Below, piece after piece: positions 1 through 64,000 of a stretch of 64,000 bases of DNA (position 1 is the stretch's first letter; every line of letters begins with the position of its first letter). A program made the position numbers and the translations under genes. The notes under the pieces were generated by a model. That model had not been told where the DNA came from. It searched no databases and saw nothing but the letters and a program-made list of their open reading frames with translations. Origin of the DNA: Gemmatimonadota bacterium (lineage in GTDB: Bacteria; JAAXHH01); assembly GCA_009838645.1 (NCBI GenBank), contig VXRC01000038.1, positions 1 to 64,000 of the forward strand, read 5' to 3'.

Positions 1-783
1 GGTGTAGATCTCGTCTCCCCAGATCATCGCCTTCTCGCAGGCCGTCTTCCAGTCTCCGGGATCGTGTCCTTCGTCCTCCAGCTTCTTGACGCGCTGCTTG
101 AAGAAGGGGTAGTCGTTGTCCTTGTTGAACGTGACGCAGGGGCTGAATACGTCGATCAGCGCAAAGCCGCGGTGCTGGACGGCCTGTTCGATGAGCCCGG
201 TCAGATGGCGGGCGTCGCCGCTGAAGGCCCGGGCTACAAAGGTCGCGCCGTTCATGATCGCCGCCGTGATGGGGTTTATCGGCGCTTCCACGCTGCCGAA
301 GGGCGTGCTCTTGGTCCGCATGTCGATACTGCTGGTAGGGGATACCTGTCCCGTGGTCAAACCATAGATCTGGTTGTCCATGACGATATAGGTCAGATCG
401 ACGTTCCGCCTCGCCGTGTGGGTGAAATGGTTCCCGCCGATCCCGTAGCCGTCGCCGTCTCCCCCCGTGACGAACACGGTGAGTTCGTGGTTAGCCATCT
501 GCGCGCCCGTGGCCACGGCCAGGGCACGTCCGTGCAGCGTATGCATGCCGTAGGAGTTGAAGAACCCCGGGAAATTCGAGGAGCAGCCGATCCCGCTGAT
601 CGTGAGGATCTCATGGGGCCGGAGTCCCAGGTTCACGCAGGCCCGCTGCAGGCTGCTCAGCACGCCGAAATCGCCGCATCCGGGACACCAGTCCGGATCC
701 ACCTTGCCCTTGAAGTCCTTCGCTTTCAATGGCGCTACCGGTTTCGCTTCCACTTCCTCGCGTGGTAAAGTTTCCACTGACAT
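1..783 (-). CDS. korB: 2-oxoacid:ferredoxin oxidoreductase, beta subunit (partial)
   Basis: The beta (thiamine diphosphate) subunit of a 2-oxoacid:ferredoxin oxidoreductase oxidatively decarboxylates a 2-oxoacid to acyl-CoA and passes electrons to ferredoxin in the cytoplasm. The visible 261 residues carry an N-terminal WCPGCGD motif (about residues 32-38), the IGCSSNFPGFF stretch and the TPP-binding GGDGDGYGIGG motif followed by a conserved MDNQIYGLTTGQ segment. The ATG at 783 is preceded by AAGGAGT, which overlaps the stop of the alpha-subunit gene, so the two genes look translationally coupled. The C-terminus runs past base 1. 2-oxoglutarate is the most likely substrate from overall resemblance, but a pyruvate or branched-chain enzyme cannot be excluded. 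Confidence 0.93.
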   Translation of the reverse strand, partial: MSVETLPREEVEAKPVAPLKAKDFKGKVDPDWCPGCGDFGVLSSLQRACVNLGLRPHEILTISGIGCSSNFPGFFNSYGMHTLHGRALAVATGAQMANHELTVFVTGGDGDGYGIGGNHFTHTARRNVDLTYIVMDNQIYGLTTGQVSPTSSIDMRTKSTPFGSVEAPINPITAAIMNGATFVARAFSGDARHLTGLIEQAVQHRGFALIDVFSPCVTFNKDNDYPFFKQRVKKLEDEGHDPGDWKTACEKAMIWGDEIYT

Positions 784-795
784 GTTGAAGACTCC

Positions 796-2646
796 TTAGA
801 CGATGACTTCTTGATAGGGCACGAAGATGTCCGTCGTTCCGGCCAGCAGCTCCCGGACGCCGTCCACGATATGATGGGGCATGAACGGCTCGCCGTCGTA
901 CTTCCGGATGTGGCCGTCGGCCGAAAGCCCGGTCTCGCTACGCAGGTACCGGTGGAACTGGCCGGAATGATTGTTCTCCACGATCACGGTCTTTTTCGCC
1001 TTGTCGAAAACTTCCTGGATGGCGTCCACGTGCAGGGGGACGATCCACTTGATCGGCAGGTGGTTTACGGCGACGCCATCGCGGTGCAGGATTTCCACCG
1101 CCTCCCTGATCACGCCGAGGGTCGATCCCCAGCCAATGAGCGTGATCACGGCATCTTCTGCGCTCGAACCCGAGAGTACCGGCGCATCGATGCGCTCCGC
1201 AACGTTCTTGAACTTGCGGGCCCGCTTTTCAACCATCTTGCGCCGCTTGTGGGGATTGGTGAACTCGTCGCTGACCAGGACGCCGTCTTCATCGTGTTCG
1301 TCGGTGGCCACCACGTGTGCGTATCCCTCCACGCCCGGCAGCGCGCGGGCAGAAATCCCAGTCTCCGTGTTCTCGTACCGCAGGTAACCGTTGCTCGGCG
1401 CGCCGATTAGCCCGTGTCCGTTGGAAAGTTGCGAACCCGTCGGGATGTCGCTCGCGCCGTTACTGGACTCGGTGATCAGCTCCCCCCGGTCTATTCCGGG
1501 TTGCATGTCGATGGCGTCCGGGTCGACGCTGAACGTGCCTTCGGAGATCAGCAGATCGGATATCACGATGCCCGGGCACTGGAATTGATCCACCAGGTTG
1601 AACAGTTCGGGTACGGTATTGAAGGCGTCCAGCGCATCGGTCGGCGCCACGATGAACCGCTCGAAATCGCCCTGGCTCGCGCCGAGAACCTGCCAGAGAT
1701 CGCCCTGCTCCGTCTTGGTCGGTACGCCCGTGGATGGACCGGCGCGCTGCACGTCGATGAAGACGACCGGGATTTCCATCATGGCCGCGCTGCCCACGGC
1801 CTCGGTCATCAGCGCGAAGCCGCCGCCCGACGTGGCGCACATGGACCGGCAACCCACGTGGGCGGCGCCGATGGCCATGTTGGCCACGCCAATCTCGTCT
1901 TCGACCTGGCGCACCATGATGCCCAGTTCCCGCGCGTTCTGCGCCATCCAGTGGAGGACGCCCGTGGACGGGCTCATGGGATAGGCGCAATAGAACTTGA
2001 CCCCGGCGGAGGCGCCGCCCATGGCCAGCGCGTCGTTGCCCGTCCATACGGCAAGCGGCTTGCCGCCGGAGGGCAGGGACTGCGCGAAGGGTTCGAAGTG
2101 CGCCGCGGCGTAGTCGTAACCCGCGCGGGCCACGCCCACGTTCTCGTCGACCACTTCCTGTCCCTTGCGCTGAAACTGCATGGTGATGATGTCTTCCAGA
2201 ATCTGGAAGTCCACGTCGAGCAGGTAGAGGATCGTCCCGAGCGCCACGGTGTTCTGCACGAGCTTGTTGCGGTTGTTGTCGGTCAGTTCGTTGATGGGCA
2301 GCGGGCAGAGGTGCACGCCGTCCTCCGAGGTGCCGGGCGTGATCGTGTCGCTGTTGTAGAGGACCCGCGTGCCGGGTCCCATGAGGCCCAGGTGCCGGTC
2401 CATCGTGTCCTGGTTCAGGCAGACCAGCAGGTCGAGCTTGTCGCCGTGGTTGTGGACCGGATGATCGCTGATCCTCATCGTGAGGAAGATATGACCGCCC
2501 CGGATGATCGACTGGTAGGCATTGTAGGCGTTGAGATGCAGTCCGCGGCGAATGAATATCCGGGCGAGCACGTTGCCCGGTGTGGCGATACCCTGGCCCG
2601 CGGCGCCGCCTATGGCAATGGCAAAGTCGAATTGGTCAGAACTCAT
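796..2646 (-). CDS. korA: 2-oxoacid:ferredoxin oxidoreductase, fused gamma-alpha subunit
   Basis: This is the partner of the downstream beta subunit. It has the KorA-type layout of an N-terminal gamma domain (about residues 1-190, starting near FAIAIGGAAGQG) joined to the alpha/pyrimidine domain, with the YPMSPSTG motif and the VEDEIGVANMAIGAAHVG and TSGGGFALM segments. The reading frame is open further upstream to 2772, but the ATG at 2646 was chosen because AGGAG sits 7-8 bases before it and because the upstream frame runs through a promoter (2740-2768). The product is 616 residues. Twelve bases separate its stop from korB. Between about residues 420 and 480 lies a low-conservation linker rich in S, N and G. 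Confidence 0.93.
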   Translation of the reverse strand: MSSDQFDFAIAIGGAAGQGIATPGNVLARIFIRRGLHLNAYNAYQSIIRGGHIFLTMRISDHPVHNHGDKLDLLVCLNQDTMDRHLGLMGPGTRVLYNSDTITPGTSEDGVHLCPLPINELTDNNRNKLVQNTVALGTILYLLDVDFQILEDIITMQFQRKGQEVVDENVGVARAGYDYAAAHFEPFAQSLPSGGKPLAVWTGNDALAMGGASAGVKFYCAYPMSPSTGVLHWMAQNARELGIMVRQVEDEIGVANMAIGAAHVGCRSMCATSGGGFALMTEAVGSAAMMEIPVVFIDVQRAGPSTGVPTKTEQGDLWQVLGASQGDFERFIVAPTDALDAFNTVPELFNLVDQFQCPGIVISDLLISEGTFSVDPDAIDMQPGIDRGELITESSNGASDIPTGSQLSNGHGLIGAPSNGYLRYENTETGISARALPGVEGYAHVVATDEHDEDGVLVSDEFTNPHKRRKMVEKRARKFKNVAERIDAPVLSGSSAEDAVITLIGWGSTLGVIREAVEILHRDGVAVNHLPIKWIVPLHVDAIQEVFDKAKKTVIVENNHSGQFHRYLRSETGLSADGHIRKYDGEPFMPHHIVDGVRELLAGTTDIFVPYQEVIV

Positions 2647-2739
2647 CGGATTCTCCTGTCTGTACATCACGGACAAGCTGATCTGCCGACGTGCGTACGC
2701 GTTTCTGTCAAGGTAGTACACAGCATAGTGGGAACCAAC

Positions 2740-2768
2740 AAAATACACAGTCCCCGGTGGGGTGTCAA
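2740..2768 (-). promoter_or_regulatory. Sigma-70-type promoter for korAB
   Basis: Reading the minus strand, TTGACA (2768-2763) and TATTTT (2745-2740) are separated by exactly 17 bases. The start of transcription would be near 2733, giving a leader of about 87 bases before the korA ATG. This is a sequence match only. Confidence 0.6.
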
Positions 2769-2980
2769 CCATTCTATTCTTTTGTGGACGGAGACCGCCC
2801 GTTCGGTTTTCGCGGGAGACTAGGGTACGGCTTTCCGGCCTGGAATTTGAGCTTGACGCCGCGCCGGCGAAGATATATATATTCAGTGAGGGACCGGGAG
2901 ACGACTCGCGGTTGACATCGTGCTTCGAGTCAGCATTTGTTGGCCGGTTTCCCGTTCTCCGCCTTTTTATTTTATATACG

Positions 2981-3012
2981 AGCCCCCGGTTTCGGCCGGG
3001 GGCTTGTGTTTT
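2981..3012 (+). terminator. Rho-independent terminator-like hairpin without an upstream gene
   Basis: AGCCCCCGG (2981-2989) pairs perfectly with CCGGGGGCT (2996-3004) across a six-base loop and is followed by TGTGTTTT, so it has the polarity of a plus-strand terminator. No plus-strand gene lies upstream within the window; the gene to the left is on the minus strand and starts at 2646. It could end a small RNA or transcription from elsewhere, or act as an insulator. Confidence 0.55.
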
Positions 3013-3097
3013 GATCCCTTCATATCGGCAACGGAACCCGAAAAACCGGTGCCCGGGGGAAGACCGGTTGACGCTGTCGTAATTACTGGATAATTAT

Positions 3098-3129
3098 AGT
3101 AAGACAGATATTAAGTAAGACAGATATCA
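3098..3129. repeat. 16-bp tandem duplication
   Basis: Two adjacent copies of AGTAAGACAGATAT(T/C)A, differing at one base, lie about 75 bases before the start of the next gene. This may be a simple duplication or a paired binding site. Confidence 0.6.
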
Positions 3130-3202
3130 AATTGACCGGTAGACGCCGACAGCAAAGGTAGACGCTGACGGCGCATCGGAATGGCGTCTTGTGGGAGGAA
3201 GA

Positions 3203-3655
3203 ATGGCCGGTACAATAGAGGAATGGGTAAACCGCGCCGAAACGAAAATCGCTGGCGGCGGGGGAGTATCACTCGAGGATCTCGAAGCGCTGAAGGCGAT
3301 GACGGGTGAACCCCGGCAGCACCTGCTGTAAATCTGGGCGAACGCGGACCAGATCACGGCCGACGTGATCTCCTGGAACTATTTCGGACCCTTTGACGCC
3401 GAGTACCAGTTCGATCCCCGCCACGAATGTCCCTACTGTAACATCAAGGAGGCCCTGGCGGACGGCTGGCGTATCATCTCCTTCCCGAAAGTCGAGTATC
3501 CCCTGGAAAACACCCATAACCAACTGGGCCACGAGTTTATCCTGGAGCGTTTCTTCCCACCGGGCGGCGGCCTGCCCCATACGCCCCACGGCGCAAGGAA
3601 ACAGGAAACGGCGCCTAAGCACCACCCGCGGGAAGGAGCCGAAGATGGCCGATGA
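3203..3655 (+). pseudogene. Small conserved-looking protein interrupted by an in-frame TAA
   Basis: A strong GGGAGGAAGA ribosome site precedes the ATG at 3203. Translation gives 42 residues (MAGTIEEWVNRAETKI...) and then meets TAA at 3329-3331. The same frame continues open through IWANADQITADVISWNYF and a HECPYCN motif to the stop at 3653-3655, giving about 150 codons in all. The part after the stop has ordinary coding character but no good start or ribosome site of its own. A single substitution, a sequencing error or readthrough would each explain it. I do not recognise the family. Its 3' end overlaps the next gene by 11 bases, which suggests that it is or was the first gene of that operon. 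Confidence 0.6.
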
Positions 3656-4451
3656 CTTCAGGGCGCTGAAGAAGCAGTTCGTGGACACGGATTACGTCCT
3701 GCTCGAAGACTGGTTCGAAGCGGAACTGGTGGCGCGGATCAGCGGGGACAGCCTGGCCTACAAGGGCATCTCGGTGTTCGAGCGGGAGAGTGTCGGCGAC
3801 CTTCTCGCCCATCCACGAGTCGTGGATTTCGTGGCCTACCTGCTCGAATCGCCCGATATCGCCATCAGTCCCTTCCGGTTCTGGAACCACCTGACACCGG
3901 GCGGAACGAGCGACGGCGGGGGTTGGCACGTGGACGACACGTGGATGGCGGACCGCCCGCTGACGGAGCTCCTCTGCATGTACTATCCGCAGGACGTCGC
4001 CGAGAACATGGGACCGACCATGCTGCTGCCCGGCAGTCACCGGAGGTTGTATACACCGAGCCAGACCGGCAAGCTCGGGTGGATCCGGGGCCAGGAGAAG
4101 CTCACGGTAAAGGCGGGATCGCTGGCCATAACCTATCCATCCATCCTCCATGCCAGGGCCGCCCATTTCTCCAAACGGCCGAGGTCCATGATCAAGTACG
4201 GCTATGAAATCGCGGATGACCGGTACGGCTACTACGTCACGCGGGAAACCTACGACAACCTGATCAGGTCGGAGGCGGGTCGCGGATTGATACGGTACGC
4301 CGAGGTCAGGAACAAACGGGACGCGGTGTGGAACAGCTACTGGGACTTCCACCAGAGCTACACGTTTCAGGACTTCAAGCACCAGATCGGCATCGTGGGC
4401 CGCGCCTTGCGAAAACACCTTGAACACGAACAGCGGGGAGGTCCGGTTTGA
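3645..4451 (+). CDS. Phytanoyl-CoA dioxygenase family protein
   Basis: A probable Fe(II)/2-oxoglutarate-dependent oxygenase of the PhyH family, 268 residues, presumably cytoplasmic; its substrate is unknown. The facial-triad signature appears as WHVDDTW (H95, D97), with a distal HARAAHFSKRPR segment (H169 or H174, and R180 for 2-oxoglutarate). GTSDGGGWH and LLPGSHR are typical of the family. The ATG at 3645 follows GGGAAGGAG; the open frame extends further upstream, but that stretch is out of frame with the preceding gene and lacks a ribosome site. It overlaps the following gene by four bases (TTGA), so the two oxygenases are probably co-translated. Confidence 0.88.
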   Translation: MADDFRALKKQFVDTDYVLLEDWFEAELVARISGDSLAYKGISVFERESVGDLLAHPRVVDFVAYLLESPDIAISPFRFWNHLTPGGTSDGGGWHVDDTWMADRPLTELLCMYYPQDVAENMGPTMLLPGSHRRLYTPSQTGKLGWIRGQEKLTVKAGSLAITYPSILHARAAHFSKRPRSMIKYGYEIADDRYGYYVTRETYDNLIRSEAGRGLIRYAEVRNKRDAVWNSYWDFHQSYTFQDFKHQIGIVGRALRKHLEHEQRGGPV

Positions 4452-5221
4452 ACGGCGCCGATATCGTAAGCCGGTACGAGGAAGATGGCTATGTCGTCCT
4501 GCCCGGGGTCATCGACGGCGATCTGACCGCCGAAGCCCAGGGCCATGTCGAGTGGATGGGAGAGAAGTACCCCGACGTCCGGCCGGAGCAGTACCATCAC
4601 CACCTCATCGTGGACGATCCGTTCTGGATCCGCCTCTGTACCGACCCCCGGCTCATCGACGTCATCGAACCCTTTCTGGGGCCCGACATCGCGCTCTTCG
4701 CAGCCCATTACATCAGCAAGCCCCCCGGGGACGGGCAGCCGGTGCTTTGGCACCAGGACGGGAATTACTGGCCGCTGGAGCCCATGGAAGTCATTACCAT
4801 CTGGCTGGCCGTGGACGACTCGACCCCGGAGAACGGGTGCATGCGGGTCATACCCGGCAGCCACAGGGGCCAGCATCTGTACCGGCACCGTAGAACCGAA
4901 GGGGATAACGTTTTGAGTTCGGAACTGGATGTGAAGGTGGATGAATCCGAGGCGGTCGATGTCGTCGTGCCGGCGGGCGGCGTGTCCCTGCACGATCCCT
5001 ACCTGATACACGGTTCGAAGGCCAATCTTTCAGACCGTCGCCGGTGCGGGCTGACCCTCCGTTATATACCCACGACCACACGCATCAAGCGCGAGAACTT
5101 CCCCGCATACCTGTGCCGGGGCGAGGCCGTGGACGGAATCAATAACTACCCTCCGCTCCCCCGGTTCAGACCCGGCGATCACTACCCGTTCAAGGGGAGC
5201 GACCGGCCGCCCTGGAACTGA
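4448..5221 (+). CDS. Phytanoyl-CoA dioxygenase family protein
   Basis: A second PhyH-type Fe(II)/2-oxoglutarate oxygenase of 257 residues. LWHQDGNYWPL carries the metal ligands (H102, D104), and a distal HGSKANLSDRRR segment supplies the third histidine and the 2-oxoglutarate-binding arginine. IPGSHRG is also typical. The start is TTG at 4448, inside the TTGA overlap with the previous gene's stop, with GGGGAGG just upstream. PhyH genes are commonly expanded in uncultured FCB-type bacteria; the substrate cannot be read from the sequence. Confidence 0.88.
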   Translation: MNGADIVSRYEEDGYVVLPGVIDGDLTAEAQGHVEWMGEKYPDVRPEQYHHHLIVDDPFWIRLCTDPRLIDVIEPFLGPDIALFAAHYISKPPGDGQPVLWHQDGNYWPLEPMEVITIWLAVDDSTPENGCMRVIPGSHRGQHLYRHRRTEGDNVLSSELDVKVDESEAVDVVVPAGGVSLHDPYLIHGSKANLSDRRRCGLTLRYIPTTTRIKRENFPAYLCRGEAVDGINNYPPLPRFRPGDHYPFKGSDRPPWN

Positions 5222-5265
5222 CGGCCGCGCTGGCACTGACGTCGTGCTGTCACTTTCAGCCGCGC

Positions 5266-6624
5266 TCAGATAACTCCCATGTCCCGCAGTTCCCGCCTGA
5301 CTGCGTACATGGCGCTTTCGGTCGCAAGGACCCACAGGCGGTCGCCCGGGGTGAGCCGCCGCATGATGTCGTGAAACACGTCGCTAACGTCCGCGGCTGA
5401 AGCCATGTCTTCCGCGTCCATCTGCTCGTCCATCAGGGCCAGGTGCGCGCCGCCCGCGCCGGCCACGTGCACGGACCTCGAATGGTTTACCATGCCTACC
5501 AGGTCTTCATCCACGATCCACGGCCCGTCGCGTCCTCCCTGTACGGCCTCGTCCAGAAGGAACAGGAAATGGCCCCGCTGCCGGTCCAGCCGGCAGGTCC
5601 TGAGTGCTTCGAGGAGCGAGGTCCTGTTCTTGATTGTCATCAGGCGGGCTTCCCGGTCATGAATCACCACCCGTTCGTCCCGTCCTCCGGTGGACCTCAC
5701 GGATTCCAGGCCCTTTCGTATCGTCACGGGACTCAGGCCGAGGGATAACGCGGCCGCCGCGGCCGCCGCGGCGTTGTACACGTTGTGCAACCCGGAGAGA
5801 CGGAGGCGCACGTCCAGCGGACCCCGCGGCGTGATGATCCGAAAGTTCGATTCATCCGGTTCCAGATCCACATCGATCGCGTAGACGGTGGGCAGCGGCC
5901 TTTCCCAACCGCAGCCTTTGCAGACGTAGTCGCCCAGGTGGGCCAGGCTGGTGATGCGATAGGTCAGTGGAACGCCGCACCGGGGGCAGGGCACCTCCGG
6001 GGTGGCCGCATCCGCCAGGTGCAGGCGTTCATCCTCTACGCCGTAATAGGTCAACCTGGGCGGCACGCCGCGCGTGAGTCCGCCGCAGAGGACCGGATCG
6101 TCTGCATTGACGAGGATGTGCTGTCCGGCGGACATGGTGCCGAACCAGTCGCACCACTTCCCGATCAGGGCAGCGCGGTCGACCCCCTGCACCGCTTCGT
6201 CGTCGTACAGGTTGTTCAGTACGAGCGTACCGGGATTGCATATCTTGATCGCCCGGTCGAGCATGCCGGTCTCGAATCCGAACACGCCGTAGTCCGCTTG
6301 GATCCTTCCGCGGCGGTCGGTCGCCCGTACCAGGGTGGAGACCACTTCGTCGAGGGATGGGGCGATGTCTTCGGGGTAGAGCGTCCGGGCATCGGCCTGC
6401 TGCAGAATCGCGGCCAGGATCCGGCAGGTCGTATGCTTGCCGTTCGTTCCGGTAACCCCGGCCACGCCCTGACTGAACTGGCGCACCAGGGACCGGACCA
6501 GGCCCGGCCAGAGGGCGGCGGTAAGGGTGCCGGGCGAGACGCGTCCACGGGAGAAATCAAACAACTCGGCCGCCCTCGCGGCGGACTTGTCAATGGAAAG
6601 GGCGGCCGATTTGAGCATACGCAT
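5266..6624 (-). CDS. MurT-like Mur ligase with zinc ribbon and DUF1727-type C-terminus
   Basis: This 452-residue protein has the MurT layout: a Mur-ligase ATPase core, an inserted four-cysteine zinc ribbon (CPRCG at 213-217 and CKGCG at 235-239) and a C-terminal DUF1727-like region. MurT works with the glutaminase GatD to amidate D-glutamate of lipid II. Two points are odd. The nucleotide loop reads GTNGKHTT (59-66), with histidine where the family has threonine or serine after the lysine. No gatD lies beside it. The usual KNPAG motif of DUF1727 is also altered (KNRTS). It may be a divergent Mur-type ligase with another substrate. No clear ribosome site precedes the ATG at 6624, so the start could instead be the ATG two codons inside. 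Confidence 0.75.
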   Translation of the reverse strand: MRMLKSAALSIDKSAARAAELFDFSRGRVSPGTLTAALWPGLVRSLVRQFSQGVAGVTGTNGKHTTCRILAAILQQADARTLYPEDIAPSLDEVVSTLVRATDRRGRIQADYGVFGFETGMLDRAIKICNPGTLVLNNLYDDEAVQGVDRAALIGKWCDWFGTMSAGQHILVNADDPVLCGGLTRGVPPRLTYYGVEDERLHLADAATPEVPCPRCGVPLTYRITSLAHLGDYVCKGCGWERPLPTVYAIDVDLEPDESNFRIITPRGPLDVRLRLSGLHNVYNAAAAAAAALSLGLSPVTIRKGLESVRSTGGRDERVVIHDREARLMTIKNRTSLLEALRTCRLDRQRGHFLFLLDEAVQGGRDGPWIVDEDLVGMVNHSRSVHVAGAGGAHLALMDEQMDAEDMASAADVSDVFHDIMRRLTPGDRLWVLATESAMYAVRRELRDMGVI

Positions 6625-6659
6625 AGGAGGTTGATCGAAACCGGGGAATCAACCCTTGG

Positions 6660-7067
6660 TCATATCTTCACGCCCCGCCACTCGTCCCGGTCACCGGAAA
6701 TGTCGACGATGTTGCCGTCGGGATCGATGGCCTTGAAAGCGATCTCCGGCGGGGTATCGGAGGAGATGGCGTCCCGGCCCTTCACGGTCTTCGGCGCTTT
6801 GGCACCCCAGTTCCGGACCCTGTGCCAGGCGGCGTGAAGGTCGTCCACCAGCACGCCGAAATGGATATACTCCTCGCCTTCCTCTAGCGAGGGCCGCGAC
6901 GGATCGTCATGGGGCAGCAGCGTGATGTTGGCGGTGCCGTCGCTGAGATCGACGGCCTCGCCGTTGCCCCGCCGGCCGATAAAGGTAAAGCCGATCACAT
7001 CCTCGTAGAAACGCTGCGAGACCGACACGTCCCGGCACCGCAATGCGAGGTGACGCAGATAGGCCAT
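6660..7067 (-). CDS. VOC (glyoxalase/bleomycin-resistance fold) family protein
   Basis: A single vicinal-oxygen-chelate domain of 135 residues. It has the typical N-terminal LRHLALRCRDVSVSQRFYED pattern, a central YIHFGVLVDDLHAAW repeat start and a closing DPDGNIVDISG. It is probably a metal-dependent isomerase, lyase or dioxygenase of unknown substrate. GGAGGGAGG lies just before the ATG at 7067. The gene is 31 bases downstream of the class V aminotransferase and 35 bases upstream of the MurT-like gene, so the three probably share a transcript. Confidence 0.85.
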   Translation of the reverse strand: MAYLRHLALRCRDVSVSQRFYEDVIGFTFIGRRGNGEAVDLSDGTANITLLPHDDPSRPSLEEGEEYIHFGVLVDDLHAAWHRVRNWGAKAPKTVKGRDAISSDTPPEIAFKAIDPDGNIVDISGDRDEWRGVKI

Positions 7068-7098
7068 TACGCCTCCCTCCGGAGCTGATCGTCCAGAA

Positions 7099-8523
7099 TT
7101 ACAGGCGCTTCTCTTTCGCGATTTCCTCGATGGCGCCGATAAATTGGTCGGTCTGCGCGTCGGTCACCATGATATGCATCGACGTCCGGTTGGCGTCCCA
7201 GTTGATCTCGTCGTGCGTGACGTTCCGGATATAGATACGGTGGCGATCCCACAGCATGTCGTTGACATCGCGCGTACCCACGCCGGTGACCTTGAACGAA
7301 ACGAGCGCCGCGCTCATGCGGGGATCGGGCGAACTGTATACTTCCACGCCGTCCATGTTGCGCAGGGCATTGGCCACGCGCGTGGCCTGGTAGCGGTTCC
7401 GGCTCTCGACGGCGGCCGGTCCGATCATGTTGTGGAAGTCCAGCGCCGCGTCGATGGCGACCCGTGCCGGGGCGTTGGAAGAACCCCGCAGTTCGAACTT
7501 GGAGGCGCCTGCCAGGTACTCTTCGTAAAACACCTTGGCGAAGCCCGTGGGTTCCTGTCCGTACATGGTCAGTCCGTTCACCGGACCGGCGTACAGGGTC
7601 GGCCACACCTGGTCCAGGATATCCTCTTTCACGTAGAAGAAGCCCGTGTACATGGACGCCATCATCCACTTGTGGCACGGCCCCGCGTACATGTCGCAAC
7701 CCAGGTCGTGCATGTTCAGGTCGAGCATGCCCGGAGGCTGCGCCCCGTCGACCAGCGTGATGATGCCCTTCGATCGGGCCATCTCGCAGATTTCCTTCAC
7801 AGGGAGGACGAGCCCATCGCCATAGTTGATATGGCAGAAGCTGAGCATCTTCGTGCGCGGCGTGATGGCGGCTTCGAAGGCCTTGAGCAGCGCGTCGGGA
7901 CTGTCGGGCGGGTGGTACTCGGGGGCGGAGAGGTCGATCATGACGGTCTTCGTCCCCTGGCGGACGGCCCGGAGGTTGATGGGCTGCACGCCGCTGGAGT
8001 GATCGTGATTGGTCGTCACGATCTCGTCGCCCGGCTCCATATCGATGCCGAAGGTGCCGAAGACCATGCCTTCGGTCGTGTTGTTGGTGAAGGCGACCTC
8101 GTTCGACTTGCAGCCGAGGTACTTCGCCATCTTCTCCCGCATCTGTGCCCGGAAGTCGCTGTTGTAGACGTAACTGGTGTAACTCTTGTAATCCGTGTTC
8201 GCGCCTTCGAGCGCGGCGATCTGCGCCCGGTGCACCGGACCCGGGGACGGTCCGCGCGTTCCGGTGTTCATGTAGGAAACGCCGTCGCGGATGATGTACT
8301 GGTCGGCCACCCAGTTCCAGTACGCCACGTCGTCGGGTTCCGGAAGGTGGTCTTCGGGCATTGGCGGCTTCGCCGCGGCCTTTCCGGTCATGGACAGGAG
8401 AGCCGTTCCGGCGGCGAGACCGCCCGCGATCCGGCCCATAAACCCTCTGCGGGACAACGCTTTCAGCTTTTCGGGATCTTCAAATTTCGGATCGAAGTTA
8501 AATCCGGACTCTTCCGTAATCAT
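7099..8523 (-). CDS. Tat-exported class V aminotransferase (isopenicillin N epimerase-like)
   Basis: A PLP-dependent fold-type I enzyme of 474 residues. The N-terminus has a twin-arginine motif SRRGFMG (R25, R26) followed by a hydrophobic stretch (GGLAAGTALLSM), so export by the Tat pathway is likely. The body has MNTGTRGPSP near the N-terminus, a VDGAQ motif for the PLP pyridine-binding aspartate, and CHKW, whose lysine should form the Schiff base. The ATG at 8523 was chosen for the AGGAG eight bases upstream and the intact signal peptide; the frame is open further upstream to 8691. A good promoter lies at 8675-8704. The reaction is unknown; relatives include isopenicillin N epimerases and cysteine desulfurase-like proteins. 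Confidence 0.88.
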   Translation of the reverse strand: MITEESGFNFDPKFEDPEKLKALSRRGFMGRIAGGLAAGTALLSMTGKAAAKPPMPEDHLPEPDDVAYWNWVADQYIIRDGVSYMNTGTRGPSPGPVHRAQIAALEGANTDYKSYTSYVYNSDFRAQMREKMAKYLGCKSNEVAFTNNTTEGMVFGTFGIDMEPGDEIVTTNHDHSSGVQPINLRAVRQGTKTVMIDLSAPEYHPPDSPDALLKAFEAAITPRTKMLSFCHINYGDGLVLPVKEICEMARSKGIITLVDGAQPPGMLDLNMHDLGCDMYAGPCHKWMMASMYTGFFYVKEDILDQVWPTLYAGPVNGLTMYGQEPTGFAKVFYEEYLAGASKFELRGSSNAPARVAIDAALDFHNMIGPAAVESRNRYQATRVANALRNMDGVEVYSSPDPRMSAALVSFKVTGVGTRDVNDMLWDRHRIYIRNVTHDEINWDANRTSMHIMVTDAQTDQFIGAIEEIAKEKRL

Positions 8524-8674
8524 GGTGTATCTCCTAAGGGAAACCTCCGTACTTCCGCCGCATTCCGGTGGATGAACCGCCACACTCCGGTAGATCAGTC
8601 GGAGCAGGGCACCGTGACGGACCGTACCAAGGTCTATGCAGAAACAGCGAATTGTGTCGATGATCTGTAAAGAG

Positions 8675-8704
8675 AGTATACAGGGCTTCAAAGGGGGTAT
8701 TCAA
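8675..8704 (-). promoter_or_regulatory. Sigma-70-type promoter for the 8523-5266 operon
   Basis: On the minus strand TTGAAT (8704-8699) and TATACT (8680-8675) are separated by 18 bases. The transcript would have a leader of roughly 145 bases before the ATG at 8523. It lies in the 357-base spacer 8524-8880, in which I see nothing else. Confidence 0.45.
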
Positions 8705-8880
8705 GTAAAAACTGCATTTTGGGATTTTACGGACAGCGGGGCTGATTTCTGGTTGCGGGGTAGGTGAAACAGCGCTTACTTGATAGGAGTTTGCCGGCAT
8801 CTCCAGGTGCGACAGTTCTGGAATGGCTGGCATTCGGAACAGCCGGCAATATCCGTTTCACGCGCGATCGCCCCCAGGCC

Positions 8881-9222
8881 ATGAATCTCGGCAGCATCAT
8901 TCTGTTCGTCAAGGACATGAAAACGGTGTCCGCGTTCTACAGGGACGTCGTAGGGCTGCAGCCGGCGGAAGAGCAACCTTTCGCGGAGCAACGCTTTCTC
9001 AGATTCGATACCGGTTCCTGCCAACTGTGTCTCCACAGCGCCGCGAGTCCCAACGGGGGCCGGCAGAAGATCGGCTTTCACGTAGACAGTGTGCGCGCTG
9101 TTCACGAAGCGTTGAAATCCCGGGGACTGCGCCTGCGCCGACTGCAAAACGAAGACGGGAAAGCGTGTTTCGACATCTCCGACCCAGAAGGCAACCGCAT
9201 TCAGTTCTGGGGAGACTACTAG
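8881..9222 (+). CDS. VOC (glyoxalase fold) family protein
   Basis: A one-domain glyoxalase-fold protein of 113 residues. It begins MNLGSIILFVKDMKTVSAFY, has IGFHVDSVRAVHEALKSRG in the middle, and ends FDISDPEGNRIQFWG, all typical of the superfamily. The ATG at 8881 lacks a strong ribosome site, and the frame is open upstream to 8764, but the domain starts here. It precedes the enolase-superfamily gene by 44 bases, so the two may be co-transcribed. Substrate unknown. Confidence 0.82.
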   Translation: MNLGSIILFVKDMKTVSAFYRDVVGLQPAEEQPFAEQRFLRFDTGSCQLCLHSAASPNGGRQKIGFHVDSVRAVHEALKSRGLRLRRLQNEDGKACFDISDPEGNRIQFWGDY

Positions 9223-9266
9223 GCGCAGAACCGGTCCCCACCATGGATTGAAGAAAGGTATCCGCA

Positions 9267-10394
9267 GTGAAAATCGAAGACATCGCCTCGTACTTCATCG
9301 GCGGCGGATACGTCATCCGCGTCCGGACCGACAGCGGGCTCACCGGGGTCGGACAGACGGCCTGCTGGGGATATCCCGATGCCGTGCACCAGATCGTGGA
9401 GCGGTTCAAAGACTACCTGGTGGGTCAGAATCCGTTCCGCATCGAGCATCACTGGCAGTATCTCTACCGCATGTCGCCCTTCCGGGGAAGCGCCCTGTCC
9501 GGGGCGGTCAGCGCCGTCGACATCGCCCTGTGGGACATCAAGGGCAAGCACTTCGGGGTTCCGGTCTGGGAACTGCTCGGTGGGAACTGCCGGGACCGGG
9601 TCAGGCTGCACCTGCTGGGCGGCGGCGGCACCCCGGAAGCCATGCTCGAATCCGCCCGGAACGCGGCGTCGGAGGGCTTCACGGCGCTCAAGTTCGATCC
9701 CCTGCCGGGCGGCTACCAGGACATGGCCCTCGACCGGATGATCCGCACCGCACGGGATCTCGTCGCGGCCGCGCGCGAAGGCGGCGGTCCCGACATGGAT
9801 CTCATCGTGGAGGTCCACCGCAAGCTGACGCCGCTGACCGCCATGCCCCTGGCCAACGCGCTGACCGAATTCAACCTCTATTTCATCGAGGACCCCATCC
9901 AGATCGACAGCATCATGGCCCAGGGCGAAATCGCCCGGCGGATCGGGATCCCCGTCGGGAACGGAGAACGCCTGAACACCATCTGGGAGTTCCAGGAACT
10001 CCTCGCCCACGGGGGACCGCAATACGTGCGGCCGGACGTGGCCCTCGCCGGCGGCCTGACCCACTGCAAGAAGATCGCGGCCATCGCCGAGGCCCACCAC
10101 TGCGCCGTCGTGACGCACAATTTCCTGACGCCCCTCATCACCGCCGCTTCCGTACACCTGGATACCAGCATCCCCAACTTCGTGACCCAGGAGTACAGCA
10201 AGGGCGATGAATCGGAAGCCAGCAAATTGTACCGGACCAACATACGCCGGGAAGGCGGCTACATCCCGATTCCCAGGGACCCGGGCCTGGGTGTGGAACT
10301 GGACGACGAGCGGCTGGAGGAAGCGGTTTTCACCCCGATGAATACCGCGAACACGTTGCTCAGGTCGGACGGCTCGGTAGCCAATTCGGTCTAG
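9267..10394 (+). CDS. Enolase-superfamily sugar-acid dehydratase (mandelate racemase/muconate lactonizing family)
   Basis: A 375-residue protein with the two-domain enolase-superfamily fold. The metal ligands are readable as VEVH, IEDPI and GERL (the usual D/E-E-E set), and a late VVTHNFLTP motif provides the histidine expected of the galactonate/mannonate-dehydratase branch. The general-base lysine region reads LKFDP. Members abstract the proton next to a carboxylate, usually dehydrating sugar acids. The start is GTG at 9267, with GAAAGG upstream. Surrounding oxidoreductase and isomerase genes fit a role in sugar-acid breakdown, but the substrate is not known. Confidence 0.87.
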   Translation: MKIEDIASYFIGGGYVIRVRTDSGLTGVGQTACWGYPDAVHQIVERFKDYLVGQNPFRIEHHWQYLYRMSPFRGSALSGAVSAVDIALWDIKGKHFGVPVWELLGGNCRDRVRLHLLGGGGTPEAMLESARNAASEGFTALKFDPLPGGYQDMALDRMIRTARDLVAAAREGGGPDMDLIVEVHRKLTPLTAMPLANALTEFNLYFIEDPIQIDSIMAQGEIARRIGIPVGNGERLNTIWEFQELLAHGGPQYVRPDVALAGGLTHCKKIAAIAEAHHCAVVTHNFLTPLITAASVHLDTSIPNFVTQEYSKGDESEASKLYRTNIRREGGYIPIPRDPGLGVELDDERLEEAVFTPMNTANTLLRSDGSVANSV

Positions 10395-10403
10395 GATTTT
10401 GCC

Positions 10404-11192
10404 ATGCGTCGATTCAGTTTGCTGCATCCGCTCTGGATGGCCTTCTACGACGGGGCGATTTACGAGGATGCGGCCCGGCACTGGCGAAATCGAACCTTCC
10501 TGTACCTCCTGTTGCTGCTGGCGCTGACCTGGATTCCCTTCACTCTCCAGATGCAGAACCAGGTGGATGACTGGGTCAGCCGGGAAGCCCCTTTTTATAT
10601 CGACCAGGTCCCTGATCTCAGCCTGTCCGGCGGCGAACTGTCCTCGTCCTCATCCCGGCCGACGCTCCTGCGTGACCGGGACGGGATGGTGCTGGCCGTC
10701 ATCGACCCCACCGGACAGTACACCAGCCTGGACGACACCGAGGCGCCGGTGCTGGTTACGCGCACCCAAGTATTTATCCGGGGAGAGGGCGACCAGGTCG
10801 ACGTAACGTCCCTGCCGGACGGACCACCGGAGACGCTGACCCGGGAGGACCTGTACGTGATCGCCGACTGGACCCGGTCCCTGGTCAATACGCTGCTCTT
10901 TCCCACACTGCTCGTGCTGTCCTACGCGTACCGGGCCGTGCAGACGCTGCTGTACGCCTACGTGGCATCCTTTTTCACGGCGTCCACCGGAGGAGCGCTG
11001 CCTTACCGTACGCTCCTGAACCTGGCCATCATCGCCATCACACCGGCGGTCGTGCTGGACACCGTGCACATGCTCATGGAATCTCCGCTGCCGGACTGGT
11101 TCTGGTGGCCGGCATGCGTACTGCTTTCGCTGGGCTATCTGCGGTTCGGCATCCGGGTCACGCTGGACGCCGAACGGCAGGCGGCAGCCTGA
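10404..11192 (+). CDS. DUF1189-like integral membrane protein
   Basis: A 262-residue inner-membrane protein. One hydrophobic segment near residues 31-48 (LYLLLLLALTWIPF) is followed by a long extracytoplasmic-type loop (about 55-150), then three or four more membrane spans. The N-terminal FYDGAIYEDAARHW and the overall layout resemble DUF1189 proteins, whose function is unknown. The serine run GGELSSSSSR lies in the loop. The ATG lies nine bases after the previous stop, so it is probably in the same transcript as the dehydratase. Confidence 0.65.
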   Translation: MRRFSLLHPLWMAFYDGAIYEDAARHWRNRTFLYLLLLLALTWIPFTLQMQNQVDDWVSREAPFYIDQVPDLSLSGGELSSSSSRPTLLRDRDGMVLAVIDPTGQYTSLDDTEAPVLVTRTQVFIRGEGDQVDVTSLPDGPPETLTREDLYVIADWTRSLVNTLLFPTLLVLSYAYRAVQTLLYAYVASFFTASTGGALPYRTLLNLAIIAITPAVVLDTVHMLMESPLPDWFWWPACVLLSLGYLRFGIRVTLDAERQAAA

Positions 11193-11231
11193 AGCCTGAT
11201 ATTCTTCCACCCGCCTTAAGAAGGGACCGCC

Positions 11232-12896
11232 GTGAAACGAATACTGCTCTTGATCAACGCGCACAGCCCGCCGTTCAGCCAGTTCGCCGCCATGTTCGAG
11301 CGGCTCGTGAACGGTGCTTCGCAGTTCACCCTGGACGTCACCGACGACCGGAACGCGCTCTGCGACCCGTCGGATTACGATGCCGTGGCGCTCTACATCG
11401 CGTCCGGAGAACTGACCCGGGACCAGGAAAAGGGGATCACCGGATACGTACGGAACGGCGGCGGATTGCTGGCCGTGCACACCGCGAACGCGGGACTGGC
11501 GCAGTACGCCGACTACATCGAGATGATCGGCACCGAGTTCATCGGCCACGATCCACTGGGCGACTTCGACGTGGAAGTCGATCCGGCCTTCGACGACATC
11601 CTGCCGCGCATGAGCCGGAGTTTCCGCGTCCAGGACGAATGCTACAACATGGACATCAAGACCGAAGCACCGCTCAGGTGGTTCCAGCACGGCATTTGGA
11701 AACTCGAACGCCAGCCGTTGGGCTACCTGCGGGATTACGGAAAAGGACGGGTGTTCTACACCGCCCTCGGCCACGACAACCGCACCTTCGTCCATGCCGA
11801 CTTCCAGGACCAGTTGATCAAGGGGCTTCGTTACGTGTGCGGGATGACCGACGGATCGCCCGTCCGGATCGGGCTGGTGGGCTACGGACCGCTGTTCGGC
11901 ATGGGGAGGCACCACAGCGAGCAGATCGCCGCGACGCAGGGGTTCGAACTGGGGGCGGTCTGCGACCGGGACCCCACCCGGCTGGAAGCGGCGCGGGAGG
12001 AGCAGGGCGAGGACGTGCCCATGTTCGTGGATGCCGGGGAGATGGCGGGAAGCGGGCTCATCGACCTGGCCATCGTCATCGTGCCCCACGCCTACCACGC
12101 GCCGGTCGCGAAACCGCTGCTTGAAGCGGGCCTGCACGTGATCACGGAGAAACCCTTCACGGTCAAGGTTTCCGAGGCGGACGAGCTGATCGGCCTGGCC
12201 CGGGACCGGGGCGTCATGATCTCGGTGTACCATAACCGGCACTGGGATCCGGACATCCTTTCGATGAGGGAGATCGTCGACCGGGGCGATATCGGCGAGG
12301 TATACTCGATCGAAAGCGCCCTGGTGGGGTACGGCCTGCCGGGCCAGGCGTGGCGGTCCCACAAGCCGGTTTCCGGCGGGGCGATGTACGATTGGGGCGC
12401 TCATAATTTCGAGAAGATCCTGCAGTTGGTGCCGCGGTACGACGGACAGGGCAACCGGATCAACAAGCGGGCGAAGCTCTACGGGAACTACATGAAGCGG
12501 GTCTGGCACAGCAGCACCAACGAGGACTACTGCCGGGCCTACGCCCGTTTCGACGCGGGCGTCGAGGCGCAGTTCATGACCTCATCCATCCATGCGTCCC
12601 GCAGGCCCATGTGGACCGTCCAGGGAACCGCCGGATCGATCGTCATGGAAGGCGGGGACGGCGCGGGCACGGTGACCATGGCCTCGGCCGACGGCCGCCA
12701 CCGCGTCGTCGAGGTGAAACCCTATGACCGTGGACATAACTGGCAAGGTTATTACAAGAACGTGGCCGATCACCTGCTCGCCGGCCTGCCTTTGGAGATC
12801 ACGGGGGAATGGGCGAAGGGTCCGATACAACTCATTGAGGGGTGTGAAACGGCCTCGAGAGAGAACCGGCTGGTGGAAGTGGAATTCGATTTCTGA
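11232..12896 (+). CDS. ThuA-like domain fused to a Gfo/Idh/MocA oxidoreductase
   Basis: A 554-residue fusion. Residues 1 to about 215 form a ThuA/trehalose-utilisation (class I amidotransferase-like) domain, with GGGLLAVHTAN and EFIGHDPLGDF and a closing LGHDNRTF. The rest is a Gfo/Idh/MocA NAD(P)-dependent oxidoreductase, with a Rossmann start RIGLVGYGP and the catalytic EKPFTV motif. The two families are often neighbours in sugar-catabolic clusters; here they are one chain. The start is GTG at 11232, with AAGAAGGGA upstream. Substrate unknown, probably a sugar or cyclitol. Confidence 0.88.
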   Translation: MKRILLLINAHSPPFSQFAAMFERLVNGASQFTLDVTDDRNALCDPSDYDAVALYIASGELTRDQEKGITGYVRNGGGLLAVHTANAGLAQYADYIEMIGTEFIGHDPLGDFDVEVDPAFDDILPRMSRSFRVQDECYNMDIKTEAPLRWFQHGIWKLERQPLGYLRDYGKGRVFYTALGHDNRTFVHADFQDQLIKGLRYVCGMTDGSPVRIGLVGYGPLFGMGRHHSEQIAATQGFELGAVCDRDPTRLEAAREEQGEDVPMFVDAGEMAGSGLIDLAIVIVPHAYHAPVAKPLLEAGLHVITEKPFTVKVSEADELIGLARDRGVMISVYHNRHWDPDILSMREIVDRGDIGEVYSIESALVGYGLPGQAWRSHKPVSGGAMYDWGAHNFEKILQLVPRYDGQGNRINKRAKLYGNYMKRVWHSSTNEDYCRAYARFDAGVEAQFMTSSIHASRRPMWTVQGTAGSIVMEGGDGAGTVTMASADGRHRVVEVKPYDRGHNWQGYYKNVADHLLAGLPLEITGEWAKGPIQLIEGCETASRENRLVEVEFDF

Positions 12897-12909
12897 TTGG
12901 CAGCGGACC

Positions 12910-12988
12910 CGAAAGAGACGTCGGATTTCGGAAGAGAGACGTCGGACCCGGAAGAGAGAAACCGGATGCTGGAAGAGAGAAGCCGGAT
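12910..12988. repeat. Imperfect ~20-bp tandem repeats before a small gene
   Basis: About four degenerate copies of a purine-rich unit, roughly GGAAGAGAGACGTCGGACC, fill the gap between the fusion gene and the 79-residue membrane protein. The last copy supplies the purine-rich stretch just ahead of the ATG at 12989. Confidence 0.6.
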
Positions 12989-13228
12989 ATGACGAAGAAA
13001 GAAAAACTCGAAGCGGGCTTCACCATCCTCGCCATCCTCGCGCTCTGGCCGGTTATCCTGGGCTGGGAGAATCCGGCCTACCAGGTCGTCCTGGGCGTGA
13101 TCCTGGTGGTATTCATCGCGCTCGTCGCGCAGAAGTTCCGCCGCATTCGAGCCATCTACAATGCCACCAGGGTGGAAGCGAAGAAGCGCAAGCCGCCTTC
13201 CGGGAACCGGGACGAACCCTTCGGCTGA
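12989..13228 (+). CDS. Small two-span membrane protein, unknown function
   Basis: A 79-residue protein with two predicted membrane helices (about residues 10-26 and 32-48) and a strongly basic C-terminus (KFRRIR, EAKKRKPP). It has no recognisable family motif. The only ribosome-site candidates are the GGAAGAGAG units of the preceding repeat. The hydrophobic pattern and the separation of charged and hydrophobic residues make it more likely real than chance. Confidence 0.55.
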   Translation: MTKKEKLEAGFTILAILALWPVILGWENPAYQVVLGVILVVFIALVAQKFRRIRAIYNATRVEAKKRKPPSGNRDEPFG

Positions 13229-13397
13229 CGGGTCGGCGCCGTAGCGAGCGAGCCGTCCATAACGGGCGGGTCGGCGCCGTAGCGGGCGAGCCATCTGGTC
13301 AGGGCGGGTTCCCGACGCAGGGCAGGCCGGCGGGTCGGCGCCCATCACAGGCAAGGTGTCTATTACGGGCGGGCTCCCGACGCAGGGCAGGCCGGCG
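13229..13397. repeat. Two interleaved direct-repeat families (26 and 30 bp)
   Basis: The 26-base unit CGGGTCGGCGCCGTAGCG(A/G)GCGAGCC occurs at 13229 and 13267, with a truncated copy at 13331. A 30-base unit beginning GGGCGGGTTCCCGACGCAGG occurs at 13302 and 13368, differing at one base. They fill the space between two convergent genes. There are no regular spacers, so this is not a CRISPR. Confidence 0.75.
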
Positions 13398-13414
13398 TCA
13401 TCCTTTCGTCGAAC

Positions 13415-14395
13415 TCAGGCGTATTTCCCGGGAAGATCCGGCTTCGAGACCTCGTCCAGGCGGGTGCGGTCCTCCGGATCGAGCGGCCATCCCACGGCCC
13501 CGAAGGATTCCTCGACCTGCTCGGGAAAATCCGGGCCGATGATGGGGGCCGTCACCTCTTCGTGGTCCAGGATCCAGGCCAGCGCCACCTGGGCCGGCGT
13601 CTTCCCGTACTTTTCCCCCACGTCGATCAGCGTCTGCACGATGCCGTCCAGCTTGTCGGTCATGGCCTCGTCGAAGGGATACTTCGAGCGGCTCAGTCCC
13701 GGACGGGGGTTCTTCCCCCAGGGACTGTTCTCGGGCGGTACGGCTCCGCGTCGGAACTGGCCGGTCAGCAGGCCGATGGCGAGCGGGCTGTAGCACATGA
13801 GCCCGAGCCCGTGGTCCCTGGCCATGGGCATGAGCTCGAGCTCGGTCTCCCACCGGGCCAGCAGGCTGTAGTTGTACTGCAGGCAGACGAAGGGTTCCAG
13901 GTTGCGCCGATCGCTGGTCCAGAGGGCATCCACCACCTTGTACACCGGCCAGTTGCTGCAGCCGATGTATCGGACCTTGCCCTGGCGAACGATGTCGTCG
14001 AAGGTCGAAAGGGTTTCCTCGAGCGGCGTGACCGGGTCGAAGCTGTGGGCCAGGTAGAGGTCGATGTAGTCGGTCTGCAGCCGTTTCAGGCTTTTTTCCA
14101 CGCCCTGCATCAGGTTGAACCGTGAAAGCCCCGTGAAGTTGGGTCCCTTGCCCGCGGTACCGAAGATCTTGGTGCAAAGCACGACCTGCTCGCGCCGGCC
14201 CTTGAGCGCTTTCCCGATGATCTTCTCGGACCTCCCCTCCCCGTAGAACGCCGAGTCGATGAAGTTGCATCCCAGGTCGAGGGCCGTCTCGATCACCCGG
14301 ATGCCGGCGTGTTCGTCGATCTCGCCCCGGAAGGCCGTGCCGAGACAGATCGGCGACACCTGCAGGCCGGTCGTGCCCAGATAGCGGTATTCCAT
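13415..14395 (-). CDS. Aldo/keto reductase
   Basis: An NADPH-dependent (beta/alpha)8 oxidoreductase of 326 residues. The catalytic tetrad is visible as D47, Y51 (DSAFYGEG), K76 (LCTKIFG) and H117 (YLAHSFDP), and the C-terminal segment APIIGPDFPEQVEE is usual for the cofactor end. AGAGGA precedes the ATG at 14395. It is the last gene of the minus-strand run that begins at 17318 and probably reduces or oxidises an intermediate of that pathway. Confidence 0.92.
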   Translation of the reverse strand: MEYRYLGTTGLQVSPICLGTAFRGEIDEHAGIRVIETALDLGCNFIDSAFYGEGRSEKIIGKALKGRREQVVLCTKIFGTAGKGPNFTGLSRFNLMQGVEKSLKRLQTDYIDLYLAHSFDPVTPLEETLSTFDDIVRQGKVRYIGCSNWPVYKVVDALWTSDRRNLEPFVCLQYNYSLLARWETELELMPMARDHGLGLMCYSPLAIGLLTGQFRRGAVPPENSPWGKNPRPGLSRSKYPFDEAMTDKLDGIVQTLIDVGEKYGKTPAQVALAWILDHEEVTAPIIGPDFPEQVEESFGAVGWPLDPEDRTRLDEVSKPDLPGKYA

Positions 14396-14452
14396 GATCT
14401 TCCTCTCATAATCGGGTTCTCAAATAGCGCGCTGCGTGATGGCAAATCGTAT

Positions 14453-15295
14453 TCACGGCCGGGGCACGCCGGCTTCGGAAAAGGCTTTTTCCAGGGTCCG
14501 GTAACACAGGGCGGCCGCTTCGAAAGGGTCGTATCCCGGTTTCCTCTGCACCATGTTGCTGACCTCCGCTGTGATGGAACCCTCGTATCCGGCGGCGTGC
14601 ATGGCGCGCAGATAGGCCGGGAAGTCGAAATCGCCCTCTCCGGGCACGAGAAACTCGAAATCGGGCACGCGGCCCCGCTGGTCCTTGACGTGGGTATGAA
14701 CCGCGTGGGGCGCCATGAGCCGGACCGCTTCCTCGATGGGCATGCCCAGAACGTCGAAGTGGCTGATGTCGAAATTGAGCCCCAGGTGGGGCGAGTCCAT
14801 GGTCTCTACGAGCTGGACGGATTTCTCCGCGGTGTCCAGGGCGCATCCCACGTGGGCTTCCATCCCGATCACCACGCCGCTGTCCGCGGCGTAATCCACC
14901 AGTTCCCCGACCCGATCGAAGATGAAGTCCCGACTGGTTTCCCAGTCTTCCGGCGCGCCGCCCAGTACCGTGTCCAGGACCGGTGCGCCGCGTCCGTCGC
15001 TCCATTCCGCGGACAGATCGACAGCCCGTTTCAGCAGGCGCATGTTTTCGCGATGGGCATCGGGGTCCTCTTCGAGAAGCGAGCGGTGGGCGGCGACCGC
15101 GGGCATGGCCAGGCCGTATCCGGAACAGAGCGCCTTGATGCGCCGTCGTTCACCGGCGTCGAGCCCGTCCACGGCCGTCGTGTAGTTCGGCAGGACCGTC
15201 AATTCCACCGCGTCGAATCCCAGGTCGTGCAGGAACGAAAGGGCCTGGTCCACGGGGACTTTGGGCATGCCCCAGGTCGTATAGCCTATTTGCAT
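14453..15295 (-). CDS. Sugar phosphate isomerase/epimerase family TIM-barrel protein
   Basis: A 280-residue xylose-isomerase-like TIM barrel (AP endonuclease 2 fold). The motifs GFDAVELTV, IGMEAHVGC, LGLNFDISH and VHTHVKDQRG place metal-binding E, D/H, H and E residues at the expected strands. It likely isomerises or epimerises a keto sugar or cyclitol intermediate. The ATG at 15295 lies 10 bases after the upstream gene's stop, so it is part of the 17318-13415 operon. Confidence 0.87.
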   Translation of the reverse strand: MQIGYTTWGMPKVPVDQALSFLHDLGFDAVELTVLPNYTTAVDGLDAGERRRIKALCSGYGLAMPAVAAHRSLLEEDPDAHRENMRLLKRAVDLSAEWSDGRGAPVLDTVLGGAPEDWETSRDFIFDRVGELVDYAADSGVVIGMEAHVGCALDTAEKSVQLVETMDSPHLGLNFDISHFDVLGMPIEEAVRLMAPHAVHTHVKDQRGRVPDFEFLVPGEGDFDFPAYLRAMHAAGYEGSITAEVSNMVQRKPGYDPFEAAALCYRTLEKAFSEAGVPRP

Positions 15296-15305
15296 GTGCG
15301 TATGT

Positions 15306-16217
15306 TCATTTAAGCATGCCGCCGTCCGTCAGGAACCCCTTGAGCTGCTCCATCTCCGCGTCCGAGAGATCGGGCAGGGGATTTCTCCGCCAGCGTCCGC
15401 AGATGCCGGCCAGTTCCAGGACGGCGTGCTGCGCCGCGTCGCCGCCCGCCGGAAAGGTGTTGTACAGATAGTCGAAAAAGGGCATGTCGTAGCGTGCGAT
15501 GACGTCCGCGGCCCCATCGAGGTCTCCGCGTTCGATGGCGGTCCAGTAGGTTTGGGCCACGTCCGGCTTGAACTTGATGAAGGTCGACATATATCCGTCG
15601 CAGCCGTAGGGCAGCATGTCCATGTGGGTCTGCTTCTGGCCGCCGGCGAAGATCACCCACTTGTCGTGGGCCCTGACGCAGGCGCCCCGGGCGAAATCGG
15701 GACCGAAGTCTTCCTTGAATCCCACGACGCCCGGCACTTCGTCCAGGAGCCGTTCGACCGTTTCAAGCGCGCCCCGGACCCCCACGCTCACCAGGCCGGC
15801 GCTCAGGATGAAGGCCGGCACGGCCCGCGAAACCGCGCCGTAGTACGCCACGAGCCCGTCCACCGTCATCCCGCGGTCGGGCGGAGCGACGATCACCGCG
15901 TCCGCGCCGCGGTCCCGGGCGTATTCCGCGAAGGCGGCGGTCTGCGGCGTGGACCAGAACCCCGCGCTCGCGATGAACAGCGCCCGCTTGTTCACGACAC
16001 CGGCGGTAAAGGCCGTCAGCTCGGCGACCTCCGCCTCGGTAAGCACCGAATAGAGACTGTCACCGGGCGTGAACAGGACGGTTCCCGCCCCGGCTTCGAT
16101 GCAGAAATCCACGAACCGGCGCAATCCGTCGATATCGATGTCGTCATTTTCGAGAAAAGGGGTGTTGATCGAGGCGACGGGTCCGGCCAGGTGGTGCCGG
16201 AAGCGGTCCATGTCCAT
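15306..16217 (-). CDS. DapA-family aldolase/lyase
   Basis: A (beta/alpha)8 protein of 303 residues in the dihydrodipicolinate synthase/N-acetylneuraminate lyase family. The Schiff-base lysine is K168 in GVVGFKEDFG. It differs from true DapA: the usual tyrosine of the YN motif is missing (the strand reads PAFILSAG), and the GTTGE loop is replaced by FTPGDS. A sugar-acid aldolase or dehydratase role is therefore more likely than lysine synthesis. Its ATG directly abuts the stop codon of the upstream oxidoreductase. Confidence 0.88.
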   Translation of the reverse strand: MDMDRFRHHLAGPVASINTPFLENDDIDIDGLRRFVDFCIEAGAGTVLFTPGDSLYSVLTEAEVAELTAFTAGVVNKRALFIASAGFWSTPQTAAFAEYARDRGADAVIVAPPDRGMTVDGLVAYYGAVSRAVPAFILSAGLVSVGVRGALETVERLLDEVPGVVGFKEDFGPDFARGACVRAHDKWVIFAGGQKQTHMDMLPYGCDGYMSTFIKFKPDVAQTYWTAIERGDLDGAADVIARYDMPFFDYLYNTFPAGGDAAQHAVLELAGICGRWRRNPLPDLSDAEMEQLKGFLTDGGMLK

Positions 16218-17318
16218 CTACGACCGCCCTTCTTCCGTCCAGGTGTCGAAGGGGTTGCCCGTTTCGGCAAAGGGGAAAACGACCCGTGCGCCCGTGATGT
16301 GGGAACGGTGGGCCGCCATGGCCATTTCGATATGGCGGCGGGCCGTGCGTGCGTGACAGAGCGCGTATTCGGGCTTTCCGCCTTCGATGAGGTCCATCAT
16401 GGAACGGGCCATGCGATGGTGGGCGTTGATCCATTTCTCCCCGCCCGGTACCCGCTCGTGGGCGAGTACTTCCCAGCGGTCGTCGTCGAAGGGCTTCGGA
16501 TTGGAATGGGGATGAAAGTAGATGTCCGGCCCGTCCTGCGTGGGGCCGGGCAGGACGAGCGTGCCGGCGGTTCCGTGGATGTCGATGCGATAGGGGTTCT
16601 CGATGCCGTCGCCCGCGAAGGACTCGAACTCCGCGTTGAAACCGTCGAACTGGTAATGGGCCCAAAGGCCGTTTCCCGCGGAGGTGCCCATGCCGAACAG
16701 CCCTTCCTTGCGGTCCGACGGGCGGGCCGGACGGCCGTCCTGGGTGATGATCGCCTGGCACCACGACGGTTCGCCGAAGAGTTGCCACAGGAAATCGAAG
16801 AAGTGGGGATAGAGATCGATAAGCCACTGGTCTCCCCCGTGTTCTCCGCCGAAACCGTACATGCGGGCCCATCGCGGCTCCCCGATCCCGCCGTCCCGGA
16901 TCATGGGAATGGCCTGGCGCTGAATTTCCGGCCGTCCCCGCCAGGGGTGGGCCATGATCAACAGGACGCCGGCGCGGTCGCAGGCCTCCACCATGGCGTC
17001 CACTTCGGCCGGGGTGCGCGCCAGGGGCTTCTCCGCGTATACGTGAGTTCCCTGCTCGGCGGCGGTCAGCACCATGGCGAGATGGTTGCTCATCTCGTGG
17101 GTGGCCAGGACGACGATGTCCAGCTTCTCCCGCTCCAGCATATCCGTGTACCGGGCGTATCCTTTCGCCGCGCCCGTGCGTTGCAACGCCTCCTGCCTGC
17201 CCGCCTCGTCCGGATCGGCCAGTGCGGCTATCTCGGCGCCCTCCACGCCCACGAAGGCCTGGTCCAGGGAATGTCCGTAGTCTCCGCAGCCGGTGTGCCC
17301 GATGATGCCGATTTTCAA
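16218..17318 (-). CDS. Gfo/Idh/MocA family oxidoreductase
   Basis: A 366-residue NAD(P)-dependent dehydrogenase. The Rossmann fold begins IGIIGHTGCGDYG, and the catalytic lysine lies in YAEKPLARTPAEVD. A C-terminal alpha/beta domain carries a GTAGTLVLPG segment typical of the family. It is the first gene of a four-gene minus-strand cassette (this gene, DapA-like, sugar isomerase-like, aldo/keto reductase), which looks like a sugar or inositol-type catabolic pathway. Confidence 0.9.
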   Translation of the reverse strand: MKIGIIGHTGCGDYGHSLDQAFVGVEGAEIAALADPDEAGRQEALQRTGAAKGYARYTDMLEREKLDIVVLATHEMSNHLAMVLTAAEQGTHVYAEKPLARTPAEVDAMVEACDRAGVLLIMAHPWRGRPEIQRQAIPMIRDGGIGEPRWARMYGFGGEHGGDQWLIDLYPHFFDFLWQLFGEPSWCQAIITQDGRPARPSDRKEGLFGMGTSAGNGLWAHYQFDGFNAEFESFAGDGIENPYRIDIHGTAGTLVLPGPTQDGPDIYFHPHSNPKPFDDDRWEVLAHERVPGGEKWINAHHRMARSMMDLIEGGKPEYALCHARTARRHIEMAMAAHRSHITGARVVFPFAETGNPFDTWTEEGRS

Positions 17319-17344
17319 CGCCGTGCTCCTGTTCCGTCAGCCCG

Positions 17345-17389
17345 GGATCGCCCGGATCGCCCGGATCGCCCGGATCGCCCGAATCGCCC
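17345..17389. repeat. 9-bp tandem repeat
   Basis: Four exact copies of GGATCGCCC followed by one variant, GAATCGCCC, lie in the spacer upstream of the oxidoreductase cassette. Confidence 0.85.
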
Positions 17390-17419
17390 GGATAGTCTGG
17401 TTATAGGAAGGGTCCCCGA

Positions 17420-17749
17420 TCAGACGACGACCATGCGTTCGGTCTGGATGATAAACACCTGTGCGCCGCCTACCATGGTCGTTACCGCCTCGCCCAGCCC
17501 GAGCGCGTCGAGATGGGTGCCGATCTGCGCGACGTCGATGGCTTCCTCCCGCGCGTGGCAGTGGTTCTGGATGAGTTCGAGCACGGGAGGTACGCGTTCG
17601 TCGTCCACCCCGATCAACAGGGTGACGTTGCCGGCGCGCAGGAATCCGCCCGTGCTGCCGATTTCGGTGAACCGGAAATCGTTGTCGATCAGTGCATCGG
17701 TAAGATGCCGGATGTCCCTTTTGTTGACGATCGCGATGAGGAGTTTCAT
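17420..17749 (-). CDS. Cyclic-di-AMP receptor, PstA/DarA-like PII-fold protein
   Basis: This 109-residue protein resembles the c-di-AMP receptor PstA/DarA. It has an N-terminal KLLIAIVNKRD strand, the FTEIGSTGGFLRAGNVTLL core with its ligand-binding TGGF turn, and the GVDDERVPPVLELI segment, ending in an AQVFI strand. PstA is a PII-like trimer that binds c-di-AMP; its downstream role is unclear. The ATG at 17749 has an excellent AGGAGG seven bases upstream; the frame is open to 17797. No diadenylate cyclase is in the window. The gene lies between the aminotransferase and the sugar cassette. Confidence 0.8.
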   Translation of the reverse strand: MKLLIAIVNKRDIRHLTDALIDNDFRFTEIGSTGGFLRAGNVTLLIGVDDERVPPVLELIQNHCHAREEAIDVAQIGTHLDALGLGEAVTTMVGGAQVFIIQTERMVVV

Positions 17750-17777
17750 GGCGCGCCTCCTGGTCCCTGTGTCCTCT

Positions 17778-19124
17778 TCAGGCCGTAACCGATTCAATGG
17801 CCTCTCCGGCTACGTTAATCATCCGGTCCAGCTCTTCGGCGGTGACGACGAAGGGGGGAGCAAAGTTGACGCTGTCTCCCCGGCAACGGGTGTAGATACC
17901 GTTCTCGAGCATGTTTTTCACGATGCGTCCGCCGATCTTCGACGCGGGATCGTAGGGTTTTCGGGATGCGGGGTCTTCCACCACCTCCACGGCGGCCATC
18001 AGCCCGATGCCGCGGATGTCGCCCACGTGCGGCAGCGTCCGCAGCGTCCGCAATCCCTCCATCAGCTTTTCGCCCATGATCCTGCTACGCTCGATGAGGC
18101 CTTCGCGCTCCAGGATATCGAGATTCGCAAGCCCGACGGCGCAGCAGGTCGGGTGCCCGGAGTAGGTGAAGGAGTGGTTCCACTTCCGGTCCCCGGGGGC
18201 GTTCTGGATGCAGTCGTGTATTTCGTCCGAGACGATGATGCCCCCGAGCGGTACGTACCCGCTGGTGACGCCCTTGGCGAAGGTGATGATGTCCGGTTCG
18301 ACGTCCCAGTAAGACACGCCGAACCAGTGGCCGATGCGGCCGAACCCGGTGATCACTTCGTCGGCGATCAGAAGCACTTCGTACTTCGTGCAGATTTCCC
18401 GTACCCTCGGCCAGTAGTCCTCCGGCGGCACGATGACGCCCGCCGCGCCCTGCACGGGTTCTCCGATGAAGGCGGCCACCGTTTCGGGGCCTTCCCGCAG
18501 GATCGCTTCCTCGAGGGCCAGGGCGCTCGCCTCGCCGCACCCCACCCCGGGGTTCTCCGGCCTGTAGTGATAGGGATAGGGCGCGTCGATATGGATGTAT
18601 CCGGGCAGGCTGGATCCGAAGTCTTCCCAGTAGGCCTCCAGCCCGGTGGCGTTCATGGCGCCTATGGTCACGCCGTGATAGGCGTGTCTCCTGGATATGA
18701 TCGTGGTCTTGTCCTGCCTGCCGGCCCGTTGCCAGAAGTACCGAGCCGTCTTGATCGCGCTGTCGTTGGATACGGCGCCGCCGGACGTGAAAAAGGTATG
18801 GTTCAGCGCGCCTGGCGCCCGTTCCTTAAGGCGGCTGGCCAGGCGTATGGCCGGAATATTCGTCGCCCCCGCGTAGCAGGAAAAGAACCCCAGTTCCTCG
18901 ATCTGGTCCGCGGCGGCGGCTGCCAGCTCGCGCCGGCCGTGGCCGACGTTTACGTTCCAGAGGCTCGAAAGCCCGTCGATATAGCGGTTGCCCTCGATGT
19001 CGAAGAGCGTGGAGCCCTCGGCGCGTATGCAGATCAGGGGCTCGTCATGGTCGTCGCGGTGCTGCAGGGGATGGATCAGGTATGTGTCGTCCCTCAGCAG
19101 TTGGTCACGGTCGCCGTAGGTCAT
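17778..19124 (-). CDS. Class III aminotransferase (omega-amino acid--pyruvate type)
   Basis: A PLP-dependent aminotransferase of 448 residues. It shows FTSGGAVSNDSAIKTAR near the cofactor phosphate site, HAYHGVT, the LIADEVITGFGRIG motif with the PLP-stacking aspartate, and FAKGVTSGYVPLGG, whose lysine forms the Schiff base. It most resembles omega-amino acid:pyruvate or polyamine:pyruvate aminotransferases. No strong ribosome site precedes the ATG at 19124. It lies 28 bases upstream of the c-di-AMP-receptor-like gene and could share its transcript. Confidence 0.9.
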   Translation of the reverse strand: MTYGDRDQLLRDDTYLIHPLQHRDDHDEPLICIRAEGSTLFDIEGNRYIDGLSSLWNVNVGHGRRELAAAAADQIEELGFFSCYAGATNIPAIRLASRLKERAPGALNHTFFTSGGAVSNDSAIKTARYFWQRAGRQDKTTIISRRHAYHGVTIGAMNATGLEAYWEDFGSSLPGYIHIDAPYPYHYRPENPGVGCGEASALALEEAILREGPETVAAFIGEPVQGAAGVIVPPEDYWPRVREICTKYEVLLIADEVITGFGRIGHWFGVSYWDVEPDIITFAKGVTSGYVPLGGIIVSDEIHDCIQNAPGDRKWNHSFTYSGHPTCCAVGLANLDILEREGLIERSRIMGEKLMEGLRTLRTLPHVGDIRGIGLMAAVEVVEDPASRKPYDPASKIGGRIVKNMLENGIYTRCRGDSVNFAPPFVVTAEELDRMINVAGEAIESVTA

Positions 19125-19173
19125 CGCGTGGTACTTTCTTTCGTATGCGTAACGGGAGTCGGTGAATGGGAAA

Positions 19174-19203
19174 TTGACAGGTTGCCGGGCACCGGTTATG
19201 GTA
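19174..19203 (+). promoter_or_regulatory. Possible promoter for the deacetylase-miaA pair
   Basis: TTGACA (19174-19179) is followed after 18 bases by TATGGT (19198-19203); an alternative -10, TATATT at 19202, would be too far away (22 bases). The deacetylase ATG lies about 50 bases downstream. Confidence 0.3.
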
Positions 19204-19254
19204 TATTATACGGAGCGCATGGCATACAATCAAGTTGAATGAAAGGCGGATTTC

Positions 19255-20064
19255 ATGACCGGTGGGCACCTCCATCCCTGGCGGGAAGGATGCGAAGGCG
19301 CCGTTTCCCTGACCTTTGACGACGGGATGCGGTCCCAGCTGGACCGCGCCGTGCCGTTGCTGGCCGAAAACGGTCTACTCGGCACGTTTTACGTCAACCC
19401 CCGGGGACCGGACTGGCGCGGCCCGCTCGCTCCGTGGAAGACCGTGGCCGCGACCGGTCACGAGGTGGGCAACCATACGGTCAGCCACCCCTGTTCCTGC
19501 GCGTTCAAGGAGACCCGCGACGACTGCCTGGAAACTATGACCCTCGACGACATGGAGTGGGAGATCGGCGAAGGCAGGCGGCGCATCTCCGAAGCCATCC
19601 CGGGACAGGTGGATTTCACTTTCTGCTATCCCTGCTACCATGCCCACGTCGGCGAGGGACCGGGCCGCCGGAGTTACGTTCCGGTCGTAGCCCGCCACCA
19701 TATCGCAGGCCGGGGCAAGGGGGACTTCGCCAATCACCCCCTGACCGCCGATCTGCACCACCTCTACTCCTTCCCCGTGGAGCGCCAGGCCCGTTCCGGG
19801 ATGATCGGTCTGGTCGAGGAGGCGATGAATCAGGGACAGTGGGCCGTTTTGACCTTTCACGGAATCTCGGAAGGGCATCTTTCCGTGACGGAGGCCGATT
19901 TCAGCGGGTTGTGCGGCTATCTCCGGGCACACCGTGACCGCATCTGGACCGCCCCCGTCGTCGCCGTCGCCCGGGCGGTTCGCGACTGGCGGTCCGCCGC
20001 GTGCAAACAGTCCGCAGCGGCAGGCGCCGGGGAACCCGCGGCAGGCGCCGGGAACGACTCGTGA
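19255..20064 (+). CDS. Polysaccharide deacetylase family protein
   Basis: A carbohydrate esterase 4 (NodB-fold) protein of 269 residues. The catalytic and metal motifs are VSLTFDDGM (the two aspartates) and GHEVGNHTVSHP (the zinc histidines), with a later VLTFHGIS motif. No signal peptide is visible, so a cytoplasmic substrate or a non-peptidoglycan role is possible. GAAAGGCGG lies before the ATG at 19255. The C-terminal tail is alanine- and glycine-rich, and the stop overlaps the GTG of miaA (GTGA). Confidence 0.87.
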   Translation: MTGGHLHPWREGCEGAVSLTFDDGMRSQLDRAVPLLAENGLLGTFYVNPRGPDWRGPLAPWKTVAATGHEVGNHTVSHPCSCAFKETRDDCLETMTLDDMEWEIGEGRRRISEAIPGQVDFTFCYPCYHAHVGEGPGRRSYVPVVARHHIAGRGKGDFANHPLTADLHHLYSFPVERQARSGMIGLVEEAMNQGQWAVLTFHGISEGHLSVTEADFSGLCGYLRAHRDRIWTAPVVAVARAVRDWRSAACKQSAAAGAGEPAAGAGNDS

Positions 20065-21026
20065 CCTCCCGGCCGATGGCATCCGGTGCCGCCGATAGCC
20101 GCCTCATACCGGTTCTCGTGGGTCCCACAGGCGTCGGAAAGACCGCCGTGGCTATTGAGCTAGCCCGGCGCTTTGATGCGGAAATCATCTCGGCGGATTC
20201 CCGCCAGATCTACCGGTACATGGATATCGGCACGGCCAAACCCTCCGCGGAAGAGCAGGCCGCGGCCCCCCATCACCTCATCGACGTGATCGATCCGGAC
20301 GTCCGGTTCAGCGCCGGCGAATACGGCCGCCTGGCCCGGGAATCGATCCGGGAGCTTGCGGCCAGGGAGGTCCAGGCCCTCGTTGTCGGCGGCGCGGGGT
20401 TGTACATAAGGGCGCTTGACGGCGGGCTGTTCGACGCGCCGGAGATCCCGCGGGCGCTCAGGAAACGCCTGGCGGAAGGATACCTGGCTCGTTCCACGGA
20501 CGCGTTGCACGATCGGCTCGGGGAAATCGATCCGGTGTCGGCCAGGCGCATACATCCGAACGACCGGCAACGTATCGAAAGGGCGCTGGAGGTCCACGAT
20601 GCGACGGGCGCGACCCTGTCTTCCTGGTTCGAAAGACCCGTACAATCCCGATCGCGCGGTATGCGTCTGGTCGGGTTGCGCCGTGACCGCGCCGCACTCT
20701 ATGCGCGTATCGACTGCAGGGTCGAGAAAATGATCGAGTCGGGTCTTGAAGCGGAGGTCCACGGCTTGTCGGACCGGGGATATGGTCCCGGGACCCACGC
20801 CATGTCGACGTTCGGTTACGCGGAAATGCTGCGGTACGCCGAGGGCGAACTGGATTTGGAAGATGCGGTTTCGGCCATTCAGCAGCGGTCCAGGCAGTAC
20901 GCAAAGCGCCAGTTGACCTGGTTCAGGCAAACCAGGGGCATCGAATGGATCACCGTGGACGAAGGGGAAGATCCGGCCAAAACCTGCGAGAAAATCATCC
21001 GGTCCTTCCCGGATCTTCTATTTTAG
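20061..21026 (+). CDS. miaA: tRNA dimethylallyltransferase
   Basis: MiaA transfers a dimethylallyl group to A37 of tRNAs that read codons starting with U. The P-loop LVGPTGVGKTAVA, the substrate motif IISADSRQIYRYMDIGTAKPS, HHLIDVIDP and VVGGAGLYIRAL are all present. I chose the GTG at 20061, which overlaps the stop of the deacetylase (GTGA) and gives 321 residues, the usual family size. An ATG at 20076 is an alternative. The 3' end overlaps the end of the convergent metalloprotease gene by nine bases. Confidence 0.93.
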   Translation: MTSRPMASGAADSRLIPVLVGPTGVGKTAVAIELARRFDAEIISADSRQIYRYMDIGTAKPSAEEQAAAPHHLIDVIDPDVRFSAGEYGRLARESIRELAAREVQALVVGGAGLYIRALDGGLFDAPEIPRALRKRLAEGYLARSTDALHDRLGEIDPVSARRIHPNDRQRIERALEVHDATGATLSSWFERPVQSRSRGMRLVGLRRDRAALYARIDCRVEKMIESGLEAEVHGLSDRGYGPGTHAMSTFGYAEMLRYAEGELDLEDAVSAIQQRSRQYAKRQLTWFRQTRGIEWITVDEGEDPAKTCEKIIRSFPDLLF

Positions 21027-22826
21027 GAACAGCAGCTTGCGCGTTACTTCGGAGCGATCCGCCGTTCCTCCGGTCGTCATCCGGCACAGATAGACCCCGC
21101 TGGCCACCCTTCTTCCCGCATCGTCTTTCCCGTCCCACGTCGTGGTAAACGTGCCTTCTGCATGGTTGCCGTCCACCAGCGTACGGACCTTTCGGCCCAT
21201 AACGTTGTACAGGGTGAGCTGAACCTCCCCCGGTCGGCCGACTTCGTACCTGACGGTGGCGGGCCCGCTGCTCAGGTAGAAGGGATTCGGATAAGTCGTG
21301 AGGGACGCGGCGATCGGCCGGCCAGTCTGGTCGTCGCCCGTAAGACCGGGATCGTAGGCCGCCGAGTAAGCGTATTCGAAATCGTCACCGGTGCGATCGA
21401 GAGACGCCACCACGAGCATGACGGTCTCGTACCGCGTCCAATCGGGTATCTCGATGGTTACGCCTCCCCGGGTCGCGGGGACCGTCATCACCGTGTCCGC
21501 ATCACCGCCGGCCGCCACGGAAACGCCCCACTCCCCGGTTATGCCCGTGAAATCGATGCGCAGCCCGCCGGGAAGCGACGGATCCGGGACGAAGCGTATG
21601 TAGTTCGCGGCGAGGTGGTCCGGATACTGGTGGGCGGGGATCAGGGGACCATCGAAAAGGTACGTGCCCGATGCGCCTTGGAGATCGGGTTCATGCAATC
21701 CGCTCAGTTCGACCTGGGGCCAGGTGGCGCCTTCTTCGTAGAACCGGTCCGCGGTGGCCCGGTCCCCTGTAAAGACGTTCCACGTGGTGAATTCCTGGAA
21801 AGCGGATTTCAGATCGCTGCCGACGCTGCGCAGTTCCCCGTCGATGGCATCCAGCGCCCGGTTCGTCCTGGCCCGTTCCCAGATGCCGCGGATCAGGTCC
21901 CTGTCGTGCCGCTTCTCCAGGTACAGCGGCCAGAGCACGCCGGCGTATTCATGCTCTCCGTTCGAGGCATCGAGAGATATCCATGGCTCGGTCAGGAAAC
22001 CGCTGAACGTGGGCAGGTAGGTCAGGTAATCGTCGACCTCGTCATAGACCTGCTCCTCCATCCACACGGCGCTCTGTTCCAGCCAAAACGCCTCTTCCCC
22101 TGCGTCATAGCCAAACTGCACGGCGTGGAAGTACTCGTGGGCGACGGTGATCCGCAGCAGGTCCAACGCCTTCTCCACCGTTCGCCGGGACTCGGCGTAA
22201 TCGTTGTCCACGACGATGTACGAAGGAAGGGACGCGCCGGTCGTGACCGCTTCCGGGCGGGTATAACCACTGAACTGACTCGGGAGATCGGTAATATAGA
22301 CGTCGTATAGCCCGTCCCCGCCATCGTCCGCATCCATCGCCACGTATCGATCGTGATGATCGTAGTCCACGGGCGGTGGACGGTAACCCAGTTCTTCCAC
22401 GATGACGCGGCGGGATTCATCCAGGAATACCGCGCAGCGGCGGACGTATTCGGGAACGGCGCCGTCGGCTTCGTCTTCCAGTTCCGGCCAGCCCGCACCA
22501 GGCCGGTCTTCGGTCGTGGTGACGTACCAGATCTTGAAGTGGCCGCCGGGACTGATGTGGTATTCGGGCGCGGCCGTATAGGTATGGCCCAGGTTGTTCG
22601 TGCGGTCCCCTTCGCCGGGTACGGTGGGCCGGCCCGGACCGACCTGGTCGGGCCGGTGGGCCCTGGCGGCGAGCCCGCCCTCCGGGGGCTGGGTGTATGG
22701 ATGGAGGTGCAGCGTACCGCAGAGTTGCCTGGGGGGTTCCTGGGCGTATACGCCGGCGTGGGTGGCCGCACCGGCGATACAGGCCAGGACAAGACGCTTG
22801 AAGAAAGCTATCGTCCGGGTGATCAG
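21018..22826 (-). CDS. Secreted HExxH metalloprotease-like protein with FlgD/T9SS-type C-terminal domain; apparent CTG start
   Basis: A predicted 602-residue exported protein. HEYFH (about residues 230-234), inside RITVAHEYFHAVQFGYD and followed by WLEQSAVWMEE, resembles MXAN_6640-type putative metalloproteases. The C-terminus (YPNPF ... YNVMGRKVRTL ... GVYLCRM ... KLLFLK) is a FlgD-like/type-9 sorting domain. The first ATG/GTG/TTG-type start in the frame is GTG at 22400, which would remove the first 142 residues. Upstream the frame stays open to a TAA at 22854-22856 and encodes a clear signal peptide (AFFKRLVLACIAGAATHAGVYA) and conserved-looking sequence such as HFKIWYVTTTEDRPGAGWP. The best start is CTG at 22826-22824, overlapping the TGA of tlpA (CTGA), with GAGGGG upstream. 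ATC or ATA nearby are less likely. Confidence 0.75.
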   Translation of the reverse strand: MITRTIAFFKRLVLACIAGAATHAGVYAQEPPRQLCGTLHLHPYTQPPEGGLAARAHRPDQVGPGRPTVPGEGDRTNNLGHTYTAAPEYHISPGGHFKIWYVTTTEDRPGAGWPELEDEADGAVPEYVRRCAVFLDESRRVIVEELGYRPPPVDYDHHDRYVAMDADDGGDGLYDVYITDLPSQFSGYTRPEAVTTGASLPSYIVVDNDYAESRRTVEKALDLLRITVAHEYFHAVQFGYDAGEEAFWLEQSAVWMEEQVYDEVDDYLTYLPTFSGFLTEPWISLDASNGEHEYAGVLWPLYLEKRHDRDLIRGIWERARTNRALDAIDGELRSVGSDLKSAFQEFTTWNVFTGDRATADRFYEEGATWPQVELSGLHEPDLQGASGTYLFDGPLIPAHQYPDHLAANYIRFVPDPSLPGGLRIDFTGITGEWGVSVAAGGDADTVMTVPATRGGVTIEIPDWTRYETVMLVVASLDRTGDDFEYAYSAAYDPGLTGDDQTGRPIAASLTTYPNPFYLSSGPATVRYEVGRPGEVQLTLYNVMGRKVRTLVDGNHAEGTFTTTWDGKDDAGRRVASGVYLCRMTTGGTADRSEVTRKLLFLK

Positions 22827-23593
22827 CTTCCCGCAGTCCCCTCGCGCTGGTGTTTAGGTGGAATGGGGAAGCGCTCCGCGTAATGGGACAGGTCCTTGCC
22901 CGCGAGCAGGTCTTCCAGGATATCGAGGTTCTTGTCCCAGTGCTGATCGTTGGGATGGACGTCCAGCTTGATGCGCCCCTCGCTGTCGATCAGGTAGGTG
23001 ACGGGAATCCCGTAGCGCTGGTTGGTCTTGGCCCGGAACTGGCGTTCCCAGTATCCGCGGAAGTCGTAAAGGGAGGTCGCGCTGTCCATATAGTAGGCGA
23101 TGACTTCTTCGTTCCGCGCCGCGATCCCGGCCATTTTATCCGGATTGTTCTTCTCCGATTCGTCGGAAGGACGAACCAGTCTGGACGCCTGAAGGCCTTG
23201 CTTGAATTCCTCCAGCCCGGGGCCGAATCCTTCCTCGAATTCCGCGGGATCGAGCGGTTTCTCGTCCTTGTAGAATTTGTTCACGCCGACGAACAGGAAG
23301 TCGATGCGTCCTTCATACTGTTGCGCGATTTCCATCAGGGGTTCCGCATCCCTGATGCAGGGCGGGCACCACCAGGCCCAGAAGTTCACGAACAGGGGCC
23401 GGCCCCGGAAGTCCTCCAGGGTGACCTTCGTGCCATCCATGGCATACACTTCGAAGTTCGGCGCCGTATGGCCGATCTCGGTGCCGACCGTCTCGGTGCT
23501 GACGACCGTGGCTTCCTCCTCGACAGGCGTCCCGCTGCATGCGATACCGATCATTCCTGCAAGCAGGCCGGAAATCAGGAGCGTTCGATTCAT
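22823..23593 (-). CDS. TlpA-family thiol-disulfide oxidoreductase lipoprotein
   Basis: A 256-residue envelope thioredoxin. The signal peptide MNRTLLISGLLAGMIGIACS ends in a lipobox with C19, so it is probably lipid-anchored and faces the periplasm. The AhpC/TlpA-like fold has FVNFWAWWCPPC, with the redox pair C76 and C79, and a late IPVTYLIDSEG carrying the cis-proline. The ATG at 23593 with GGAAAGAA upstream gives a clean lipoprotein signal; GTG at 23626 is possible. The stop codon overlaps the proposed CTG start of the secreted metalloprotease, which hints that this thioredoxin helps fold or recycle exported proteins. Confidence 0.88.
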   Translation of the reverse strand: MNRTLLISGLLAGMIGIACSGTPVEEEATVVSTETVGTEIGHTAPNFEVYAMDGTKVTLEDFRGRPLFVNFWAWWCPPCIRDAEPLMEIAQQYEGRIDFLFVGVNKFYKDEKPLDPAEFEEGFGPGLEEFKQGLQASRLVRPSDESEKNNPDKMAGIAARNEEVIAYYMDSATSLYDFRGYWERQFRAKTNQRYGIPVTYLIDSEGRIKLDVHPNDQHWDKNLDILEDLLAGKDLSHYAERFPIPPKHQREGTAGS

Positions 23594-23689
23594 TTCTTTC
23601 CATAAGCGCCGCATACGTCGCCTCACTGTTGGGATAAAGTAAGCGGAAGGCTGTTCAGATATCCGAAATGTCGATGGTTCCCGAGTAAC

Positions 23690-23715
23690 TTCGGTAAGTT
23701 TACCGGAATTGTCAA
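23690..23715 (-). promoter_or_regulatory. TTGACAATT -35 element upstream of tlpA
   Basis: TTGACAATT is read on the minus strand from 23715. No good -10 hexamer lies 16-19 bases further on; the best at 17 is GAAGTT. It is noted because the same TTGACAATT core starts two stronger promoters at 38595 and 55518. Confidence 0.25.
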
Positions 23716-23740
23716 CAACTATTTTGATCGCCGCGCACCG

Positions 23741-24364
23741 TCACAGGCCGCCGAGGGCCTTTTCGAACTTTTTGACGGCCACGGGAATGTCGGGTTGCGA
23801 CAGCACCGCCGAGATCGCGGCGACGCCATAGGCACCCGCTTCCAGGCACGCCCTCGTGCGGCCGGGCGTCACGCCGCCCAGGGCAAAAACCGGGATCGTC
23901 ACCGAGCCTGCCGCTTCCGCGAGCGCCCGAAGCCCCATGGGCGGACCGTATCCGGCCTTGGACGGCGTATCGTATACCGGTCCGAACGTGACGAAGTCGG
24001 CCCCTTCCGCTTCCGCGGCGCGCGCGTTTTCCGTGCCGTGGGTCGACCGGCCGATCAGGGTGCCGGGGGAGAGTGCTTCGCGGGCCTCGCGGACCGGCAC
24101 GCCGGACTCCGGCAGGTGAACGCCCTGCGCCACGCAGGCCGCGGCGACCTCCAGGTTGCCGTTGACCATCAGCACGGGCCGCAGCGATCCGAGTTCCGCC
24201 TGCACCTCACTGGTCAACGCCAGCAGGTCCGGGGTCTTCAGGTCCTTCTCCCTGATCTGGACCGCGCGGACGCCCGCGCGACAGGCCTGGACCAACGCCG
24301 AGGCGAGAGAACGTCCGGCGCAGCGGGTCCGGTCGCCGATCAGATAGAACCTGAAGTCAACCAT
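23741..24364 (-). CDS. thiE: Thiamine phosphate synthase
   Basis: ThiE joins the pyrimidine diphosphate and thiazole phosphate halves of thiamine. The 207-residue TIM-barrel protein has the pyrimidine-binding VQIREKDL, LMVNGNLEVAAA, GVHLPESG, LIGRSTHG, VTFGPVYDTPSKAGYGPPMG and FALGGVTPG motifs. The ATG at 24364 lies five bases after the stop of thiG and has no Shine-Dalgarno of its own, so coupling is likely. The frame is open upstream inside thiG, but the domain starts here. It is the last gene of the riboswitch-controlled thi operon. Confidence 0.93.
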   Translation of the reverse strand: MVDFRFYLIGDRTRCAGRSLASALVQACRAGVRAVQIREKDLKTPDLLALTSEVQAELGSLRPVLMVNGNLEVAAACVAQGVHLPESGVPVREAREALSPGTLIGRSTHGTENARAAEAEGADFVTFGPVYDTPSKAGYGPPMGLRALAEAAGSVTIPVFALGGVTPGRTRACLEAGAYGVAAISAVLSQPDIPVAVKKFEKALGGL

Positions 24365-24369
24365 GGAGG

Positions 24370-25152
<783 letters not shown>

Positions 25153-25291
25153 GTCGGTCTGCTCCTTTGCCTGTACAGTCCAGGGACTCCGTACTTGTCA
25201 GATTCAGGGTTCGTTTACAATCACCATTTGTAGATACACGTTGGGACTCCACGCCGTGCGGAAACGGTGGTCAACTGCCTGCTTCCGGCCG

Positions 25292-25492
25292 TCACCCGCC
25301 CGCTACTGCCCGGATCACCTCGACCACGTCCTCGGCTGCGAGCATGGTCGTCCCGTGTTCTTTCCTGGGGACGACCGCGCCGTTGAGGGCTACGGCGGTT
25401 CCTTCGGAAGACACGCCGAGTTCCTTCAGCAGGTCGGCGATGCTTGTTGCTCCGGGAAGTTGTCTTGTCGTCCCGTTAACGGTCACGTTCAT
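25292..25492 (-). CDS. thiS: Sulfur carrier protein ThiS
   Basis: A 66-residue ubiquitin-like sulfur carrier, ending in the required Gly-Gly (IRAVAGG) that becomes the thiocarboxylate used by ThiG. The core AVALNGAVVPRKEHG is typical. GGAGAG lies seven to eight bases before the ATG at 25492, and the gene overlaps the 3' end of thiO by 17 bases. Confidence 0.94.
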   Translation of the reverse strand: MNVTVNGTTRQLPGATSIADLLKELGVSSEGTAVALNGAVVPRKEHGTTMLAAEDVVEVIRAVAGG

Positions 25493-26630
25493 CGTGGGTC
25501 TCTCCGGTTTGAGCGGGGTAAAACCGGTCGGGCAGAAAGGGCCGCATGATGGAAGGTACGCGGTCGTGCAGGATGGCCTCGGCGAGCAGGTCTCCGGTCA
25601 GCGGTGCCAGCAGTATGCCGTTCCGGCCATGCCCCGAGGCCGCGAACAGGCCGGGCGTCCCCGTGGCGCCGAGCACGGGCCATCCGTCCCGCGCCACCGG
25701 CCGCAGCCCCGACCAGGTGGAGTCCATCGTCCAGGACTTCAGGCCGGGCGCGAGTTCCAGGGCGTCCCGGAACAGCTGCATGACGCCGCCCAGCGTGACC
25801 TCGTCCCGAAATCCGGCTTCCTCCACGGTAGCGCCGATGATCAACCGCCCATCCGAACGGGGTACCAGGTATACGCCGCTGGTATAGATCGTATGATGGA
25901 AAGGCGGCGCGGCGCCTGCCCGCAAGGCGAGGATCTGCCCGCGCACCGGCCGGACGGGGATACGCCAGGCGGGCGCGATGCCGTCCAGGTAGCGCGCCCG
26001 GCAACCCATGGCGTTCACCACCGTCTGTGCTTTCCAGGTGCCTTCCGTCGTATCTACACCGGCGACACGGTGGCCGTCCAGCAGGATCTTCCGGGCGGTA
26101 ACGCCTTCGCGGATCACGCCGCCGCCCTTCAGGACGGATTGCGCGAGGGCCGTAACGACGTCCCGGTTTTCGACCTGGTGGTCGTCCGGGTAGCGCAGCG
26201 CCATGCGGATTCCGTTCGTCAGATTCGGCTCGAGGCGCCGCGCCTCTCGTACGGTGAGCCGCTCTACGGGTACGTCGTCCCGGAGATGCCGTTCATACCG
26301 CGCCTCCAGCCGCGCCTGTCCCCGGTCGCTCAATGCCGGAAAAACCGCCCCGGTCGAGTTGTAATCGATCGTGCATCCGGTTTCCTCCCTGAGCGTTTCG
26401 ATGAAACCGGCGTAGTGTTCCAATCCGGTCCTGCACAGGGCGAAATAGGGATCGGGTGCATCGAATTCGCAGTGGGGCGCCAGCATGCCCGCGGCAGCCC
26501 AGGACGCTCCGCGGCCGGTCCGGTGCCGTTCCAAAACCGTGACCGCACAGCCGGAGAGACACAGCCGCCTCGCCACGGCCAGACCGACGATCCCGCCGCC
26601 GATGACCACGATGTCCGATCGCTGCGCCAC
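25476..26630 (-). CDS. thiO: Glycine oxidase
   Basis: ThiO oxidises glycine to dehydroglycine with FAD and oxygen to feed ThiG. The FAD-binding start IVVIGGGIVGLAVARRL, the GASWAAAGML motif and the C-terminal FAASGHGRNGILLAP motif of the DAO family are present. Two GTG starts are possible: 26651 and 26630. I prefer 26630 (384 residues), because GGCGGAG lies a few bases upstream and it leaves the terminator of the riboswitch clear of the start. It is the first gene of the TPP-controlled operon. Confidence 0.9.
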   Translation of the reverse strand: MAQRSDIVVIGGGIVGLAVARRLCLSGCAVTVLERHRTGRGASWAAAGMLAPHCEFDAPDPYFALCRTGLEHYAGFIETLREETGCTIDYNSTGAVFPALSDRGQARLEARYERHLRDDVPVERLTVREARRLEPNLTNGIRMALRYPDDHQVENRDVVTALAQSVLKGGGVIREGVTARKILLDGHRVAGVDTTEGTWKAQTVVNAMGCRARYLDGIAPAWRIPVRPVRGQILALRAGAAPPFHHTIYTSGVYLVPRSDGRLIIGATVEEAGFRDEVTLGGVMQLFRDALELAPGLKSWTMDSTWSGLRPVARDGWPVLGATGTPGLFAASGHGRNGILLAPLTGDLLAEAILHDRVPSIMRPFLPDRFYPAQTGETHDERDR

Positions 26631-26654
26631 GGAACTCCGCCACTTCCTCACCGG

Positions 26655-26687
26655 AAAAGAAAAAGCCGCTTCTCTGCGAAACGGCTT
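26655..26687 (-). terminator. Riboswitch-controlled intrinsic terminator
   Basis: On the minus strand AAGCCGTTTC pairs with GAAGCGGCTT (one G-U pair) around a five-base loop and is followed by TTTTCTTTT. The 5' arm is also needed for an antiterminator formed with the end of the TPP riboswitch, so it should form when TPP is bound. Confidence 0.85.
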
Positions 26688-26697
26688 CGTTCAGCCG

Positions 26698-26772
26698 TTT
26701 CCCTACGCTGGCATAACCCAGGTCAGGTTCGAAGGGTCGTGATTCTCAGGCTCGCGAGGAGCCGCCCCTAAC
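26698..26772 (-). ncRNA. TPP riboswitch (THI element) upstream of thiOSGE
   Basis: Conserved THI-box blocks appear in order on the minus strand: TTAGGGGC, GCCTGAGA, ACCCTTCGAACCTGA, GGGTTATGCCAGCGTAGGG. P1 forms between CCGTT at the 5' end and AACGG at the 3' end. The riboswitch begins a few bases after the predicted transcription start and stands directly before a terminator, so thiamine pyrophosphate should shut off the thi operon. Confidence 0.95.
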
Positions 26773-26782
26773 GGTAACAGGA

Positions 26783-26811
26783 AGTGTATGGAAAGCGGAC
26801 GGCCGTGTCAA
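26783..26811 (-). promoter_or_regulatory. Sigma-70-type promoter of the thi operon
   Basis: TTGACA (26811-26806) and TACACT (26788-26783) on the minus strand are spaced by 17 bases. The expected start, near 26776, lies just before the first helix of the TPP riboswitch. Confidence 0.7.
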
Positions 26812-26862
26812 CGGATACTTGCGCTGGCGCGGTTCCGTTCCGGCGCCGCCCAGTCCGATCGG

Positions 26863-29052
26863 TCAGACCATCCCGAGGTACCTCCGGTAGAACCACTCCG
26901 CCGCGAGCAGGCAGACCAGCAACGCCAGCACGCCGGGATGGTTCCACAGCGAGACGGTGCGGGACTCCTGCACGGTGATCTCGTCCAGCTCGATATCGTC
27001 GGCTATGCGATCGATGTCCGACGGCAGGTAGAAGCCGCCGCCCGTCATATCGGCCAGCCGGACCAGCAGTTCCCGGTTCATGCGGGTTCGCTCGAATTCG
27101 GCGCCGGCTTCACCCACGACGAATCCCCCCCGGTCGTTCCCGATCGGTACGCCGCTCAGCGCGGCAGCCGCTTCGAAGGAGTACGCGCCCGCGGGCAGGA
27201 ACTGAAGGCGTCCCGCGTATCGGCCGAACCCCTGCCCCGACGAAGTAAGGTTTATTTGAAGCGCACCCGTTTCGTCCTGCGCCGGGCGAACGGCCACGTT
27301 CAGTTCGGCCCCTTCGACCGGCCGGTAGTTTTCATCGTAGACCTGGCCGTCGAAGCGGATCGTTTCACCGCCGTGGTACTGAAGCTTGTCCGAAACGACG
27401 CGAATCCTGCGGCTGCCCTCGCGCACGGTAATCCACCTTACGGCGTTGTTCCAGAACCTTTCGTACGCCGCGTTGGTCCCGCCGCTGCCCCACATCATCA
27501 GATCCCAGCGCCACAGGCCCTGGGCGGCGATGCCGAGTACCCGGCCCTGCCCGTAACGATGCTCGGCGATGACCGGCGTGCGCTCGTCTTCGGCCCGCCA
27601 GGTCGGGTGCCTGGCGAGTACCGTCGCACCGGGCTTCGCGCGCCCGGCCTGGTTCATGCCGGGCAGCGGCGGCAGCTCCAGCCAGCGCCGTTCCGATTCG
27701 GCCGGGTCATCATCCAGTCGAGTGATCGGATGCGTGCGGCCGTCTGCCGTCAAGTCCGGTACGAAGGCCTCTTCGGACAGGCCTCTGGCCGACGCGGCGA
27801 TGGCGAAGGGCATCAGATCACCGACGGGCGTTCCGGCGTAACCACCCATTTCAAAGCTGTGCGGACCGCCGAAGGCGATCAATCCGCCGCCTCTTTCCTC
27901 GACGAAGGCTACCAGTAATGGCGCCCATGGCCGGATGCGTTCATAGTCCACGCTGCCCAGGATGACGAGGTCATAGGAGAACCAGTCCGTCCGCGAAGCG
28001 GGCATGGGTTCGGGAAAGGTGCGACCGTCGGGCCGGAGCAGGATGCCGGTCACTTCCAGATTGGCGTCCTTCTCCATCGAGCGCCTCAGGAATCCCATGT
28101 CGGCACGGGGGGCGCCTTCGATATACAGCACCCGCAGTCCGGATTTCAGTACCTTGATCGCGAATTCACGGTGGTTGTTCCCCGCGGTGATCTCGCCATC
28201 CAGTTCGGGCACTTCCACCTGGTACCGGTGAACGCCTTCGGTCTCGGGGACGACGTGGAAAACGACGGTCCGTTCCTCTTCCCGGCCATCCAGCGTGACT
28301 TCCTCGCTTCGGAGGATGCGGCCTTCTTCCCGCAGGGTGACGGGCACACGCACGCTGTCATACCCGCGGCCGCGCACGCCGACTTCGACCGGAACGTTGC
28401 TCCCGGTGTAAACTACTTCGTTCACCGTCAAATGGGAAACGCCAATGTCCCGGACGGCCAGGGTGTCGCCGATGCCCACCGTGTACACGGGCATATCGAG
28501 ATCCTCGGCGACCCTGAGCGGATCGCGCCCGGCGGTGAAATTTCCGTCGGTGACCAGGACGGCGGCGGTGAAACGGCCGGCGCCTGAACCGCCTTCGAGA
28601 AAGGACATGGCACCGCCGATGTCGGTACCCGCGCCTTCTGTGGAAAGGGTATCGATCACGTCTTCGGGCAGGGGCGAAAGGTCTTCCGCGAACCGGTAGC
28701 GATGGACGCGGTGACGGGTCTCAAGGGCCTGCAACGCGTCGCCGGACAGGACCGAGGCCAGGACTTCGTTCCGCCTGCCCAGCCGGTCCGTCAGACCCAT
28801 GCTCGCCGAGGTGTCGACGAGCACGGCCAGGCGAGGCGACACGGTCCTTTCCAGCACCATTCTCGAGACGGGATCGCTCAGGACCGCCAGCGCTACGGCG
28901 GCCGCCGCGATCCGCAGGCCGATGAGACCCCAGGCGGCGGCCGGCGACAACTGGCTGAACAGCCGCCGGGAAAGCCCGTAGATCAGGATGCCGGAGAGGA
29001 TGAAGGCGATGAGGATCCAGATCAGGGAATCCGTTTGGATGTCCACGGGCAT
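26863..29052 (-). CDS. VWA-domain membrane protein of the BatA/glutamine-amidotransferase-like type
   Basis: A 729-residue inner-membrane protein. Two N-terminal membrane helices (about 9-26 and 38-60) are followed by a von Willebrand A domain with the MIDAS motif VDTSASMG and VLVTDGNFTAG. Beta-rich domains follow, then a region like a class I amidotransferase (LRVLYIEGAPR, LIAFGGPHSFEMGGY), and a final helix near the C-terminus (LALLVCLLAAEWFYRRYLG). Such proteins occur beside MoxR/Bat systems in Bacteroidota-type genomes; their function is not settled. It follows the TolC-type gene by 32 bases and may share its transcript. Confidence 0.82.
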   Translation of the reverse strand: MPVDIQTDSLIWILIAFILSGILIYGLSRRLFSQLSPAAAWGLIGLRIAAAAVALAVLSDPVSRMVLERTVSPRLAVLVDTSASMGLTDRLGRRNEVLASVLSGDALQALETRHRVHRYRFAEDLSPLPEDVIDTLSTEGAGTDIGGAMSFLEGGSGAGRFTAAVLVTDGNFTAGRDPLRVAEDLDMPVYTVGIGDTLAVRDIGVSHLTVNEVVYTGSNVPVEVGVRGRGYDSVRVPVTLREEGRILRSEEVTLDGREEERTVVFHVVPETEGVHRYQVEVPELDGEITAGNNHREFAIKVLKSGLRVLYIEGAPRADMGFLRRSMEKDANLEVTGILLRPDGRTFPEPMPASRTDWFSYDLVILGSVDYERIRPWAPLLVAFVEERGGGLIAFGGPHSFEMGGYAGTPVGDLMPFAIAASARGLSEEAFVPDLTADGRTHPITRLDDDPAESERRWLELPPLPGMNQAGRAKPGATVLARHPTWRAEDERTPVIAEHRYGQGRVLGIAAQGLWRWDLMMWGSGGTNAAYERFWNNAVRWITVREGSRRIRVVSDKLQYHGGETIRFDGQVYDENYRPVEGAELNVAVRPAQDETGALQINLTSSGQGFGRYAGRLQFLPAGAYSFEAAAALSGVPIGNDRGGFVVGEAGAEFERTRMNRELLVRLADMTGGGFYLPSDIDRIADDIELDEITVQESRTVSLWNHPGVLALLVCLLAAEWFYRRYLGMV

Positions 29053-29084
29053 ACGGGCGTTCCGGTGTTAACGATCGGGTACGT

Positions 29085-30446
29085 TTACTTACCCAGGGCG
29101 CCGTCCAGCGTCGCCTGGGCGATCAGGTAATCATACTGCGCGCCGGCCAGATCGGATTTCGCCCGGACCAGGGCTTCCTGTGCCGTAAACACTTCCAGCA
29201 GCGTGCCGGAACCTACCCGGTACCGTTCTTCCGCCAGCCGGAGACTCTCCTCCGAGGCCACGATGTTGTCGTTACTGAGCGTGATGACTTCCCGGGCCGT
29301 TTCCAGGTCGAGCAAGGCGTTTCGGATGGTCAGCGAGGTCGTCCTCCGCGTCTGGCGCAGCGTTTCCTCCGCGATCAACTGCTGCGCCTGCGCCTGCGAG
29401 ATCTCGGCATAGGTCTGCGTGCCGTTCAGGATCGGCATGCTGAGATTCAGATTAAAGGACAGGCGCCAGTTTTTGTCATAGGTGCCGTAGACGTCCTGGA
29501 AACGCACGCCCGACCGGCTGTAACCTACTGAGCCCGATATCGTCGGCCAGAGTCCGCCCCGAGCCAACTTGGTTCCGATCATCGCGGAACGGATGCCGCC
29601 CTCGTCCCGCTGGATGGCGGGATTGGTCAGATCGGCCATCCGAAGCGCATCCGTTAAGGCCATGGACACCGTCGTATCGAGCGCACCGCCTTCCAAAGGA
29701 TCTATGATCTCGAATACATCGCCGGAACCGATACCCATGACGTTGGCCAGCGCGGCCCGGGCCTGCAGTACGTCCTTCTCGCGGTTATGCAAAGTGATCC
29801 GCGCCGCGCCAAGTTGAGCCGTGGTCTGAAGCACCTCCACGCGGGCCACGGAACCGATCTCGTACATACTCTGGGTCCGCCGAAGTTGTTCCTCGTTAAG
29901 GCGGACGTTTTCTTCTTGCACTTCCTTGAGCCGCTGGGCTCGCAGCAAGCCGTAGTAACCGGTCTTCACGTCAACGGTGATCTGGTTTTCGGTACTGACC
30001 TGCCCCAGTTTCTCGTTGTCTACTAGCTGCCGGTCACGCCGGATCGCGTTCCAGTTCTGGCCGCCATTGTACAGATTCATGCGCAGGAAGACGTTGTTGC
30101 CGTAATTCGTCCGGGTGCTGCCCGGCGACTCCCGGATCAACTCGCCCTCGAGGAAGAGTTGGGAATCGCCTGAAGTCGTCCGATTCGCGTTCATCAGGTT
30201 GGCGGTCAACTGTGGCATGACACCCGTATAAGAACCCAGAACGGCCGCTTGTCGGACTTCCACCTGTTTCCGGGCGATCTCGATCCGGGGATTGTTCCGC
30301 ATTGCTATCTGAATACACTGCTCCAGCGTGTACGGACCGCCCGCGGTCGCGGCGGCCCCGGAGGACTGCCCGAACGCCGCTTCTCCCCGGGTGAACAGGC
30401 CGGCCGCGATCAGGACGGCGCAGCCGATGGCATGTCGCGTCTTCAT
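29085..30446 (-). CDS. TolC-family outer membrane efflux protein
   Basis: A 453-residue outer-membrane channel. A signal peptide (residues 1 to about 26, ending GEAAFGQ) precedes two TolC repeats of long helices; LEQCIQIAMRNNPRIEIARKQ begins the first, and SLRLAEERYRVGSGTLLEVF is the hallmark of the second. It would form the outer duct of an efflux or secretion system, but no inner-membrane or adaptor partner is adjacent. AAGGAG lies before the ATG at 30446. Confidence 0.92.
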   Translation of the reverse strand: MKTRHAIGCAVLIAAGLFTRGEAAFGQSSGAAATAGGPYTLEQCIQIAMRNNPRIEIARKQVEVRQAAVLGSYTGVMPQLTANLMNANRTTSGDSQLFLEGELIRESPGSTRTNYGNNVFLRMNLYNGGQNWNAIRRDRQLVDNEKLGQVSTENQITVDVKTGYYGLLRAQRLKEVQEENVRLNEEQLRRTQSMYEIGSVARVEVLQTTAQLGAARITLHNREKDVLQARAALANVMGIGSGDVFEIIDPLEGGALDTTVSMALTDALRMADLTNPAIQRDEGGIRSAMIGTKLARGGLWPTISGSVGYSRSGVRFQDVYGTYDKNWRLSFNLNLSMPILNGTQTYAEISQAQAQQLIAEETLRQTRRTTSLTIRNALLDLETAREVITLSNDNIVASEESLRLAEERYRVGSGTLLEVFTAQEALVRAKSDLAGAQYDYLIAQATLDGALGK

Positions 30447-30510
30447 TGAATAGCTCCTTGTTACGGTGGATGAAGTAGTTCCTTATTGAATTGCCCTATA
30501 TTCGATTAGA

Positions 30511-30532
30511 CGGGATTTTATGCGAAATCCCG
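30511..30532. repeat. Inverted repeat between the rseB-like and tolC-type genes
   Basis: CGGGATTT and AAATCCCG flank a six-base loop in the 174-base gap. No T-run follows on either strand, so an operator or processing site is as likely as a terminator. Confidence 0.4.
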
Positions 30533-30620
30533 CGCAACAGATCGGTTTATCTGTTAGACCACAGTCGAAGCGGAAGGTTTCCGGGTAACGGAGAAGAAGA
30601 GGAGGAAGGGCCAACACCCG

Positions 30621-31760
30621 TCACATGCGGCGACGCCAGAGTATCCACAGGCCGACCGCGAGGAGGCCCGCGCCCGCACCGATCCACGAGGAGTAGCCCG
30701 TGGGAGCGGGGGATGCGGTGACCGTCGGCTTGATCGTGCAGAGCGAAGTGAGCAGTTCGATGGATTCGCTTACGGCCACGTCACCGATCAGGGTGAAGAG
30801 CTTTCCGTCGAAATGGCGCCGCAGAATGGAATAGGGGCCTCGTTCCCAGACACGAACGTCGCCATGCAATTCGGGCGTACCCCTGGGAGACCGGTGCGAC
30901 GCTTCAGAGGAAGCGATCCGCTGGAAGAGCGAGATGCGTGAGAGGCCGTCGCTGTACATGAAATGCACGAGCGGCTGGCCGTGGTGCTGCATGACGCGGC
31001 GTTGCTGCAGGATGAACCCCGGTGGAACGTAGACCGGGGCGTTCAACTTGAAATCCGCTTCCTTCTGTACTTCGCTGATGGAACCGCAGGCAATGACCTG
31101 GTTGAGTTCGACGGACTTGCCCTTCCATTCTTCCGTATCAAAGAGGTCCGGTGAAATCCGCGGGTCCTGTTCGAATTCCGTCAGGAAGACTTCCTCGACC
31201 AGCACGCCCGCCTCGTTCCGTTCTTCCGTGCGCATCACGAGGCCCGTCTCCTCGTCGATCCACGCCGTCATGGTCATCCTTCCGGGATGGCGGGGCTTGA
31301 AGGCCAGGACGGCCACCGGACGGTCGAGAATCCGATCGGCGCCGGCGATCTCGAGGTCGTAGTTGGTCTGGAGCAGGTCGAGACTGCTGAACTCCAGGTT
31401 CATGTCGAGCACGTTCGAGTTCGACTGGCGGCGATGCGAGTAGGACAGCGAATCCCCCGAAGTGGTACGCCGGTATATGTCATGGTCGACGCGGATAATG
31501 ATCTCGCGGATCCGGCCTTCGGCATCGGGGATGTCTATGCGGTCCCGGTCAGGACGCTGATGGGTGATGATCTGGACGTAACGGGCGGTATCCCCTTCCG
31601 CGCTGAACCGCTGTTTCGTGAGGGTGGCGCGGTAGCTCACCAGGGCCGGGGCTTCCATGATCTTCTGATAGGTGATGTCCGGATCGACGCCGCGGGCCGG
31701 AGCGGTCATCGCGATACACGCCGTCGTGACGAAACAAAGGAATACAGGCCGTAACCGCAT
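30621..31760 (-). CDS. RseB/MucB-like sigma-factor regulatory protein
   Basis: A 379-residue exported protein with a signal peptide (MRLRPVFLCFVTTACIAM..., cut near PARG) and an N-terminal LolA-like beta domain (ALVSYRATLTKQRF ... MTAWIDEETGLVMRTEE). It also has a second domain (DFKLNAPVYVPPGFIL ... VHFMYSDGLSRISLF) that matches RseB/MucB. RseB shields the anti-sigma factor from cleavage. Unlike E. coli RseB, this protein ends in a membrane helix and WRRRM, so it is probably membrane-bound. It lies 10 bases after the anti-sigma gene. Confidence 0.83.
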   Translation of the reverse strand: MRLRPVFLCFVTTACIAMTAPARGVDPDITYQKIMEAPALVSYRATLTKQRFSAEGDTARYVQIITHQRPDRDRIDIPDAEGRIREIIIRVDHDIYRRTTSGDSLSYSHRRQSNSNVLDMNLEFSSLDLLQTNYDLEIAGADRILDRPVAVLAFKPRHPGRMTMTAWIDEETGLVMRTEERNEAGVLVEEVFLTEFEQDPRISPDLFDTEEWKGKSVELNQVIACGSISEVQKEADFKLNAPVYVPPGFILQQRRVMQHHGQPLVHFMYSDGLSRISLFQRIASSEASHRSPRGTPELHGDVRVWERGPYSILRRHFDGKLFTLIGDVAVSESIELLTSLCTIKPTVTASPAPTGYSSWIGAGAGLLAVGLWILWRRRM

Positions 31761-31770
31761 CTCGTACCAC

Positions 31771-32262
31771 CTATTCCTTGTAGTTGACCATGACGGAACC
31801 CAGGGTACCGCTGGTAAACACGCTCTGGTCCTCGATAAGGGCGTGTTCCTGCAGGATGAAGAACATATCGTCTTCCGAAAGCGTGCGCTGGACGGACGGG
31901 GGCTCGACCGGCTGGATCGACTGCCAGATAAGCCCTCCCGCCACCAGCAACAGCACGGCCGCCGCCGCGATGAACCGGCCGGGCTGCTCGCGAGCCGGCG
32001 CGTCCCTTCCCTTCATGCCCGGCACCATATGGGCATGCGTCGTGCGCTCGAGCACCGCGGTCTGGACTTCCGCCACCGCGACCGCCTCGGGTTTCTTCGG
32101 TCGGCAGCAGCGCAACATGCCGCGGACGGACTGCAATCCGCGCAGTTCCCGTGCGCAATCGGGGCAGGATTCGATATGGCGCGCAATCTCGGCGACTTCC
32201 TCGTTGCCGCACATGCGCTCCAGGTATCGGGTAAGCCGCTTCTTTATCTCGTTGCAGTTCAT
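31771..32262 (-). CDS. Zinc-finger anti-sigma factor
   Basis: A 163-residue membrane protein. The N-terminal anti-sigma zinc-binding domain has the HIESCPDC (HxxxCxxC) motif near residues 29-36, after MNCNEIKKRLTRYLE. A single membrane helix lies near residues 94-110 (FIAAAAVLLLVAGGLIW), with a periplasmic tail. It should hold the ECF sigma factor whose gene ends 9 bases upstream and be watched over by the RseB-like protein downstream. Confidence 0.88.
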   Translation of the reverse strand: MNCNEIKKRLTRYLERMCGNEEVAEIARHIESCPDCARELRGLQSVRGMLRCCRPKKPEAVAVAEVQTAVLERTTHAHMVPGMKGRDAPAREQPGRFIAAAAVLLLVAGGLIWQSIQPVEPPSVQRTLSEDDMFFILQEHALIEDQSVFTSGTLGSVMVNYKE

Positions 32263-32271
32263 GGCGCGTTC

Positions 32272-32946
32272 CTATAGATCAAGGTATCCGGCCAGTCGCT
32301 TGGACAGCACGCGCTTCAACTTGAGCCGTCCGTGATGCAGCCGGGACATCACCGTACCCTCGGGACACTGGAGAATTTCCGCGATCTGCCTGTGCGAGAG
32401 GCCTTCCAGGTCGAACAGCACGACAACGGTCCTGTGCCGTTCCGACAGGGTATCCAGCGCGGCCATGATAGACCGCTTCAATTCATCGCTTTCCAGCACC
32501 TCGTGCGGGTTCTTCTCGGAAGAGGGCAGATTGGAAACCAGAAACTGTTGGCCGGCGCCGCCGTTCCGCGAGCCGTAATCCGTAAAGGAGAACATGCGGC
32601 GTCGGGCTTCCCGCTTGCGGAAGTTGATGCACTTGTTGATCAATATGCGGTACAGCCAGGTCGAAAACCTGTACTGCGTATTGAACCGCTCCCGCGTCCT
32701 GAATACTTCGAGGAACGCGTCCTGGACGAGGTCGCGCGCGTCATCGTGACTCGCAAGCATCTGGTATGCCACGGAATAGGCCTTCTCGCTGTAGCGCCTC
32801 GTCATTTCGTCGAAGGCCGGGCCGTCACCCGCTTTGGTCCGTTCCATCAACCTGCGTTCTTCCTCGCGCCGGTCTTCGCCTGCGCCGCGCGCAGCCGGTT
32901 TTGTCCGTCCTTCGACCGAATGCACGTTCTTGACGGTGTTCATCCA
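32272..32946 (-). CDS. ECF-family RNA polymerase sigma factor (RpoE-like)
   Basis: Region 2 has the DARDLVQDAFLEVFRTRERF and FSTWLYRILINKCINFRKRE motifs. Region 4 has LSERHRTVVVLFDLEGLSHR and a helix-turn-helix (QIAEILQCPEGTVMSRLHHG). The start is uncertain. The frame is open to an ATG at 33051, but that stretch has no ribosome site; I used the ATG at 32946 (224 residues), with GGGAGG about 12 bases upstream. A start at 32847 would also fit the core domain. It lies between the HU-TPR gene and its anti-sigma factor and probably controls envelope genes. Confidence 0.88.
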   Translation of the reverse strand, partial: WMNTVKNVHSVEGRTKPAARGAGEDRREEERRLMERTKAGDGPAFDEMTRRYSEKAYSVAYQMLASHDDARDLVQDAFLEVFRTRERFNTQYRFSTWLYRILINKCINFRKREARRRMFSFTDYGSRNGGAGQQFLVSNLPSSEKNPHEVLESDELKRSIMAALDTLSERHRTVVVLFDLEGLSHRQIAEILQCPEGTVMSRLHHGRLKLKRVLSKRLAGYLDL

Positions 32947-33063
32947 GTTAAAGACCCTCCCGATCCTTACCCTTTCCTGGCCATTATTTAAACCCGTATA
33001 CATATTTGGGTTCGTTATCTTCAACAATTCAGCCTGACCAGTACCCTTCATTGGTATCGAAAA

Positions 33064-34041
33064 TCAGACCGGGCCGATTTCGTTGGATTTCCGATACATC
33101 TCGAGCGCCTTGTCGGCCTGTTTGCTTTTGTCGTAGATCGTGCCGAGATACCGATACGCCTGCTCGTTGTTCGGGTCATGGCGAAGCAGGGCTTCGAAGT
33201 GCTCGATCGCTTCCGTGTGCTTCTCCACGTGACAGTAAGCCTTGCCTAGTTGCAGGTGCACTTCCGCTTTCGTCCGGTCCACGTCCAGCGCGCGGGAAAG
33301 CACCCTGATCGCAGCGTCGTAGGTACCTATGGTGATGTAGAGCACACCGAGCATATAGCAGGCCCGGTAGAAATACGGGTCGTATTCCAGGACGCGAAGC
33401 AGGTCGGTCCTGGCATCTTCGTATTGTCCCATCTCCACGAACAGCTCCGCCCGGTCTACCAGCGTGTCCAGGTGGCCGGGATCGTTTCCCAGCGCGCGGT
33501 TGTAGTGTTCGAGAGCGGTTTCCTGGGCGCCGAGGCGAAAGAACATCCTGCCCAGGCTGCCCGTCGCGGTGGCATGTCCAGGTTGCCGTTCGAGTATACG
33601 CTTGTACTGCTGGATCGCCTGTTCGATTTTGCCTTTGTTCGCAAGGACTTCAGCCCTGTTCATCATGGCCGATAAATCGTCGGATCGATCTTTGGGCGTC
33701 TCTTCGACCTGTTGTTTCACCGGGTCGACGGCCACCGGCCCGGTTTGTTCCTCGGAAACGGGAGACTGCTGCGCGACCATGTCCTTTAACGTATCGAAGG
33801 GCATGAAGTGAGGGATGTGGCGGTCGTTCAGGCGCAATTCCACGTTGGTATTCAGGTCGCGGGCCGTGCGTGCTTTCCTGACTTTCACGTTGAAGGCGCC
33901 GAAACGGTGCAGATTCACCCGTTCGTCCCGGTGCATTGCCTCGGTAACCTCCGACAGGAATCCGTTCAGCACGACTCTTACCTTGTGCCTGGATACCTGT
34001 AGATCGGATGCCACTTCTTTTACAAGCGAATCTCTGTTCAT
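33064..34041 (-). CDS. HU/IHF-like DNA-binding domain fused to TPR repeats
   Basis: A 325-residue two-part protein. Residues 1 to about 90 match the HU/IHF fold: LVKEVASDL, FLSEVTEAM, RVNLHRFGAFNVKVRKAR and a final PFDTLKDMV. The DNA-inserting arm is recognisable but altered (HIPHFMPF in place of the usual NP-containing tip). After a linker of about 30 residues, residues 124-318 hold about six tetratricopeptide repeats (for example AIQQYKRILERQPGHATA, ALEHYNRALGNDPGHLDT, AIEHFEALLRHDPNNEQA). The ATG at 34041 has CGGAG five bases upstream. It heads the sigma/anti-sigma/RseB run. The pairing suggests a DNA-bound protein scaffold; its role is unknown. Confidence 0.85.
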   Translation of the reverse strand: MNRDSLVKEVASDLQVSRHKVRVVLNGFLSEVTEAMHRDERVNLHRFGAFNVKVRKARTARDLNTNVELRLNDRHIPHFMPFDTLKDMVAQQSPVSEEQTGPVAVDPVKQQVEETPKDRSDDLSAMMNRAEVLANKGKIEQAIQQYKRILERQPGHATATGSLGRMFFRLGAQETALEHYNRALGNDPGHLDTLVDRAELFVEMGQYEDARTDLLRVLEYDPYFYRACYMLGVLYITIGTYDAAIRVLSRALDVDRTKAEVHLQLGKAYCHVEKHTEAIEHFEALLRHDPNNEQAYRYLGTIYDKSKQADKALEMYRKSNEIGPV

Positions 34042-34080
34042 GATACTCCGATCACGCCAGGGCGAAGCCGCGAGAGGTTC

Positions 34081-34125
34081 CGAAGTGCCCGCTTCCGAAG
34101 TGCCCGCTTCCATAGTGCCCGTTCC
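34081..34125. repeat. 15-bp tandem repeat upstream of the HU-TPR gene
   Basis: Two exact copies of CGAAGTGCCCGCTTC and a third with three changes lie end to end in what should be the leader of the HU-TPR operon, 40-84 bases before its ATG. Confidence 0.8.
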
Positions 34126-34261
34126 CGCGGATCGTCGGCCGCCCAACGACGGCATACGCCGGTAAGGTTACACGGCAATTACCGGTGAGATTATCCGGTG
34201 GCCGGGCACGCGAGCGCTTGCCTGAATCGATTGACTGTGAGGTGAATCTGTCGTGACTCCG

Positions 34262-34290
34262 AAAATCGGCCGTTACCGGCCGCATGTCAA
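34262..34290 (-). promoter_or_regulatory. Candidate promoter of the HU-TPR/sigma operon with a palindromic spacer
   Basis: TTGACA (34290-34285) is followed after 17 bases by GATTTT (34267-34262) on the minus strand. The spacer carries the inverted repeat CGGCCG-N4-CGGCCG (34267-34282), a plausible operator. The leader to the HU-TPR ATG would be about 215 bases. I see no coding sequence in 34042-34405. Confidence 0.4.
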
Positions 34291-34339
34291 GCAAGAATGA
34301 ACGGTACGCGCACATTTGGCCGCCGGTCGGACGCCGGAC

Positions 34340-34404
34340 GACAGGCGCGCACGGATGACAGGCGCGCACGGACGACAGGCGTCGGTCTACAGGCGCGCAC
34401 GGTC
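34340..34404. repeat. 17-bp tandem repeats (two exact-length, one displaced copy)
   Basis: GACAGGCGCGCACGGA(T/C) occurs at 34340 and 34357, then a partial copy, then TACAGGCGCGCACGGTC at 34388, just beyond the 3' end of the DUF6807 gene. Confidence 0.75.
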
Positions 34405-34405
34405 G

Positions 34406-35386
34406 TTACGTCGGGGAACGCTCGTCGGATGCGGACACGTAGGAACGGTAGAGTTCTTCGATTTCTTCGGCACCAGCTACCTCGTCAAGCACCAGGAATC
34501 CGTAACGGAGATGAAGACGGTCCGATGCGGGGATTGTAAGGTCTTCTTCCATGAGCGGCCCGGTGCCAAGGAGATTGCGCCGGGTAAACCATTGCACCGG
34601 GTGGCGAAGGTTCCGCGGATGGTCCATCATGACCACCATGCCGCCCTGTGCGCCCGCGGCGGCGACCCATCTGTCCCGCGTTCTCATGATGGCTTCGTGA
34701 CCGATGAGGCCGCTGCCGCAGGTATGGTGCGCATCGGCGAAGGGCAGCCCCATGCGCAGGATCAGACCGCTGTAACGGGCGGCGCGCGACGCGCCCAGGG
34801 TGACTTCTCCCTCGACGGGGGTGATCACCGAGTCGATGAGCCAGAGGCAGCGGGCAGCCCGGCCAGCCCGGTCAGCCCGGCCAGCGTCGCTGACCGCCGC
34901 GGTCTCCAGGAAATCGAACCGCCGCGCCTCCCTGATCACCGGGCGGCCGTTGCGGTCTACCCAGGTTAGGCGCTCGCCGACGGCGACGCCGCCGGACACG
35001 GGGTCGGATACCTCCGTGAATCCATCGTGGCGCTGCACGCCGTGGCTGCCGGGAACGGGAACGTACTTGCCTTGCTCCGGAAGGTACCAGGAACCGCCCC
35101 AGAAATTGGTATCGTTTACGTGTACCCAGCCGAAATACAACCCCGTATGCCAAGTGTGGTCCTCGGGGCGGTATTCACTGATCAAGCCGCCGGAATGGGT
35201 GTAAACCGGATGAAAACAGGGCTTGGGCGACTCGTCCCGGGGCAGGTGGCCGGTCGCGGCGTTGTATCGGCACAGCAACTGGCGGTCCGCCTGGCCGGTC
35301 CGGCCCGCGTAGACCTCGAAGCCCTTCCCTTCGTTGACTTCGAGACGAAGATGGCTTAGGTTTCTTTTGAATGCTTCCCGGGGCAT
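34406..35386 (-). CDS. PmoA/DUF6807 family protein
   Basis: A 326-residue protein resembling the DUF6807 (PmoA-named) family. Motifs are FHPVYTHSGG, DHTWHTGLYFGWVHVND and HHTCGSGLIGHEAIM, rich in histidines that could bind metal. These proteins are common in sugar-degrading FCB and planctomycete genomes, and the methane monooxygenase name is misleading. The ATG at 35386 fits the domain; the frame is open to 35446. In-frame 9-bp repeats at about 34855-34881 encode an AGRADRAGRA stretch absent from most relatives I know. It is divergent from the TonB receptor. Confidence 0.78.
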   Translation of the reverse strand: MPREAFKRNLSHLRLEVNEGKGFEVYAGRTGQADRQLLCRYNAATGHLPRDESPKPCFHPVYTHSGGLISEYRPEDHTWHTGLYFGWVHVNDTNFWGGSWYLPEQGKYVPVPGSHGVQRHDGFTEVSDPVSGGVAVGERLTWVDRNGRPVIREARRFDFLETAAVSDAGRADRAGRAARCLWLIDSVITPVEGEVTLGASRAARYSGLILRMGLPFADAHHTCGSGLIGHEAIMRTRDRWVAAAGAQGGMVVMMDHPRNLRHPVQWFTRRNLLGTGPLMEEDLTIPASDRLHLRYGFLVLDEVAGAEEIEELYRSYVSASDERSPT

Positions 35387-35448
35387 GGCTAATCCGGTTA
35401 CCTGGAATATCCGAATCGACGAACCTGGTGCAGGTCCGATCGGCATCT

Positions 35449-37680
35449 ATGAAGTGCTTTGCTGTACTGTTTTCCCTGCTGGTGATCCCCGCCTCGGCGC
35501 AAGCCGCCACGATCAGCGGTTTCGTCACGGACCGCAGCAGCGGCGAGTACCTGCTTGCCGCCAACGTGTTCCTGAGCGGCACATCCCTCGGCGCTCTGAC
35601 CAACGATAACGGCTTCTACGCGATTACCGGGATTCCCGGGGGTTCCTACGAACTCGTCGTGTCCTACATCGGATACGAAACGTACCGGGACACGCTGAGT
35701 CTCGGTCCCGAAGCCTTTCTCCAGCGGGACGTGGAACTCGTACCGACCGTTCTGATCGGCGACGAAGCCGTCGTAGAGGCGGAAAGATACCGGGACGAAC
35801 GGCTGGCGCAGCCCGGGTTCGTCGCCCTGCAGGCCGCGGTGCTGAAGGAGTTGCCCGCCATCGGCGAAACCGATCTGTTGCGCAGCCTTCAGCTCCTCCC
35901 GGGCATCCAGGCCTCATCGGACATCAGCAGCGGCCTGTACATACGGGGAGGCGGCCCCGACCAGACCCAGATCCTGCTCGACCAGATCCCCCTCTATAAC
36001 CCTTCGCACGCATTCGGTTTCTTTTCCATCTTCAACCCGGAAGCCATCAAGGACATGCGCCTGCACAAGAGCGCCTATCCCGCCAATTACGGCGGCAATC
36101 TCGGCGCGGTCCTCGACGTGACCAACCGCGACGGCAACCGAAACAAACTCGGCGGTTCGGGCGGGATCAGCCTCATCTCGATGCGCACCATGATCGAAGG
36201 CCCCCTTGCGAGCGGCTCGTTCATGGTCTCGGGACGGCGAACGTACCTGGAACCGGTCCTGGCCTATATCCGGTCGCGCGTGGAGGATATCCCTGGATAC
36301 TATTTCTATGATGTAAACGCGAAAATCAACCAGAATCTATCCTACTCCGACAATCTGGTCCTGAGCGGATACTTCGGCCGGGACGATCTCAACCTCGAAA
36401 CCAGCGAGAACGATCTCTTCAACGTTCGCTGGGGCAACTCGGCGGTCACCGGCAAATGGACGCACCTGTTCTCGCCGACGCTCTTCGGGAATTTCATGGT
36501 ATCCGGCAGTGACTACACGAGCCGGCTTTCGGCGAATTTCGACGGCACGGAGATCCTGTTCAGGAACAGCATTCGAGACATCAGCGTCAAGGGCGACCTG
36601 GACTATGTCGCCGATGGGGCGCACGCGTTGAAGGGAGGCTTCCGCGCTTCGGCATACCGGTTCAGTTTCATCAGAAGCTTCAACCAGGATGTCCAGCTCG
36701 ACCTCCGGCAGCAGCCCTATGTGATCTCGGTATATGCCCAGGATCAGTGGCAGGCCCGGGCTTCCACCTCGGTACGCCTCGGGTTGCGCGCAAACTATTA
36801 CAGTGAACGCGAAACGATCGACCTGGAACCTCGCCTGTCCATCAGCCACCGGCTTTCCGAAGGACTGCGCCTAAAGGCCGGCGGCGGGCGGTACCACCAG
36901 TATCTGCAGCTCATCACGACGGAGGGCTTCAGCGGCGGTGATTTCTGGGTGCCGCTCGACGGGAGCGTGTCCCCCGGACAGGCGTGGCACTACGTTATCG
37001 GGGCAAGCTGGGATCCTGCGCCGAGATACCGGCTCTCGCTCGAGTCCTACTATCAGCGGCTGGGCAACCTGGTGGTCGTGGACAACACGCGGGCGGTGGG
37101 CGGCGACGAAACCCGGTCGGAGGATGTGTTCATCACCGGTGGAAAAGGCTATGCCACGGGCGTGGAGGCGTTCGTGGAGCGCATGTCGGGCAGGTTGACC
37201 GGATGGATCGGCTACACGCTCGGGTGGACGCGAAGGCAATTCCCGGAAGTGAACCAGGGCAAATGGTATCCTCCGAAATACGACCGCCGCCACGATCTTG
37301 TGGTCTCGGCCAACTACCGGACCGGCCGCTGGTCATTCGGCGGTAATGTGATCTTCGCTACCGGCCAGGCCTTCACACCCGCCTCCGCCCGTTACGAATT
37401 GCGGGAAACGGCCCGGACCGGCATACGGGAGGACTACTTCCTGCCCGCGGACCGCAACACCTCGCGGCTGCTGCCGTACCACAGAATGGACCTGAGCGTC
37501 AAGCAGGATTTCCGCCTGTTCGACCGGGACTTTCAGTGGTATCTGCAGGTGTTCAACGCGTACAACCATCGCAACGAGTGGTTTGTCCAGTATGATACGG
37601 AAGACGAAGAGGTGACTACCGCTGAAGTCGTGAAGATGCTGCCCATCGTGCCCACCATCGGGCTGAACTACAACTTCTGA
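35449..37680 (+). CDS. TonB-dependent outer membrane receptor with carboxypeptidase-regulatory-like N-terminal domain
   Basis: A 743-residue outer-membrane active transporter. The signal peptide MKCFAVLFSLLVIPASAQA is followed by a CarboxypepD_reg-like domain (SGFVTDRSSGEYLLAANV ... YIGYETYRDT). Then come the TonB plug (SLQLLPGIQASSDISSGLYI, RGGGPDQTQILLDQIPLYNP) and a beta-barrel ending in an aromatic-type terminal strand (PTIGLNYNF). The ATG at 35449 gives the clean signal peptide. It is followed after two bases by a lipoprotein of DUF4249 type, a pairing well known in Bacteroidota, so the two probably act together in uptake of an unknown ligand. Confidence 0.9.
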   Translation: MKCFAVLFSLLVIPASAQAATISGFVTDRSSGEYLLAANVFLSGTSLGALTNDNGFYAITGIPGGSYELVVSYIGYETYRDTLSLGPEAFLQRDVELVPTVLIGDEAVVEAERYRDERLAQPGFVALQAAVLKELPAIGETDLLRSLQLLPGIQASSDISSGLYIRGGGPDQTQILLDQIPLYNPSHAFGFFSIFNPEAIKDMRLHKSAYPANYGGNLGAVLDVTNRDGNRNKLGGSGGISLISMRTMIEGPLASGSFMVSGRRTYLEPVLAYIRSRVEDIPGYYFYDVNAKINQNLSYSDNLVLSGYFGRDDLNLETSENDLFNVRWGNSAVTGKWTHLFSPTLFGNFMVSGSDYTSRLSANFDGTEILFRNSIRDISVKGDLDYVADGAHALKGGFRASAYRFSFIRSFNQDVQLDLRQQPYVISVYAQDQWQARASTSVRLGLRANYYSERETIDLEPRLSISHRLSEGLRLKAGGGRYHQYLQLITTEGFSGGDFWVPLDGSVSPGQAWHYVIGASWDPAPRYRLSLESYYQRLGNLVVVDNTRAVGGDETRSEDVFITGGKGYATGVEAFVERMSGRLTGWIGYTLGWTRRQFPEVNQGKWYPPKYDRRHDLVVSANYRTGRWSFGGNVIFATGQAFTPASARYELRETARTGIREDYFLPADRNTSRLLPYHRMDLSVKQDFRLFDRDFQWYLQVFNAYNHRNEWFVQYDTEDEEVTTAEVVKMLPIVPTIGLNYNF

Positions 37681-37682
37681 CC

Positions 37683-38564
37683 ATGAGTAAAACGACCAGG
37701 CCGCCCCGCAGCATTACGCCGGTTCTGATGGCCGTCCTGCTCGCCGGTATCGCCGCCCATCCGGGTTGTTCGGCGGAGCGGGATCCGGCGACGCTCTTCG
37801 GTCCGGCCGAGCGTGAAACCATCGTCGTGGACGCTGTGCTGTATGTCGATCGCATGTTGCCGGAAATCATCGTCACCCGGACCCGCACGGCCGATGCGGT
37901 GGCGACCGGGGACGCCACCTCGGTGAATGATGCCGAAGTCACCGTCATACAAGGCCTTGCGGAGTACAGGTACGCGAGTGTCGGTCACCGGGGCCGCTAC
38001 CTCCCGCCGCCCGGTGCGCCGAGGGTACTTCCCAATACCGAGTACCGGCTTCGCGTGCGTGCGCTGGGCGGAGAAGTCCGCGGGGTCACGAGCACACCGG
38101 ATCCCCTGGTCATCGATGAGATCGCCGTCCTCGAAGAGCCGTCCATGGAGGTTATCCGCCGTCTGGATCCCGATTCAGCCGAAGAGAACAGGATCACGTA
38201 TCGGGAGGGGCTGATCGAGGTCCGTTTCGATCCGCTCGACGTGGAAGCCTACCAGGTGATCGTCCTGGAACCCGGTTTCGAAGACGGAGGTTCTCCTCCC
38301 CTGGAAGCACGGGACGGCCGGCTGCTGCTGCCCTGGTTCGCCATCGGCTCGTCCGGAGAACACAAAGTCGAAGTGTACGCGCTGGACCGGAACCTGTTCG
38401 ATTTCCTCAGAAGCGTGGAGGCCTCCGGACAGAACGCCTTCGGCTTCGGCAGCCTGGCGGGCGATACCTTCGAAAGACCGGTTTTCAATCTCGACGGCGG
38501 GATCGGCGTATTCGGTTCGGCCTCCCTGGATTCCTTCGGCTTCTTCGTCATTCCGGAAAGTTGA
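37683..38564 (+). CDS. DUF4249-like lipoprotein partner of the TonB receptor
   Basis: A 293-residue protein with a lipoprotein-type N-terminus (VLLAGIAAHPGCSAE). Its ETIVVDAVLYVDRMLPEIIV start, NDAEVTVI strand and LPNTEYRLRVRALGGEVRG segment resemble DUF4249. Its position two bases after the receptor gene supports that call. It is expected on the outer membrane next to the receptor; function unknown. Confidence 0.7.
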   Translation: MSKTTRPPRSITPVLMAVLLAGIAAHPGCSAERDPATLFGPAERETIVVDAVLYVDRMLPEIIVTRTRTADAVATGDATSVNDAEVTVIQGLAEYRYASVGHRGRYLPPPGAPRVLPNTEYRLRVRALGGEVRGVTSTPDPLVIDEIAVLEEPSMEVIRRLDPDSAEENRITYREGLIEVRFDPLDVEAYQVIVLEPGFEDGGSPPLEARDGRLLLPWFAIGSSGEHKVEVYALDRNLFDFLRSVEASGQNAFGFGSLAGDTFERPVFNLDGGIGVFGSASLDSFGFFVIPES

Positions 38565-38594
38565 CGTGACCCGGGTTCCAGGCGTCCCGTTGCT

Positions 38595-38623
38595 TTGACA
38601 ATTGCCACCCCTCCGCCTATCTT
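38595..38623 (+). promoter_or_regulatory. Sigma-70-type promoter for the dinG-nth operon
   Basis: TTGACA (38595-38600), 17 bases, TATCTT (38618-38623). The start of transcription would be about 50 bases before the ATG at 38678. The -35 is followed by ATTGCC, as at 55518. Confidence 0.6.
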
Positions 38624-38677
38624 CTGATTGCTCAACCCTTTCGTTATACATGGCCTTCCAGCGAACTGCGCGGTTTC

Positions 38678-41632
38678 ATGTCTGCACGAACGCCCAACAA
38701 CATCCCTGCCAGCGGTTTTCCCCTCCCGTATACCATTCTGGCGATCCAACCGGATGACCTTACCTCGCTGCAGGACGCGTCCTATACGTTGGCGCACTAC
38801 GGGCACGGCGAAAAACCGGAGGTACGTTCCGGTCTGGATCTGGAAGCGATCGGGGGCCTGGCCGCTGCGCACGCCCCCGGATCCCTGCTCGCCGCCTATG
38901 GACCTGAAGACCACCTGACCGAGCGTCTCTGGCGGATCGCAGCCGGCATCGACGCCGTTGTGCTGGACGTGCGCCTGCTCGCCCGGATCCTGCTGCCCGG
39001 ATTGAGGGACTACGAACGCGCAACGGTCGAACGATACATCGACTGGGGATCCGAGGAGACTGAGTACGTGGCCGCGGGACCTGAAGAGACGGTGGACAAC
39101 GTCGCGGAACCTGCAGAGACCGCGGCCGAGGCTGATGACACTGGGCCGGTGGAGTCAGCGGCGGGGACCGAGGACGCCCTGAAGACGGCCATGCTGTGCC
39201 GGTCACTGCTGGATTTGCTGGCCTCCCAGGATCCCGACACCATGGAAACGCTGATCCTACTCGCGGAGGGCACCGGAACAGGGCTGGAGCGCCTCCTTGC
39301 CCGGATGACGGCCCGGACAGCCCGGACCGCCAGCCGCGGTGATACAGGGTCCCGCGGGGACCATTCGGCCCGCTCGGGGGAAAGACCGCCGATCGCCCAT
39401 ACCGCGCTCGGTCCGCCCACGATCGGCGACGGCTCGTGCGACACGGCCGAAGCGGACGGTGATCTCGATCCGATGGACACGGAGGAGCTGGCTCGCCTGT
39501 TTGAGACCGGCGGGCTGTTCGAAAGCAGCATGGAAGGTTACGAGCAACGGCCTCAGCAGGTATCCATGGTCCGCAGCGTCGCCGGCGCGTTCAACGAAGG
39601 CGAGGTGTTGCTGGTGGAAGCGGGTACGGGCACGGGGAAATCGCTCTCCTACCTGACGCCGGCCCTGATCTGGGCGGTGCGGAACGATCAGCGGGTCGTC
39701 GTATCCACCAACACGAGGAACCTGCAGGAACAACTGTTCTACAAGGACCTGCCCTTCCTGCTGGAGAATCTGGGGCTGGACTTCCGCGCCACGCTGCTCA
39801 AGGGCCGGTCCAACTACCTGTGCCTGGACCGGTGGCAGCAGGTCACCCGGCGGCCCGCGGACCATCTGACCGCGGAAGAACGGGAGGCCGCGATCCCTCT
39901 GGCCGTGTGGGCGCGAGAAACGAAGACGGGGGACATCTCGGAGCACGCGGGATTCAACCGGAGCGCCGGAGCCGGCCTGTGGGATAAAATCAACGGCGAG
40001 GGGACCGCCTGCCCACGGTGCGTGCTCAAGGAAGCATGTTTCGTCAACCGTGTCCGAAGGGCGGCCATGGCTTCCCACGTGGTAATCATCAACCACGCTT
40101 TGCTCTTCGCCGATCTCCAGTCCGACCATGCCGTGCTGTCCCGGTACAGCCATCTCATCATCGACGAGGCCCACAACCTGGAGCGCGCCGCCGTGCAGCA
40201 CCTGACCCTGGAAGTGGGAGGCTGGCGCATGCGCCGCGTACTGGGCAGGATGCATGCGCCCGAATGGGGCGGGACCGGCGTGCTGGCAGGGCTGGACAGA
40301 CTGGCCAAAAAAGCGGCGGACAACCTGGATTGGAAGGCTCCGCTGGAGGCGGGCACCCGTATGGCCATCGACCGGATCACGGAGGTGAACCGCCGGATCG
40401 AGGACTTCTTCCGCATCGCCAGCGACGAAGCGTTCGGCCAGTCGGACGATGGGTCGGCCCGTCGGACCAAACTGAGGTACCGGGCCGAAGACGAGTATGC
40501 CGGTATCCTGAGGTCATCGGCGCGGGTGCTCATCGAGGGGCTCGCCGGCCTGCGCGAGTCCCTCGGCCTGCTCCATGCGACGCTGGACCAGGTCCACGAT
40601 TCGTGGTTGGACGACCGGGAATCACGGGGGAACGCCATCGTGGCCGCCATGGACTTCTGCACGGCAATGGAAGAGGCCCTTTTCGTGCTGACAGAGGCGA
40701 ATGAGGGAGAACGCGTCTATTGGGTCGAAGCCACCAGGTCCCAACCCCTGTCGTGCGTCCTGACCGCCGCGCCGCTCCGGGTGGCGGACCGGCTGCACGA
40801 CGACCTTTTCCGCCCTTTGCGTACGGCCGTGCTCACGTCGGCCACGCTGACGGTCGGAGACCGTTTCGACTATCAGCTCGAACGGCTGGGGCTCGACCGG
40901 ATCGATCCCCGGCGGCTCCAGGTGCGGGGCATCGGTTCGCCCTTCGATTACGCGGACCAGGTGCTGGTCTGTGTGCCTGCCGCCTTTCCGACGCCCAGAT
41001 CCGATGCTTTCCAAGACGCGGTCAGCCGGCTCATCCTGGACCTGGTCGTTTCCACCTTGCGGAGCACCCTGGTCCTGTTCACCTCGTACACCCAGTTGAA
41101 CCGGACCTTCCAGGACATCGAACCGGACCTGGCGGAACACGGCGTGGCCGTACTGGCGCAGGGCACGTCCGGACCGCGCTCGGCGCTGCTGGATCGTTTC
41201 CGCAGGTCCGATACCGCCGTATTGCTGGGCACCGACAGCTTCTGGGAGGGGGTCGATGTGCCGGGAAAGGCGCTGGAAATGGTCATTCTGGTCAAGCTTC
41301 CTTTCGCGGTGCCGACCGAACCGTTGGTCCAGGCGCAGGTGGAACGCCTGGAAGACGCGGGGCGCAACAGTTTCTTCGAATACCAGGTACCGGAGGCGGT
41401 CATCAAGTTCAGGCAGGGCTTCGGCCGGCTCATCCGTTCCACCCGGGACTACGGCGTCGTCACTGTACTGGACCAGCGCGTCGTCGGTACGGCGTACGGA
41501 CGCCTGTTCCTGGAATCCCTACCGGCGGGATCGGAGATCTACCCCGACGCGGACGGCCTGGTGGAGGGGGTGACCTACTGGTTCCGCGCACGAGAGAAGC
41601 GCCGGGTCGAACGCGGTTCATTCATCACTTAG
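38678..41632 (+). CDS. dinG: DinG-family ATP-dependent DNA helicase with long N-terminal region
   Basis: A 984-residue XPD/DinG-like superfamily 2 helicase. From about residue 285 come QQVSMVRSVAGAFNEGEV, the Walker A EAGTGTGKSLSYL, iron-sulphur cysteines (YLCLDRW, ACPRCVLKEACF), the DEAH box LIIDEAHNLE, LTSATLT and the C-terminal GTDSFWEGVDVPG and QGFGRLIR motifs. The first 130 residues contain LDVRLLARILLPGLRDYE, which looks like the tail of a DnaQ-type exonuclease domain that has lost its catalytic acids. Residues about 130-270 are acidic and repetitive. It starts the dinG-ubiA-menG-ubiX-nth run. Confidence 0.88.
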   Translation: MSARTPNNIPASGFPLPYTILAIQPDDLTSLQDASYTLAHYGHGEKPEVRSGLDLEAIGGLAAAHAPGSLLAAYGPEDHLTERLWRIAAGIDAVVLDVRLLARILLPGLRDYERATVERYIDWGSEETEYVAAGPEETVDNVAEPAETAAEADDTGPVESAAGTEDALKTAMLCRSLLDLLASQDPDTMETLILLAEGTGTGLERLLARMTARTARTASRGDTGSRGDHSARSGERPPIAHTALGPPTIGDGSCDTAEADGDLDPMDTEELARLFETGGLFESSMEGYEQRPQQVSMVRSVAGAFNEGEVLLVEAGTGTGKSLSYLTPALIWAVRNDQRVVVSTNTRNLQEQLFYKDLPFLLENLGLDFRATLLKGRSNYLCLDRWQQVTRRPADHLTAEEREAAIPLAVWARETKTGDISEHAGFNRSAGAGLWDKINGEGTACPRCVLKEACFVNRVRRAAMASHVVIINHALLFADLQSDHAVLSRYSHLIIDEAHNLERAAVQHLTLEVGGWRMRRVLGRMHAPEWGGTGVLAGLDRLAKKAADNLDWKAPLEAGTRMAIDRITEVNRRIEDFFRIASDEAFGQSDDGSARRTKLRYRAEDEYAGILRSSARVLIEGLAGLRESLGLLHATLDQVHDSWLDDRESRGNAIVAAMDFCTAMEEALFVLTEANEGERVYWVEATRSQPLSCVLTAAPLRVADRLHDDLFRPLRTAVLTSATLTVGDRFDYQLERLGLDRIDPRRLQVRGIGSPFDYADQVLVCVPAAFPTPRSDAFQDAVSRLILDLVVSTLRSTLVLFTSYTQLNRTFQDIEPDLAEHGVAVLAQGTSGPRSALLDRFRRSDTAVLLGTDSFWEGVDVPGKALEMVILVKLPFAVPTEPLVQAQVERLEDAGRNSFFEYQVPEAVIKFRQGFGRLIRSTRDYGVVTVLDQRVVGTAYGRLFLESLPAGSEIYPDADGLVEGVTYWFRAREKRRVERGSFIT

Positions 41633-41660
41633 GTTGCACGGTATACACAGGTTTCACGTT

Positions 41661-42551
41661 ATGAATCAGAAGTCGCCATCGCCCCTGTCCGCGATCGGAT
41701 CGGTGGTCGTATTCGGCAGGATGATCAAGCTCTCCCACAGCGTATTTGCGCTGCCCTTCGCTATGGCCGGCGTGGCCCTGGCCGCCCGGAGTCATGGGGT
41801 CGAAGGGCTGCAACTGGTGTGGATCGTCATCGCCATGGTGTCCGCCCGGAGCGCGGCCATGGGCTTCAACCGGCTCGCGGACCGTGTGATGGACGGGAAG
41901 AACCCCCGTACGTGGGACCGGGCTTTGCCGAAGGGACGGATCGCGCCCCGCGCCGTTACCCTTATCGTGGGCGCGTGCTGCGCGCTGTTCGTCTTTTCCG
42001 CCTACCAGCTCAACGAACTTTGCTTCCAGCTGTCGCCGATCGCCCTGCTGGTGATCCTGTCGTACTCCTATTTCAAACGGTTCACCTGGGCCACCCACCT
42101 GGTCCTGGGCCTCGCCCTCGCCATAGCGCCGGTGGGGGCGTGGATCGCCGTGACCGGCGCCTTCGATCCCGCGATGCTCTGGCTGGCGGCGGCCGTGTTG
42201 ACCTGGGTGGCGGGCTTTGATATAATATACGCCTGCCAGGACTACGAATTCGACGTCGCGCAGGGCGTCCACTCGATACCGCGCCGCTTCGGGATCCGGC
42301 CGGCTTTGGTGGCGGCCCGCGTGCTCCACGCGGCCACGGTCGTGTTCCTGCTGGCCGTCCATCAGGTTTTCGATCTGCACGCGCTTTATCTGTGCGGCAC
42401 CGTACTGGCAACCGGGATGCTGGTCTACGAACACACGCTGGTCAAGCCGGACGACCTTTCGAAGATCGATGTCGCCTTCTTCAACACGAACGGCCTGGTC
42501 AGTGTGGTCTTTTTCGTTTTCCTGCTGGGCGATATCCTGTGGCCGATATGA
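41661..42551 (+). CDS. UbiA-family prenyltransferase (probably menaquinone pathway)
   Basis: A 296-residue polytopic membrane enzyme that transfers a polyprenyl chain to an aromatic acid. The first Asp-rich motif reads FNRLADRVMDGKNPRT, the usual NxxxDxxxD form, and the second lies in YACQDYEFDVAQGV. The neighbouring menG/ubiE and ubiX suggest the MqnP role of the futalosine menaquinone pathway rather than ubiquinone synthesis. The ATG at 41661 is 28 bases after dinG. The stop overlaps the next start (ATGA). Confidence 0.88.
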   Translation: MNQKSPSPLSAIGSVVVFGRMIKLSHSVFALPFAMAGVALAARSHGVEGLQLVWIVIAMVSARSAAMGFNRLADRVMDGKNPRTWDRALPKGRIAPRAVTLIVGACCALFVFSAYQLNELCFQLSPIALLVILSYSYFKRFTWATHLVLGLALAIAPVGAWIAVTGAFDPAMLWLAAAVLTWVAGFDIIYACQDYEFDVAQGVHSIPRRFGIRPALVAARVLHAATVVFLLAVHQVFDLHALYLCGTVLATGMLVYEHTLVKPDDLSKIDVAFFNTNGLVSVVFFVFLLGDILWPI

Positions 42552-43261
42552 GTACCGCAGACGAAAAGTCCCGGCACATCCGGCGCATGTTCGATCGCAT
42601 CGGGCACCGGTACGACCTGCTCAACCGCCTGCTGAGCGGATATGGCGATGTCCGGTGGCGCAGGGCCGCGGTCCGCGCGCTGAACACGTCGGCGGACGAC
42701 CTGCTGCTCGATGTGGGCATCGGCACGGGCGACCTGGCGCTGGAAGCGCTGAAGGGCCGGCGGAAGCCGCGGTTGATCGTGGGGGTGGACGCGGCGATGG
42801 GGATGATGCGGATCGGCCGGAAGAAGTCGGCACATCCCGCGGGGCGGACCATCCGGTTCGTCGGGGGAAGCGCCGAAGCCCTACCCCTGCGGTCCGGGGT
42901 CTTCGACGGCGCGATGGTGGCGTTCGGCGTGCGCAACTTCACCGACCGCGCCGCGGGTCTGCGGTGCATCCGGCGCGTATTGAAGCCCGGCGGCAGGCTG
43001 GTGGTGCTGGAGCTTTCCGTTCCCCGTTATCCGGTGATCCGCCAGTTGTACCGGCTCTACGCCGTACACGCCATACCCTGGATCGGCGGCGTGATCTCGG
43101 GAGACGCGGACGCTTACCGGTACCTGCAGGTTTCGGTGGAAGCGTTCCCGGAGCGGGAGCGTTTCCGATCGCTCATGGAGGACGCGGGTTTCGTGGACAC
43201 GGGCTGGCGTGACCTTACGCTGGGGGTAGCCACGGTCTACTGGGGGGACAAGCGGTCATGA
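42548..43261 (+). CDS. menG: Demethylmenaquinone methyltransferase
   Basis: A class I SAM methyltransferase of 237 residues in the UbiE/MenG family, performing the C-methylation late in menaquinone synthesis. Motif I is LLLDVGIGTGDLALEAL, and the family signatures MFDRIGHRYDLLNRLLSG, FVGGSAEALPL, AFGVRNFTDR and LKPGGRLVVLE are present. It starts inside an ATGA overlap with ubiA and ends in an ATGA overlap with ubiX, so the three are surely one operon. Confidence 0.93.
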   Translation: MSTADEKSRHIRRMFDRIGHRYDLLNRLLSGYGDVRWRRAAVRALNTSADDLLLDVGIGTGDLALEALKGRRKPRLIVGVDAAMGMMRIGRKKSAHPAGRTIRFVGGSAEALPLRSGVFDGAMVAFGVRNFTDRAAGLRCIRRVLKPGGRLVVLELSVPRYPVIRQLYRLYAVHAIPWIGGVISGDADAYRYLQVSVEAFPERERFRSLMEDAGFVDTGWRDLTLGVATVYWGDKRS

Positions 43262-43881
43262 AACATGTCATCGTCGCCGTCACCGGCGCCAGCGGCGGAC
43301 TGTACGCGCTCAGGCTCCTGCGCGCTTTGTTGGCCGGCGGCCACCGGGTCAGCGTCGTGCTGTCCGGCTTCGGCCGGTACGTACTCAGGGAAGAAACCGG
43401 CCTGGGGACGGGCGGCGACCTGCAGGACGGGCTGGCCGACCTCTACGGCGACCAGGTGAAGAAGGGCACGCTCGCGGAATTCAAGATCGGGGACCTGGCG
43501 GCTTCGATCGCGAGCGGGTCGGTACGCACCGACGGGATGGTCGTCATACCGTGCTCGATGAAGACGCTGTCCGCCATCGCCCATGGTACCTCTTCCTCCC
43601 TGATCGAACGGGCCGCGGACGTCACGCTCAAGGAAGCCCGGCCCCTCGTGCTGGTACCCCGGGAAACGCCGTTGAACGTCATCCACCTGCGCAACCTGCT
43701 CGCCGCCGCCGAAGCGGGCGCCCGCATTGTGCCGGCCATGCCGGCGTTCTACCAGAAGCCTTCCAGTTTCGACGACCTGGCCGACTTCATAGCAGGACGG
43801 GTGCTGAACCTGCTCGGCATCGAACAGAACCTCTTTACCCCCTGGGACACGCCATCCGGCGAAGGGGAGTCCGCGGAATGA
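43258..43881 (+). CDS. ubiX: Flavin prenyltransferase, UbiX family
   Basis: A 207-residue flavoprotein that makes prenylated FMN, the cofactor of UbiD-type decarboxylases. The N-terminal VAVTGASGGLYALRLLRAL nucleotide fold, VVIPCSMKTLSAIAHG and VLVPRETPLNVIHLRNLL are diagnostic. It overlaps menG and nth by four bases on each side (ATGA). No ubiD decarboxylase is in the window; in the futalosine pathway it should exist elsewhere. Confidence 0.94.
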   Translation: MKHVIVAVTGASGGLYALRLLRALLAGGHRVSVVLSGFGRYVLREETGLGTGGDLQDGLADLYGDQVKKGTLAEFKIGDLAASIASGSVRTDGMVVIPCSMKTLSAIAHGTSSSLIERAADVTLKEARPLVLVPRETPLNVIHLRNLLAAAEAGARIVPAMPAFYQKPSSFDDLADFIAGRVLNLLGIEQNLFTPWDTPSGEGESAE

Positions 43882-44537
43882 AAGACCGGGATATTCACCG
43901 GGTGATCTCCATCCTGGAAGACGAGACTTCCAGGTGGACCGAAACGGCGTTGACGCTAGTGGCCGAGCAGACCCGGCGCGATCCGTTCCGCATATTGATC
44001 GGCACCGTGCTCAGCCTCCGGACGAAGGACGAGACGACCGCAGCGGCCTGCGAGCGGCTCTTCGGACTGGCCGACACGCCCGAGTCCATGCAGGCCCTGC
44101 CGGAGGAAACCGTGGACCGCGCCATCTATCCCGTGGGCTTCCATGCCACGAAGGCGCGCAATATCCTGCAGATCTGCGAGATCCTCGTGGAGGAGTACCG
44201 GGGTATCGTGCCGGACGAGATCGACACGCTGGTCACTTTGCCCGGCGTGGGCAGGAAGACGGCAAACCTCGTGGTCACGATCGGTTACGGCAAGCCGGGC
44301 ATCTGCGTCGACACCCACGTACACCGCATCTCCAACCGCTGGGGGTATATCGACACCCGGAATCCGGACCAGTCGGAGTGTGCCTTGAGAGAGAAGTTGC
44401 CTTCCGAATACTGGATCCGGTATAATGACCTGCTCGTCATGTATGGCCAGAACCTGTGCAAGCCCGTTTCGCCTTTCTGCAGCCGCTGCCGCCTGTCGCC
44501 GTACTGCGAGCGGGTCGGCGTGGTGAAACACAGGTGA
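43878..44537 (+). CDS. nth: Endonuclease III
   Basis: A base-excision-repair DNA glycosylase/lyase for oxidised pyrimidines, 219 residues. The helix-hairpin-helix LVTLPGVGRKTANLVV includes the catalytic lysine, CVDTHVHRISNRW the catalytic aspartate, and the C-terminal CKPVSPFCSRCRLSPYC gives the Cys-X6-Cys-X2-Cys-X5-Cys 4Fe-4S loop. It overlaps ubiX by four bases. Confidence 0.95.
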   Translation: MKDRDIHRVISILEDETSRWTETALTLVAEQTRRDPFRILIGTVLSLRTKDETTAAACERLFGLADTPESMQALPEETVDRAIYPVGFHATKARNILQICEILVEEYRGIVPDEIDTLVTLPGVGRKTANLVVTIGYGKPGICVDTHVHRISNRWGYIDTRNPDQSECALREKLPSEYWIRYNDLLVMYGQNLCKPVSPFCSRCRLSPYCERVGVVKHR

Positions 44538-44579
44538 CGGCGCAGTCCGCATATCCGGTTTCATGAAGGAGAGGCATCA

Positions 44580-45548
44580 ATGGAAGCATCACTGAATACG
44601 CCCAGGGGGCTCGGCCGCGCGCCTCATATCATCGCGGCGTTGTCCGTACCCGTGAGCGAAGCGGGTGAAATCGACTTCGAAGTCTTCGCCCGGGACCTGG
44701 AAAGAACCGCGGGGTACGGGATAGAACCCGCGGTGCTCATGGATACCTACCAGATCAACCACTGCACGTTGGAGGATCAGGTCAGGGGGTTGGAAACGAC
44801 GCGGGAAGTCATGAACGGGCGGGCGTTTACGGCGGGCGTGTACGTGGAGGACGAGATCCGGGGAGACGGGATCGAGGACATCATCCATGCGTACCAGGCC
44901 AAGATAGAGCAGCTGGAGAACCGGTACGGCGCGAGTCCGATCGTATTCCAGACCGAGCGCTTGAAAGATGCGGACGCCGCCACCGTGGTCCGCGTCTACG
45001 AGGGGCTGGCCGAAGCCTCCCGCGGCGGACTGAAGGCATTCGAACTAAGCCCGGTCTTCGCACCGAACGGCTGGATGTTTCCCGATGACGCGCTGATCGA
45101 GATCCTGGCCGGCGACAAGTGGGCGGGCGCGAAACACTCGTCCCTGGATCCATCCATGGAATGGGTGCTGCTGCGGAAGGTCCATCAAATCGGAAAGAAG
45201 CTCTACACGGGGAACGACTACGATTTCGCCTCCATGATCTTCAACGGAAGCGACGCGCTGCTGGGTATCGCGACCTTTATGCCCGACAAGTTCCGGGAAC
45301 TCGCGGATGCCTTGCGGGACGGCGACCTTGCGCGGTACCACGACCTGGGGAACCGGATGGAATTCCTGGGGCGGGTCGCGTTCCAGCCGCCCGTGCCGGC
45401 CTACAAGCACAGCGCGGCCATGGTGAAGAAGATGCGCGGCTGGTACCCCACGGACTACGTGCTGCCCGACAACCCCCTCAGGCGGGACGAGGCCCACCGG
45501 GAAGCGCTGCGAGTAGCCCTCGAAAACCTGGACATTCCCTGCGGCTAA
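44580..45548 (+). CDS. DapA-family (dihydrodipicolinate synthase-like) protein
   Basis: A 322-residue TIM-barrel protein. K185 in WAGAKHSSLD matches the Schiff-base lysine of the DapA/NanA superfamily, and ALSVPVSEAGEIDFEVFARD is the family's N-terminal strand and helix. Other catalytic residues differ from DapA (no GTTGE loop; the strand reads LMDTYQINHCTLED), so lysine biosynthesis is unlikely. AAGGAG precedes the ATG at 44580, 42 bases after nth. Confidence 0.8.
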   Translation: MEASLNTPRGLGRAPHIIAALSVPVSEAGEIDFEVFARDLERTAGYGIEPAVLMDTYQINHCTLEDQVRGLETTREVMNGRAFTAGVYVEDEIRGDGIEDIIHAYQAKIEQLENRYGASPIVFQTERLKDADAATVVRVYEGLAEASRGGLKAFELSPVFAPNGWMFPDDALIEILAGDKWAGAKHSSLDPSMEWVLLRKVHQIGKKLYTGNDYDFASMIFNGSDALLGIATFMPDKFRELADALRDGDLARYHDLGNRMEFLGRVAFQPPVPAYKHSAAMVKKMRGWYPTDYVLPDNPLRRDEAHREALRVALENLDIPCG

Positions 45549-45556
45549 AGCGGCCG

Positions 45557-46342
45557 CTACCGCCGGGTGTACCGCGCCAGGAGACTCGAGATCTCGCGGG
45601 TCAGTTCGCTCGTCTTGTCGCCGTCGCGCGTTAGCGTGCTTTCAAGAGCGTCCGCCAGGGCGGCGATCTCATCGCAAAATGCCTGGTGTTCCCGGGCGTG
45701 TCTGGAGAGCGCGGCGCGCAGGTCGGCGAGTATCTCCACCGCCCTCACATCGGGTTCGCCGGGATCCTCCGCGGCTACCTCGGGCTGCACATCTTCCGCG
45801 GCTTCCACCAGGTCTTCTGCAGCTTCCACCAGGTCTTCCGCCGTTTCCTCGTGATCCGTGACCGCGGGGTCGTCCCCGGGCCGGGCGTCTTCCGCGTCCA
45901 CCGCGCCTTCCGTGTCCGCGCGATCTTCTGCTGGCTGCGCGACTTCCGCCGTTACAGCGTCTTCCGCCGCTTCCACGCCTTCGTCACCGCGTCCGGGCGT
46001 TTCTTCCATGTCGTCTTCAGGCGCTGATCCGCCAGCGGCGTCTACCTCGTCCGGACCGATGCCGGCTTGCGATTCGGAGGAAGACTCCGGTGATAGCTCG
46101 ACATCCAGGGGCGCCCGGCCGTACTGGCGGCGCGTTGTACCATTCGAATCAGGAATCGCCGGCGCTGATTGGCCGATCGGCGGATGCATGAACAAGTCGA
46201 TGGATTCCCTGGACACGAAGTACCTGCCGTCTTCCATGTAGTATTCCAGCTTGCCGTCTTCGCACATCTGCGTCACCTGGTCGGGCAATCTCATCATCAT
46301 GTCCGCAGTTTCCCTCAAGGTCATCCACTGCGTCTCCGGCAT
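45557..46342 (-). CDS. MerR/excisionase-type helix-turn-helix protein with a long acidic tail
   Basis: A 261-residue protein. Residues 1 to about 50 form a helix-turn-helix of the excisionase/MerR type (WMTLRETADMMMRLPDQV ... GRYFVSRESIDLFM). Residues about 80-195 are low-complexity and acidic, with an exact AEDLVEA duplication. The last 65 residues form predicted helices (ILADLRAALSRHAREHQ). GGGAGGAGAAG immediately before the ATG at 46342 is an excellent ribosome site. Function unknown: perhaps a DNA-binding structural or regulatory protein. Confidence 0.78.
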   Translation of the reverse strand: MPETQWMTLRETADMMMRLPDQVTQMCEDGKLEYYMEDGRYFVSRESIDLFMHPPIGQSAPAIPDSNGTTRRQYGRAPLDVELSPESSSESQAGIGPDEVDAAGGSAPEDDMEETPGRGDEGVEAAEDAVTAEVAQPAEDRADTEGAVDAEDARPGDDPAVTDHEETAEDLVEAAEDLVEAAEDVQPEVAAEDPGEPDVRAVEILADLRAALSRHAREHQAFCDEIAALADALESTLTRDGDKTSELTREISSLLARYTRR

Positions 46343-46423
46343 CTTCTCCTCCCGTGCTTGTAAATGTACTGCCCGCAAGCCCTTGTTCCGGCCCGTTTTC
46401 GAGTTCGGCTCATCCGTCGTTAC

Positions 46424-46699
46424 TTAGAAAACCTCTCCGGCTACCTGCCTGCCGTCAATTCGCAATTGCAATCTAACGCTCAACAGCGCTTTGGCAAACA
46501 CTTCCACGCGGTGTTCGTCGGTGCCGATCCGCAGATTCGTGCTCAATATGCGCGTTTTCCGCAGCGACACGCGGCGGATGCTGCGATCCCTGCAGACTCC
46601 GTCGACGTACAGCCGGGCGTCCTGGGTCCAGGTGCTGAATGCCCTGATCTCATGGCCTTTGAATTCCGTCCTGCATTCGACGCCTTCCGGGTTCGCCAT
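46424..46699 (-). CDS. Small hypothetical protein
   Basis: A 91-residue protein without a family I recognise. Alternating residues (KGHEIRAFSTWTQDARLYVDG ... VEVFAKALLSVRLQLRIDG) predict a compact beta-sheet. Its ATG lies six bases after the stop of the DUF2851 gene, and GGAG stands about 14 bases before it, so translation is probably coupled. Confidence 0.55.
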   Translation of the reverse strand: MANPEGVECRTEFKGHEIRAFSTWTQDARLYVDGVCRDRSIRRVSLRKTRILSTNLRIGTDEHRVEVFAKALLSVRLQLRIDGRQVAGEVF

Positions 46700-46705
46700 G
46701 TTGCT

Positions 46706-48199
46706 TCAACTCCGTGTGAAGTGCGTCGAACCGCTCATCACGCATTGGCCGCAGTCCTTGCTACGGCAGGTCTCGAGATCAATCTGCAACAGGCCCTGTT
46801 GAAGGACGGCCCGGTCGATGGAGGCCTTTTTCTCAGGCGTATCGATGAAAAGCAGATTCGTCATCGCCTGGACCACGCTGTTGTTCGCCTGCCGGCCGTA
46901 ACCGGCGTACATTTCCCGGACGAGGTTCATCCGGTCCGACTGGCTGTCCCGGTCGGCGAGGGCGTAGATGAATGGAAGGACCACGTCGACCATTATGCCT
47001 CGCTGGCGGTCGCGGCCCATCAGCGCATTGCGCGCCGTTCGCGAGGTCTCCCCGAACACCGTGTGTCTCAACCAGTAGTCGCCGGGCAACGGCCGGATCA
47101 TTTCCTCGAGCTTCCGCGCGGTCTGCCGCAGCAAAGCGACGGGTCCCCGGCCGGCGCCGGCGTTCATCGGGCCGGCGATCAGCGTGTCCAGGCCATCCTG
47201 CAGGCCCGACGCGATAAAATAACTCATAGCGGCAAGCCGGACCGTGGGGAAGTTAAAGGGTCTTAACCGGAAAAACAACCAGTCATGTTCCCGCATGGGA
47301 CGGGCGGGAATGGACGGACGGAAGGCTTCCCAGCGCGTTTCTATTTCCCTGACGTACGGGTCGTCCGGGATTTCGCCGCCGTAGGAGAGCCGCTGTGAGG
47401 GCAGCAGCCCGGCTGCCCCGAAAATCAAGGCCTGCAGATCGATGATGCGATGGCCGCCCCCTGTGCCGATCAGAGCGCGGATCGTCGCCAGGGGCAGGCG
47501 CCGGGCAAGCGACTGGCAGGCATCGGTATTCTTCGTGTAACCCGCGGCCCGCATGGCGAACTCATAGAGCGTCTGTTCCGCAGAAACCTGTTCCATCCTC
47601 CCGGACATTTCCGCCGCCTTATTCCGAAACCGGTCGGATCCCTTCCGGTCCAGCAACGCGTGAACGCGCTCGACCGACAGCAGTTTCATCAGGTCCTGGC
47701 AGGGGTAGCTGGCAGGGGCCGGGTCCTCCGTTTTTAGCCTGTATTGTTTTTGTATCCGGTCCAGGCCGTGCCTGAGGTGCTCGGATAACACCAGCGTTGG
47801 GACGAACTGCCCATTCTGTTTCCTGACGGCCGGAAGCTTCTCGTCATGCCACAGGACGACGTGCAGCACGACATTGTTGTAAAGCGGGTCGCTCGTATGG
47901 CCGCGCCGACGCCAGTCGGCGGGTCTGATATGGATTTCCACGTCTCCCCTGAGGCGCTTCCCGGGTCCGAAGGACAGAACCGCCTGGAGAAAATCGGGGC
48001 CGCTGTCGGGATTCAAGGTGCCGGGATGATGGACCCTGAGTGTCCGGCCGTCGGTGAGCCGGAGCCTTCCGGTCCGCCCGGTCCGCCCGGTCCGCCCCGC
48101 CCGCGCCAGCCCCTTCTGCCACAGATGCCAGATGAGCGCTTCTGCGATTTCCGAATCGGCGATTTGGTTCATATTACCTGTTTCAGCATGTTCTTTCAT
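46706..48199 (-). CDS. DUF2851 family protein
   Basis: A 497-residue protein matching DUF2851, a family mainly of FCB bacteria. The conserved block is VHHPGTLNPDSGPDFLQA ... GDVEIHIRPADWRRRGHTSD ... YNNVVLHVVLWHDE near the N-terminus, whose H/D/E residues look like a nuclease-type site, although function is unproven. In-frame 9-bp repeats at 48071-48097 give a GRTGRTGRTGR stretch ahead of the conserved block. An ATG at 48172, with ACAGG upstream, is an alternative start. Confidence 0.82.
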   Translation of the reverse strand: MKEHAETGNMNQIADSEIAEALIWHLWQKGLARAGRTGRTGRTGRLRLTDGRTLRVHHPGTLNPDSGPDFLQAVLSFGPGKRLRGDVEIHIRPADWRRRGHTSDPLYNNVVLHVVLWHDEKLPAVRKQNGQFVPTLVLSEHLRHGLDRIQKQYRLKTEDPAPASYPCQDLMKLLSVERVHALLDRKGSDRFRNKAAEMSGRMEQVSAEQTLYEFAMRAAGYTKNTDACQSLARRLPLATIRALIGTGGGHRIIDLQALIFGAAGLLPSQRLSYGGEIPDDPYVREIETRWEAFRPSIPARPMREHDWLFFRLRPFNFPTVRLAAMSYFIASGLQDGLDTLIAGPMNAGAGRGPVALLRQTARKLEEMIRPLPGDYWLRHTVFGETSRTARNALMGRDRQRGIMVDVVLPFIYALADRDSQSDRMNLVREMYAGYGRQANNSVVQAMTNLLFIDTPEKKASIDRAVLQQGLLQIDLETCRSKDCGQCVMSGSTHFTRS

Positions 48200-48299
48200 G
48201 CCTGGTCTCTAACCCAATAGTCGGAAGAACATCATCAGTCTCGCATGCCGCAGTCCGAAGGCGATGCGCGGCCCTTCGGTTGTCCGGGACATCAGGCAA

Positions 48300-48334
48300 T
48301 TGACACTGGTTTTTTCTGGTGATTGGGTTATAAT
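48300..48334 (+). promoter_or_regulatory. Possible promoter for plsC and the HAD gene
   Basis: A perfect TTGACA (48300-48305) and a perfect TATAAT (48329-48334) are present, but 23 bases apart instead of about 17. The TATAAT may work with another -35 or an activator. The GTG of plsC lies 58 bases further on. Confidence 0.3.
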
Positions 48335-48392
48335 CCGGTTTAAAGCCGGAAGGCGCCCCCGTCCATCCGAATCTCACGAGTCCGGTGACCGC

Positions 48393-49112
48393 GTGACCGC
48401 AGCCTATTCCATCCTGCAGATCATCAGTGTGCTGGTCTTCACCCTGTTGTTCGGGCTGTCGGCCATGTTGCTGTCCCCATTCAATCCTTCGGGGCGCCTG
48501 GTCCACTGGTTCGCCCGCTGGTGGGCGCGAACCCTGTTGTGGGTGGGCCGCGTGCCGGTACGACTTGAAGGGCTGGACAATATCCCAGGAGGGCAGCCGT
48601 GCGTGCTGGTCTCCAATCATGCCAGCGCGGCGGACATACCCATCCTGTTCGGTTCGCTGCCCATCCAGTTCAGGATCATCGCCAAGGATTCCCTGTTCCA
48701 CATACCGGTCCTGGGATGGTGCATGCGGCTGGCCGGCTACATCAGCATCAACCGTACCAATCCGAAGAAAGCCATGCGGAGTCTCAAGAAGGCGGCCCGG
48801 CAGATCAGGGAAGGGTTTCCCGCGGTGGTCTTCCCGGAAGGCACGAGAACGCGGACCGGAGAACTGCAGCCCTTCAAGGCCGGCGCCTTCCTGCTGGCCA
48901 TAGAATCCGGCGTGCCCGTTGTGCCCGTGGGGATTTCCGGCAGCTTCGATATCCTCGTGCGCGGCAGTATGAGAATCCGGCCCGACGCGCAGGTCGCCGT
49001 GCGCATCGGGAGACCCATCGCGACCGAAGGCTATACGACGAAGGACCGGCGCGGGTTGGCCGAGCAGGCGCGGGAGGCCGTCGAGGAATGCCTGCGACGG
49101 GAAGGCCGGTAG
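48393..49112 (+). CDS. plsC: 1-acyl-sn-glycerol-3-phosphate acyltransferase
   Basis: A membrane-associated enzyme of 239 residues that acylates lysophosphatidic acid. An N-terminal membrane helix (about residues 7-28) precedes the NHxxxxD motif (NHASAAD, H76 and D81) and the FPEGTRT motif near residue 150, which bind catalysis and phosphate. The GTG at 48393 is chosen from domain extent; the ribosome site is weak. The HAD gene follows after two bases. Confidence 0.9.
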   Translation: MTAAYSILQIISVLVFTLLFGLSAMLLSPFNPSGRLVHWFARWWARTLLWVGRVPVRLEGLDNIPGGQPCVLVSNHASAADIPILFGSLPIQFRIIAKDSLFHIPVLGWCMRLAGYISINRTNPKKAMRSLKKAARQIREGFPAVVFPEGTRTRTGELQPFKAGAFLLAIESGVPVVPVGISGSFDILVRGSMRIRPDAQVAVRIGRPIATEGYTTKDRRGLAEQAREAVEECLRREGR

Positions 49113-49114
49113 GG

Positions 49115-49840
49115 ATGGCGCGCCCGGCGGGTTCGGTTTTTAAAGCAGGCAACGCGGTCCTGTTCGATCTCGACGACACCCTGGCCGACCGCGACCGGGC
49201 GAGAGACCGGTTCTTTTCGTTTCTGCTGGACACGTACTTCCCGGAGCTGAAGCGGGGAGGAACTCCATGGTCCGAGCGCATGGACACGCTGCGCGGCCTC
49301 GATCGGGCAGGCCGGGGCAGCAAGGCCGCGATCCACGACTATCTTTTCGGTGAGCGTCCGGTCCGCCTGGTCCGCCCGGTCATGCCCGCTACGGCCTTTG
49401 TCGAGTTGATGCGCAGCAAAATCGCCAGCTATACCTCCTGGTCGGAAGGAGCCGAGCCGCTGTTGAGATGCCTTCAGGCCAGAAAGCACCCCTTGGCCGT
49501 GGTCACCAATGGTTCTAAATCCCAGCGAGACAAAATCGAAGCCCTGGAAGCGTCGAGGTATTTCGAAGCGGTGCTCATTTCCGGGGAAGTAGGCATCGCC
49601 AAGCCGGATCCCCGCATATTTCGGCAGGCGCTGTCCCGGCTGAACGCCGCGCCCGGTCGGTCCGTTTTCGTGGGGGACAGCATGGAACACGATATAGCCG
49701 GCGCTCGAAAGGCCGGGATGATGACGGTCTACATCAAGAAGGGAGAGGCGGAAGATCCCGATGACGCCCTGTGTGACCTGGTCGTTTCCGATCTCAGGGA
49801 ATTGTCGGACCTGGTCATCGGTCTTGACGCCTGTACATAA
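49115..49840 (+). CDS. HAD-superfamily hydrolase (YjjG-like)
   Basis: A 241-residue phosphatase. Motif I is LFDLDDTLAD (nucleophile and acid/base aspartates), motif II VVTNG, motif III the lysine in GIAKPDPRIF and motif IV GDSMEHDIAGA. The helical cap between motifs I and II places it among the nucleotidase/phosphoglycolate-phosphatase-like members. GGCCGGTAGGG precedes the ATG. It overlaps nothing, but follows plsC by two bases, so the two are co-transcribed. Confidence 0.88.
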   Translation: MARPAGSVFKAGNAVLFDLDDTLADRDRARDRFFSFLLDTYFPELKRGGTPWSERMDTLRGLDRAGRGSKAAIHDYLFGERPVRLVRPVMPATAFVELMRSKIASYTSWSEGAEPLLRCLQARKHPLAVVTNGSKSQRDKIEALEASRYFEAVLISGEVGIAKPDPRIFRQALSRLNAAPGRSVFVGDSMEHDIAGARKAGMMTVYIKKGEAEDPDDALCDLVVSDLRELSDLVIGLDACT

Positions 49841-49867
49841 ACCATTTTTGCAAGGAGCGTATTTAAA

Positions 49868-50491
49868 ATGAGACGATCTCCCCTGACCTGGACACTGGCC
49901 CTTTGCGTTGTCCTCTTCGTATCCGGTTGCACGGAAGACACCCCTCCCGTGGAAGAAGCGGCGACCGCCCCGGATGCGGGCGCGGCGGCCCCGGATGCGG
50001 GCGCGGCGGCCCCGGATGCGGGCGCGATCACCTCGGATGCGGACGCGACGGCCCCGGATGCGGGCGCGGCGTCCGTCTCGGCGGTGGATGGTCTGCTGTC
50101 GGAACACATGGCCGCCGAAGCCATGCTGACGGCGCACTTCGTGGCGGCCGCGGTAAAGGCAGGCATGAGCACGGAGGAGATAAACGGCGCACTGGCCGCG
50201 GTCGCCGATGGGTCCGCCATCAGTGAATTCTGGGTAAGCGACGAGACCGGCCGGGTGGTGTATACGAATATTCCAGAAGTGGAGTTCGCTTTCCCCACCG
50301 ACCCGGACGACGAATCCCAGGCGGCACCGTTCGCGGCGCTGCTGACCGGCGGTCAGGCGGTCGTCGACCAGGATTTCATGCCCCGGGAACTAGACGGCAT
50401 GGTCTTCAAGTACGTAGGCGCGCCCGGGGTGGACCAGGCGCGCATCGTGCAGGTAGGCGTGGCGGCGCCGGCGGATTCGGCCGCGCCCTGA
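49868..50491 (+). CDS. Lipoprotein with seven-residue repeats and a Cache-like domain
   Basis: A 207-residue protein. The signal peptide ends in the lipobox LFVSGC (residues 16-21). Residues 34-68 are five copies of a seven-residue unit, APDAGAA or variants, encoded by 21-bp tandem repeats (49967-50071), probably a flexible tether. The remaining part (SEFWVSDETGRVVYTNIP ... PFAALLTGG ... VFKYVGAPGVDQARIVQVG) looks like a small Cache/PAS-type sensor fold. AAGGAG lies before the ATG. Function unknown. Confidence 0.7.
   Translation: MRRSPLTWTLALCVVLFVSGCTEDTPPVEEAATAPDAGAAAPDAGAAAPDAGAITSDADATAPDAGAASVSAVDGLLSEHMAAEAMLTAHFVAAAVKAGMSTEEINGALAAVADGSAISEFWVSDETGRVVYTNIPEVEFAFPTDPDDESQAAPFAALLTGGQAVVDQDFMPRELDGMVFKYVGAPGVDQARIVQVGVAAPADSAAP
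49967..50071 (+). repeat. 21-bp coding tandem repeat, five copies
   Basis: The unit GCCCCGGATGCGGGCGCGG plus two bases repeats in frame. The first three copies are nearly identical, the fourth (TSDADAT) is diverged and the fifth returns to consensus. Confidence 0.85.
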
Positions 50492-50581
50492 TCGACCGCG
50501 CGGGTTCCATCCGGTCGCCGAATGCTCGCTCGGGCAGACCGGCCGGCCGGCATGTCCTCCTCTGAAAGAACTGAGCCACCG

Positions 50582-52513
50582 ATGCACACCGTAACGGCAA
50601 GCGTCCACTACGAAATCACGCCGCCGTGGGCGATCCTCGAACGCAAGCTCATCGACACGATGGACGAAGCGGTCCATCCCTTTATCGAGAAGTACACTCG
50701 CCCGGACGGCTCGCTGATCTGGGCGGACACCTGGTCCGGAAGCCGGGACGGGATGGATGATTTCTACGAAGCCTTCACCAATTTCGCCCAGTACTACAGC
50801 CTGGGCGGCGGATACCATCTGCTGGAGGCGGCGGACCGGCACTGGGACGCTATCACCCGGCAACTGACCTGCTTCGGGCGGATCCATCGGGAGTATGAGC
50901 GGGGATACGACCAGTTTCACCAGAGCGAGAGCTACATCTACTTCTACCATCTCTGCCTTGCCGACCCCGACAATCCCAAGTTGCGCGACCGCGCCCGGCG
51001 GTTCGCCGGCTTCTACCTGAACGAATTCCCCGACGCACTGAACTACGATCCGGTGCATCGCATCATCCGGGCGCCCCACAACGGCAGCGGCGGACCCGCC
51101 TGGGGGATGAGCGAGGACGACAGCCGGCTGACGTACAATCCCGGCCCCGGCATGCGTGTCTACGGCCTGCCGCTGAGCGACGTCCCGGGGATCACGCACG
51201 TGGACGATCTCCAGGACCCCGCGAAGGCGCGGGTCATGGGCAGGGCCATGGCCGAGCGGTTCCGCGAGGGCGACGTGGGGAACAACCTGAGCGTCAACGG
51301 ACTCATCATGAACGCCTATCTGATGACCGGCGACGAGAAGTACCGGGACTGGCTGCTGGAGTATACCGGGGCCTGGCTGGAACGGGCCCGGGAGAACGGC
51401 GGGCTCATGCCGGACAACGTGGGGCTGGACGGGCGCGTGGGGGCCCTGCACAACGGCAAGTGGTACGGCGGCCTCTACGGCTGGACGTGGCCCCACGGGT
51501 TCTACAACCTGGGTTACGCCGCCATCACCGCGGCCAACAACGCCTACCTGCTGTCAGGGGACGCCGGCTGGTTCGACATGCCGAGGGGCATGATCGACCG
51601 TGTGCTGGAGGAGGGCATCGACGCGGATTTCGATGAAATGGCGGCCCAGATCAGCATACGGGATCACTACATCGGCGTCGACCGCAGCCTCGGTCCCGAC
51701 CGGCGAACCTTCCTCACGCCGTACCGCTACGGCGACCAGGGTTGGATGGACTACCAGCCCATGCCCGTGACGTATCCGCTGAACGTGTGGAACGTGTCGG
51801 AGGCCGACGAGGACCGGGCGCGCATGGACTTCCTGCGCGAACGCAGCGGCTATGACTGGTCGGCCGTCGTGCCCTTCAGGGACAAGGGCGACATGCATCA
51901 CGACGAGCCCTGGCTGCTCTACCTGCGGGGAGAGAATCCGGACTATCCTGAACGGATGCTGGGGGCCGCCCACGCCCTGGTCTGCCATCGACTGGCACAG
52001 ATCCGCGCCGACGATTCGGACCTGGAAGCCGGGCCGAGCATTCATCTGTGGCAGCAGTTGCAGCCCGTGACCACCGAGGCCCTCGTGCAGCTGACCATGG
52101 GATGTCCCCAGGCCATCTACTACGGCGGCATCCCCAACGCGAGGCTGCGCTACTACGACGCCGACCGCAAACGCCCGGGCTTGCCGGCCGACACGGCGGC
52201 CCTCGTCGACCGGATCGAACCGTCCCGCGTGGGCGTGCACCTGGTCAACCTGCACCCCGCGGAAACCAGGCGGGTCGTCCTGCAGGCCGGCGCCCTGTCC
52301 GAGCACACCTTTCGCATCGCCTCTCATGATGCGACCGACACGCCGTACCCCGGCGCCACGGGGGCCTACGCAGCGCCGAAGACCTCGGTATGCCGCCGGT
52401 CGCTGCAGATCGACGATTCACGCCTGCTCGTGGTGCTGCCGCCGGCCACCCGGATCCGACTGGACCTGGAGATGGCCCGTTACGTCAACCGGCCGCGGTA
52501 CGAAACCGCCTGA
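50582..52513 (+). CDS. Large hypothetical protein, probably alpha/alpha-toroid (six-hairpin glycosidase-like)
   Basis: A 643-residue soluble protein without signal peptide. Long helix pairs with GG turns and aromatic residues (FYEAFTNFAQYYSLGGGYHLL ... NLSVNGLIMNAYLMTGDEKYRDWLLEY ... GGLYGWTWPHGFYNLGYAAI) suggest an alpha/alpha toroid as in glycoside hydrolases and sugar epimerases; the last 130 residues look beta-rich. I do not recognise a specific family. The ATG at 50582 was chosen from where the conserved-looking sequence starts; the frame is open to 50522. It is convergent with the broken glycoside hydrolase, which fits a carbohydrate role. Confidence 0.75.
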   Translation: MHTVTASVHYEITPPWAILERKLIDTMDEAVHPFIEKYTRPDGSLIWADTWSGSRDGMDDFYEAFTNFAQYYSLGGGYHLLEAADRHWDAITRQLTCFGRIHREYERGYDQFHQSESYIYFYHLCLADPDNPKLRDRARRFAGFYLNEFPDALNYDPVHRIIRAPHNGSGGPAWGMSEDDSRLTYNPGPGMRVYGLPLSDVPGITHVDDLQDPAKARVMGRAMAERFREGDVGNNLSVNGLIMNAYLMTGDEKYRDWLLEYTGAWLERARENGGLMPDNVGLDGRVGALHNGKWYGGLYGWTWPHGFYNLGYAAITAANNAYLLSGDAGWFDMPRGMIDRVLEEGIDADFDEMAAQISIRDHYIGVDRSLGPDRRTFLTPYRYGDQGWMDYQPMPVTYPLNVWNVSEADEDRARMDFLRERSGYDWSAVVPFRDKGDMHHDEPWLLYLRGENPDYPERMLGAAHALVCHRLAQIRADDSDLEAGPSIHLWQQLQPVTTEALVQLTMGCPQAIYYGGIPNARLRYYDADRKRPGLPADTAALVDRIEPSRVGVHLVNLHPAETRRVVLQAGALSEHTFRIASHDATDTPYPGATGAYAAPKTSVCRRSLQIDDSRLLVVLPPATRIRLDLEMARYVNRPRYETA

Positions 52514-52529
52514 CCGGCCGTGTCTTCGG

Positions 52530-53521
52530 TCATCCGGTGAATTCGAACCGCCGGATGAGGTCCGGTTCCCGAGGGTCGAGCGGGGTGCCGTCGGGATGCA
52601 TCATGTCGTGCTGCCAGACCGCCGGGGTGGGATCGCCCTGCTTCGACTCCCAGGCCAGGTAGGTCTGTGTCCTCCCCGCCACGAGCCCCAGTTGTACCAC
52701 CCGATCCGATTTTCCGCGAACACGGGGAGCATGTCCGCGAAGGTGTTGCCGTGGTGCCGACGCAGCCACTCGGTGCAGATAACGGGCCGGCCGTGCGCAT
52801 TGCACCGGGCGAGGCTGGGACCGATGTCTTCGGCCGCCCCGTAGTAGTGGAAGGTAACGATATCGGACAGTTCGAACAGCAATGCGGAGAGGTCGTCTTC
52901 GAAGGCGTTCCACGTCCATGGTCCCGTGGTAAGCGGCTGCACGGGGTCGACGGAACGGGCCCAGGCGAAGGCGTCCTTAACGAGCGGCTGGCTCCGCAGG
53001 TCGTCGTCCGGTTCGTTGTACAGGTCCCAAACCAGCACGCGCGGGTCCGATCCGAAGCTGCCGACGATGTCCTTCACGTAGCGCTCGAGACCCGGCCAGG
53101 CGTCCCGGTCGGCCAGGCGTTCGAACCCCGGACTCGGCACCCACTGGCTGTTGTGCACGCCGGGCACCGGGCCGTCCTGGGGTCCCAGGTAGGGATCGCG
53201 TCCCCCGAAGAAGCAGTCGCAGAATAGGATGACCATGGCGCTTACGCCGTGCCGCGACGCGATAGACAGGAACCGGTCCATCCGCTCCTTCAGGCCCTCG
53301 GGGTCGTCTTCCCAGACCAGGTACTGCACGAAGACCCGCACGCTGTTGTAGCCCGCCGCGGCGGCCCAGCCCAGTTCCTGGTCGATGGTTTCCGGATCGA
53401 AAGTGGGCGCCTGCCACATTTCGGTCATATTGACGGCCGTGCGCGGCAGGTAGTTGCAGCCGCGGATCACGCCAATGTCACGGTACCAGGCGTGGGCTTT
53501 TTCTGTTGACCATCTGGTCAT
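52530..53521 (-). pseudogene. Glycoside hydrolase (clan GH-A, cellulase/xylanase-like), single-base frameshift
   Basis: The first 276 codons encode a GH-A TIM barrel: a DLYNEPDDD motif holding the acid/base glutamate, then VICTEWLRR with the nucleophile glutamate. At IGWYNWG the frame leaves homology. The continuation, LVAGRTQTYLAWESKQGDP ... PDGTPLDPREPDLIRRFEF, lies in the neighbouring frame, ending at 52530. Adding one base near the CCCC run at 52686-52689 restores a protein of about 330 residues. This is either a real frameshift or a homopolymer sequencing error; both catalytic glutamates precede it. AAAGG lies before the ATG at 53521. Confidence 0.85.
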
Positions 53522-53563
53522 GACATGCCTTTCAGGTTTATTTAAGAACTTCAGGCAGCGCCT

Positions 53564-54160
53564 TCAGTCCGGATGGTCTGCCAGGGACTTCAGCACATCC
53601 GCGATCCGTTGAAGCGCCAGGGCCCGGTGGCTGATCCGGTTTTTCACCCCCGCGTCCAGTTCGGCGAAGGTGTTTTCGTAGCCCTCGGGCACGAACAGCG
53701 GATCGTAGCCGAATCCCGCGTCGCCCCGCGGCGCCTGCAGAATCCGGCCCTCGCAGGCCCCTTCCGCGGTCCAGGTGCGGCCGTCGGGTACCACGACCGC
53801 CATAACGCATCGAAACCGGGCCGTGCGTTCGGCGTCGGATATCCCGTCCAGGGCGCCGAGCAGGCGCCGGATGTTGTCCTGGTCGGTGGGGTCCCTGCCC
53901 GCGTACCGTGCCGAGTGGACGCCGGGCGCCCCGTCCAGGGCGTCCACTTCCAGGCCCGAATCGTCCGCTAGCGTGGTCTTTCCTGTGTACAGCGATACGG
54001 CCCGCGCCTTGATGAGGGCGTTCTCCTCGAAGGTGCGGCCCGTCTCTTCCGGTTCGGGACAGCCGGTAAAAGACGCGGCCGGCGCGACCCGCACGCCGGG
54101 GAGCAAAGCCTTGATCTCGGAGATCTTACCCGGGTTGCGCGTGGCCAGGACGAGGGTCAT
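53564..54160 (-). CDS. rdgB: XTP/dITP diphosphatase (RdgB/HAM1)
   Basis: A house-cleaning nucleotidase of 198 residues that hydrolyses ITP, dITP and XTP to prevent their use in nucleic acids. Family motifs are LATRNPGKISEIKALL at the N-terminus, EETGRTFEENALIKARA, LADDSGLEVDAL, GVHSARYAG and GDAGFGYDPLF, with the final KNRISHRALAL. It follows rph by nine bases. Confidence 0.95.
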   Translation of the reverse strand: MTLVLATRNPGKISEIKALLPGVRVAPAASFTGCPEPEETGRTFEENALIKARAVSLYTGKTTLADDSGLEVDALDGAPGVHSARYAGRDPTDQDNIRRLLGALDGISDAERTARFRCVMAVVVPDGRTWTAEGACEGRILQAPRGDAGFGYDPLFVPEGYENTFAELDAGVKNRISHRALALQRIADVLKSLADHPD

Positions 54161-54169
54161 GTTCGTGGT

Positions 54170-54901
54170 CTAGTCCCGGGCCAGCGCCTGTTTCTGAAGG
54201 TCGATCAGCCGGTTTACGCCCTGTTTGCCGAGGTCGAGCATGGCGGCCAGCTGATCCGTTGAGAAAGGGTGGTGCTCGGCGGTGCCCTGGATTTCCACCA
54301 GGTCGCCGTCGCCGGTCATGACGAGGTTCATGTCGACGTCTGCCGTGGAGTCCTCTTCGTAGCACAGATCGAGCATGGGCACGCCGCCGATGATGCCCAC
54401 GCTGATGGCGGCGACCGCGTCACGGACGGGGTCGCGATCGATCAGCCCTTGCCGCGAAAGCCAGGACACCGCGTCGCGAAGCGCCACGTAACTGCCCGTG
54501 ATCGACGCGGTCCGTGTTCCCCCGTCGGCTTCGATGACGTCGCAATCAATGAGGATGGACCGTTCACCCAGGCTGTCCAGGTCGAATACGGCGCGGAGCG
54601 ACCGCCCGATGAGCCGCTGGATCTCCTGCGTGCGACCGGAGACGCTGCCGCGCCGGCCGTCGCGGGACACCCGCGTGTTCGTGCTTCGCGGCAGCATGCC
54701 ATATTCCGCCGTGACCCAGCCCTTGCCGCTCCCTTTCAGAAAAGGCGGGACGCTCTCGTCCACGCTCGCCGAACAGAGCACGGTCGTGGCGCCCATGGAA
54801 ATCAGCGCGGATCCTTCCGCGTGCCGAAGGTAGTTGCGCCGGATCTCGACGGGACGCAACTCGTCGGTCTCCCGGCCATCGATCCTGGACACAGGCGTCA
54901 C
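54170..54901 (-). CDS. rph: Ribonuclease PH
   Basis: A phosphate-dependent 3'-5' exoribonuclease that trims tRNA 3' ends, 243 residues. Motifs include [63 protein letters not shown] and the C-terminal EIQGTAE. The start is GTG at 54901, with AAAGGA seven bases upstream. rph and rdgB are a widespread pair; here ptsN lies 72 bases upstream in the same direction. Confidence 0.96.
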
Positions 54902-54973
54902 GGCTTCATCCTTTACTTTTGCGTAAATGCTTTTGTATGGACGATCGGACGATACCGCAGCACGGAGACCGCG

Positions 54974-55435
54974 CTACATGTTCTCTTCCTCTTCCGCGAT
55001 AAGCGCGAGGGCGTCGCGGGGGTCTTCCGCGGCGATCAGCTGTTTTCGCAGGTTGTCGTGCCGAAGCAGGCGGGAAATGTGGGCGAGCGCCCGGATATGG
55101 GGACCGGAGACATTCAGGGGGGACACGAGCAGGAAGAAGAGGTAGACCGGCTGTTCGTCGAGGGACTGGAAATCCACGCCCTCCTTCTTGATCCCGAGCA
55201 CCCCGACCAGCCTGTCGACGGCCTTGCACTTGCCGTGGGGAATGGCGACCCCCTTCCCGATCCCGGTGCTCATGATCTTCTCGCGTTCCAGGACGGCCTG
55301 GAGCACTTCCCTGTTGTCGCTGATCCGGCCGGACGCGGTCAGTGCCGCGGCCAGTTCCTCGATCACTTCCTGTTTCTGCGTGGCCTTAAGGTTGACCAGG
55401 ATAGCGTTTTCGTCCAACAGTTCCGTCAAGCTCAT
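54974..55435 (-). CDS. ptsN: PTS IIA-like nitrogen-regulatory protein
   Basis: A 153-residue EIIA-Ntr-type protein. The phosphorylated histidine lies in GVAIPHGKCKAV, preceded by MSTGIGKG. N-terminal LTELLDENAILVNLKATQKQEVIEEL and the closing DPRDALALIAEEEE are typical. It likely serves as a regulatory phosphoacceptor rather than a sugar transporter, since no EIIB or EIIC is near. AGGAG lies eight bases before the ATG at 55435; the frame is open to 55516, but that part overlaps the promoter. Confidence 0.92.
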   Translation of the reverse strand: MSLTELLDENAILVNLKATQKQEVIEELAAALTASGRISDNREVLQAVLEREKIMSTGIGKGVAIPHGKCKAVDRLVGVLGIKKEGVDFQSLDEQPVYLFFLLVSPLNVSGPHIRALAHISRLLRHDNLRKQLIAAEDPRDALALIAEEEENM

Positions 55436-55494
55436 GCCGTGCTCCTGTATCCCGAACCTTCCTGAAAAACGGAATCGCTTCAAAAACCTGTGTG

Positions 55495-55523
55495 ATTCTA
55501 TGTACCCGCCCCGCAATTGTCAA
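55495..55523 (-). promoter_or_regulatory. Sigma-70-type promoter of ptsN-rph-rdgB
   Basis: TTGACA (55523-55518), 17 bases, TAGAAT (55500-55495) on the minus strand. The start of transcription would be about 55 bases before the ptsN ATG. The -35 is extended as TTGACAATTGC, like the dinG promoter. Confidence 0.65.
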
Positions 55524-55565
55524 TAACGATTTGGACGGCCTCCGGGTCCGGCGGTGAAGCGGACA

Positions 55566-55601
55566 TTAGAAAAGCCGCCTGACCACGTCGTCAGACGGCT
55601 T
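55566..55601 (-). terminator. Intrinsic terminator of the DUF4398 lipoprotein gene
   Basis: On the minus strand AAGCCGTCTGAC pairs with GTCAGGCGGCTT (one mismatch) around a six-base loop, followed by TTCTAAT, so the run CGGCTTTTCTAAT ends the transcript. The hairpin would also work in part on the plus strand. Confidence 0.7.
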
Positions 55602-55610
55602 CTTGTTCCC

Positions 55611-55640
55611 TGGCAATCTTCGGCAATCTTCGGCAATCTT
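55611..55640. repeat. 10-bp tandem repeat
   Basis: Three consecutive copies of (C/T)GGCAATCTT, then CGGCGAGG, between the lipoprotein stop and its terminator. Confidence 0.85.
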
Positions 55641-55655
55641 CGGCGAGGCGCCGGT

Positions 55656-56198
55656 TCAGCCGCCGGCCCGTTCCGCGAAACTGTCGGCCGTCATGTTGGC
55701 TGACTCGAGAAGCATTTTGAGATCATGCCATTTCTCGGCCGCGTTAAGTTCATTCAATTGCACCGTCAGCGAGTCGGCGAATGCCGAGGCTTCCTGGGCA
55801 AGCGCACGGGCGGCCTGGCCGCGTCCCTGCTCGATGCTGCCCGAAATCTCCCCCCATCGTTCCAGGAAAGCCGGCAGGGCTTCATCGACCTCGCGTTTGG
55901 TAAACTCCTTCTGCACCACGGATTCCTGGCTGGCCGATTCGACGAGCGCCATGGTGTTTTCGGCGGCGGTTTTCGCGTCGCCGTACTCCTCCGCGGCCAT
56001 ATGCGTCCGGGCCTTTTCGAACTCGGCCGCGGCCGCTTCGTATTCAGCCGGCGCGTACTTGTCGACCTCGGCTTCCATGGCGGCGGCCATGGCATCCTCC
56101 GCCCCGTTCATCGCCTCGGTGGGCGGTCCCGCGCATGCAGCGGCCATGAAGAGGCATGCGACGACGCTCAGCGCGGTCAGATAGGCCTGCTTGGACAT
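55656..56198 (-). CDS. DUF4398-like helical lipoprotein
   Basis: A 180-residue lipoprotein. The signal peptide ends in MAAACAG (Cys near residue 22). The rest is alanine- and glutamate-rich and should form long helices or a coiled coil (YAPAEYEAAAAEFEKARTHM is typical of DUF4398). AGGAGG lies eight bases before the ATG at 56198. It is a single-gene transcript, ended by the hairpin at 55566-55601. Function unknown; probably a periplasmic envelope component. Confidence 0.82.
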   Translation of the reverse strand: MSKQAYLTALSVVACLFMAAACAGPPTEAMNGAEDAMAAAMEAEVDKYAPAEYEAAAAEFEKARTHMAAEEYGDAKTAAENTMALVESASQESVVQKEFTKREVDEALPAFLERWGEISGSIEQGRGQAARALAQEASAFADSLTVQLNELNAAEKWHDLKMLLESANMTADSFAERAGG

Positions 56199-56439
56199 GA
56201 TAGAACCTCCTGTTCGAACCGGTAAATGATGTATGTCGGATCGCTCGAATCGGTATCGAATTGACCGGGTAAGGCAATACTTCAGCAGTATAACTCAAAT
56301 ATAATAGAACGGTTAGAAAACCTGTCCAGCAAAAAAGGCGTCAGGCACAAAAAACATGGCCTGCCAGGGGAATGAATCCGGTGGGCGGGGTCCGTGGTTG
56401 CCGGGTGCGCCGAAGGGGTGAACGGGGCCGTGATTGCCC

Positions 56440-56468
56440 TTGACTTCCCGGCCTGCCGACCTTAGTGT
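56440..56468 (+). promoter_or_regulatory. Candidate promoter for purC
   Basis: TTGACT (56440-56445), 17 bases, TAGTGT (56463-56468). It lies in the 355-base spacer 56199-56553, which holds no coding sequence that I can see; an AT-rich patch with TATAAT at 56300 has no matching -35. Confidence 0.4.
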
Positions 56469-56553
56469 GAAGGGTTCGATTCGGAAGCGGTTTCGTCTCG
56501 ATGGACGGACCGTTTCGAGAGCCGTCCATACGCCGAAAGGAACAACGCGAAGC

Positions 56554-57513
56554 ATGGTTTCTGAAGACCTCCTCAGGAAGCAGTTGGAATTCGTCCTGCA
56601 CGATACCAGCTTCGACCTGGGCGAGAAATTCGAAGGCAAGGTCAGGGACAACTACCGGCTCAACGGGAAACGGATCATCGTGACCACCGATCGGATCTCC
56701 GCCTTCGACCGGGTCTTGTGCGCCCTTCCCTTCAAGGGCCAAGTCATCAACCAGACCGCGGTCTACTGGTTCGAACGGACCCGGCATATCATTGAGAACC
56801 ACCTGATCGACGTGCCCGATCCGAACGTGCTCGTAGCCAGGGAGTGCCAACTGATTCCGGTCGAGATGGTCGTCCGGGGGTATCTGACCGGCGTGACCAC
56901 GACGTCGGCCTGGTACCACTATTCCCGGGGAAGCCGCGACTTCTGCGGCAACGCGCTGCCGGACGGCATGATAAAGAACCAGGCCTTCGACCGGCCCATC
57001 ATTACCCCTTCGACGAAACCGGAAAAAGGCGCGCACGACGAGTCCATCTCGGCGGAAGAAGTGCTACGCCGGGGCCTCGTGGACGAAGGCGCGTACCGGG
57101 AGATGGAAAGGGCGGCCCTGGCGCTTTTCGCCTTCGGGACCGAACGGGCGGCCGCCAACAACCTGATCCTGGTGGACACCAAGTACGAATTCGGCCTCTT
57201 CGAGGACCGGGTCGTGTTGATCGACGAGATTCACACCCCCGACTCTTCCAGATTCTGGATCAGGGATACGTATGAAGATCGTTTCCGCCGCGGCGAGGAA
57301 CCGGAGAAGATGGACAAGGAATACGTCCGTGGTTGGCTCGCTGACCGCGGTTTTCGCGGCGACGGTCCCATACCGCATATACCGGACGAGATCAGGATCG
57401 AAGCCGCCCGCCGTTACATTACAGCCTACGAGATGATCACCGCCAGGGCTTTCGAAGCCCGGAACGAGGATGTGTTGCAGCGGATCACCCACCGGCTGCG
57501 GAACCCCATGTAG
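56554..57513 (+). CDS. purC: Phosphoribosylaminoimidazole-succinocarboxamide synthase
   Basis: PurC joins aspartate to CAIR in purine synthesis using ATP, in the cytoplasm. The 319-residue length fits the longer, single-domain type. Family motifs are GKVRDNYRLNGKRIIVTTDRISAFD, GQVINQTAVYWFERT, VVRGYLTGVTTTSAW, TPSTKPEKGAHDE, LILVDTKYEFGLF and IDEIHTPDSSRFW. The ATG at 56554 begins the conserved region. mfd follows after 15 bases. No other pur gene is nearby. Confidence 0.95.
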   Translation: MVSEDLLRKQLEFVLHDTSFDLGEKFEGKVRDNYRLNGKRIIVTTDRISAFDRVLCALPFKGQVINQTAVYWFERTRHIIENHLIDVPDPNVLVARECQLIPVEMVVRGYLTGVTTTSAWYHYSRGSRDFCGNALPDGMIKNQAFDRPIITPSTKPEKGAHDESISAEEVLRRGLVDEGAYREMERAALALFAFGTERAAANNLILVDTKYEFGLFEDRVVLIDEIHTPDSSRFWIRDTYEDRFRRGEEPEKMDKEYVRGWLADRGFRGDGPIPHIPDEIRIEAARRYITAYEMITARAFEARNEDVLQRITHRLRNPM

Positions 57514-57528
57514 CCGAACCGCTCTCGT

Positions 57529-60500
57529 ATGCGCCTGCCAACCCTCCTGGACATCACGGAAGCATCCCCCGTCGTACAGCGGTATCTCACGCTGGCCGCC
57601 GATGACGCCCGCACCGCGCGGGTGTCGGGGCTCGCCGGCTCTTCGCGGTCTCTGCTGCTCGCCCACGCGCACCGGAAACGGGGCGGCGCGACGCTGGTCA
57701 TCGTGGAGGACACGGACGCCGCCGAGGAGATGTACGAGGACGTCTCCAGCCTGCTGGACCCCGATGACGTGGCGTTGTTTCCTCCCTGGGAGGTGTTGCC
57801 CTACGACCAGGTATCGCCGCCGGGGGACCTGTCGGGAAGGCGCCTGGGCGCGCTGCACGCCCTGATGAACAACCGGCCGCTGTTCGTCGTCGCGACGGTC
57901 CGGGCCGTCATGCAGCGCACCATGCCGCCGTCCGTGCTCGCCGCCGCCGTCCTCCAGGTCGTAGCGGGCGCCACCATCCCATTGAACGATCTTACCGCGC
58001 GGTGCAACCGGCTCGGTTACGAGCGGACGGACATGGTGCAGGCGCCGGGCCACTTCAGTGTGCGGGGAGGTATCGTCGACGTCTATCCGCACGGGATGGA
58101 ACAGCCGTGCAGAATCGAGTTCTTCGGCGACGAAGTGGAATCGATCCGCCTGTTCGATATCTACACCCAGCGGTCTTCGCGGAACATCGGCGAGATGACG
58201 GTGCTCCCGAACCGGGAAATGATCGACGATCCGGAAATGCGCGACGATGTGATACAAAGGGTAATGCGGGCTGGAGCATCGTTATCGCTCGACGCGTCCG
58301 AACTGGTGGCTCATATCGAGGACGGCGGGCTGTTCGAAGGCAGTGAACGCTACCTTCCCTACTTCCATCCCTCCGCCGCCACCATCATGAACTACCTGCC
58401 GGACCGTACGCTGATCGTCCGCTGCGAACCCGATGAACTGGCCCGCGAGGCCGAGTCATTCGAGGCGGAGTACGAAGACACCCACCTGCGAAGAACCGCG
58501 GCGCACGACCTGGTTCCCGGTCCGGAAGAAGCGATCCTGCGCTGGTCCGGCGTAATGGAGGAGTCGGCCTATTACGGCACGATGGACATGGTGCGCGGCA
58601 CGCGGGCGGCCGATGGGTGGCTCGCGGTCGGCGCCGAGGCCTCCGGCGTGTACCAGGGGGCGATGGACGTACTGAAGTCACGGCTAAAGGATTGGAAGGC
58701 GGACAACGCCCGGGTCGTGGTGGTCTGCGACAATGAAGGACAGGCGGAGCGGCTGCGCGAGATCCTGGGCCCGGACGCCCCGGAGATCGAGATGGCGGTC
58801 GGGCCGATGCACGCCGGGTTCATTCTCCCGGACCTGCCGCTCGTCGTGCTGACCGACGCGGAGATCTTCAACCGGTACCGGAGACGCCGCCGCAAGGTCT
58901 TCAAGGAAGGCGTGGTGATCGAGGACTTCACCAGCCTCAAAGAGGGGGACTTCGTCGTCCATATCGACCACGGCATCGGCCGGTACGTCGGGTTGAAACG
59001 CATTTCCGTGGATAACCGGGAGAGGGACTGCCTGACCCTGGTCTACGCTGGAGACGACCGGGTTTTCATCCCCATCGAGCAGCTGCACCGGGTCCAGAAG
59101 TACATCGGCTCCGACGGCGAGGCGCCCACGCTGTCGAAACTGGGCGGGAGAGCCTGGGAACAGGCCAAGAAGCGCACGCGCAAGGCGGTCCGGGTCATCG
59201 CCGAAGACCTGGTCAAGCTCTATGCGGCCCGGCAGGCCAGCCCCGGGTTCGCCTTCTCGGCCGACACCCCCTGGCAGCGGGAAATGGAAGACTCCTTCAT
59301 CTACGTGGATACGCCGGACCAGGAGCAGGCTTCCACGGACGTGAAGTCGGATATGGAGAAGGCGGTGCCCATGGACCGGCTGATCTGCGGCGACGTGGGC
59401 TACGGGAAGACCGAAGTGGCGATCCGCGCCGCGTTCAAGGCGGTTCAGGACGGGAAACAGGTCGCGGTGCTGGCGCCGACCACCATCCTGGCGCAACAGC
59501 ACCTGACCACCTTCACCGAACGGCTCGCGGACTACCCGGTGAACATCCGCATGCTGAGCCGGTTCGTACCGCCAAGGGAGCAGAAGGCCGTTGTCGCGGG
59601 GCTCGGGAAGGGCGAAGTGGATATCGTCATCGGCACCCATCGTCTCATTTCCGGCGACATCGACTTCAGCGACATGGGCCTGCTCGTGGTCGATGAAGAA
59701 CAGCGGTTCGGCGTGGTCCACAAGGAACGGCTCAAGCAGCTGAAGACCTCCGTGGACGTCATGACCATGACCGCTACGCCCATCCCGCGGACGCTCCACA
59801 TGTCGCTGGTCTCCGCCCGCGACATGTCCCTCATCACCACCCCGCCCAGGGACCGGCTGCCGGTGCACACCGAGGTGGTGCGTTTCAACGAGGAGGTGAT
59901 CTGCGAGGCGATCATGCGGGAGGTGGACCGCGGCGGACAGGTCTTCTTCGTCCACAACCGGGTTCAGTCCATCGAGGCGGTCGCCGAGTTTCTCCGGCGC
60001 CTCCTGCCCCAGGTGTCTTTCGTCGTGGGCCACGGGCAGATGCAGGAACGGGAACTCGAAAATGTAATGATCGATTTTCTGGACCGTAAATACGACTGCC
60101 TGGTGTCCACCATGATCATCGAGTCCGGGCTGGACATCCCCAGCGTGAATACCATCCTGGTGAACCGCGCGGACCGGTTCGGCCTGGCCCAGCTGTATCA
60201 GCTCCGTGGTCGCGTGGGGCGGTCCAATCACCGGGCCTACGCCTACCTGATGATTCCCGCCGCCGGCACGGTGACCCCCGACGCCCGCAAGCGGCTGGCC
60301 GTGATCGCCGAGTATACCGCGCTCGGGTCGGGATTCCACATCGCCATGCGGGACCTGGAGATCAGGGGTGCCGGCAACCTGCTGGGCACGGAGCAGCACG
60401 GGTTCATCTCCTCCATCGGTTTCGATCTGTACTGCCGTCTGTTGAAAGAGGCGATGCAGGACCTCAAGGGCGTGACGCGGGAAGAGACGCCAGAAGCCGA

Positions 60501-60930
60501 AGTCGAACTGCAGGTAGCTGCCTTCATTCCCGATGACTATATCGCGGACCGGAAACTCAAGGTCGGCTTTTACCAGCGTCTTTCCCGCGTGGAAGACGAG
60601 CAGGAGGTCGCCTCGCTGCGTGAGGAGATGCAGGACCGGTTCGGCCGGTTGCCCGATCCGGTGCGCGTCCTCTTCGACCTGGTTTCCATCCGGCAGATTG
60701 CGGCGAGGATCGGATTGCAGCAACTCAGGATACGCGGGAGCGAGATGACCGTGGCCTACCGGAACGGTCTCTATCCTTCGCGGGACCGAATCGCCAGCGT
60801 GACGGACGATCCCGCGCTGGACATCGAATTCCCCCACGGAGACGGTTTCCGGATCAGGGCCGGACTGACCGGCGAAACGGAAGCCGAACGGGTCGATCTG
60901 GCCAAAAACCTGTTGCTCAAACTCCTGTAA
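57529..60930 (+). CDS. mfd: Transcription-repair coupling factor
   Basis: A 1133-residue translocase that removes stalled RNA polymerase and recruits UvrA. The N-terminal UvrB-like domains span about residues 1-430 (PPWEVLPYDQVSPPGDLSGRR is typical). The RNA polymerase interaction domain starts near GDFVVHIDHGIGRYVGLKR. The helicase module has CGDVGYGKTEVAIRAAFKAV, LLVVDEEQRFGV, TATPIPRTL and QLRGRVGRS, and the C-terminal TRCF domain follows (EVELQVAAFIPDDYI). The ATG at 57529 has only a weak ribosome site. Confidence 0.97.
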   Translation: MRLPTLLDITEASPVVQRYLTLAADDARTARVSGLAGSSRSLLLAHAHRKRGGATLVIVEDTDAAEEMYEDVSSLLDPDDVALFPPWEVLPYDQVSPPGDLSGRRLGALHALMNNRPLFVVATVRAVMQRTMPPSVLAAAVLQVVAGATIPLNDLTARCNRLGYERTDMVQAPGHFSVRGGIVDVYPHGMEQPCRIEFFGDEVESIRLFDIYTQRSSRNIGEMTVLPNREMIDDPEMRDDVIQRVMRAGASLSLDASELVAHIEDGGLFEGSERYLPYFHPSAATIMNYLPDRTLIVRCEPDELAREAESFEAEYEDTHLRRTAAHDLVPGPEEAILRWSGVMEESAYYGTMDMVRGTRAADGWLAVGAEASGVYQGAMDVLKSRLKDWKADNARVVVVCDNEGQAERLREILGPDAPEIEMAVGPMHAGFILPDLPLVVLTDAEIFNRYRRRRRKVFKEGVVIEDFTSLKEGDFVVHIDHGIGRYVGLKRISVDNRERDCLTLVYAGDDRVFIPIEQLHRVQKYIGSDGEAPTLSKLGGRAWEQAKKRTRKAVRVIAEDLVKLYAARQASPGFAFSADTPWQREMEDSFIYVDTPDQEQASTDVKSDMEKAVPMDRLICGDVGYGKTEVAIRAAFKAVQDGKQVAVLAPTTILAQQHLTTFTERLADYPVNIRMLSRFVPPREQKAVVAGLGKGEVDIVIGTHRLISGDIDFSDMGLLVVDEEQRFGVVHKERLKQLKTSVDVMTMTATPIPRTLHMSLVSARDMSLITTPPRDRLPVHTEVVRFNEEVICEAIMREVDRGGQVFFVHNRVQSIEAVAEFLRRLLPQVSFVVGHGQMQERELENVMIDFLDRKYDCLVSTMIIESGLDIPSVNTILVNRADRFGLAQLYQLRGRVGRSNHRAYAYLMIPAAGTVTPDARKRLAVIAEYTALGSGFHIAMRDLEIRGAGNLLGTEQHGFISSIGFDLYCRLLKEAMQDLKGVTREETPEAEVELQVAAFIPDDYIADRKLKVGFYQRLSRVEDEQEVASLREEMQDRFGRLPDPVRVLFDLVSIRQIAARIGLQQLRIRGSEMTVAYRNGLYPSRDRIASVTDDPALDIEFPHGDGFRIRAGLTGETEAERVDLAKNLLLKLL

Positions 60931-60981
60931 TTGGTTAATGATACTTGCCCGGTTGCCGAAGTTTGACCTGCCCGCTGGAGT

Positions 60982-61860
60982 ATGAAGATCAGCATGAAAT
61001 CCGCGGTCTGTTGTACCGTTATGCTGAACGTGGCGCTTGTCTTGACACAGTGCCAGTGCAGCTCGATTCCGGAAGACCCCGATTCGGTTGTCGCGAGGGT
61101 GAACCAGTCCACGCTGACGGTCGATGAACTGAATGCCGAACTGGATGCCACGGCGTTGTTCGCCGCTACGCCCCAGATGAGAAAGGACCGGGTGTCCGAC
61201 TGGATCCGGACCGAGTTGCTCTACCAGGAAGCCCTGCGGCTGAATCTGGACGGCGACGACAAGACGGTCCGGGACCTGGACCGGATGCGCCGGGAGCACC
61301 TGGCCAACGTCGTGCTGGAACACATGGCCGCCGATTCGGCGATCGTGGTATCCGACGAAGAGGTCGAGGCCTATTTCGAGGCCAATCGGCAGGAATTCGT
61401 TTACCTCGAACCGGAACTCAGGGTCTCGGTGATCGTTCTACCGGACGTGACCACGGCCCGGCAGGTCCGTAACCAGTTGTCGCGCCGGAGCGCTACCTTC
61501 GAGGAACTGGCGCGGACGCGGTCCATACACGCGTCTTCGGTCGATGGCGGGGACCTGGGATTTCTGAAAAGGGCGGATATCAGCGACGTTTCGGTGCAGG
61601 AAATCGTCTTTTCCCTGAGTGCCGGCCAGGTTTCGCGGCCTGTCCTTTCTGAAAACGGTTCGTTTATATTCAGGGTCGCGGAGCGTCGCGAAGCCGGCGC
61701 GCTGCCGCCGCTGGACGAGGTCCGCGGCGAGATCGTCAACCGGGTACTGCGGGACAAGCGCCGCGAACTGGTCAGGCGGTACGTCGATGCGCTGCGGCAG
61801 ACGGCCGACGTGGAAATCCATGACGGGAACCTGATGCGGCCGGAACCCGGCGGGCCGTAG
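60982..61860 (+). CDS. PpiC-type peptidyl-prolyl isomerase, exported
   Basis: A 292-residue SurA/PrsA-like foldase. A signal peptide (about residues 1-25) ends in LTQCQCSS, which may be a non-standard lipobox. It is followed by a SurA-N-like helical region (VVARVNQSTLTVDELNAEL) and one parvulin domain (LRVSVIVLPDVTTARQV ... GGDLGFLKRADI ... GQVSRPVLSENGSFIFRV). A second ATG 15 bases inside could be the start. Together with the next gene it forms an outer-membrane-protein folding pair. Confidence 0.82.
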   Translation: MKISMKSAVCCTVMLNVALVLTQCQCSSIPEDPDSVVARVNQSTLTVDELNAELDATALFAATPQMRKDRVSDWIRTELLYQEALRLNLDGDDKTVRDLDRMRREHLANVVLEHMAADSAIVVSDEEVEAYFEANRQEFVYLEPELRVSVIVLPDVTTARQVRNQLSRRSATFEELARTRSIHASSVDGGDLGFLKRADISDVSVQEIVFSLSAGQVSRPVLSENGSFIFRVAERREAGALPPLDEVRGEIVNRVLRDKRRELVRRYVDALRQTADVEIHDGNLMRPEPGGP

Positions 61861-61942
61861 ACAGGGCGCCGCAGACAGGGCGCCGCAGTAAGGGCGCCGC
61901 GGAAAGAGCGTCGCAGTAAGGGCGCCGCCGAAAGAGCGCCGC
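61859..61942. repeat. 14-bp tandem repeat between the two foldase genes
   Basis: Six consecutive 14-base copies of AGACAGGGCGCCGC or near variants fill almost all of the 101-base gap, beginning in the stop codon of the first gene and ending just before the AGGAGGAG ribosome site of the second. Confidence 0.88.
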
Positions 61943-61961
61943 AGACCGGCACAGGAGGAGC

Positions 61962-63278
61962 ATGACCTTGCGATCAATCACCCGGCATATCCCGTTGCTG
62001 CTGTTACTGGCCTTGGTCCTGGCGGGACGCCCCGTCCAGGGCCAGCAACTGGTGGACTACGTCGTCGCCGTCGTGGACAACGAGATCATCCTCTACTCCG
62101 ACGTCGTCGAAGCGGTGAAGATGTACCGCATGCAGGAGACGGAGCAGGAGCCGGAAGACCTCCCGAACCAGTTGTTGAAGGACATGGTCGATACGCGCGT
62201 TGTGCTCGCGTACGCGCGCAGGGACAGCGTGCGGGTACCCGCTGAACAGGTAAACGGCGCGGTGCGCCAGATCATCGACCAGTACACGGAACGGCTCGGT
62301 TCCGAAGAAGCCCTGGAACAACTGGTGGCGAATTCGGGCATGACCATGCGGGACTGGAACCGGCTGCTCCGGCGCCAGAAGGAGGAGGAGCTGCTGCAGC
62401 GCAGGCTCGAGGAAGACCGCTTCGGTGAAGTCCGCGTTACCGGCCTGGAAGTGGCCCGGTACTATGAGACGCACTACGACAGCATACCGTCGAACCCCGT
62501 CCAACTCGACCTGAGCCATATCATGATCACCTCACGCCCGGACCCGGAAGTCGTGGCCGCCATGAACGCGCGGATTGACGAGATTCGGCGCCGCATAGCC
62601 GACGGCGAGGATTTCGGCGAGATGGCGCGGCGGTATTCGGAAGACCTGAACAGCGCCAAAAACGGCGGAGACCTGGGATTCTTCACCCGCGGCACGTTCA
62701 TGGCCGATTTCGAAGAGGCGGCTTTCGCCCTGGAGACGGGCGGCGTCAGCCACACGGTGCAGACGGACGTGGGCCTGCATATCATCAAGCTGGAGGAACG
62801 GAGGGACGACCGGATCCGCGTGCGGCACATATTGGTCCAGATCCCGAAGACGGATGAGGACGATCACCGGGCGCAGGAGACGATTTCCTTGCTGCGGCAG
62901 CGGATACTCGACGGCGACGAGACTTTTTCCGATGCCGCGGCGAAGTACTCGGAAGACCTGGCCTCCGCTTCCGAAGGCGGCCACATCGGGGAGTTCATGC
63001 TCGACCAGTTGCTGCCCCAGTACCAGGCCGCCCTCAATGCCGTCTCCATCGACGAGATGACCGAACCCATCAAGGTGGTGGACCAGGGCGCCGTCTCCTA
63101 TCACATCATGCGGCTGAACGACAGGACCGGGGGCGACAAGTTCACCCTGGACGACCACTTTCAGGAAATCACGAATCTGGCCAAATTCGCCAAGTGGAGT
63201 GAGGAGAGGGAACGGTGGCTCAAGGATCTTCGCCGCGAGTTGTACATTGACGAGCGCGGCCTGGACGTCCTGCCCTGA
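61962..63278 (+). CDS. surA: SurA-type periplasmic chaperone/peptidyl-prolyl isomerase
   Basis: A 438-residue periplasmic foldase for outer-membrane proteins. It has a signal peptide (PLLLLLALVLAGRPVQGQ), a SurA N-terminal helical domain (YVVAVVDNEIILYSDVVEAV) and two parvulin domains. The first lies around LSHIMITSRPDPE ... GGDLGFFTRGTF, the second around VRHILVQIPKTDE ... GGHIGEFMLDQLL. GGAGGAG stands before the ATG at 61962. The paired isomerase upstream and mfd suggest one long transcript. Confidence 0.92.
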   Translation: MTLRSITRHIPLLLLLALVLAGRPVQGQQLVDYVVAVVDNEIILYSDVVEAVKMYRMQETEQEPEDLPNQLLKDMVDTRVVLAYARRDSVRVPAEQVNGAVRQIIDQYTERLGSEEALEQLVANSGMTMRDWNRLLRRQKEEELLQRRLEEDRFGEVRVTGLEVARYYETHYDSIPSNPVQLDLSHIMITSRPDPEVVAAMNARIDEIRRRIADGEDFGEMARRYSEDLNSAKNGGDLGFFTRGTFMADFEEAAFALETGGVSHTVQTDVGLHIIKLEERRDDRIRVRHILVQIPKTDEDDHRAQETISLLRQRILDGDETFSDAAAKYSEDLASASEGGHIGEFMLDQLLPQYQAALNAVSIDEMTEPIKVVDQGAVSYHIMRLNDRTGGDKFTLDDHFQEITNLAKFAKWSEERERWLKDLRRELYIDERGLDVLP

Positions 63279-63347
63279 ACGACCTGCCCTGAACCGAGAT
63301 CCGCGAACGCGCGTCTAACGCGTGACCAACCTGCGACATCCCGTGAG

Positions 63348-63635
63348 ATGAGAGTAGATCTCTTTCTGAAACGGTCCCGCATCATCAAACAGCGGGACGC
63401 CGCCAAGAAGGCCTGCGACCGGGGTATGGTTACCATTTCCGGAAGGTCCGCGAAACCCGGCCACCAGGTCGCGGCAAGGGACATCGTCGTCGTGGCCTGG
63501 CCCGACAGAAGGCTGGAATTCGAAGTGTTGAACGTCCCGGAAGGAAACGTCTCGAAAGACCGGGCGCAATCCATGTATCACGTCCTCAGCGACGAGCGCC
63601 TGATTGATAACGTTTCAGGCTTCGAAGCTCGTTGA
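63348..63635 (+). CDS. S4-domain RNA-binding protein (HslR/RqcP-like)
   Basis: A 95-residue protein whose first 60 residues form an S4 domain (MRVDLFLKRSRIIKQRDAAK ... GMVTISGRSAKPGHQV). Stand-alone S4 proteins of this size include RqcP/Hsp15, which act on stalled large ribosomal subunits. The tail (RAQSMYHVLSDERLIDN) is different from theirs. The ribosome site is weak (GTGAG). Confidence 0.82.
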   Translation: MRVDLFLKRSRIIKQRDAAKKACDRGMVTISGRSAKPGHQVAARDIVVVAWPDRRLEFEVLNVPEGNVSKDRAQSMYHVLSDERLIDNVSGFEAR

Positions 63636-63668
63636 TGACCGCCCGCCCGGACGCGAAATCCCTTGAGC

Positions 63669-64000
63669 ATGCGCCACAGGAAAACCCACCCGGCTGATCC
63701 GGAGCTTCCCTACAACCAGTTGGCCCCGATATACGATCACGTGATGCGACACGTGGACTACGATCGGTGGGCCGACTACATCCAGTCGATATTCGAACGG
63801 TTCGGGGCGACGCCGAAGGACATCCTTGAACTGGCCTGCGGTACCGGCGTCATGGCGTGTATCCTCGATGACCGCGGATACCGGATGACGGGCATGGACC
63901 GGTCGGAAGGCATGATCGCCGTCGCCAGGCAAAAAGCCCTGGACGGCCGCCGGTCCATCGCGTTTCAGGCCGGCGACATGGTAGATATGCACGTTTCGGG
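63669..64000 (+). CDS. Class I SAM-dependent methyltransferase (partial, cut by the window end)
   Basis: Only the first 110 residues are in the window. YNQLAPIYDHVMRHVDYDRW is the usual lead-in of small-molecule methyltransferases. Motif I follows as ILELACGTGVMACIL, with motif Post-I MTGMDRSEGMIAVAR. The ATG at 63669 lies 33 bases after the S4 gene, so it is likely in the same operon. The substrate cannot be told. Confidence 0.82.
   Translation, partial: MRHRKTHPADPELPYNQLAPIYDHVMRHVDYDRWADYIQSIFERFGATPKDILELACGTGVMACILDDRGYRMTGMDRSEGMIAVARQKALDGRRSIAFQAGDMVDMHVS

Follow-up and report, generated by a model that had tools for sequence, protein, structure and literature searches.

In its usual form HU does no more than bend DNA. 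In a 64,000-nucleotide stretch of Gemmatimonadota DNA (hereafter the window) a gene was noticed that appears to join an HU/IHF-type domain to a series of TPR repeats, in front of an ECF sigma-factor locus. This raises two questions: is such a protein genuine, and what would an HU that carries a TPR array do at that particular place? Our analysis shows that HU-TPR is real and conserved, a variant within the HU family and not a system of a new kind. For its function we propose a tentative reading, given below together with the alternatives. The features on which the argument rests are collected in Table 1.

Table 1. Positions of HU-TPR, its parts and the neighbouring features in the window
Feature	Position	Strand	Basis or remark
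HU-TPR fusion gene	33064..34041	-	325 aa plus stop codon
HU/IHF domain, residues 1-92	33766..34041	-	Pfam PF00216, model, Foldseek, alignments
Arm tip TARDLNTNVE, residues 59-68	33838..33867	-	Aligned to stand-alone HUs from this phylum
Linker, residues 93-121	33679..33765	-	Omega about 0.6; model pLDDT below 50
Six TPRs, residues 122-325	33067..33678	-	Pfam TPR models, AlphaFold2, structure likeness
Promoter-like block upstream of HU-TPR, TTCTTGCTTGACAT plus GATTTT-like bases	34262..34297	-	Conservation
Promoter-like element GAAGATA-N14-GTATAC before sigma	32996..33022	-	Conserved among congeners
ECF sigma factor	32272..32943	-	PF04542, PF08281; likely start 32943 (MNTVKNVHSVEG), supported by alignment
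zf-HC2 anti-sigma factor	31771..32262	-	Pfam; HxxxCxxC (HIESCPDC); one hydrophobic membrane-like stretch by eye
RseB-like protein with signal-like N-terminal stretch	30621..31760	-	PF03888
TolC-family outer-membrane protein	29085..30446	-	Pfam; conserved neighbourhood

One intact frame with an HU domain and six TPRs

The preliminary description had placed the gene correctly, at 33064-34041, and had given it a ribosome site of its own. The gene lies on the minus strand, and a ribosome-site-like GGAG indeed lies 5' of the ATG and is present in most congeners. Upstream the frame stays open as far as 34155. The homologues align from the ATG at 34041 and not from this extension, and the N-terminus of the protein reads MNRDSLVKEV.

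An intact HU/IHF domain joined to about six TPRs, as claimed from the letters, is what both profiles and models recover. Pfam PF00216 (Bac_DNA_binding) matches residues 1-89 with an E-value of 7.7e-20 (71.4 bits against a cut-off of 22.4), and it also matches the members from the two more distant genomes, G013 and G014. When the full protein is modelled with AlphaFold2 (14-row alignment; all structure models are single chains) the HU arm is poorly confident; modelled alone (21-row alignment), the HU part reaches a pLDDT of 89 and displays the HU order of elements. In Foldseek this model matches HU and IHF chains at a TM of 0.82-0.85, including those of the Anabaena HU-DNA (1p71) and IHF-DNA (1ihf) complexes, for which the TM is about 0.84. 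Given that the profile and the modelled fold agree, the HU part is not a chance match. For the second half of the protein, many Pfam TPR models match residues 122-324 (TPR_1 with 107.8 bits), and AlphaFold2 on the same 14-row alignment yields twelve helices, equal to six TPRs, over residues 123-322 at a pLDDT of about 95. The helices follow the pattern of the TPR superfamily, pairs in tandem with each pair spanning about 34 residues, and the structure resembles those of consensus TPR, OGT and MamA.

The linker between the two domains is predicted to be disordered, and length differences among the members are mainly found here. Median dN/dS within the genus (Nei-Gojobori, own script, congeners only) amounts to 0.25 in the HU part and 0.23 in the TPR part, against 0.60 in the linker: both domains are under purifying selection, the linker much less so.

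It could be objected that the HU match arose by chance, or that the fusion stems from a frameshift or an assembly artefact and is split in, or missing from, other assemblies. The same stop-free frame is however present in 14 genomes, without a single split or frameshifted homologue among them, and these intact copies rule out a frameshift or chimera. Together with the modelled HU fold and the purifying selection this leaves the objection practically no probability; the fusion is neither chance nor an artefact of assembly.

Spread and origin of the fusion

The set searched contains 16 genomes of the window's phylum, and 14 of these, covering three genera and two families, encode the full-length fusion. 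Twelve (including the window's own) belong to the window's genus, where the other eleven copies are 66-95% identical to that of the window; the remaining two come from another genus of the same family (G013, 42% identity) and from another family of the same order (G014, 37%). G012 and G015 yielded no copy; here the sigma genes lie about 360 bases and 2 bases, respectively, from a contig end, so that absence of HU-TPR from these genomes is not established.

Outside the phylum we found no match spanning both HU and TPR in 368 genomes drawn from some 250 families, either with the full alignment (about five candidates scored per genome) or with the HU part alone (none among the matches listed); a search of this depth may overlook an unrelated fusion. 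No HU-TPR fusion was found on viral contigs either. Six HU matches with long open frames (L100-L105) were rejected as fusions, since each turned out to be a single HU whose 5' stretch is open. The arrangement had been put forward as undescribed, and in the literature searched no such fusion was found.

Each half does have relatives of its own. Stand-alone HU genes are also present in the genomes with HU-TPR (four in most), and among the four paralogues G000:C50 is the closest to the HU part, with 35% identity. In other phyla there are TPR-only proteins (e.g. G073:C1:2343715-2344341) whose TPR array scores 138-203 bits in the best cases (203 for G073, 138-161 for the others) and whose last repeat is similar; unlike HU-TPR, they have no HU domain. 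Those examined lie in unrelated gene settings. No HU gene, which would support a split pair, is found near them, and the stretches examined around them contain no relatives of the sigma, anti-sigma or RseB genes. The likeliest origin, we infer, is the joining of a copied HU gene, closest in sequence to the G000:C50 paralogue, to a TPR gene in an ancestor of the order.

For G073, the only genome of its phylum in the set, the gene row around the best TPR-only relative (L071:8644-9537, minus strand) resembles, by eye, uppS - TPR - cdsA - dxr - rseP.

The HU arm and its changed tip

The preliminary description regarded HIPHFMPF as an altered HU tip. That the tip is altered stands, but its location does not: in the alignment HIPHFMPF (residues 75-82) lies past the arm and corresponds to VPxFxPxx of ordinary HU. 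The actual tip, RNPxT(G/S) in the stand-alone HUs of the phylum, has become RD(L/F)N(T/S/A/I)N in all fusions. Position 63 holds another hydrophobic residue, leucine or phenylalanine, in 14/14 fusions against a proline in 9/9 aligned stand-alone HUs of the same phylum, and the preceding N62 is an aspartate in all 14, whereas the nine stand-alone HUs keep RNP. The fusions consequently lack the intercalating tip proline that is the mark of DNA-kinking HU/IHF proteins. TF1 of phage SPO1 carries a phenylalanine in a comparable tip position. The DNA-kinking role of Pro63 is taken from work on PG0121, an HU of Porphyromonas gingivalis to which we return below (PMC3969353).

Other residues are strictly kept. 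F47, G48, F50, R55, R58 and R61 show no variation among the 14 fusions, and K86 is, like the three arginines, invariant across two families. The HU part has a pI of 9.8-11, and the TPR part is acidic. At +4 to +6, the HU part has a lower net charge than most of the aligned stand-alone HUs (+8 to +9; a single one has +3).

Given the lost proline, the aspartate at position 62 and the lowered charge, it might be argued that DNA binding was given up and that the HU part serves only as a dimerisation module, making the protein a dimeric TPR scaffold. Invariance of R55, R58, R61 and K86 across two families would be unexpected if DNA contact had been abandoned, and the HU part still has a pI near 10, which makes this explanation rather unlikely. 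Because the three arginines are invariant, the DNA-bound scaffold suggested earlier stays the best reading; as far as can be judged from the alignment, the HU part would have kept DNA contact with altered bending. The tip change forms a natural test of the role of the kinking proline.

Compared with the HU/IHF family as a whole (PF00216; Anabaena HU 1p71, IHF 1ihf), HU-TPR shares the profile, the fold, the FGxF core motif and the arm arginines; it differs by a tip RD(L/F)NxN instead of RNPxTG and by the C-terminal TPR array. HUs with long C-terminal extensions rich in charged residues are described as HU_acti_C in Actinobacteria and HU_bacL in Bacteroidetes (PMC5683647). These are alike in having a long C-terminal part, which in HU-TPR is a folded TPR array rather than a charged-rich tail. 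HU-HIG (PF18291) is likewise an HU-superfamily domain fused to another module, though the partner modules differ; its profile stays below the cut-off (19.2 against 26.2 bits) and does so in one outgroup member only.

The neighbouring sigma locus and a possible role

An ECF sigma factor, a zinc-finger anti-sigma factor and an RseB-like protein had been named as the neighbours of HU-TPR, and Pfam agrees. Both sigma regions 2 and 4 are matched (PF04542 and PF08281, respectively). The longest sigma frame (32272-33051) begins 36 codons too early; we place the start at 32943 because the alignment favours it and congeners are frameshifted in the extra stretch of the longer frame. Compared with the N- and C-terminal domains of RseB, the RseB-like protein exceeds the cut-off of PF03888 with 54.5 bits, and PF17188 reaches 29.2 bits, slightly under its cut-off of 30.1. 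With an ECF sigma, a membrane-type anti-sigma and an RseB-like protein in the same order, the locus resembles the RpoE-RseA-RseB envelope-stress locus; here HU-TPR is found upstream and TolC downstream, and the anti-sigma is of the zf-HC2 type.

That homologues would always be found next to an ECF sigma and anti-sigma pair held wherever the locus could be read at length: in each of these genomes sigma, anti-sigma, RseB and TolC lie downstream of HU-TPR, across three genera and two families. Within the genus, gene order is conserved well beyond the locus, so that only the order in G013 and G014 carries weight for the link with sigma. In both, a PorV-like gene is followed by HU-TPR, by a gene for a 418-449 aa protein and then by sigma.

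The gap between HU-TPR and sigma measures 120 nt in every congener and holds GAAGATA-N14 or N15-GTATAC in 12/12 congeners, which looks like a candidate promoter for sigma. In G012, G013 and G014 a similar element, TGAA(G/T)GTTTT followed by TGTATACT, stands immediately before sigma. Upstream of HU-TPR itself, TTCTTGCTTGACAT is invariant in 12/12 congeners, and this block is unlike the element before sigma. A consensus promoter scan called neither of the two. A genome-wide search with the exact pattern of the pre-sigma element returned three matches (one is the site itself and two are explicable by chance), and therefore no regulon is drawn. On the coding strand no terminator-like site was found between HU-TPR and sigma, so read-through into sigma is possible.

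In G013 and G014, HU-TPR abuts or overlaps the PorV-like and 418-449 aa genes, not sigma. The gene for the 418-449 aa protein, which has no Pfam match above cut-off, is absent from the window's entire genus; from this absence and the order in the two outgroups, HU-TPR may originally have formed one unit with the PorV-like and 418-449 aa genes, ahead of the sigma unit. The earlier claim that HU-TPR heads the operon and adds to sigma control is thus upheld in its steady place upstream of sigma, and weakened by the conserved promoter-like element in between and the other partners in G013 and G014. The C-terminal end of the 418-449 aa protein (L031:6966-8222 and L032:6763-8112, both minus strand) is conserved and also occurs in G012.

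Taken together, the reading we favour, to which we assign a probability of roughly 40%, is that of a nucleoid-associated adaptor, in which an HU dimer would hold DNA and the TPR arms would recruit a partner. The HU part would form a dimer whose arms grip the DNA, probably kinking it less than ordinary HU does because the intercalating proline is replaced by leucine or phenylalanine beside an aspartate. The flexible linker would then allow the dimer, with its two arms of six TPRs each, to bring a protein partner to the DNA. Most likely the genes of the sigma locus or the envelope would be acted on, since HU-TPR is always encoded beside an envelope-stress ECF sigma locus. In favour of this adaptor are the HU homology and fold, the invariant arm arginines, the basic HU part, the six confident TPRs, the purifying selection, the fixed place upstream of the sigma locus, the possible read-through and the precedent of PG0121. 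Against it count the lower net charge than in most stand-alone HUs, the loss of the kinking proline, the separate conserved promoter-like elements and the fact that HU-TPR in G013 and G014 does not abut sigma.

The precedent concerns an operon-borne HU, the loss of which lowers capsule transcription (PMC3969353). PG0121 is encoded with, and acts on, a local operon, and HU-TPR is likewise encoded beside a local locus; that PG0121 regulates its own operon makes local action by HU-TPR reasonable. In contrast to HU-TPR, PG0121 is an ordinary HU with Pro63 present and no TPR (PMC3969353).

Gene order makes a role in sigma control plausible. Nonetheless, HU-TPR could be a general DNA-bound TPR adaptor without such a role, its adjacency to sigma being merely inherited gene order. 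This would fit the own, dissimilar promoter-like elements of HU-TPR and sigma, the different direct neighbours in the outgroups and the far-reaching synteny of the genus, through which adjacency there tells little. It fits less well with the observation that the other genus and the other family also keep HU-TPR immediately ahead of sigma, anti-sigma, RseB and TolC, although the genes farther upstream are different there, and we consider it somewhat unlikely. A more far-reaching form of the favoured adaptor, namely a new kind of bacterial chromatin adaptor in which an HU dimer with altered, non-kinking arms and attached TPR arms recruits a protein (perhaps sigma or anti-sigma) near its own locus and so joins nucleoid structure to sigma control, appears improbable to us. 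A conserved HU with a protein-recruiting array and without the kinking proline would amount to a bacterial architectural protein through which partners reach the DNA; should it be linked to the sigma locus next to it, envelope-stress control would gain a nucleoid layer.

Between the conserved upstream block and the start of HU-TPR, at 34070-34130, the window contains short tandem copies like GAAGTGCCCGCTTCC. The length of this repeat spacer varies among the congeners, and in G009 and G004 it is nearly gone.
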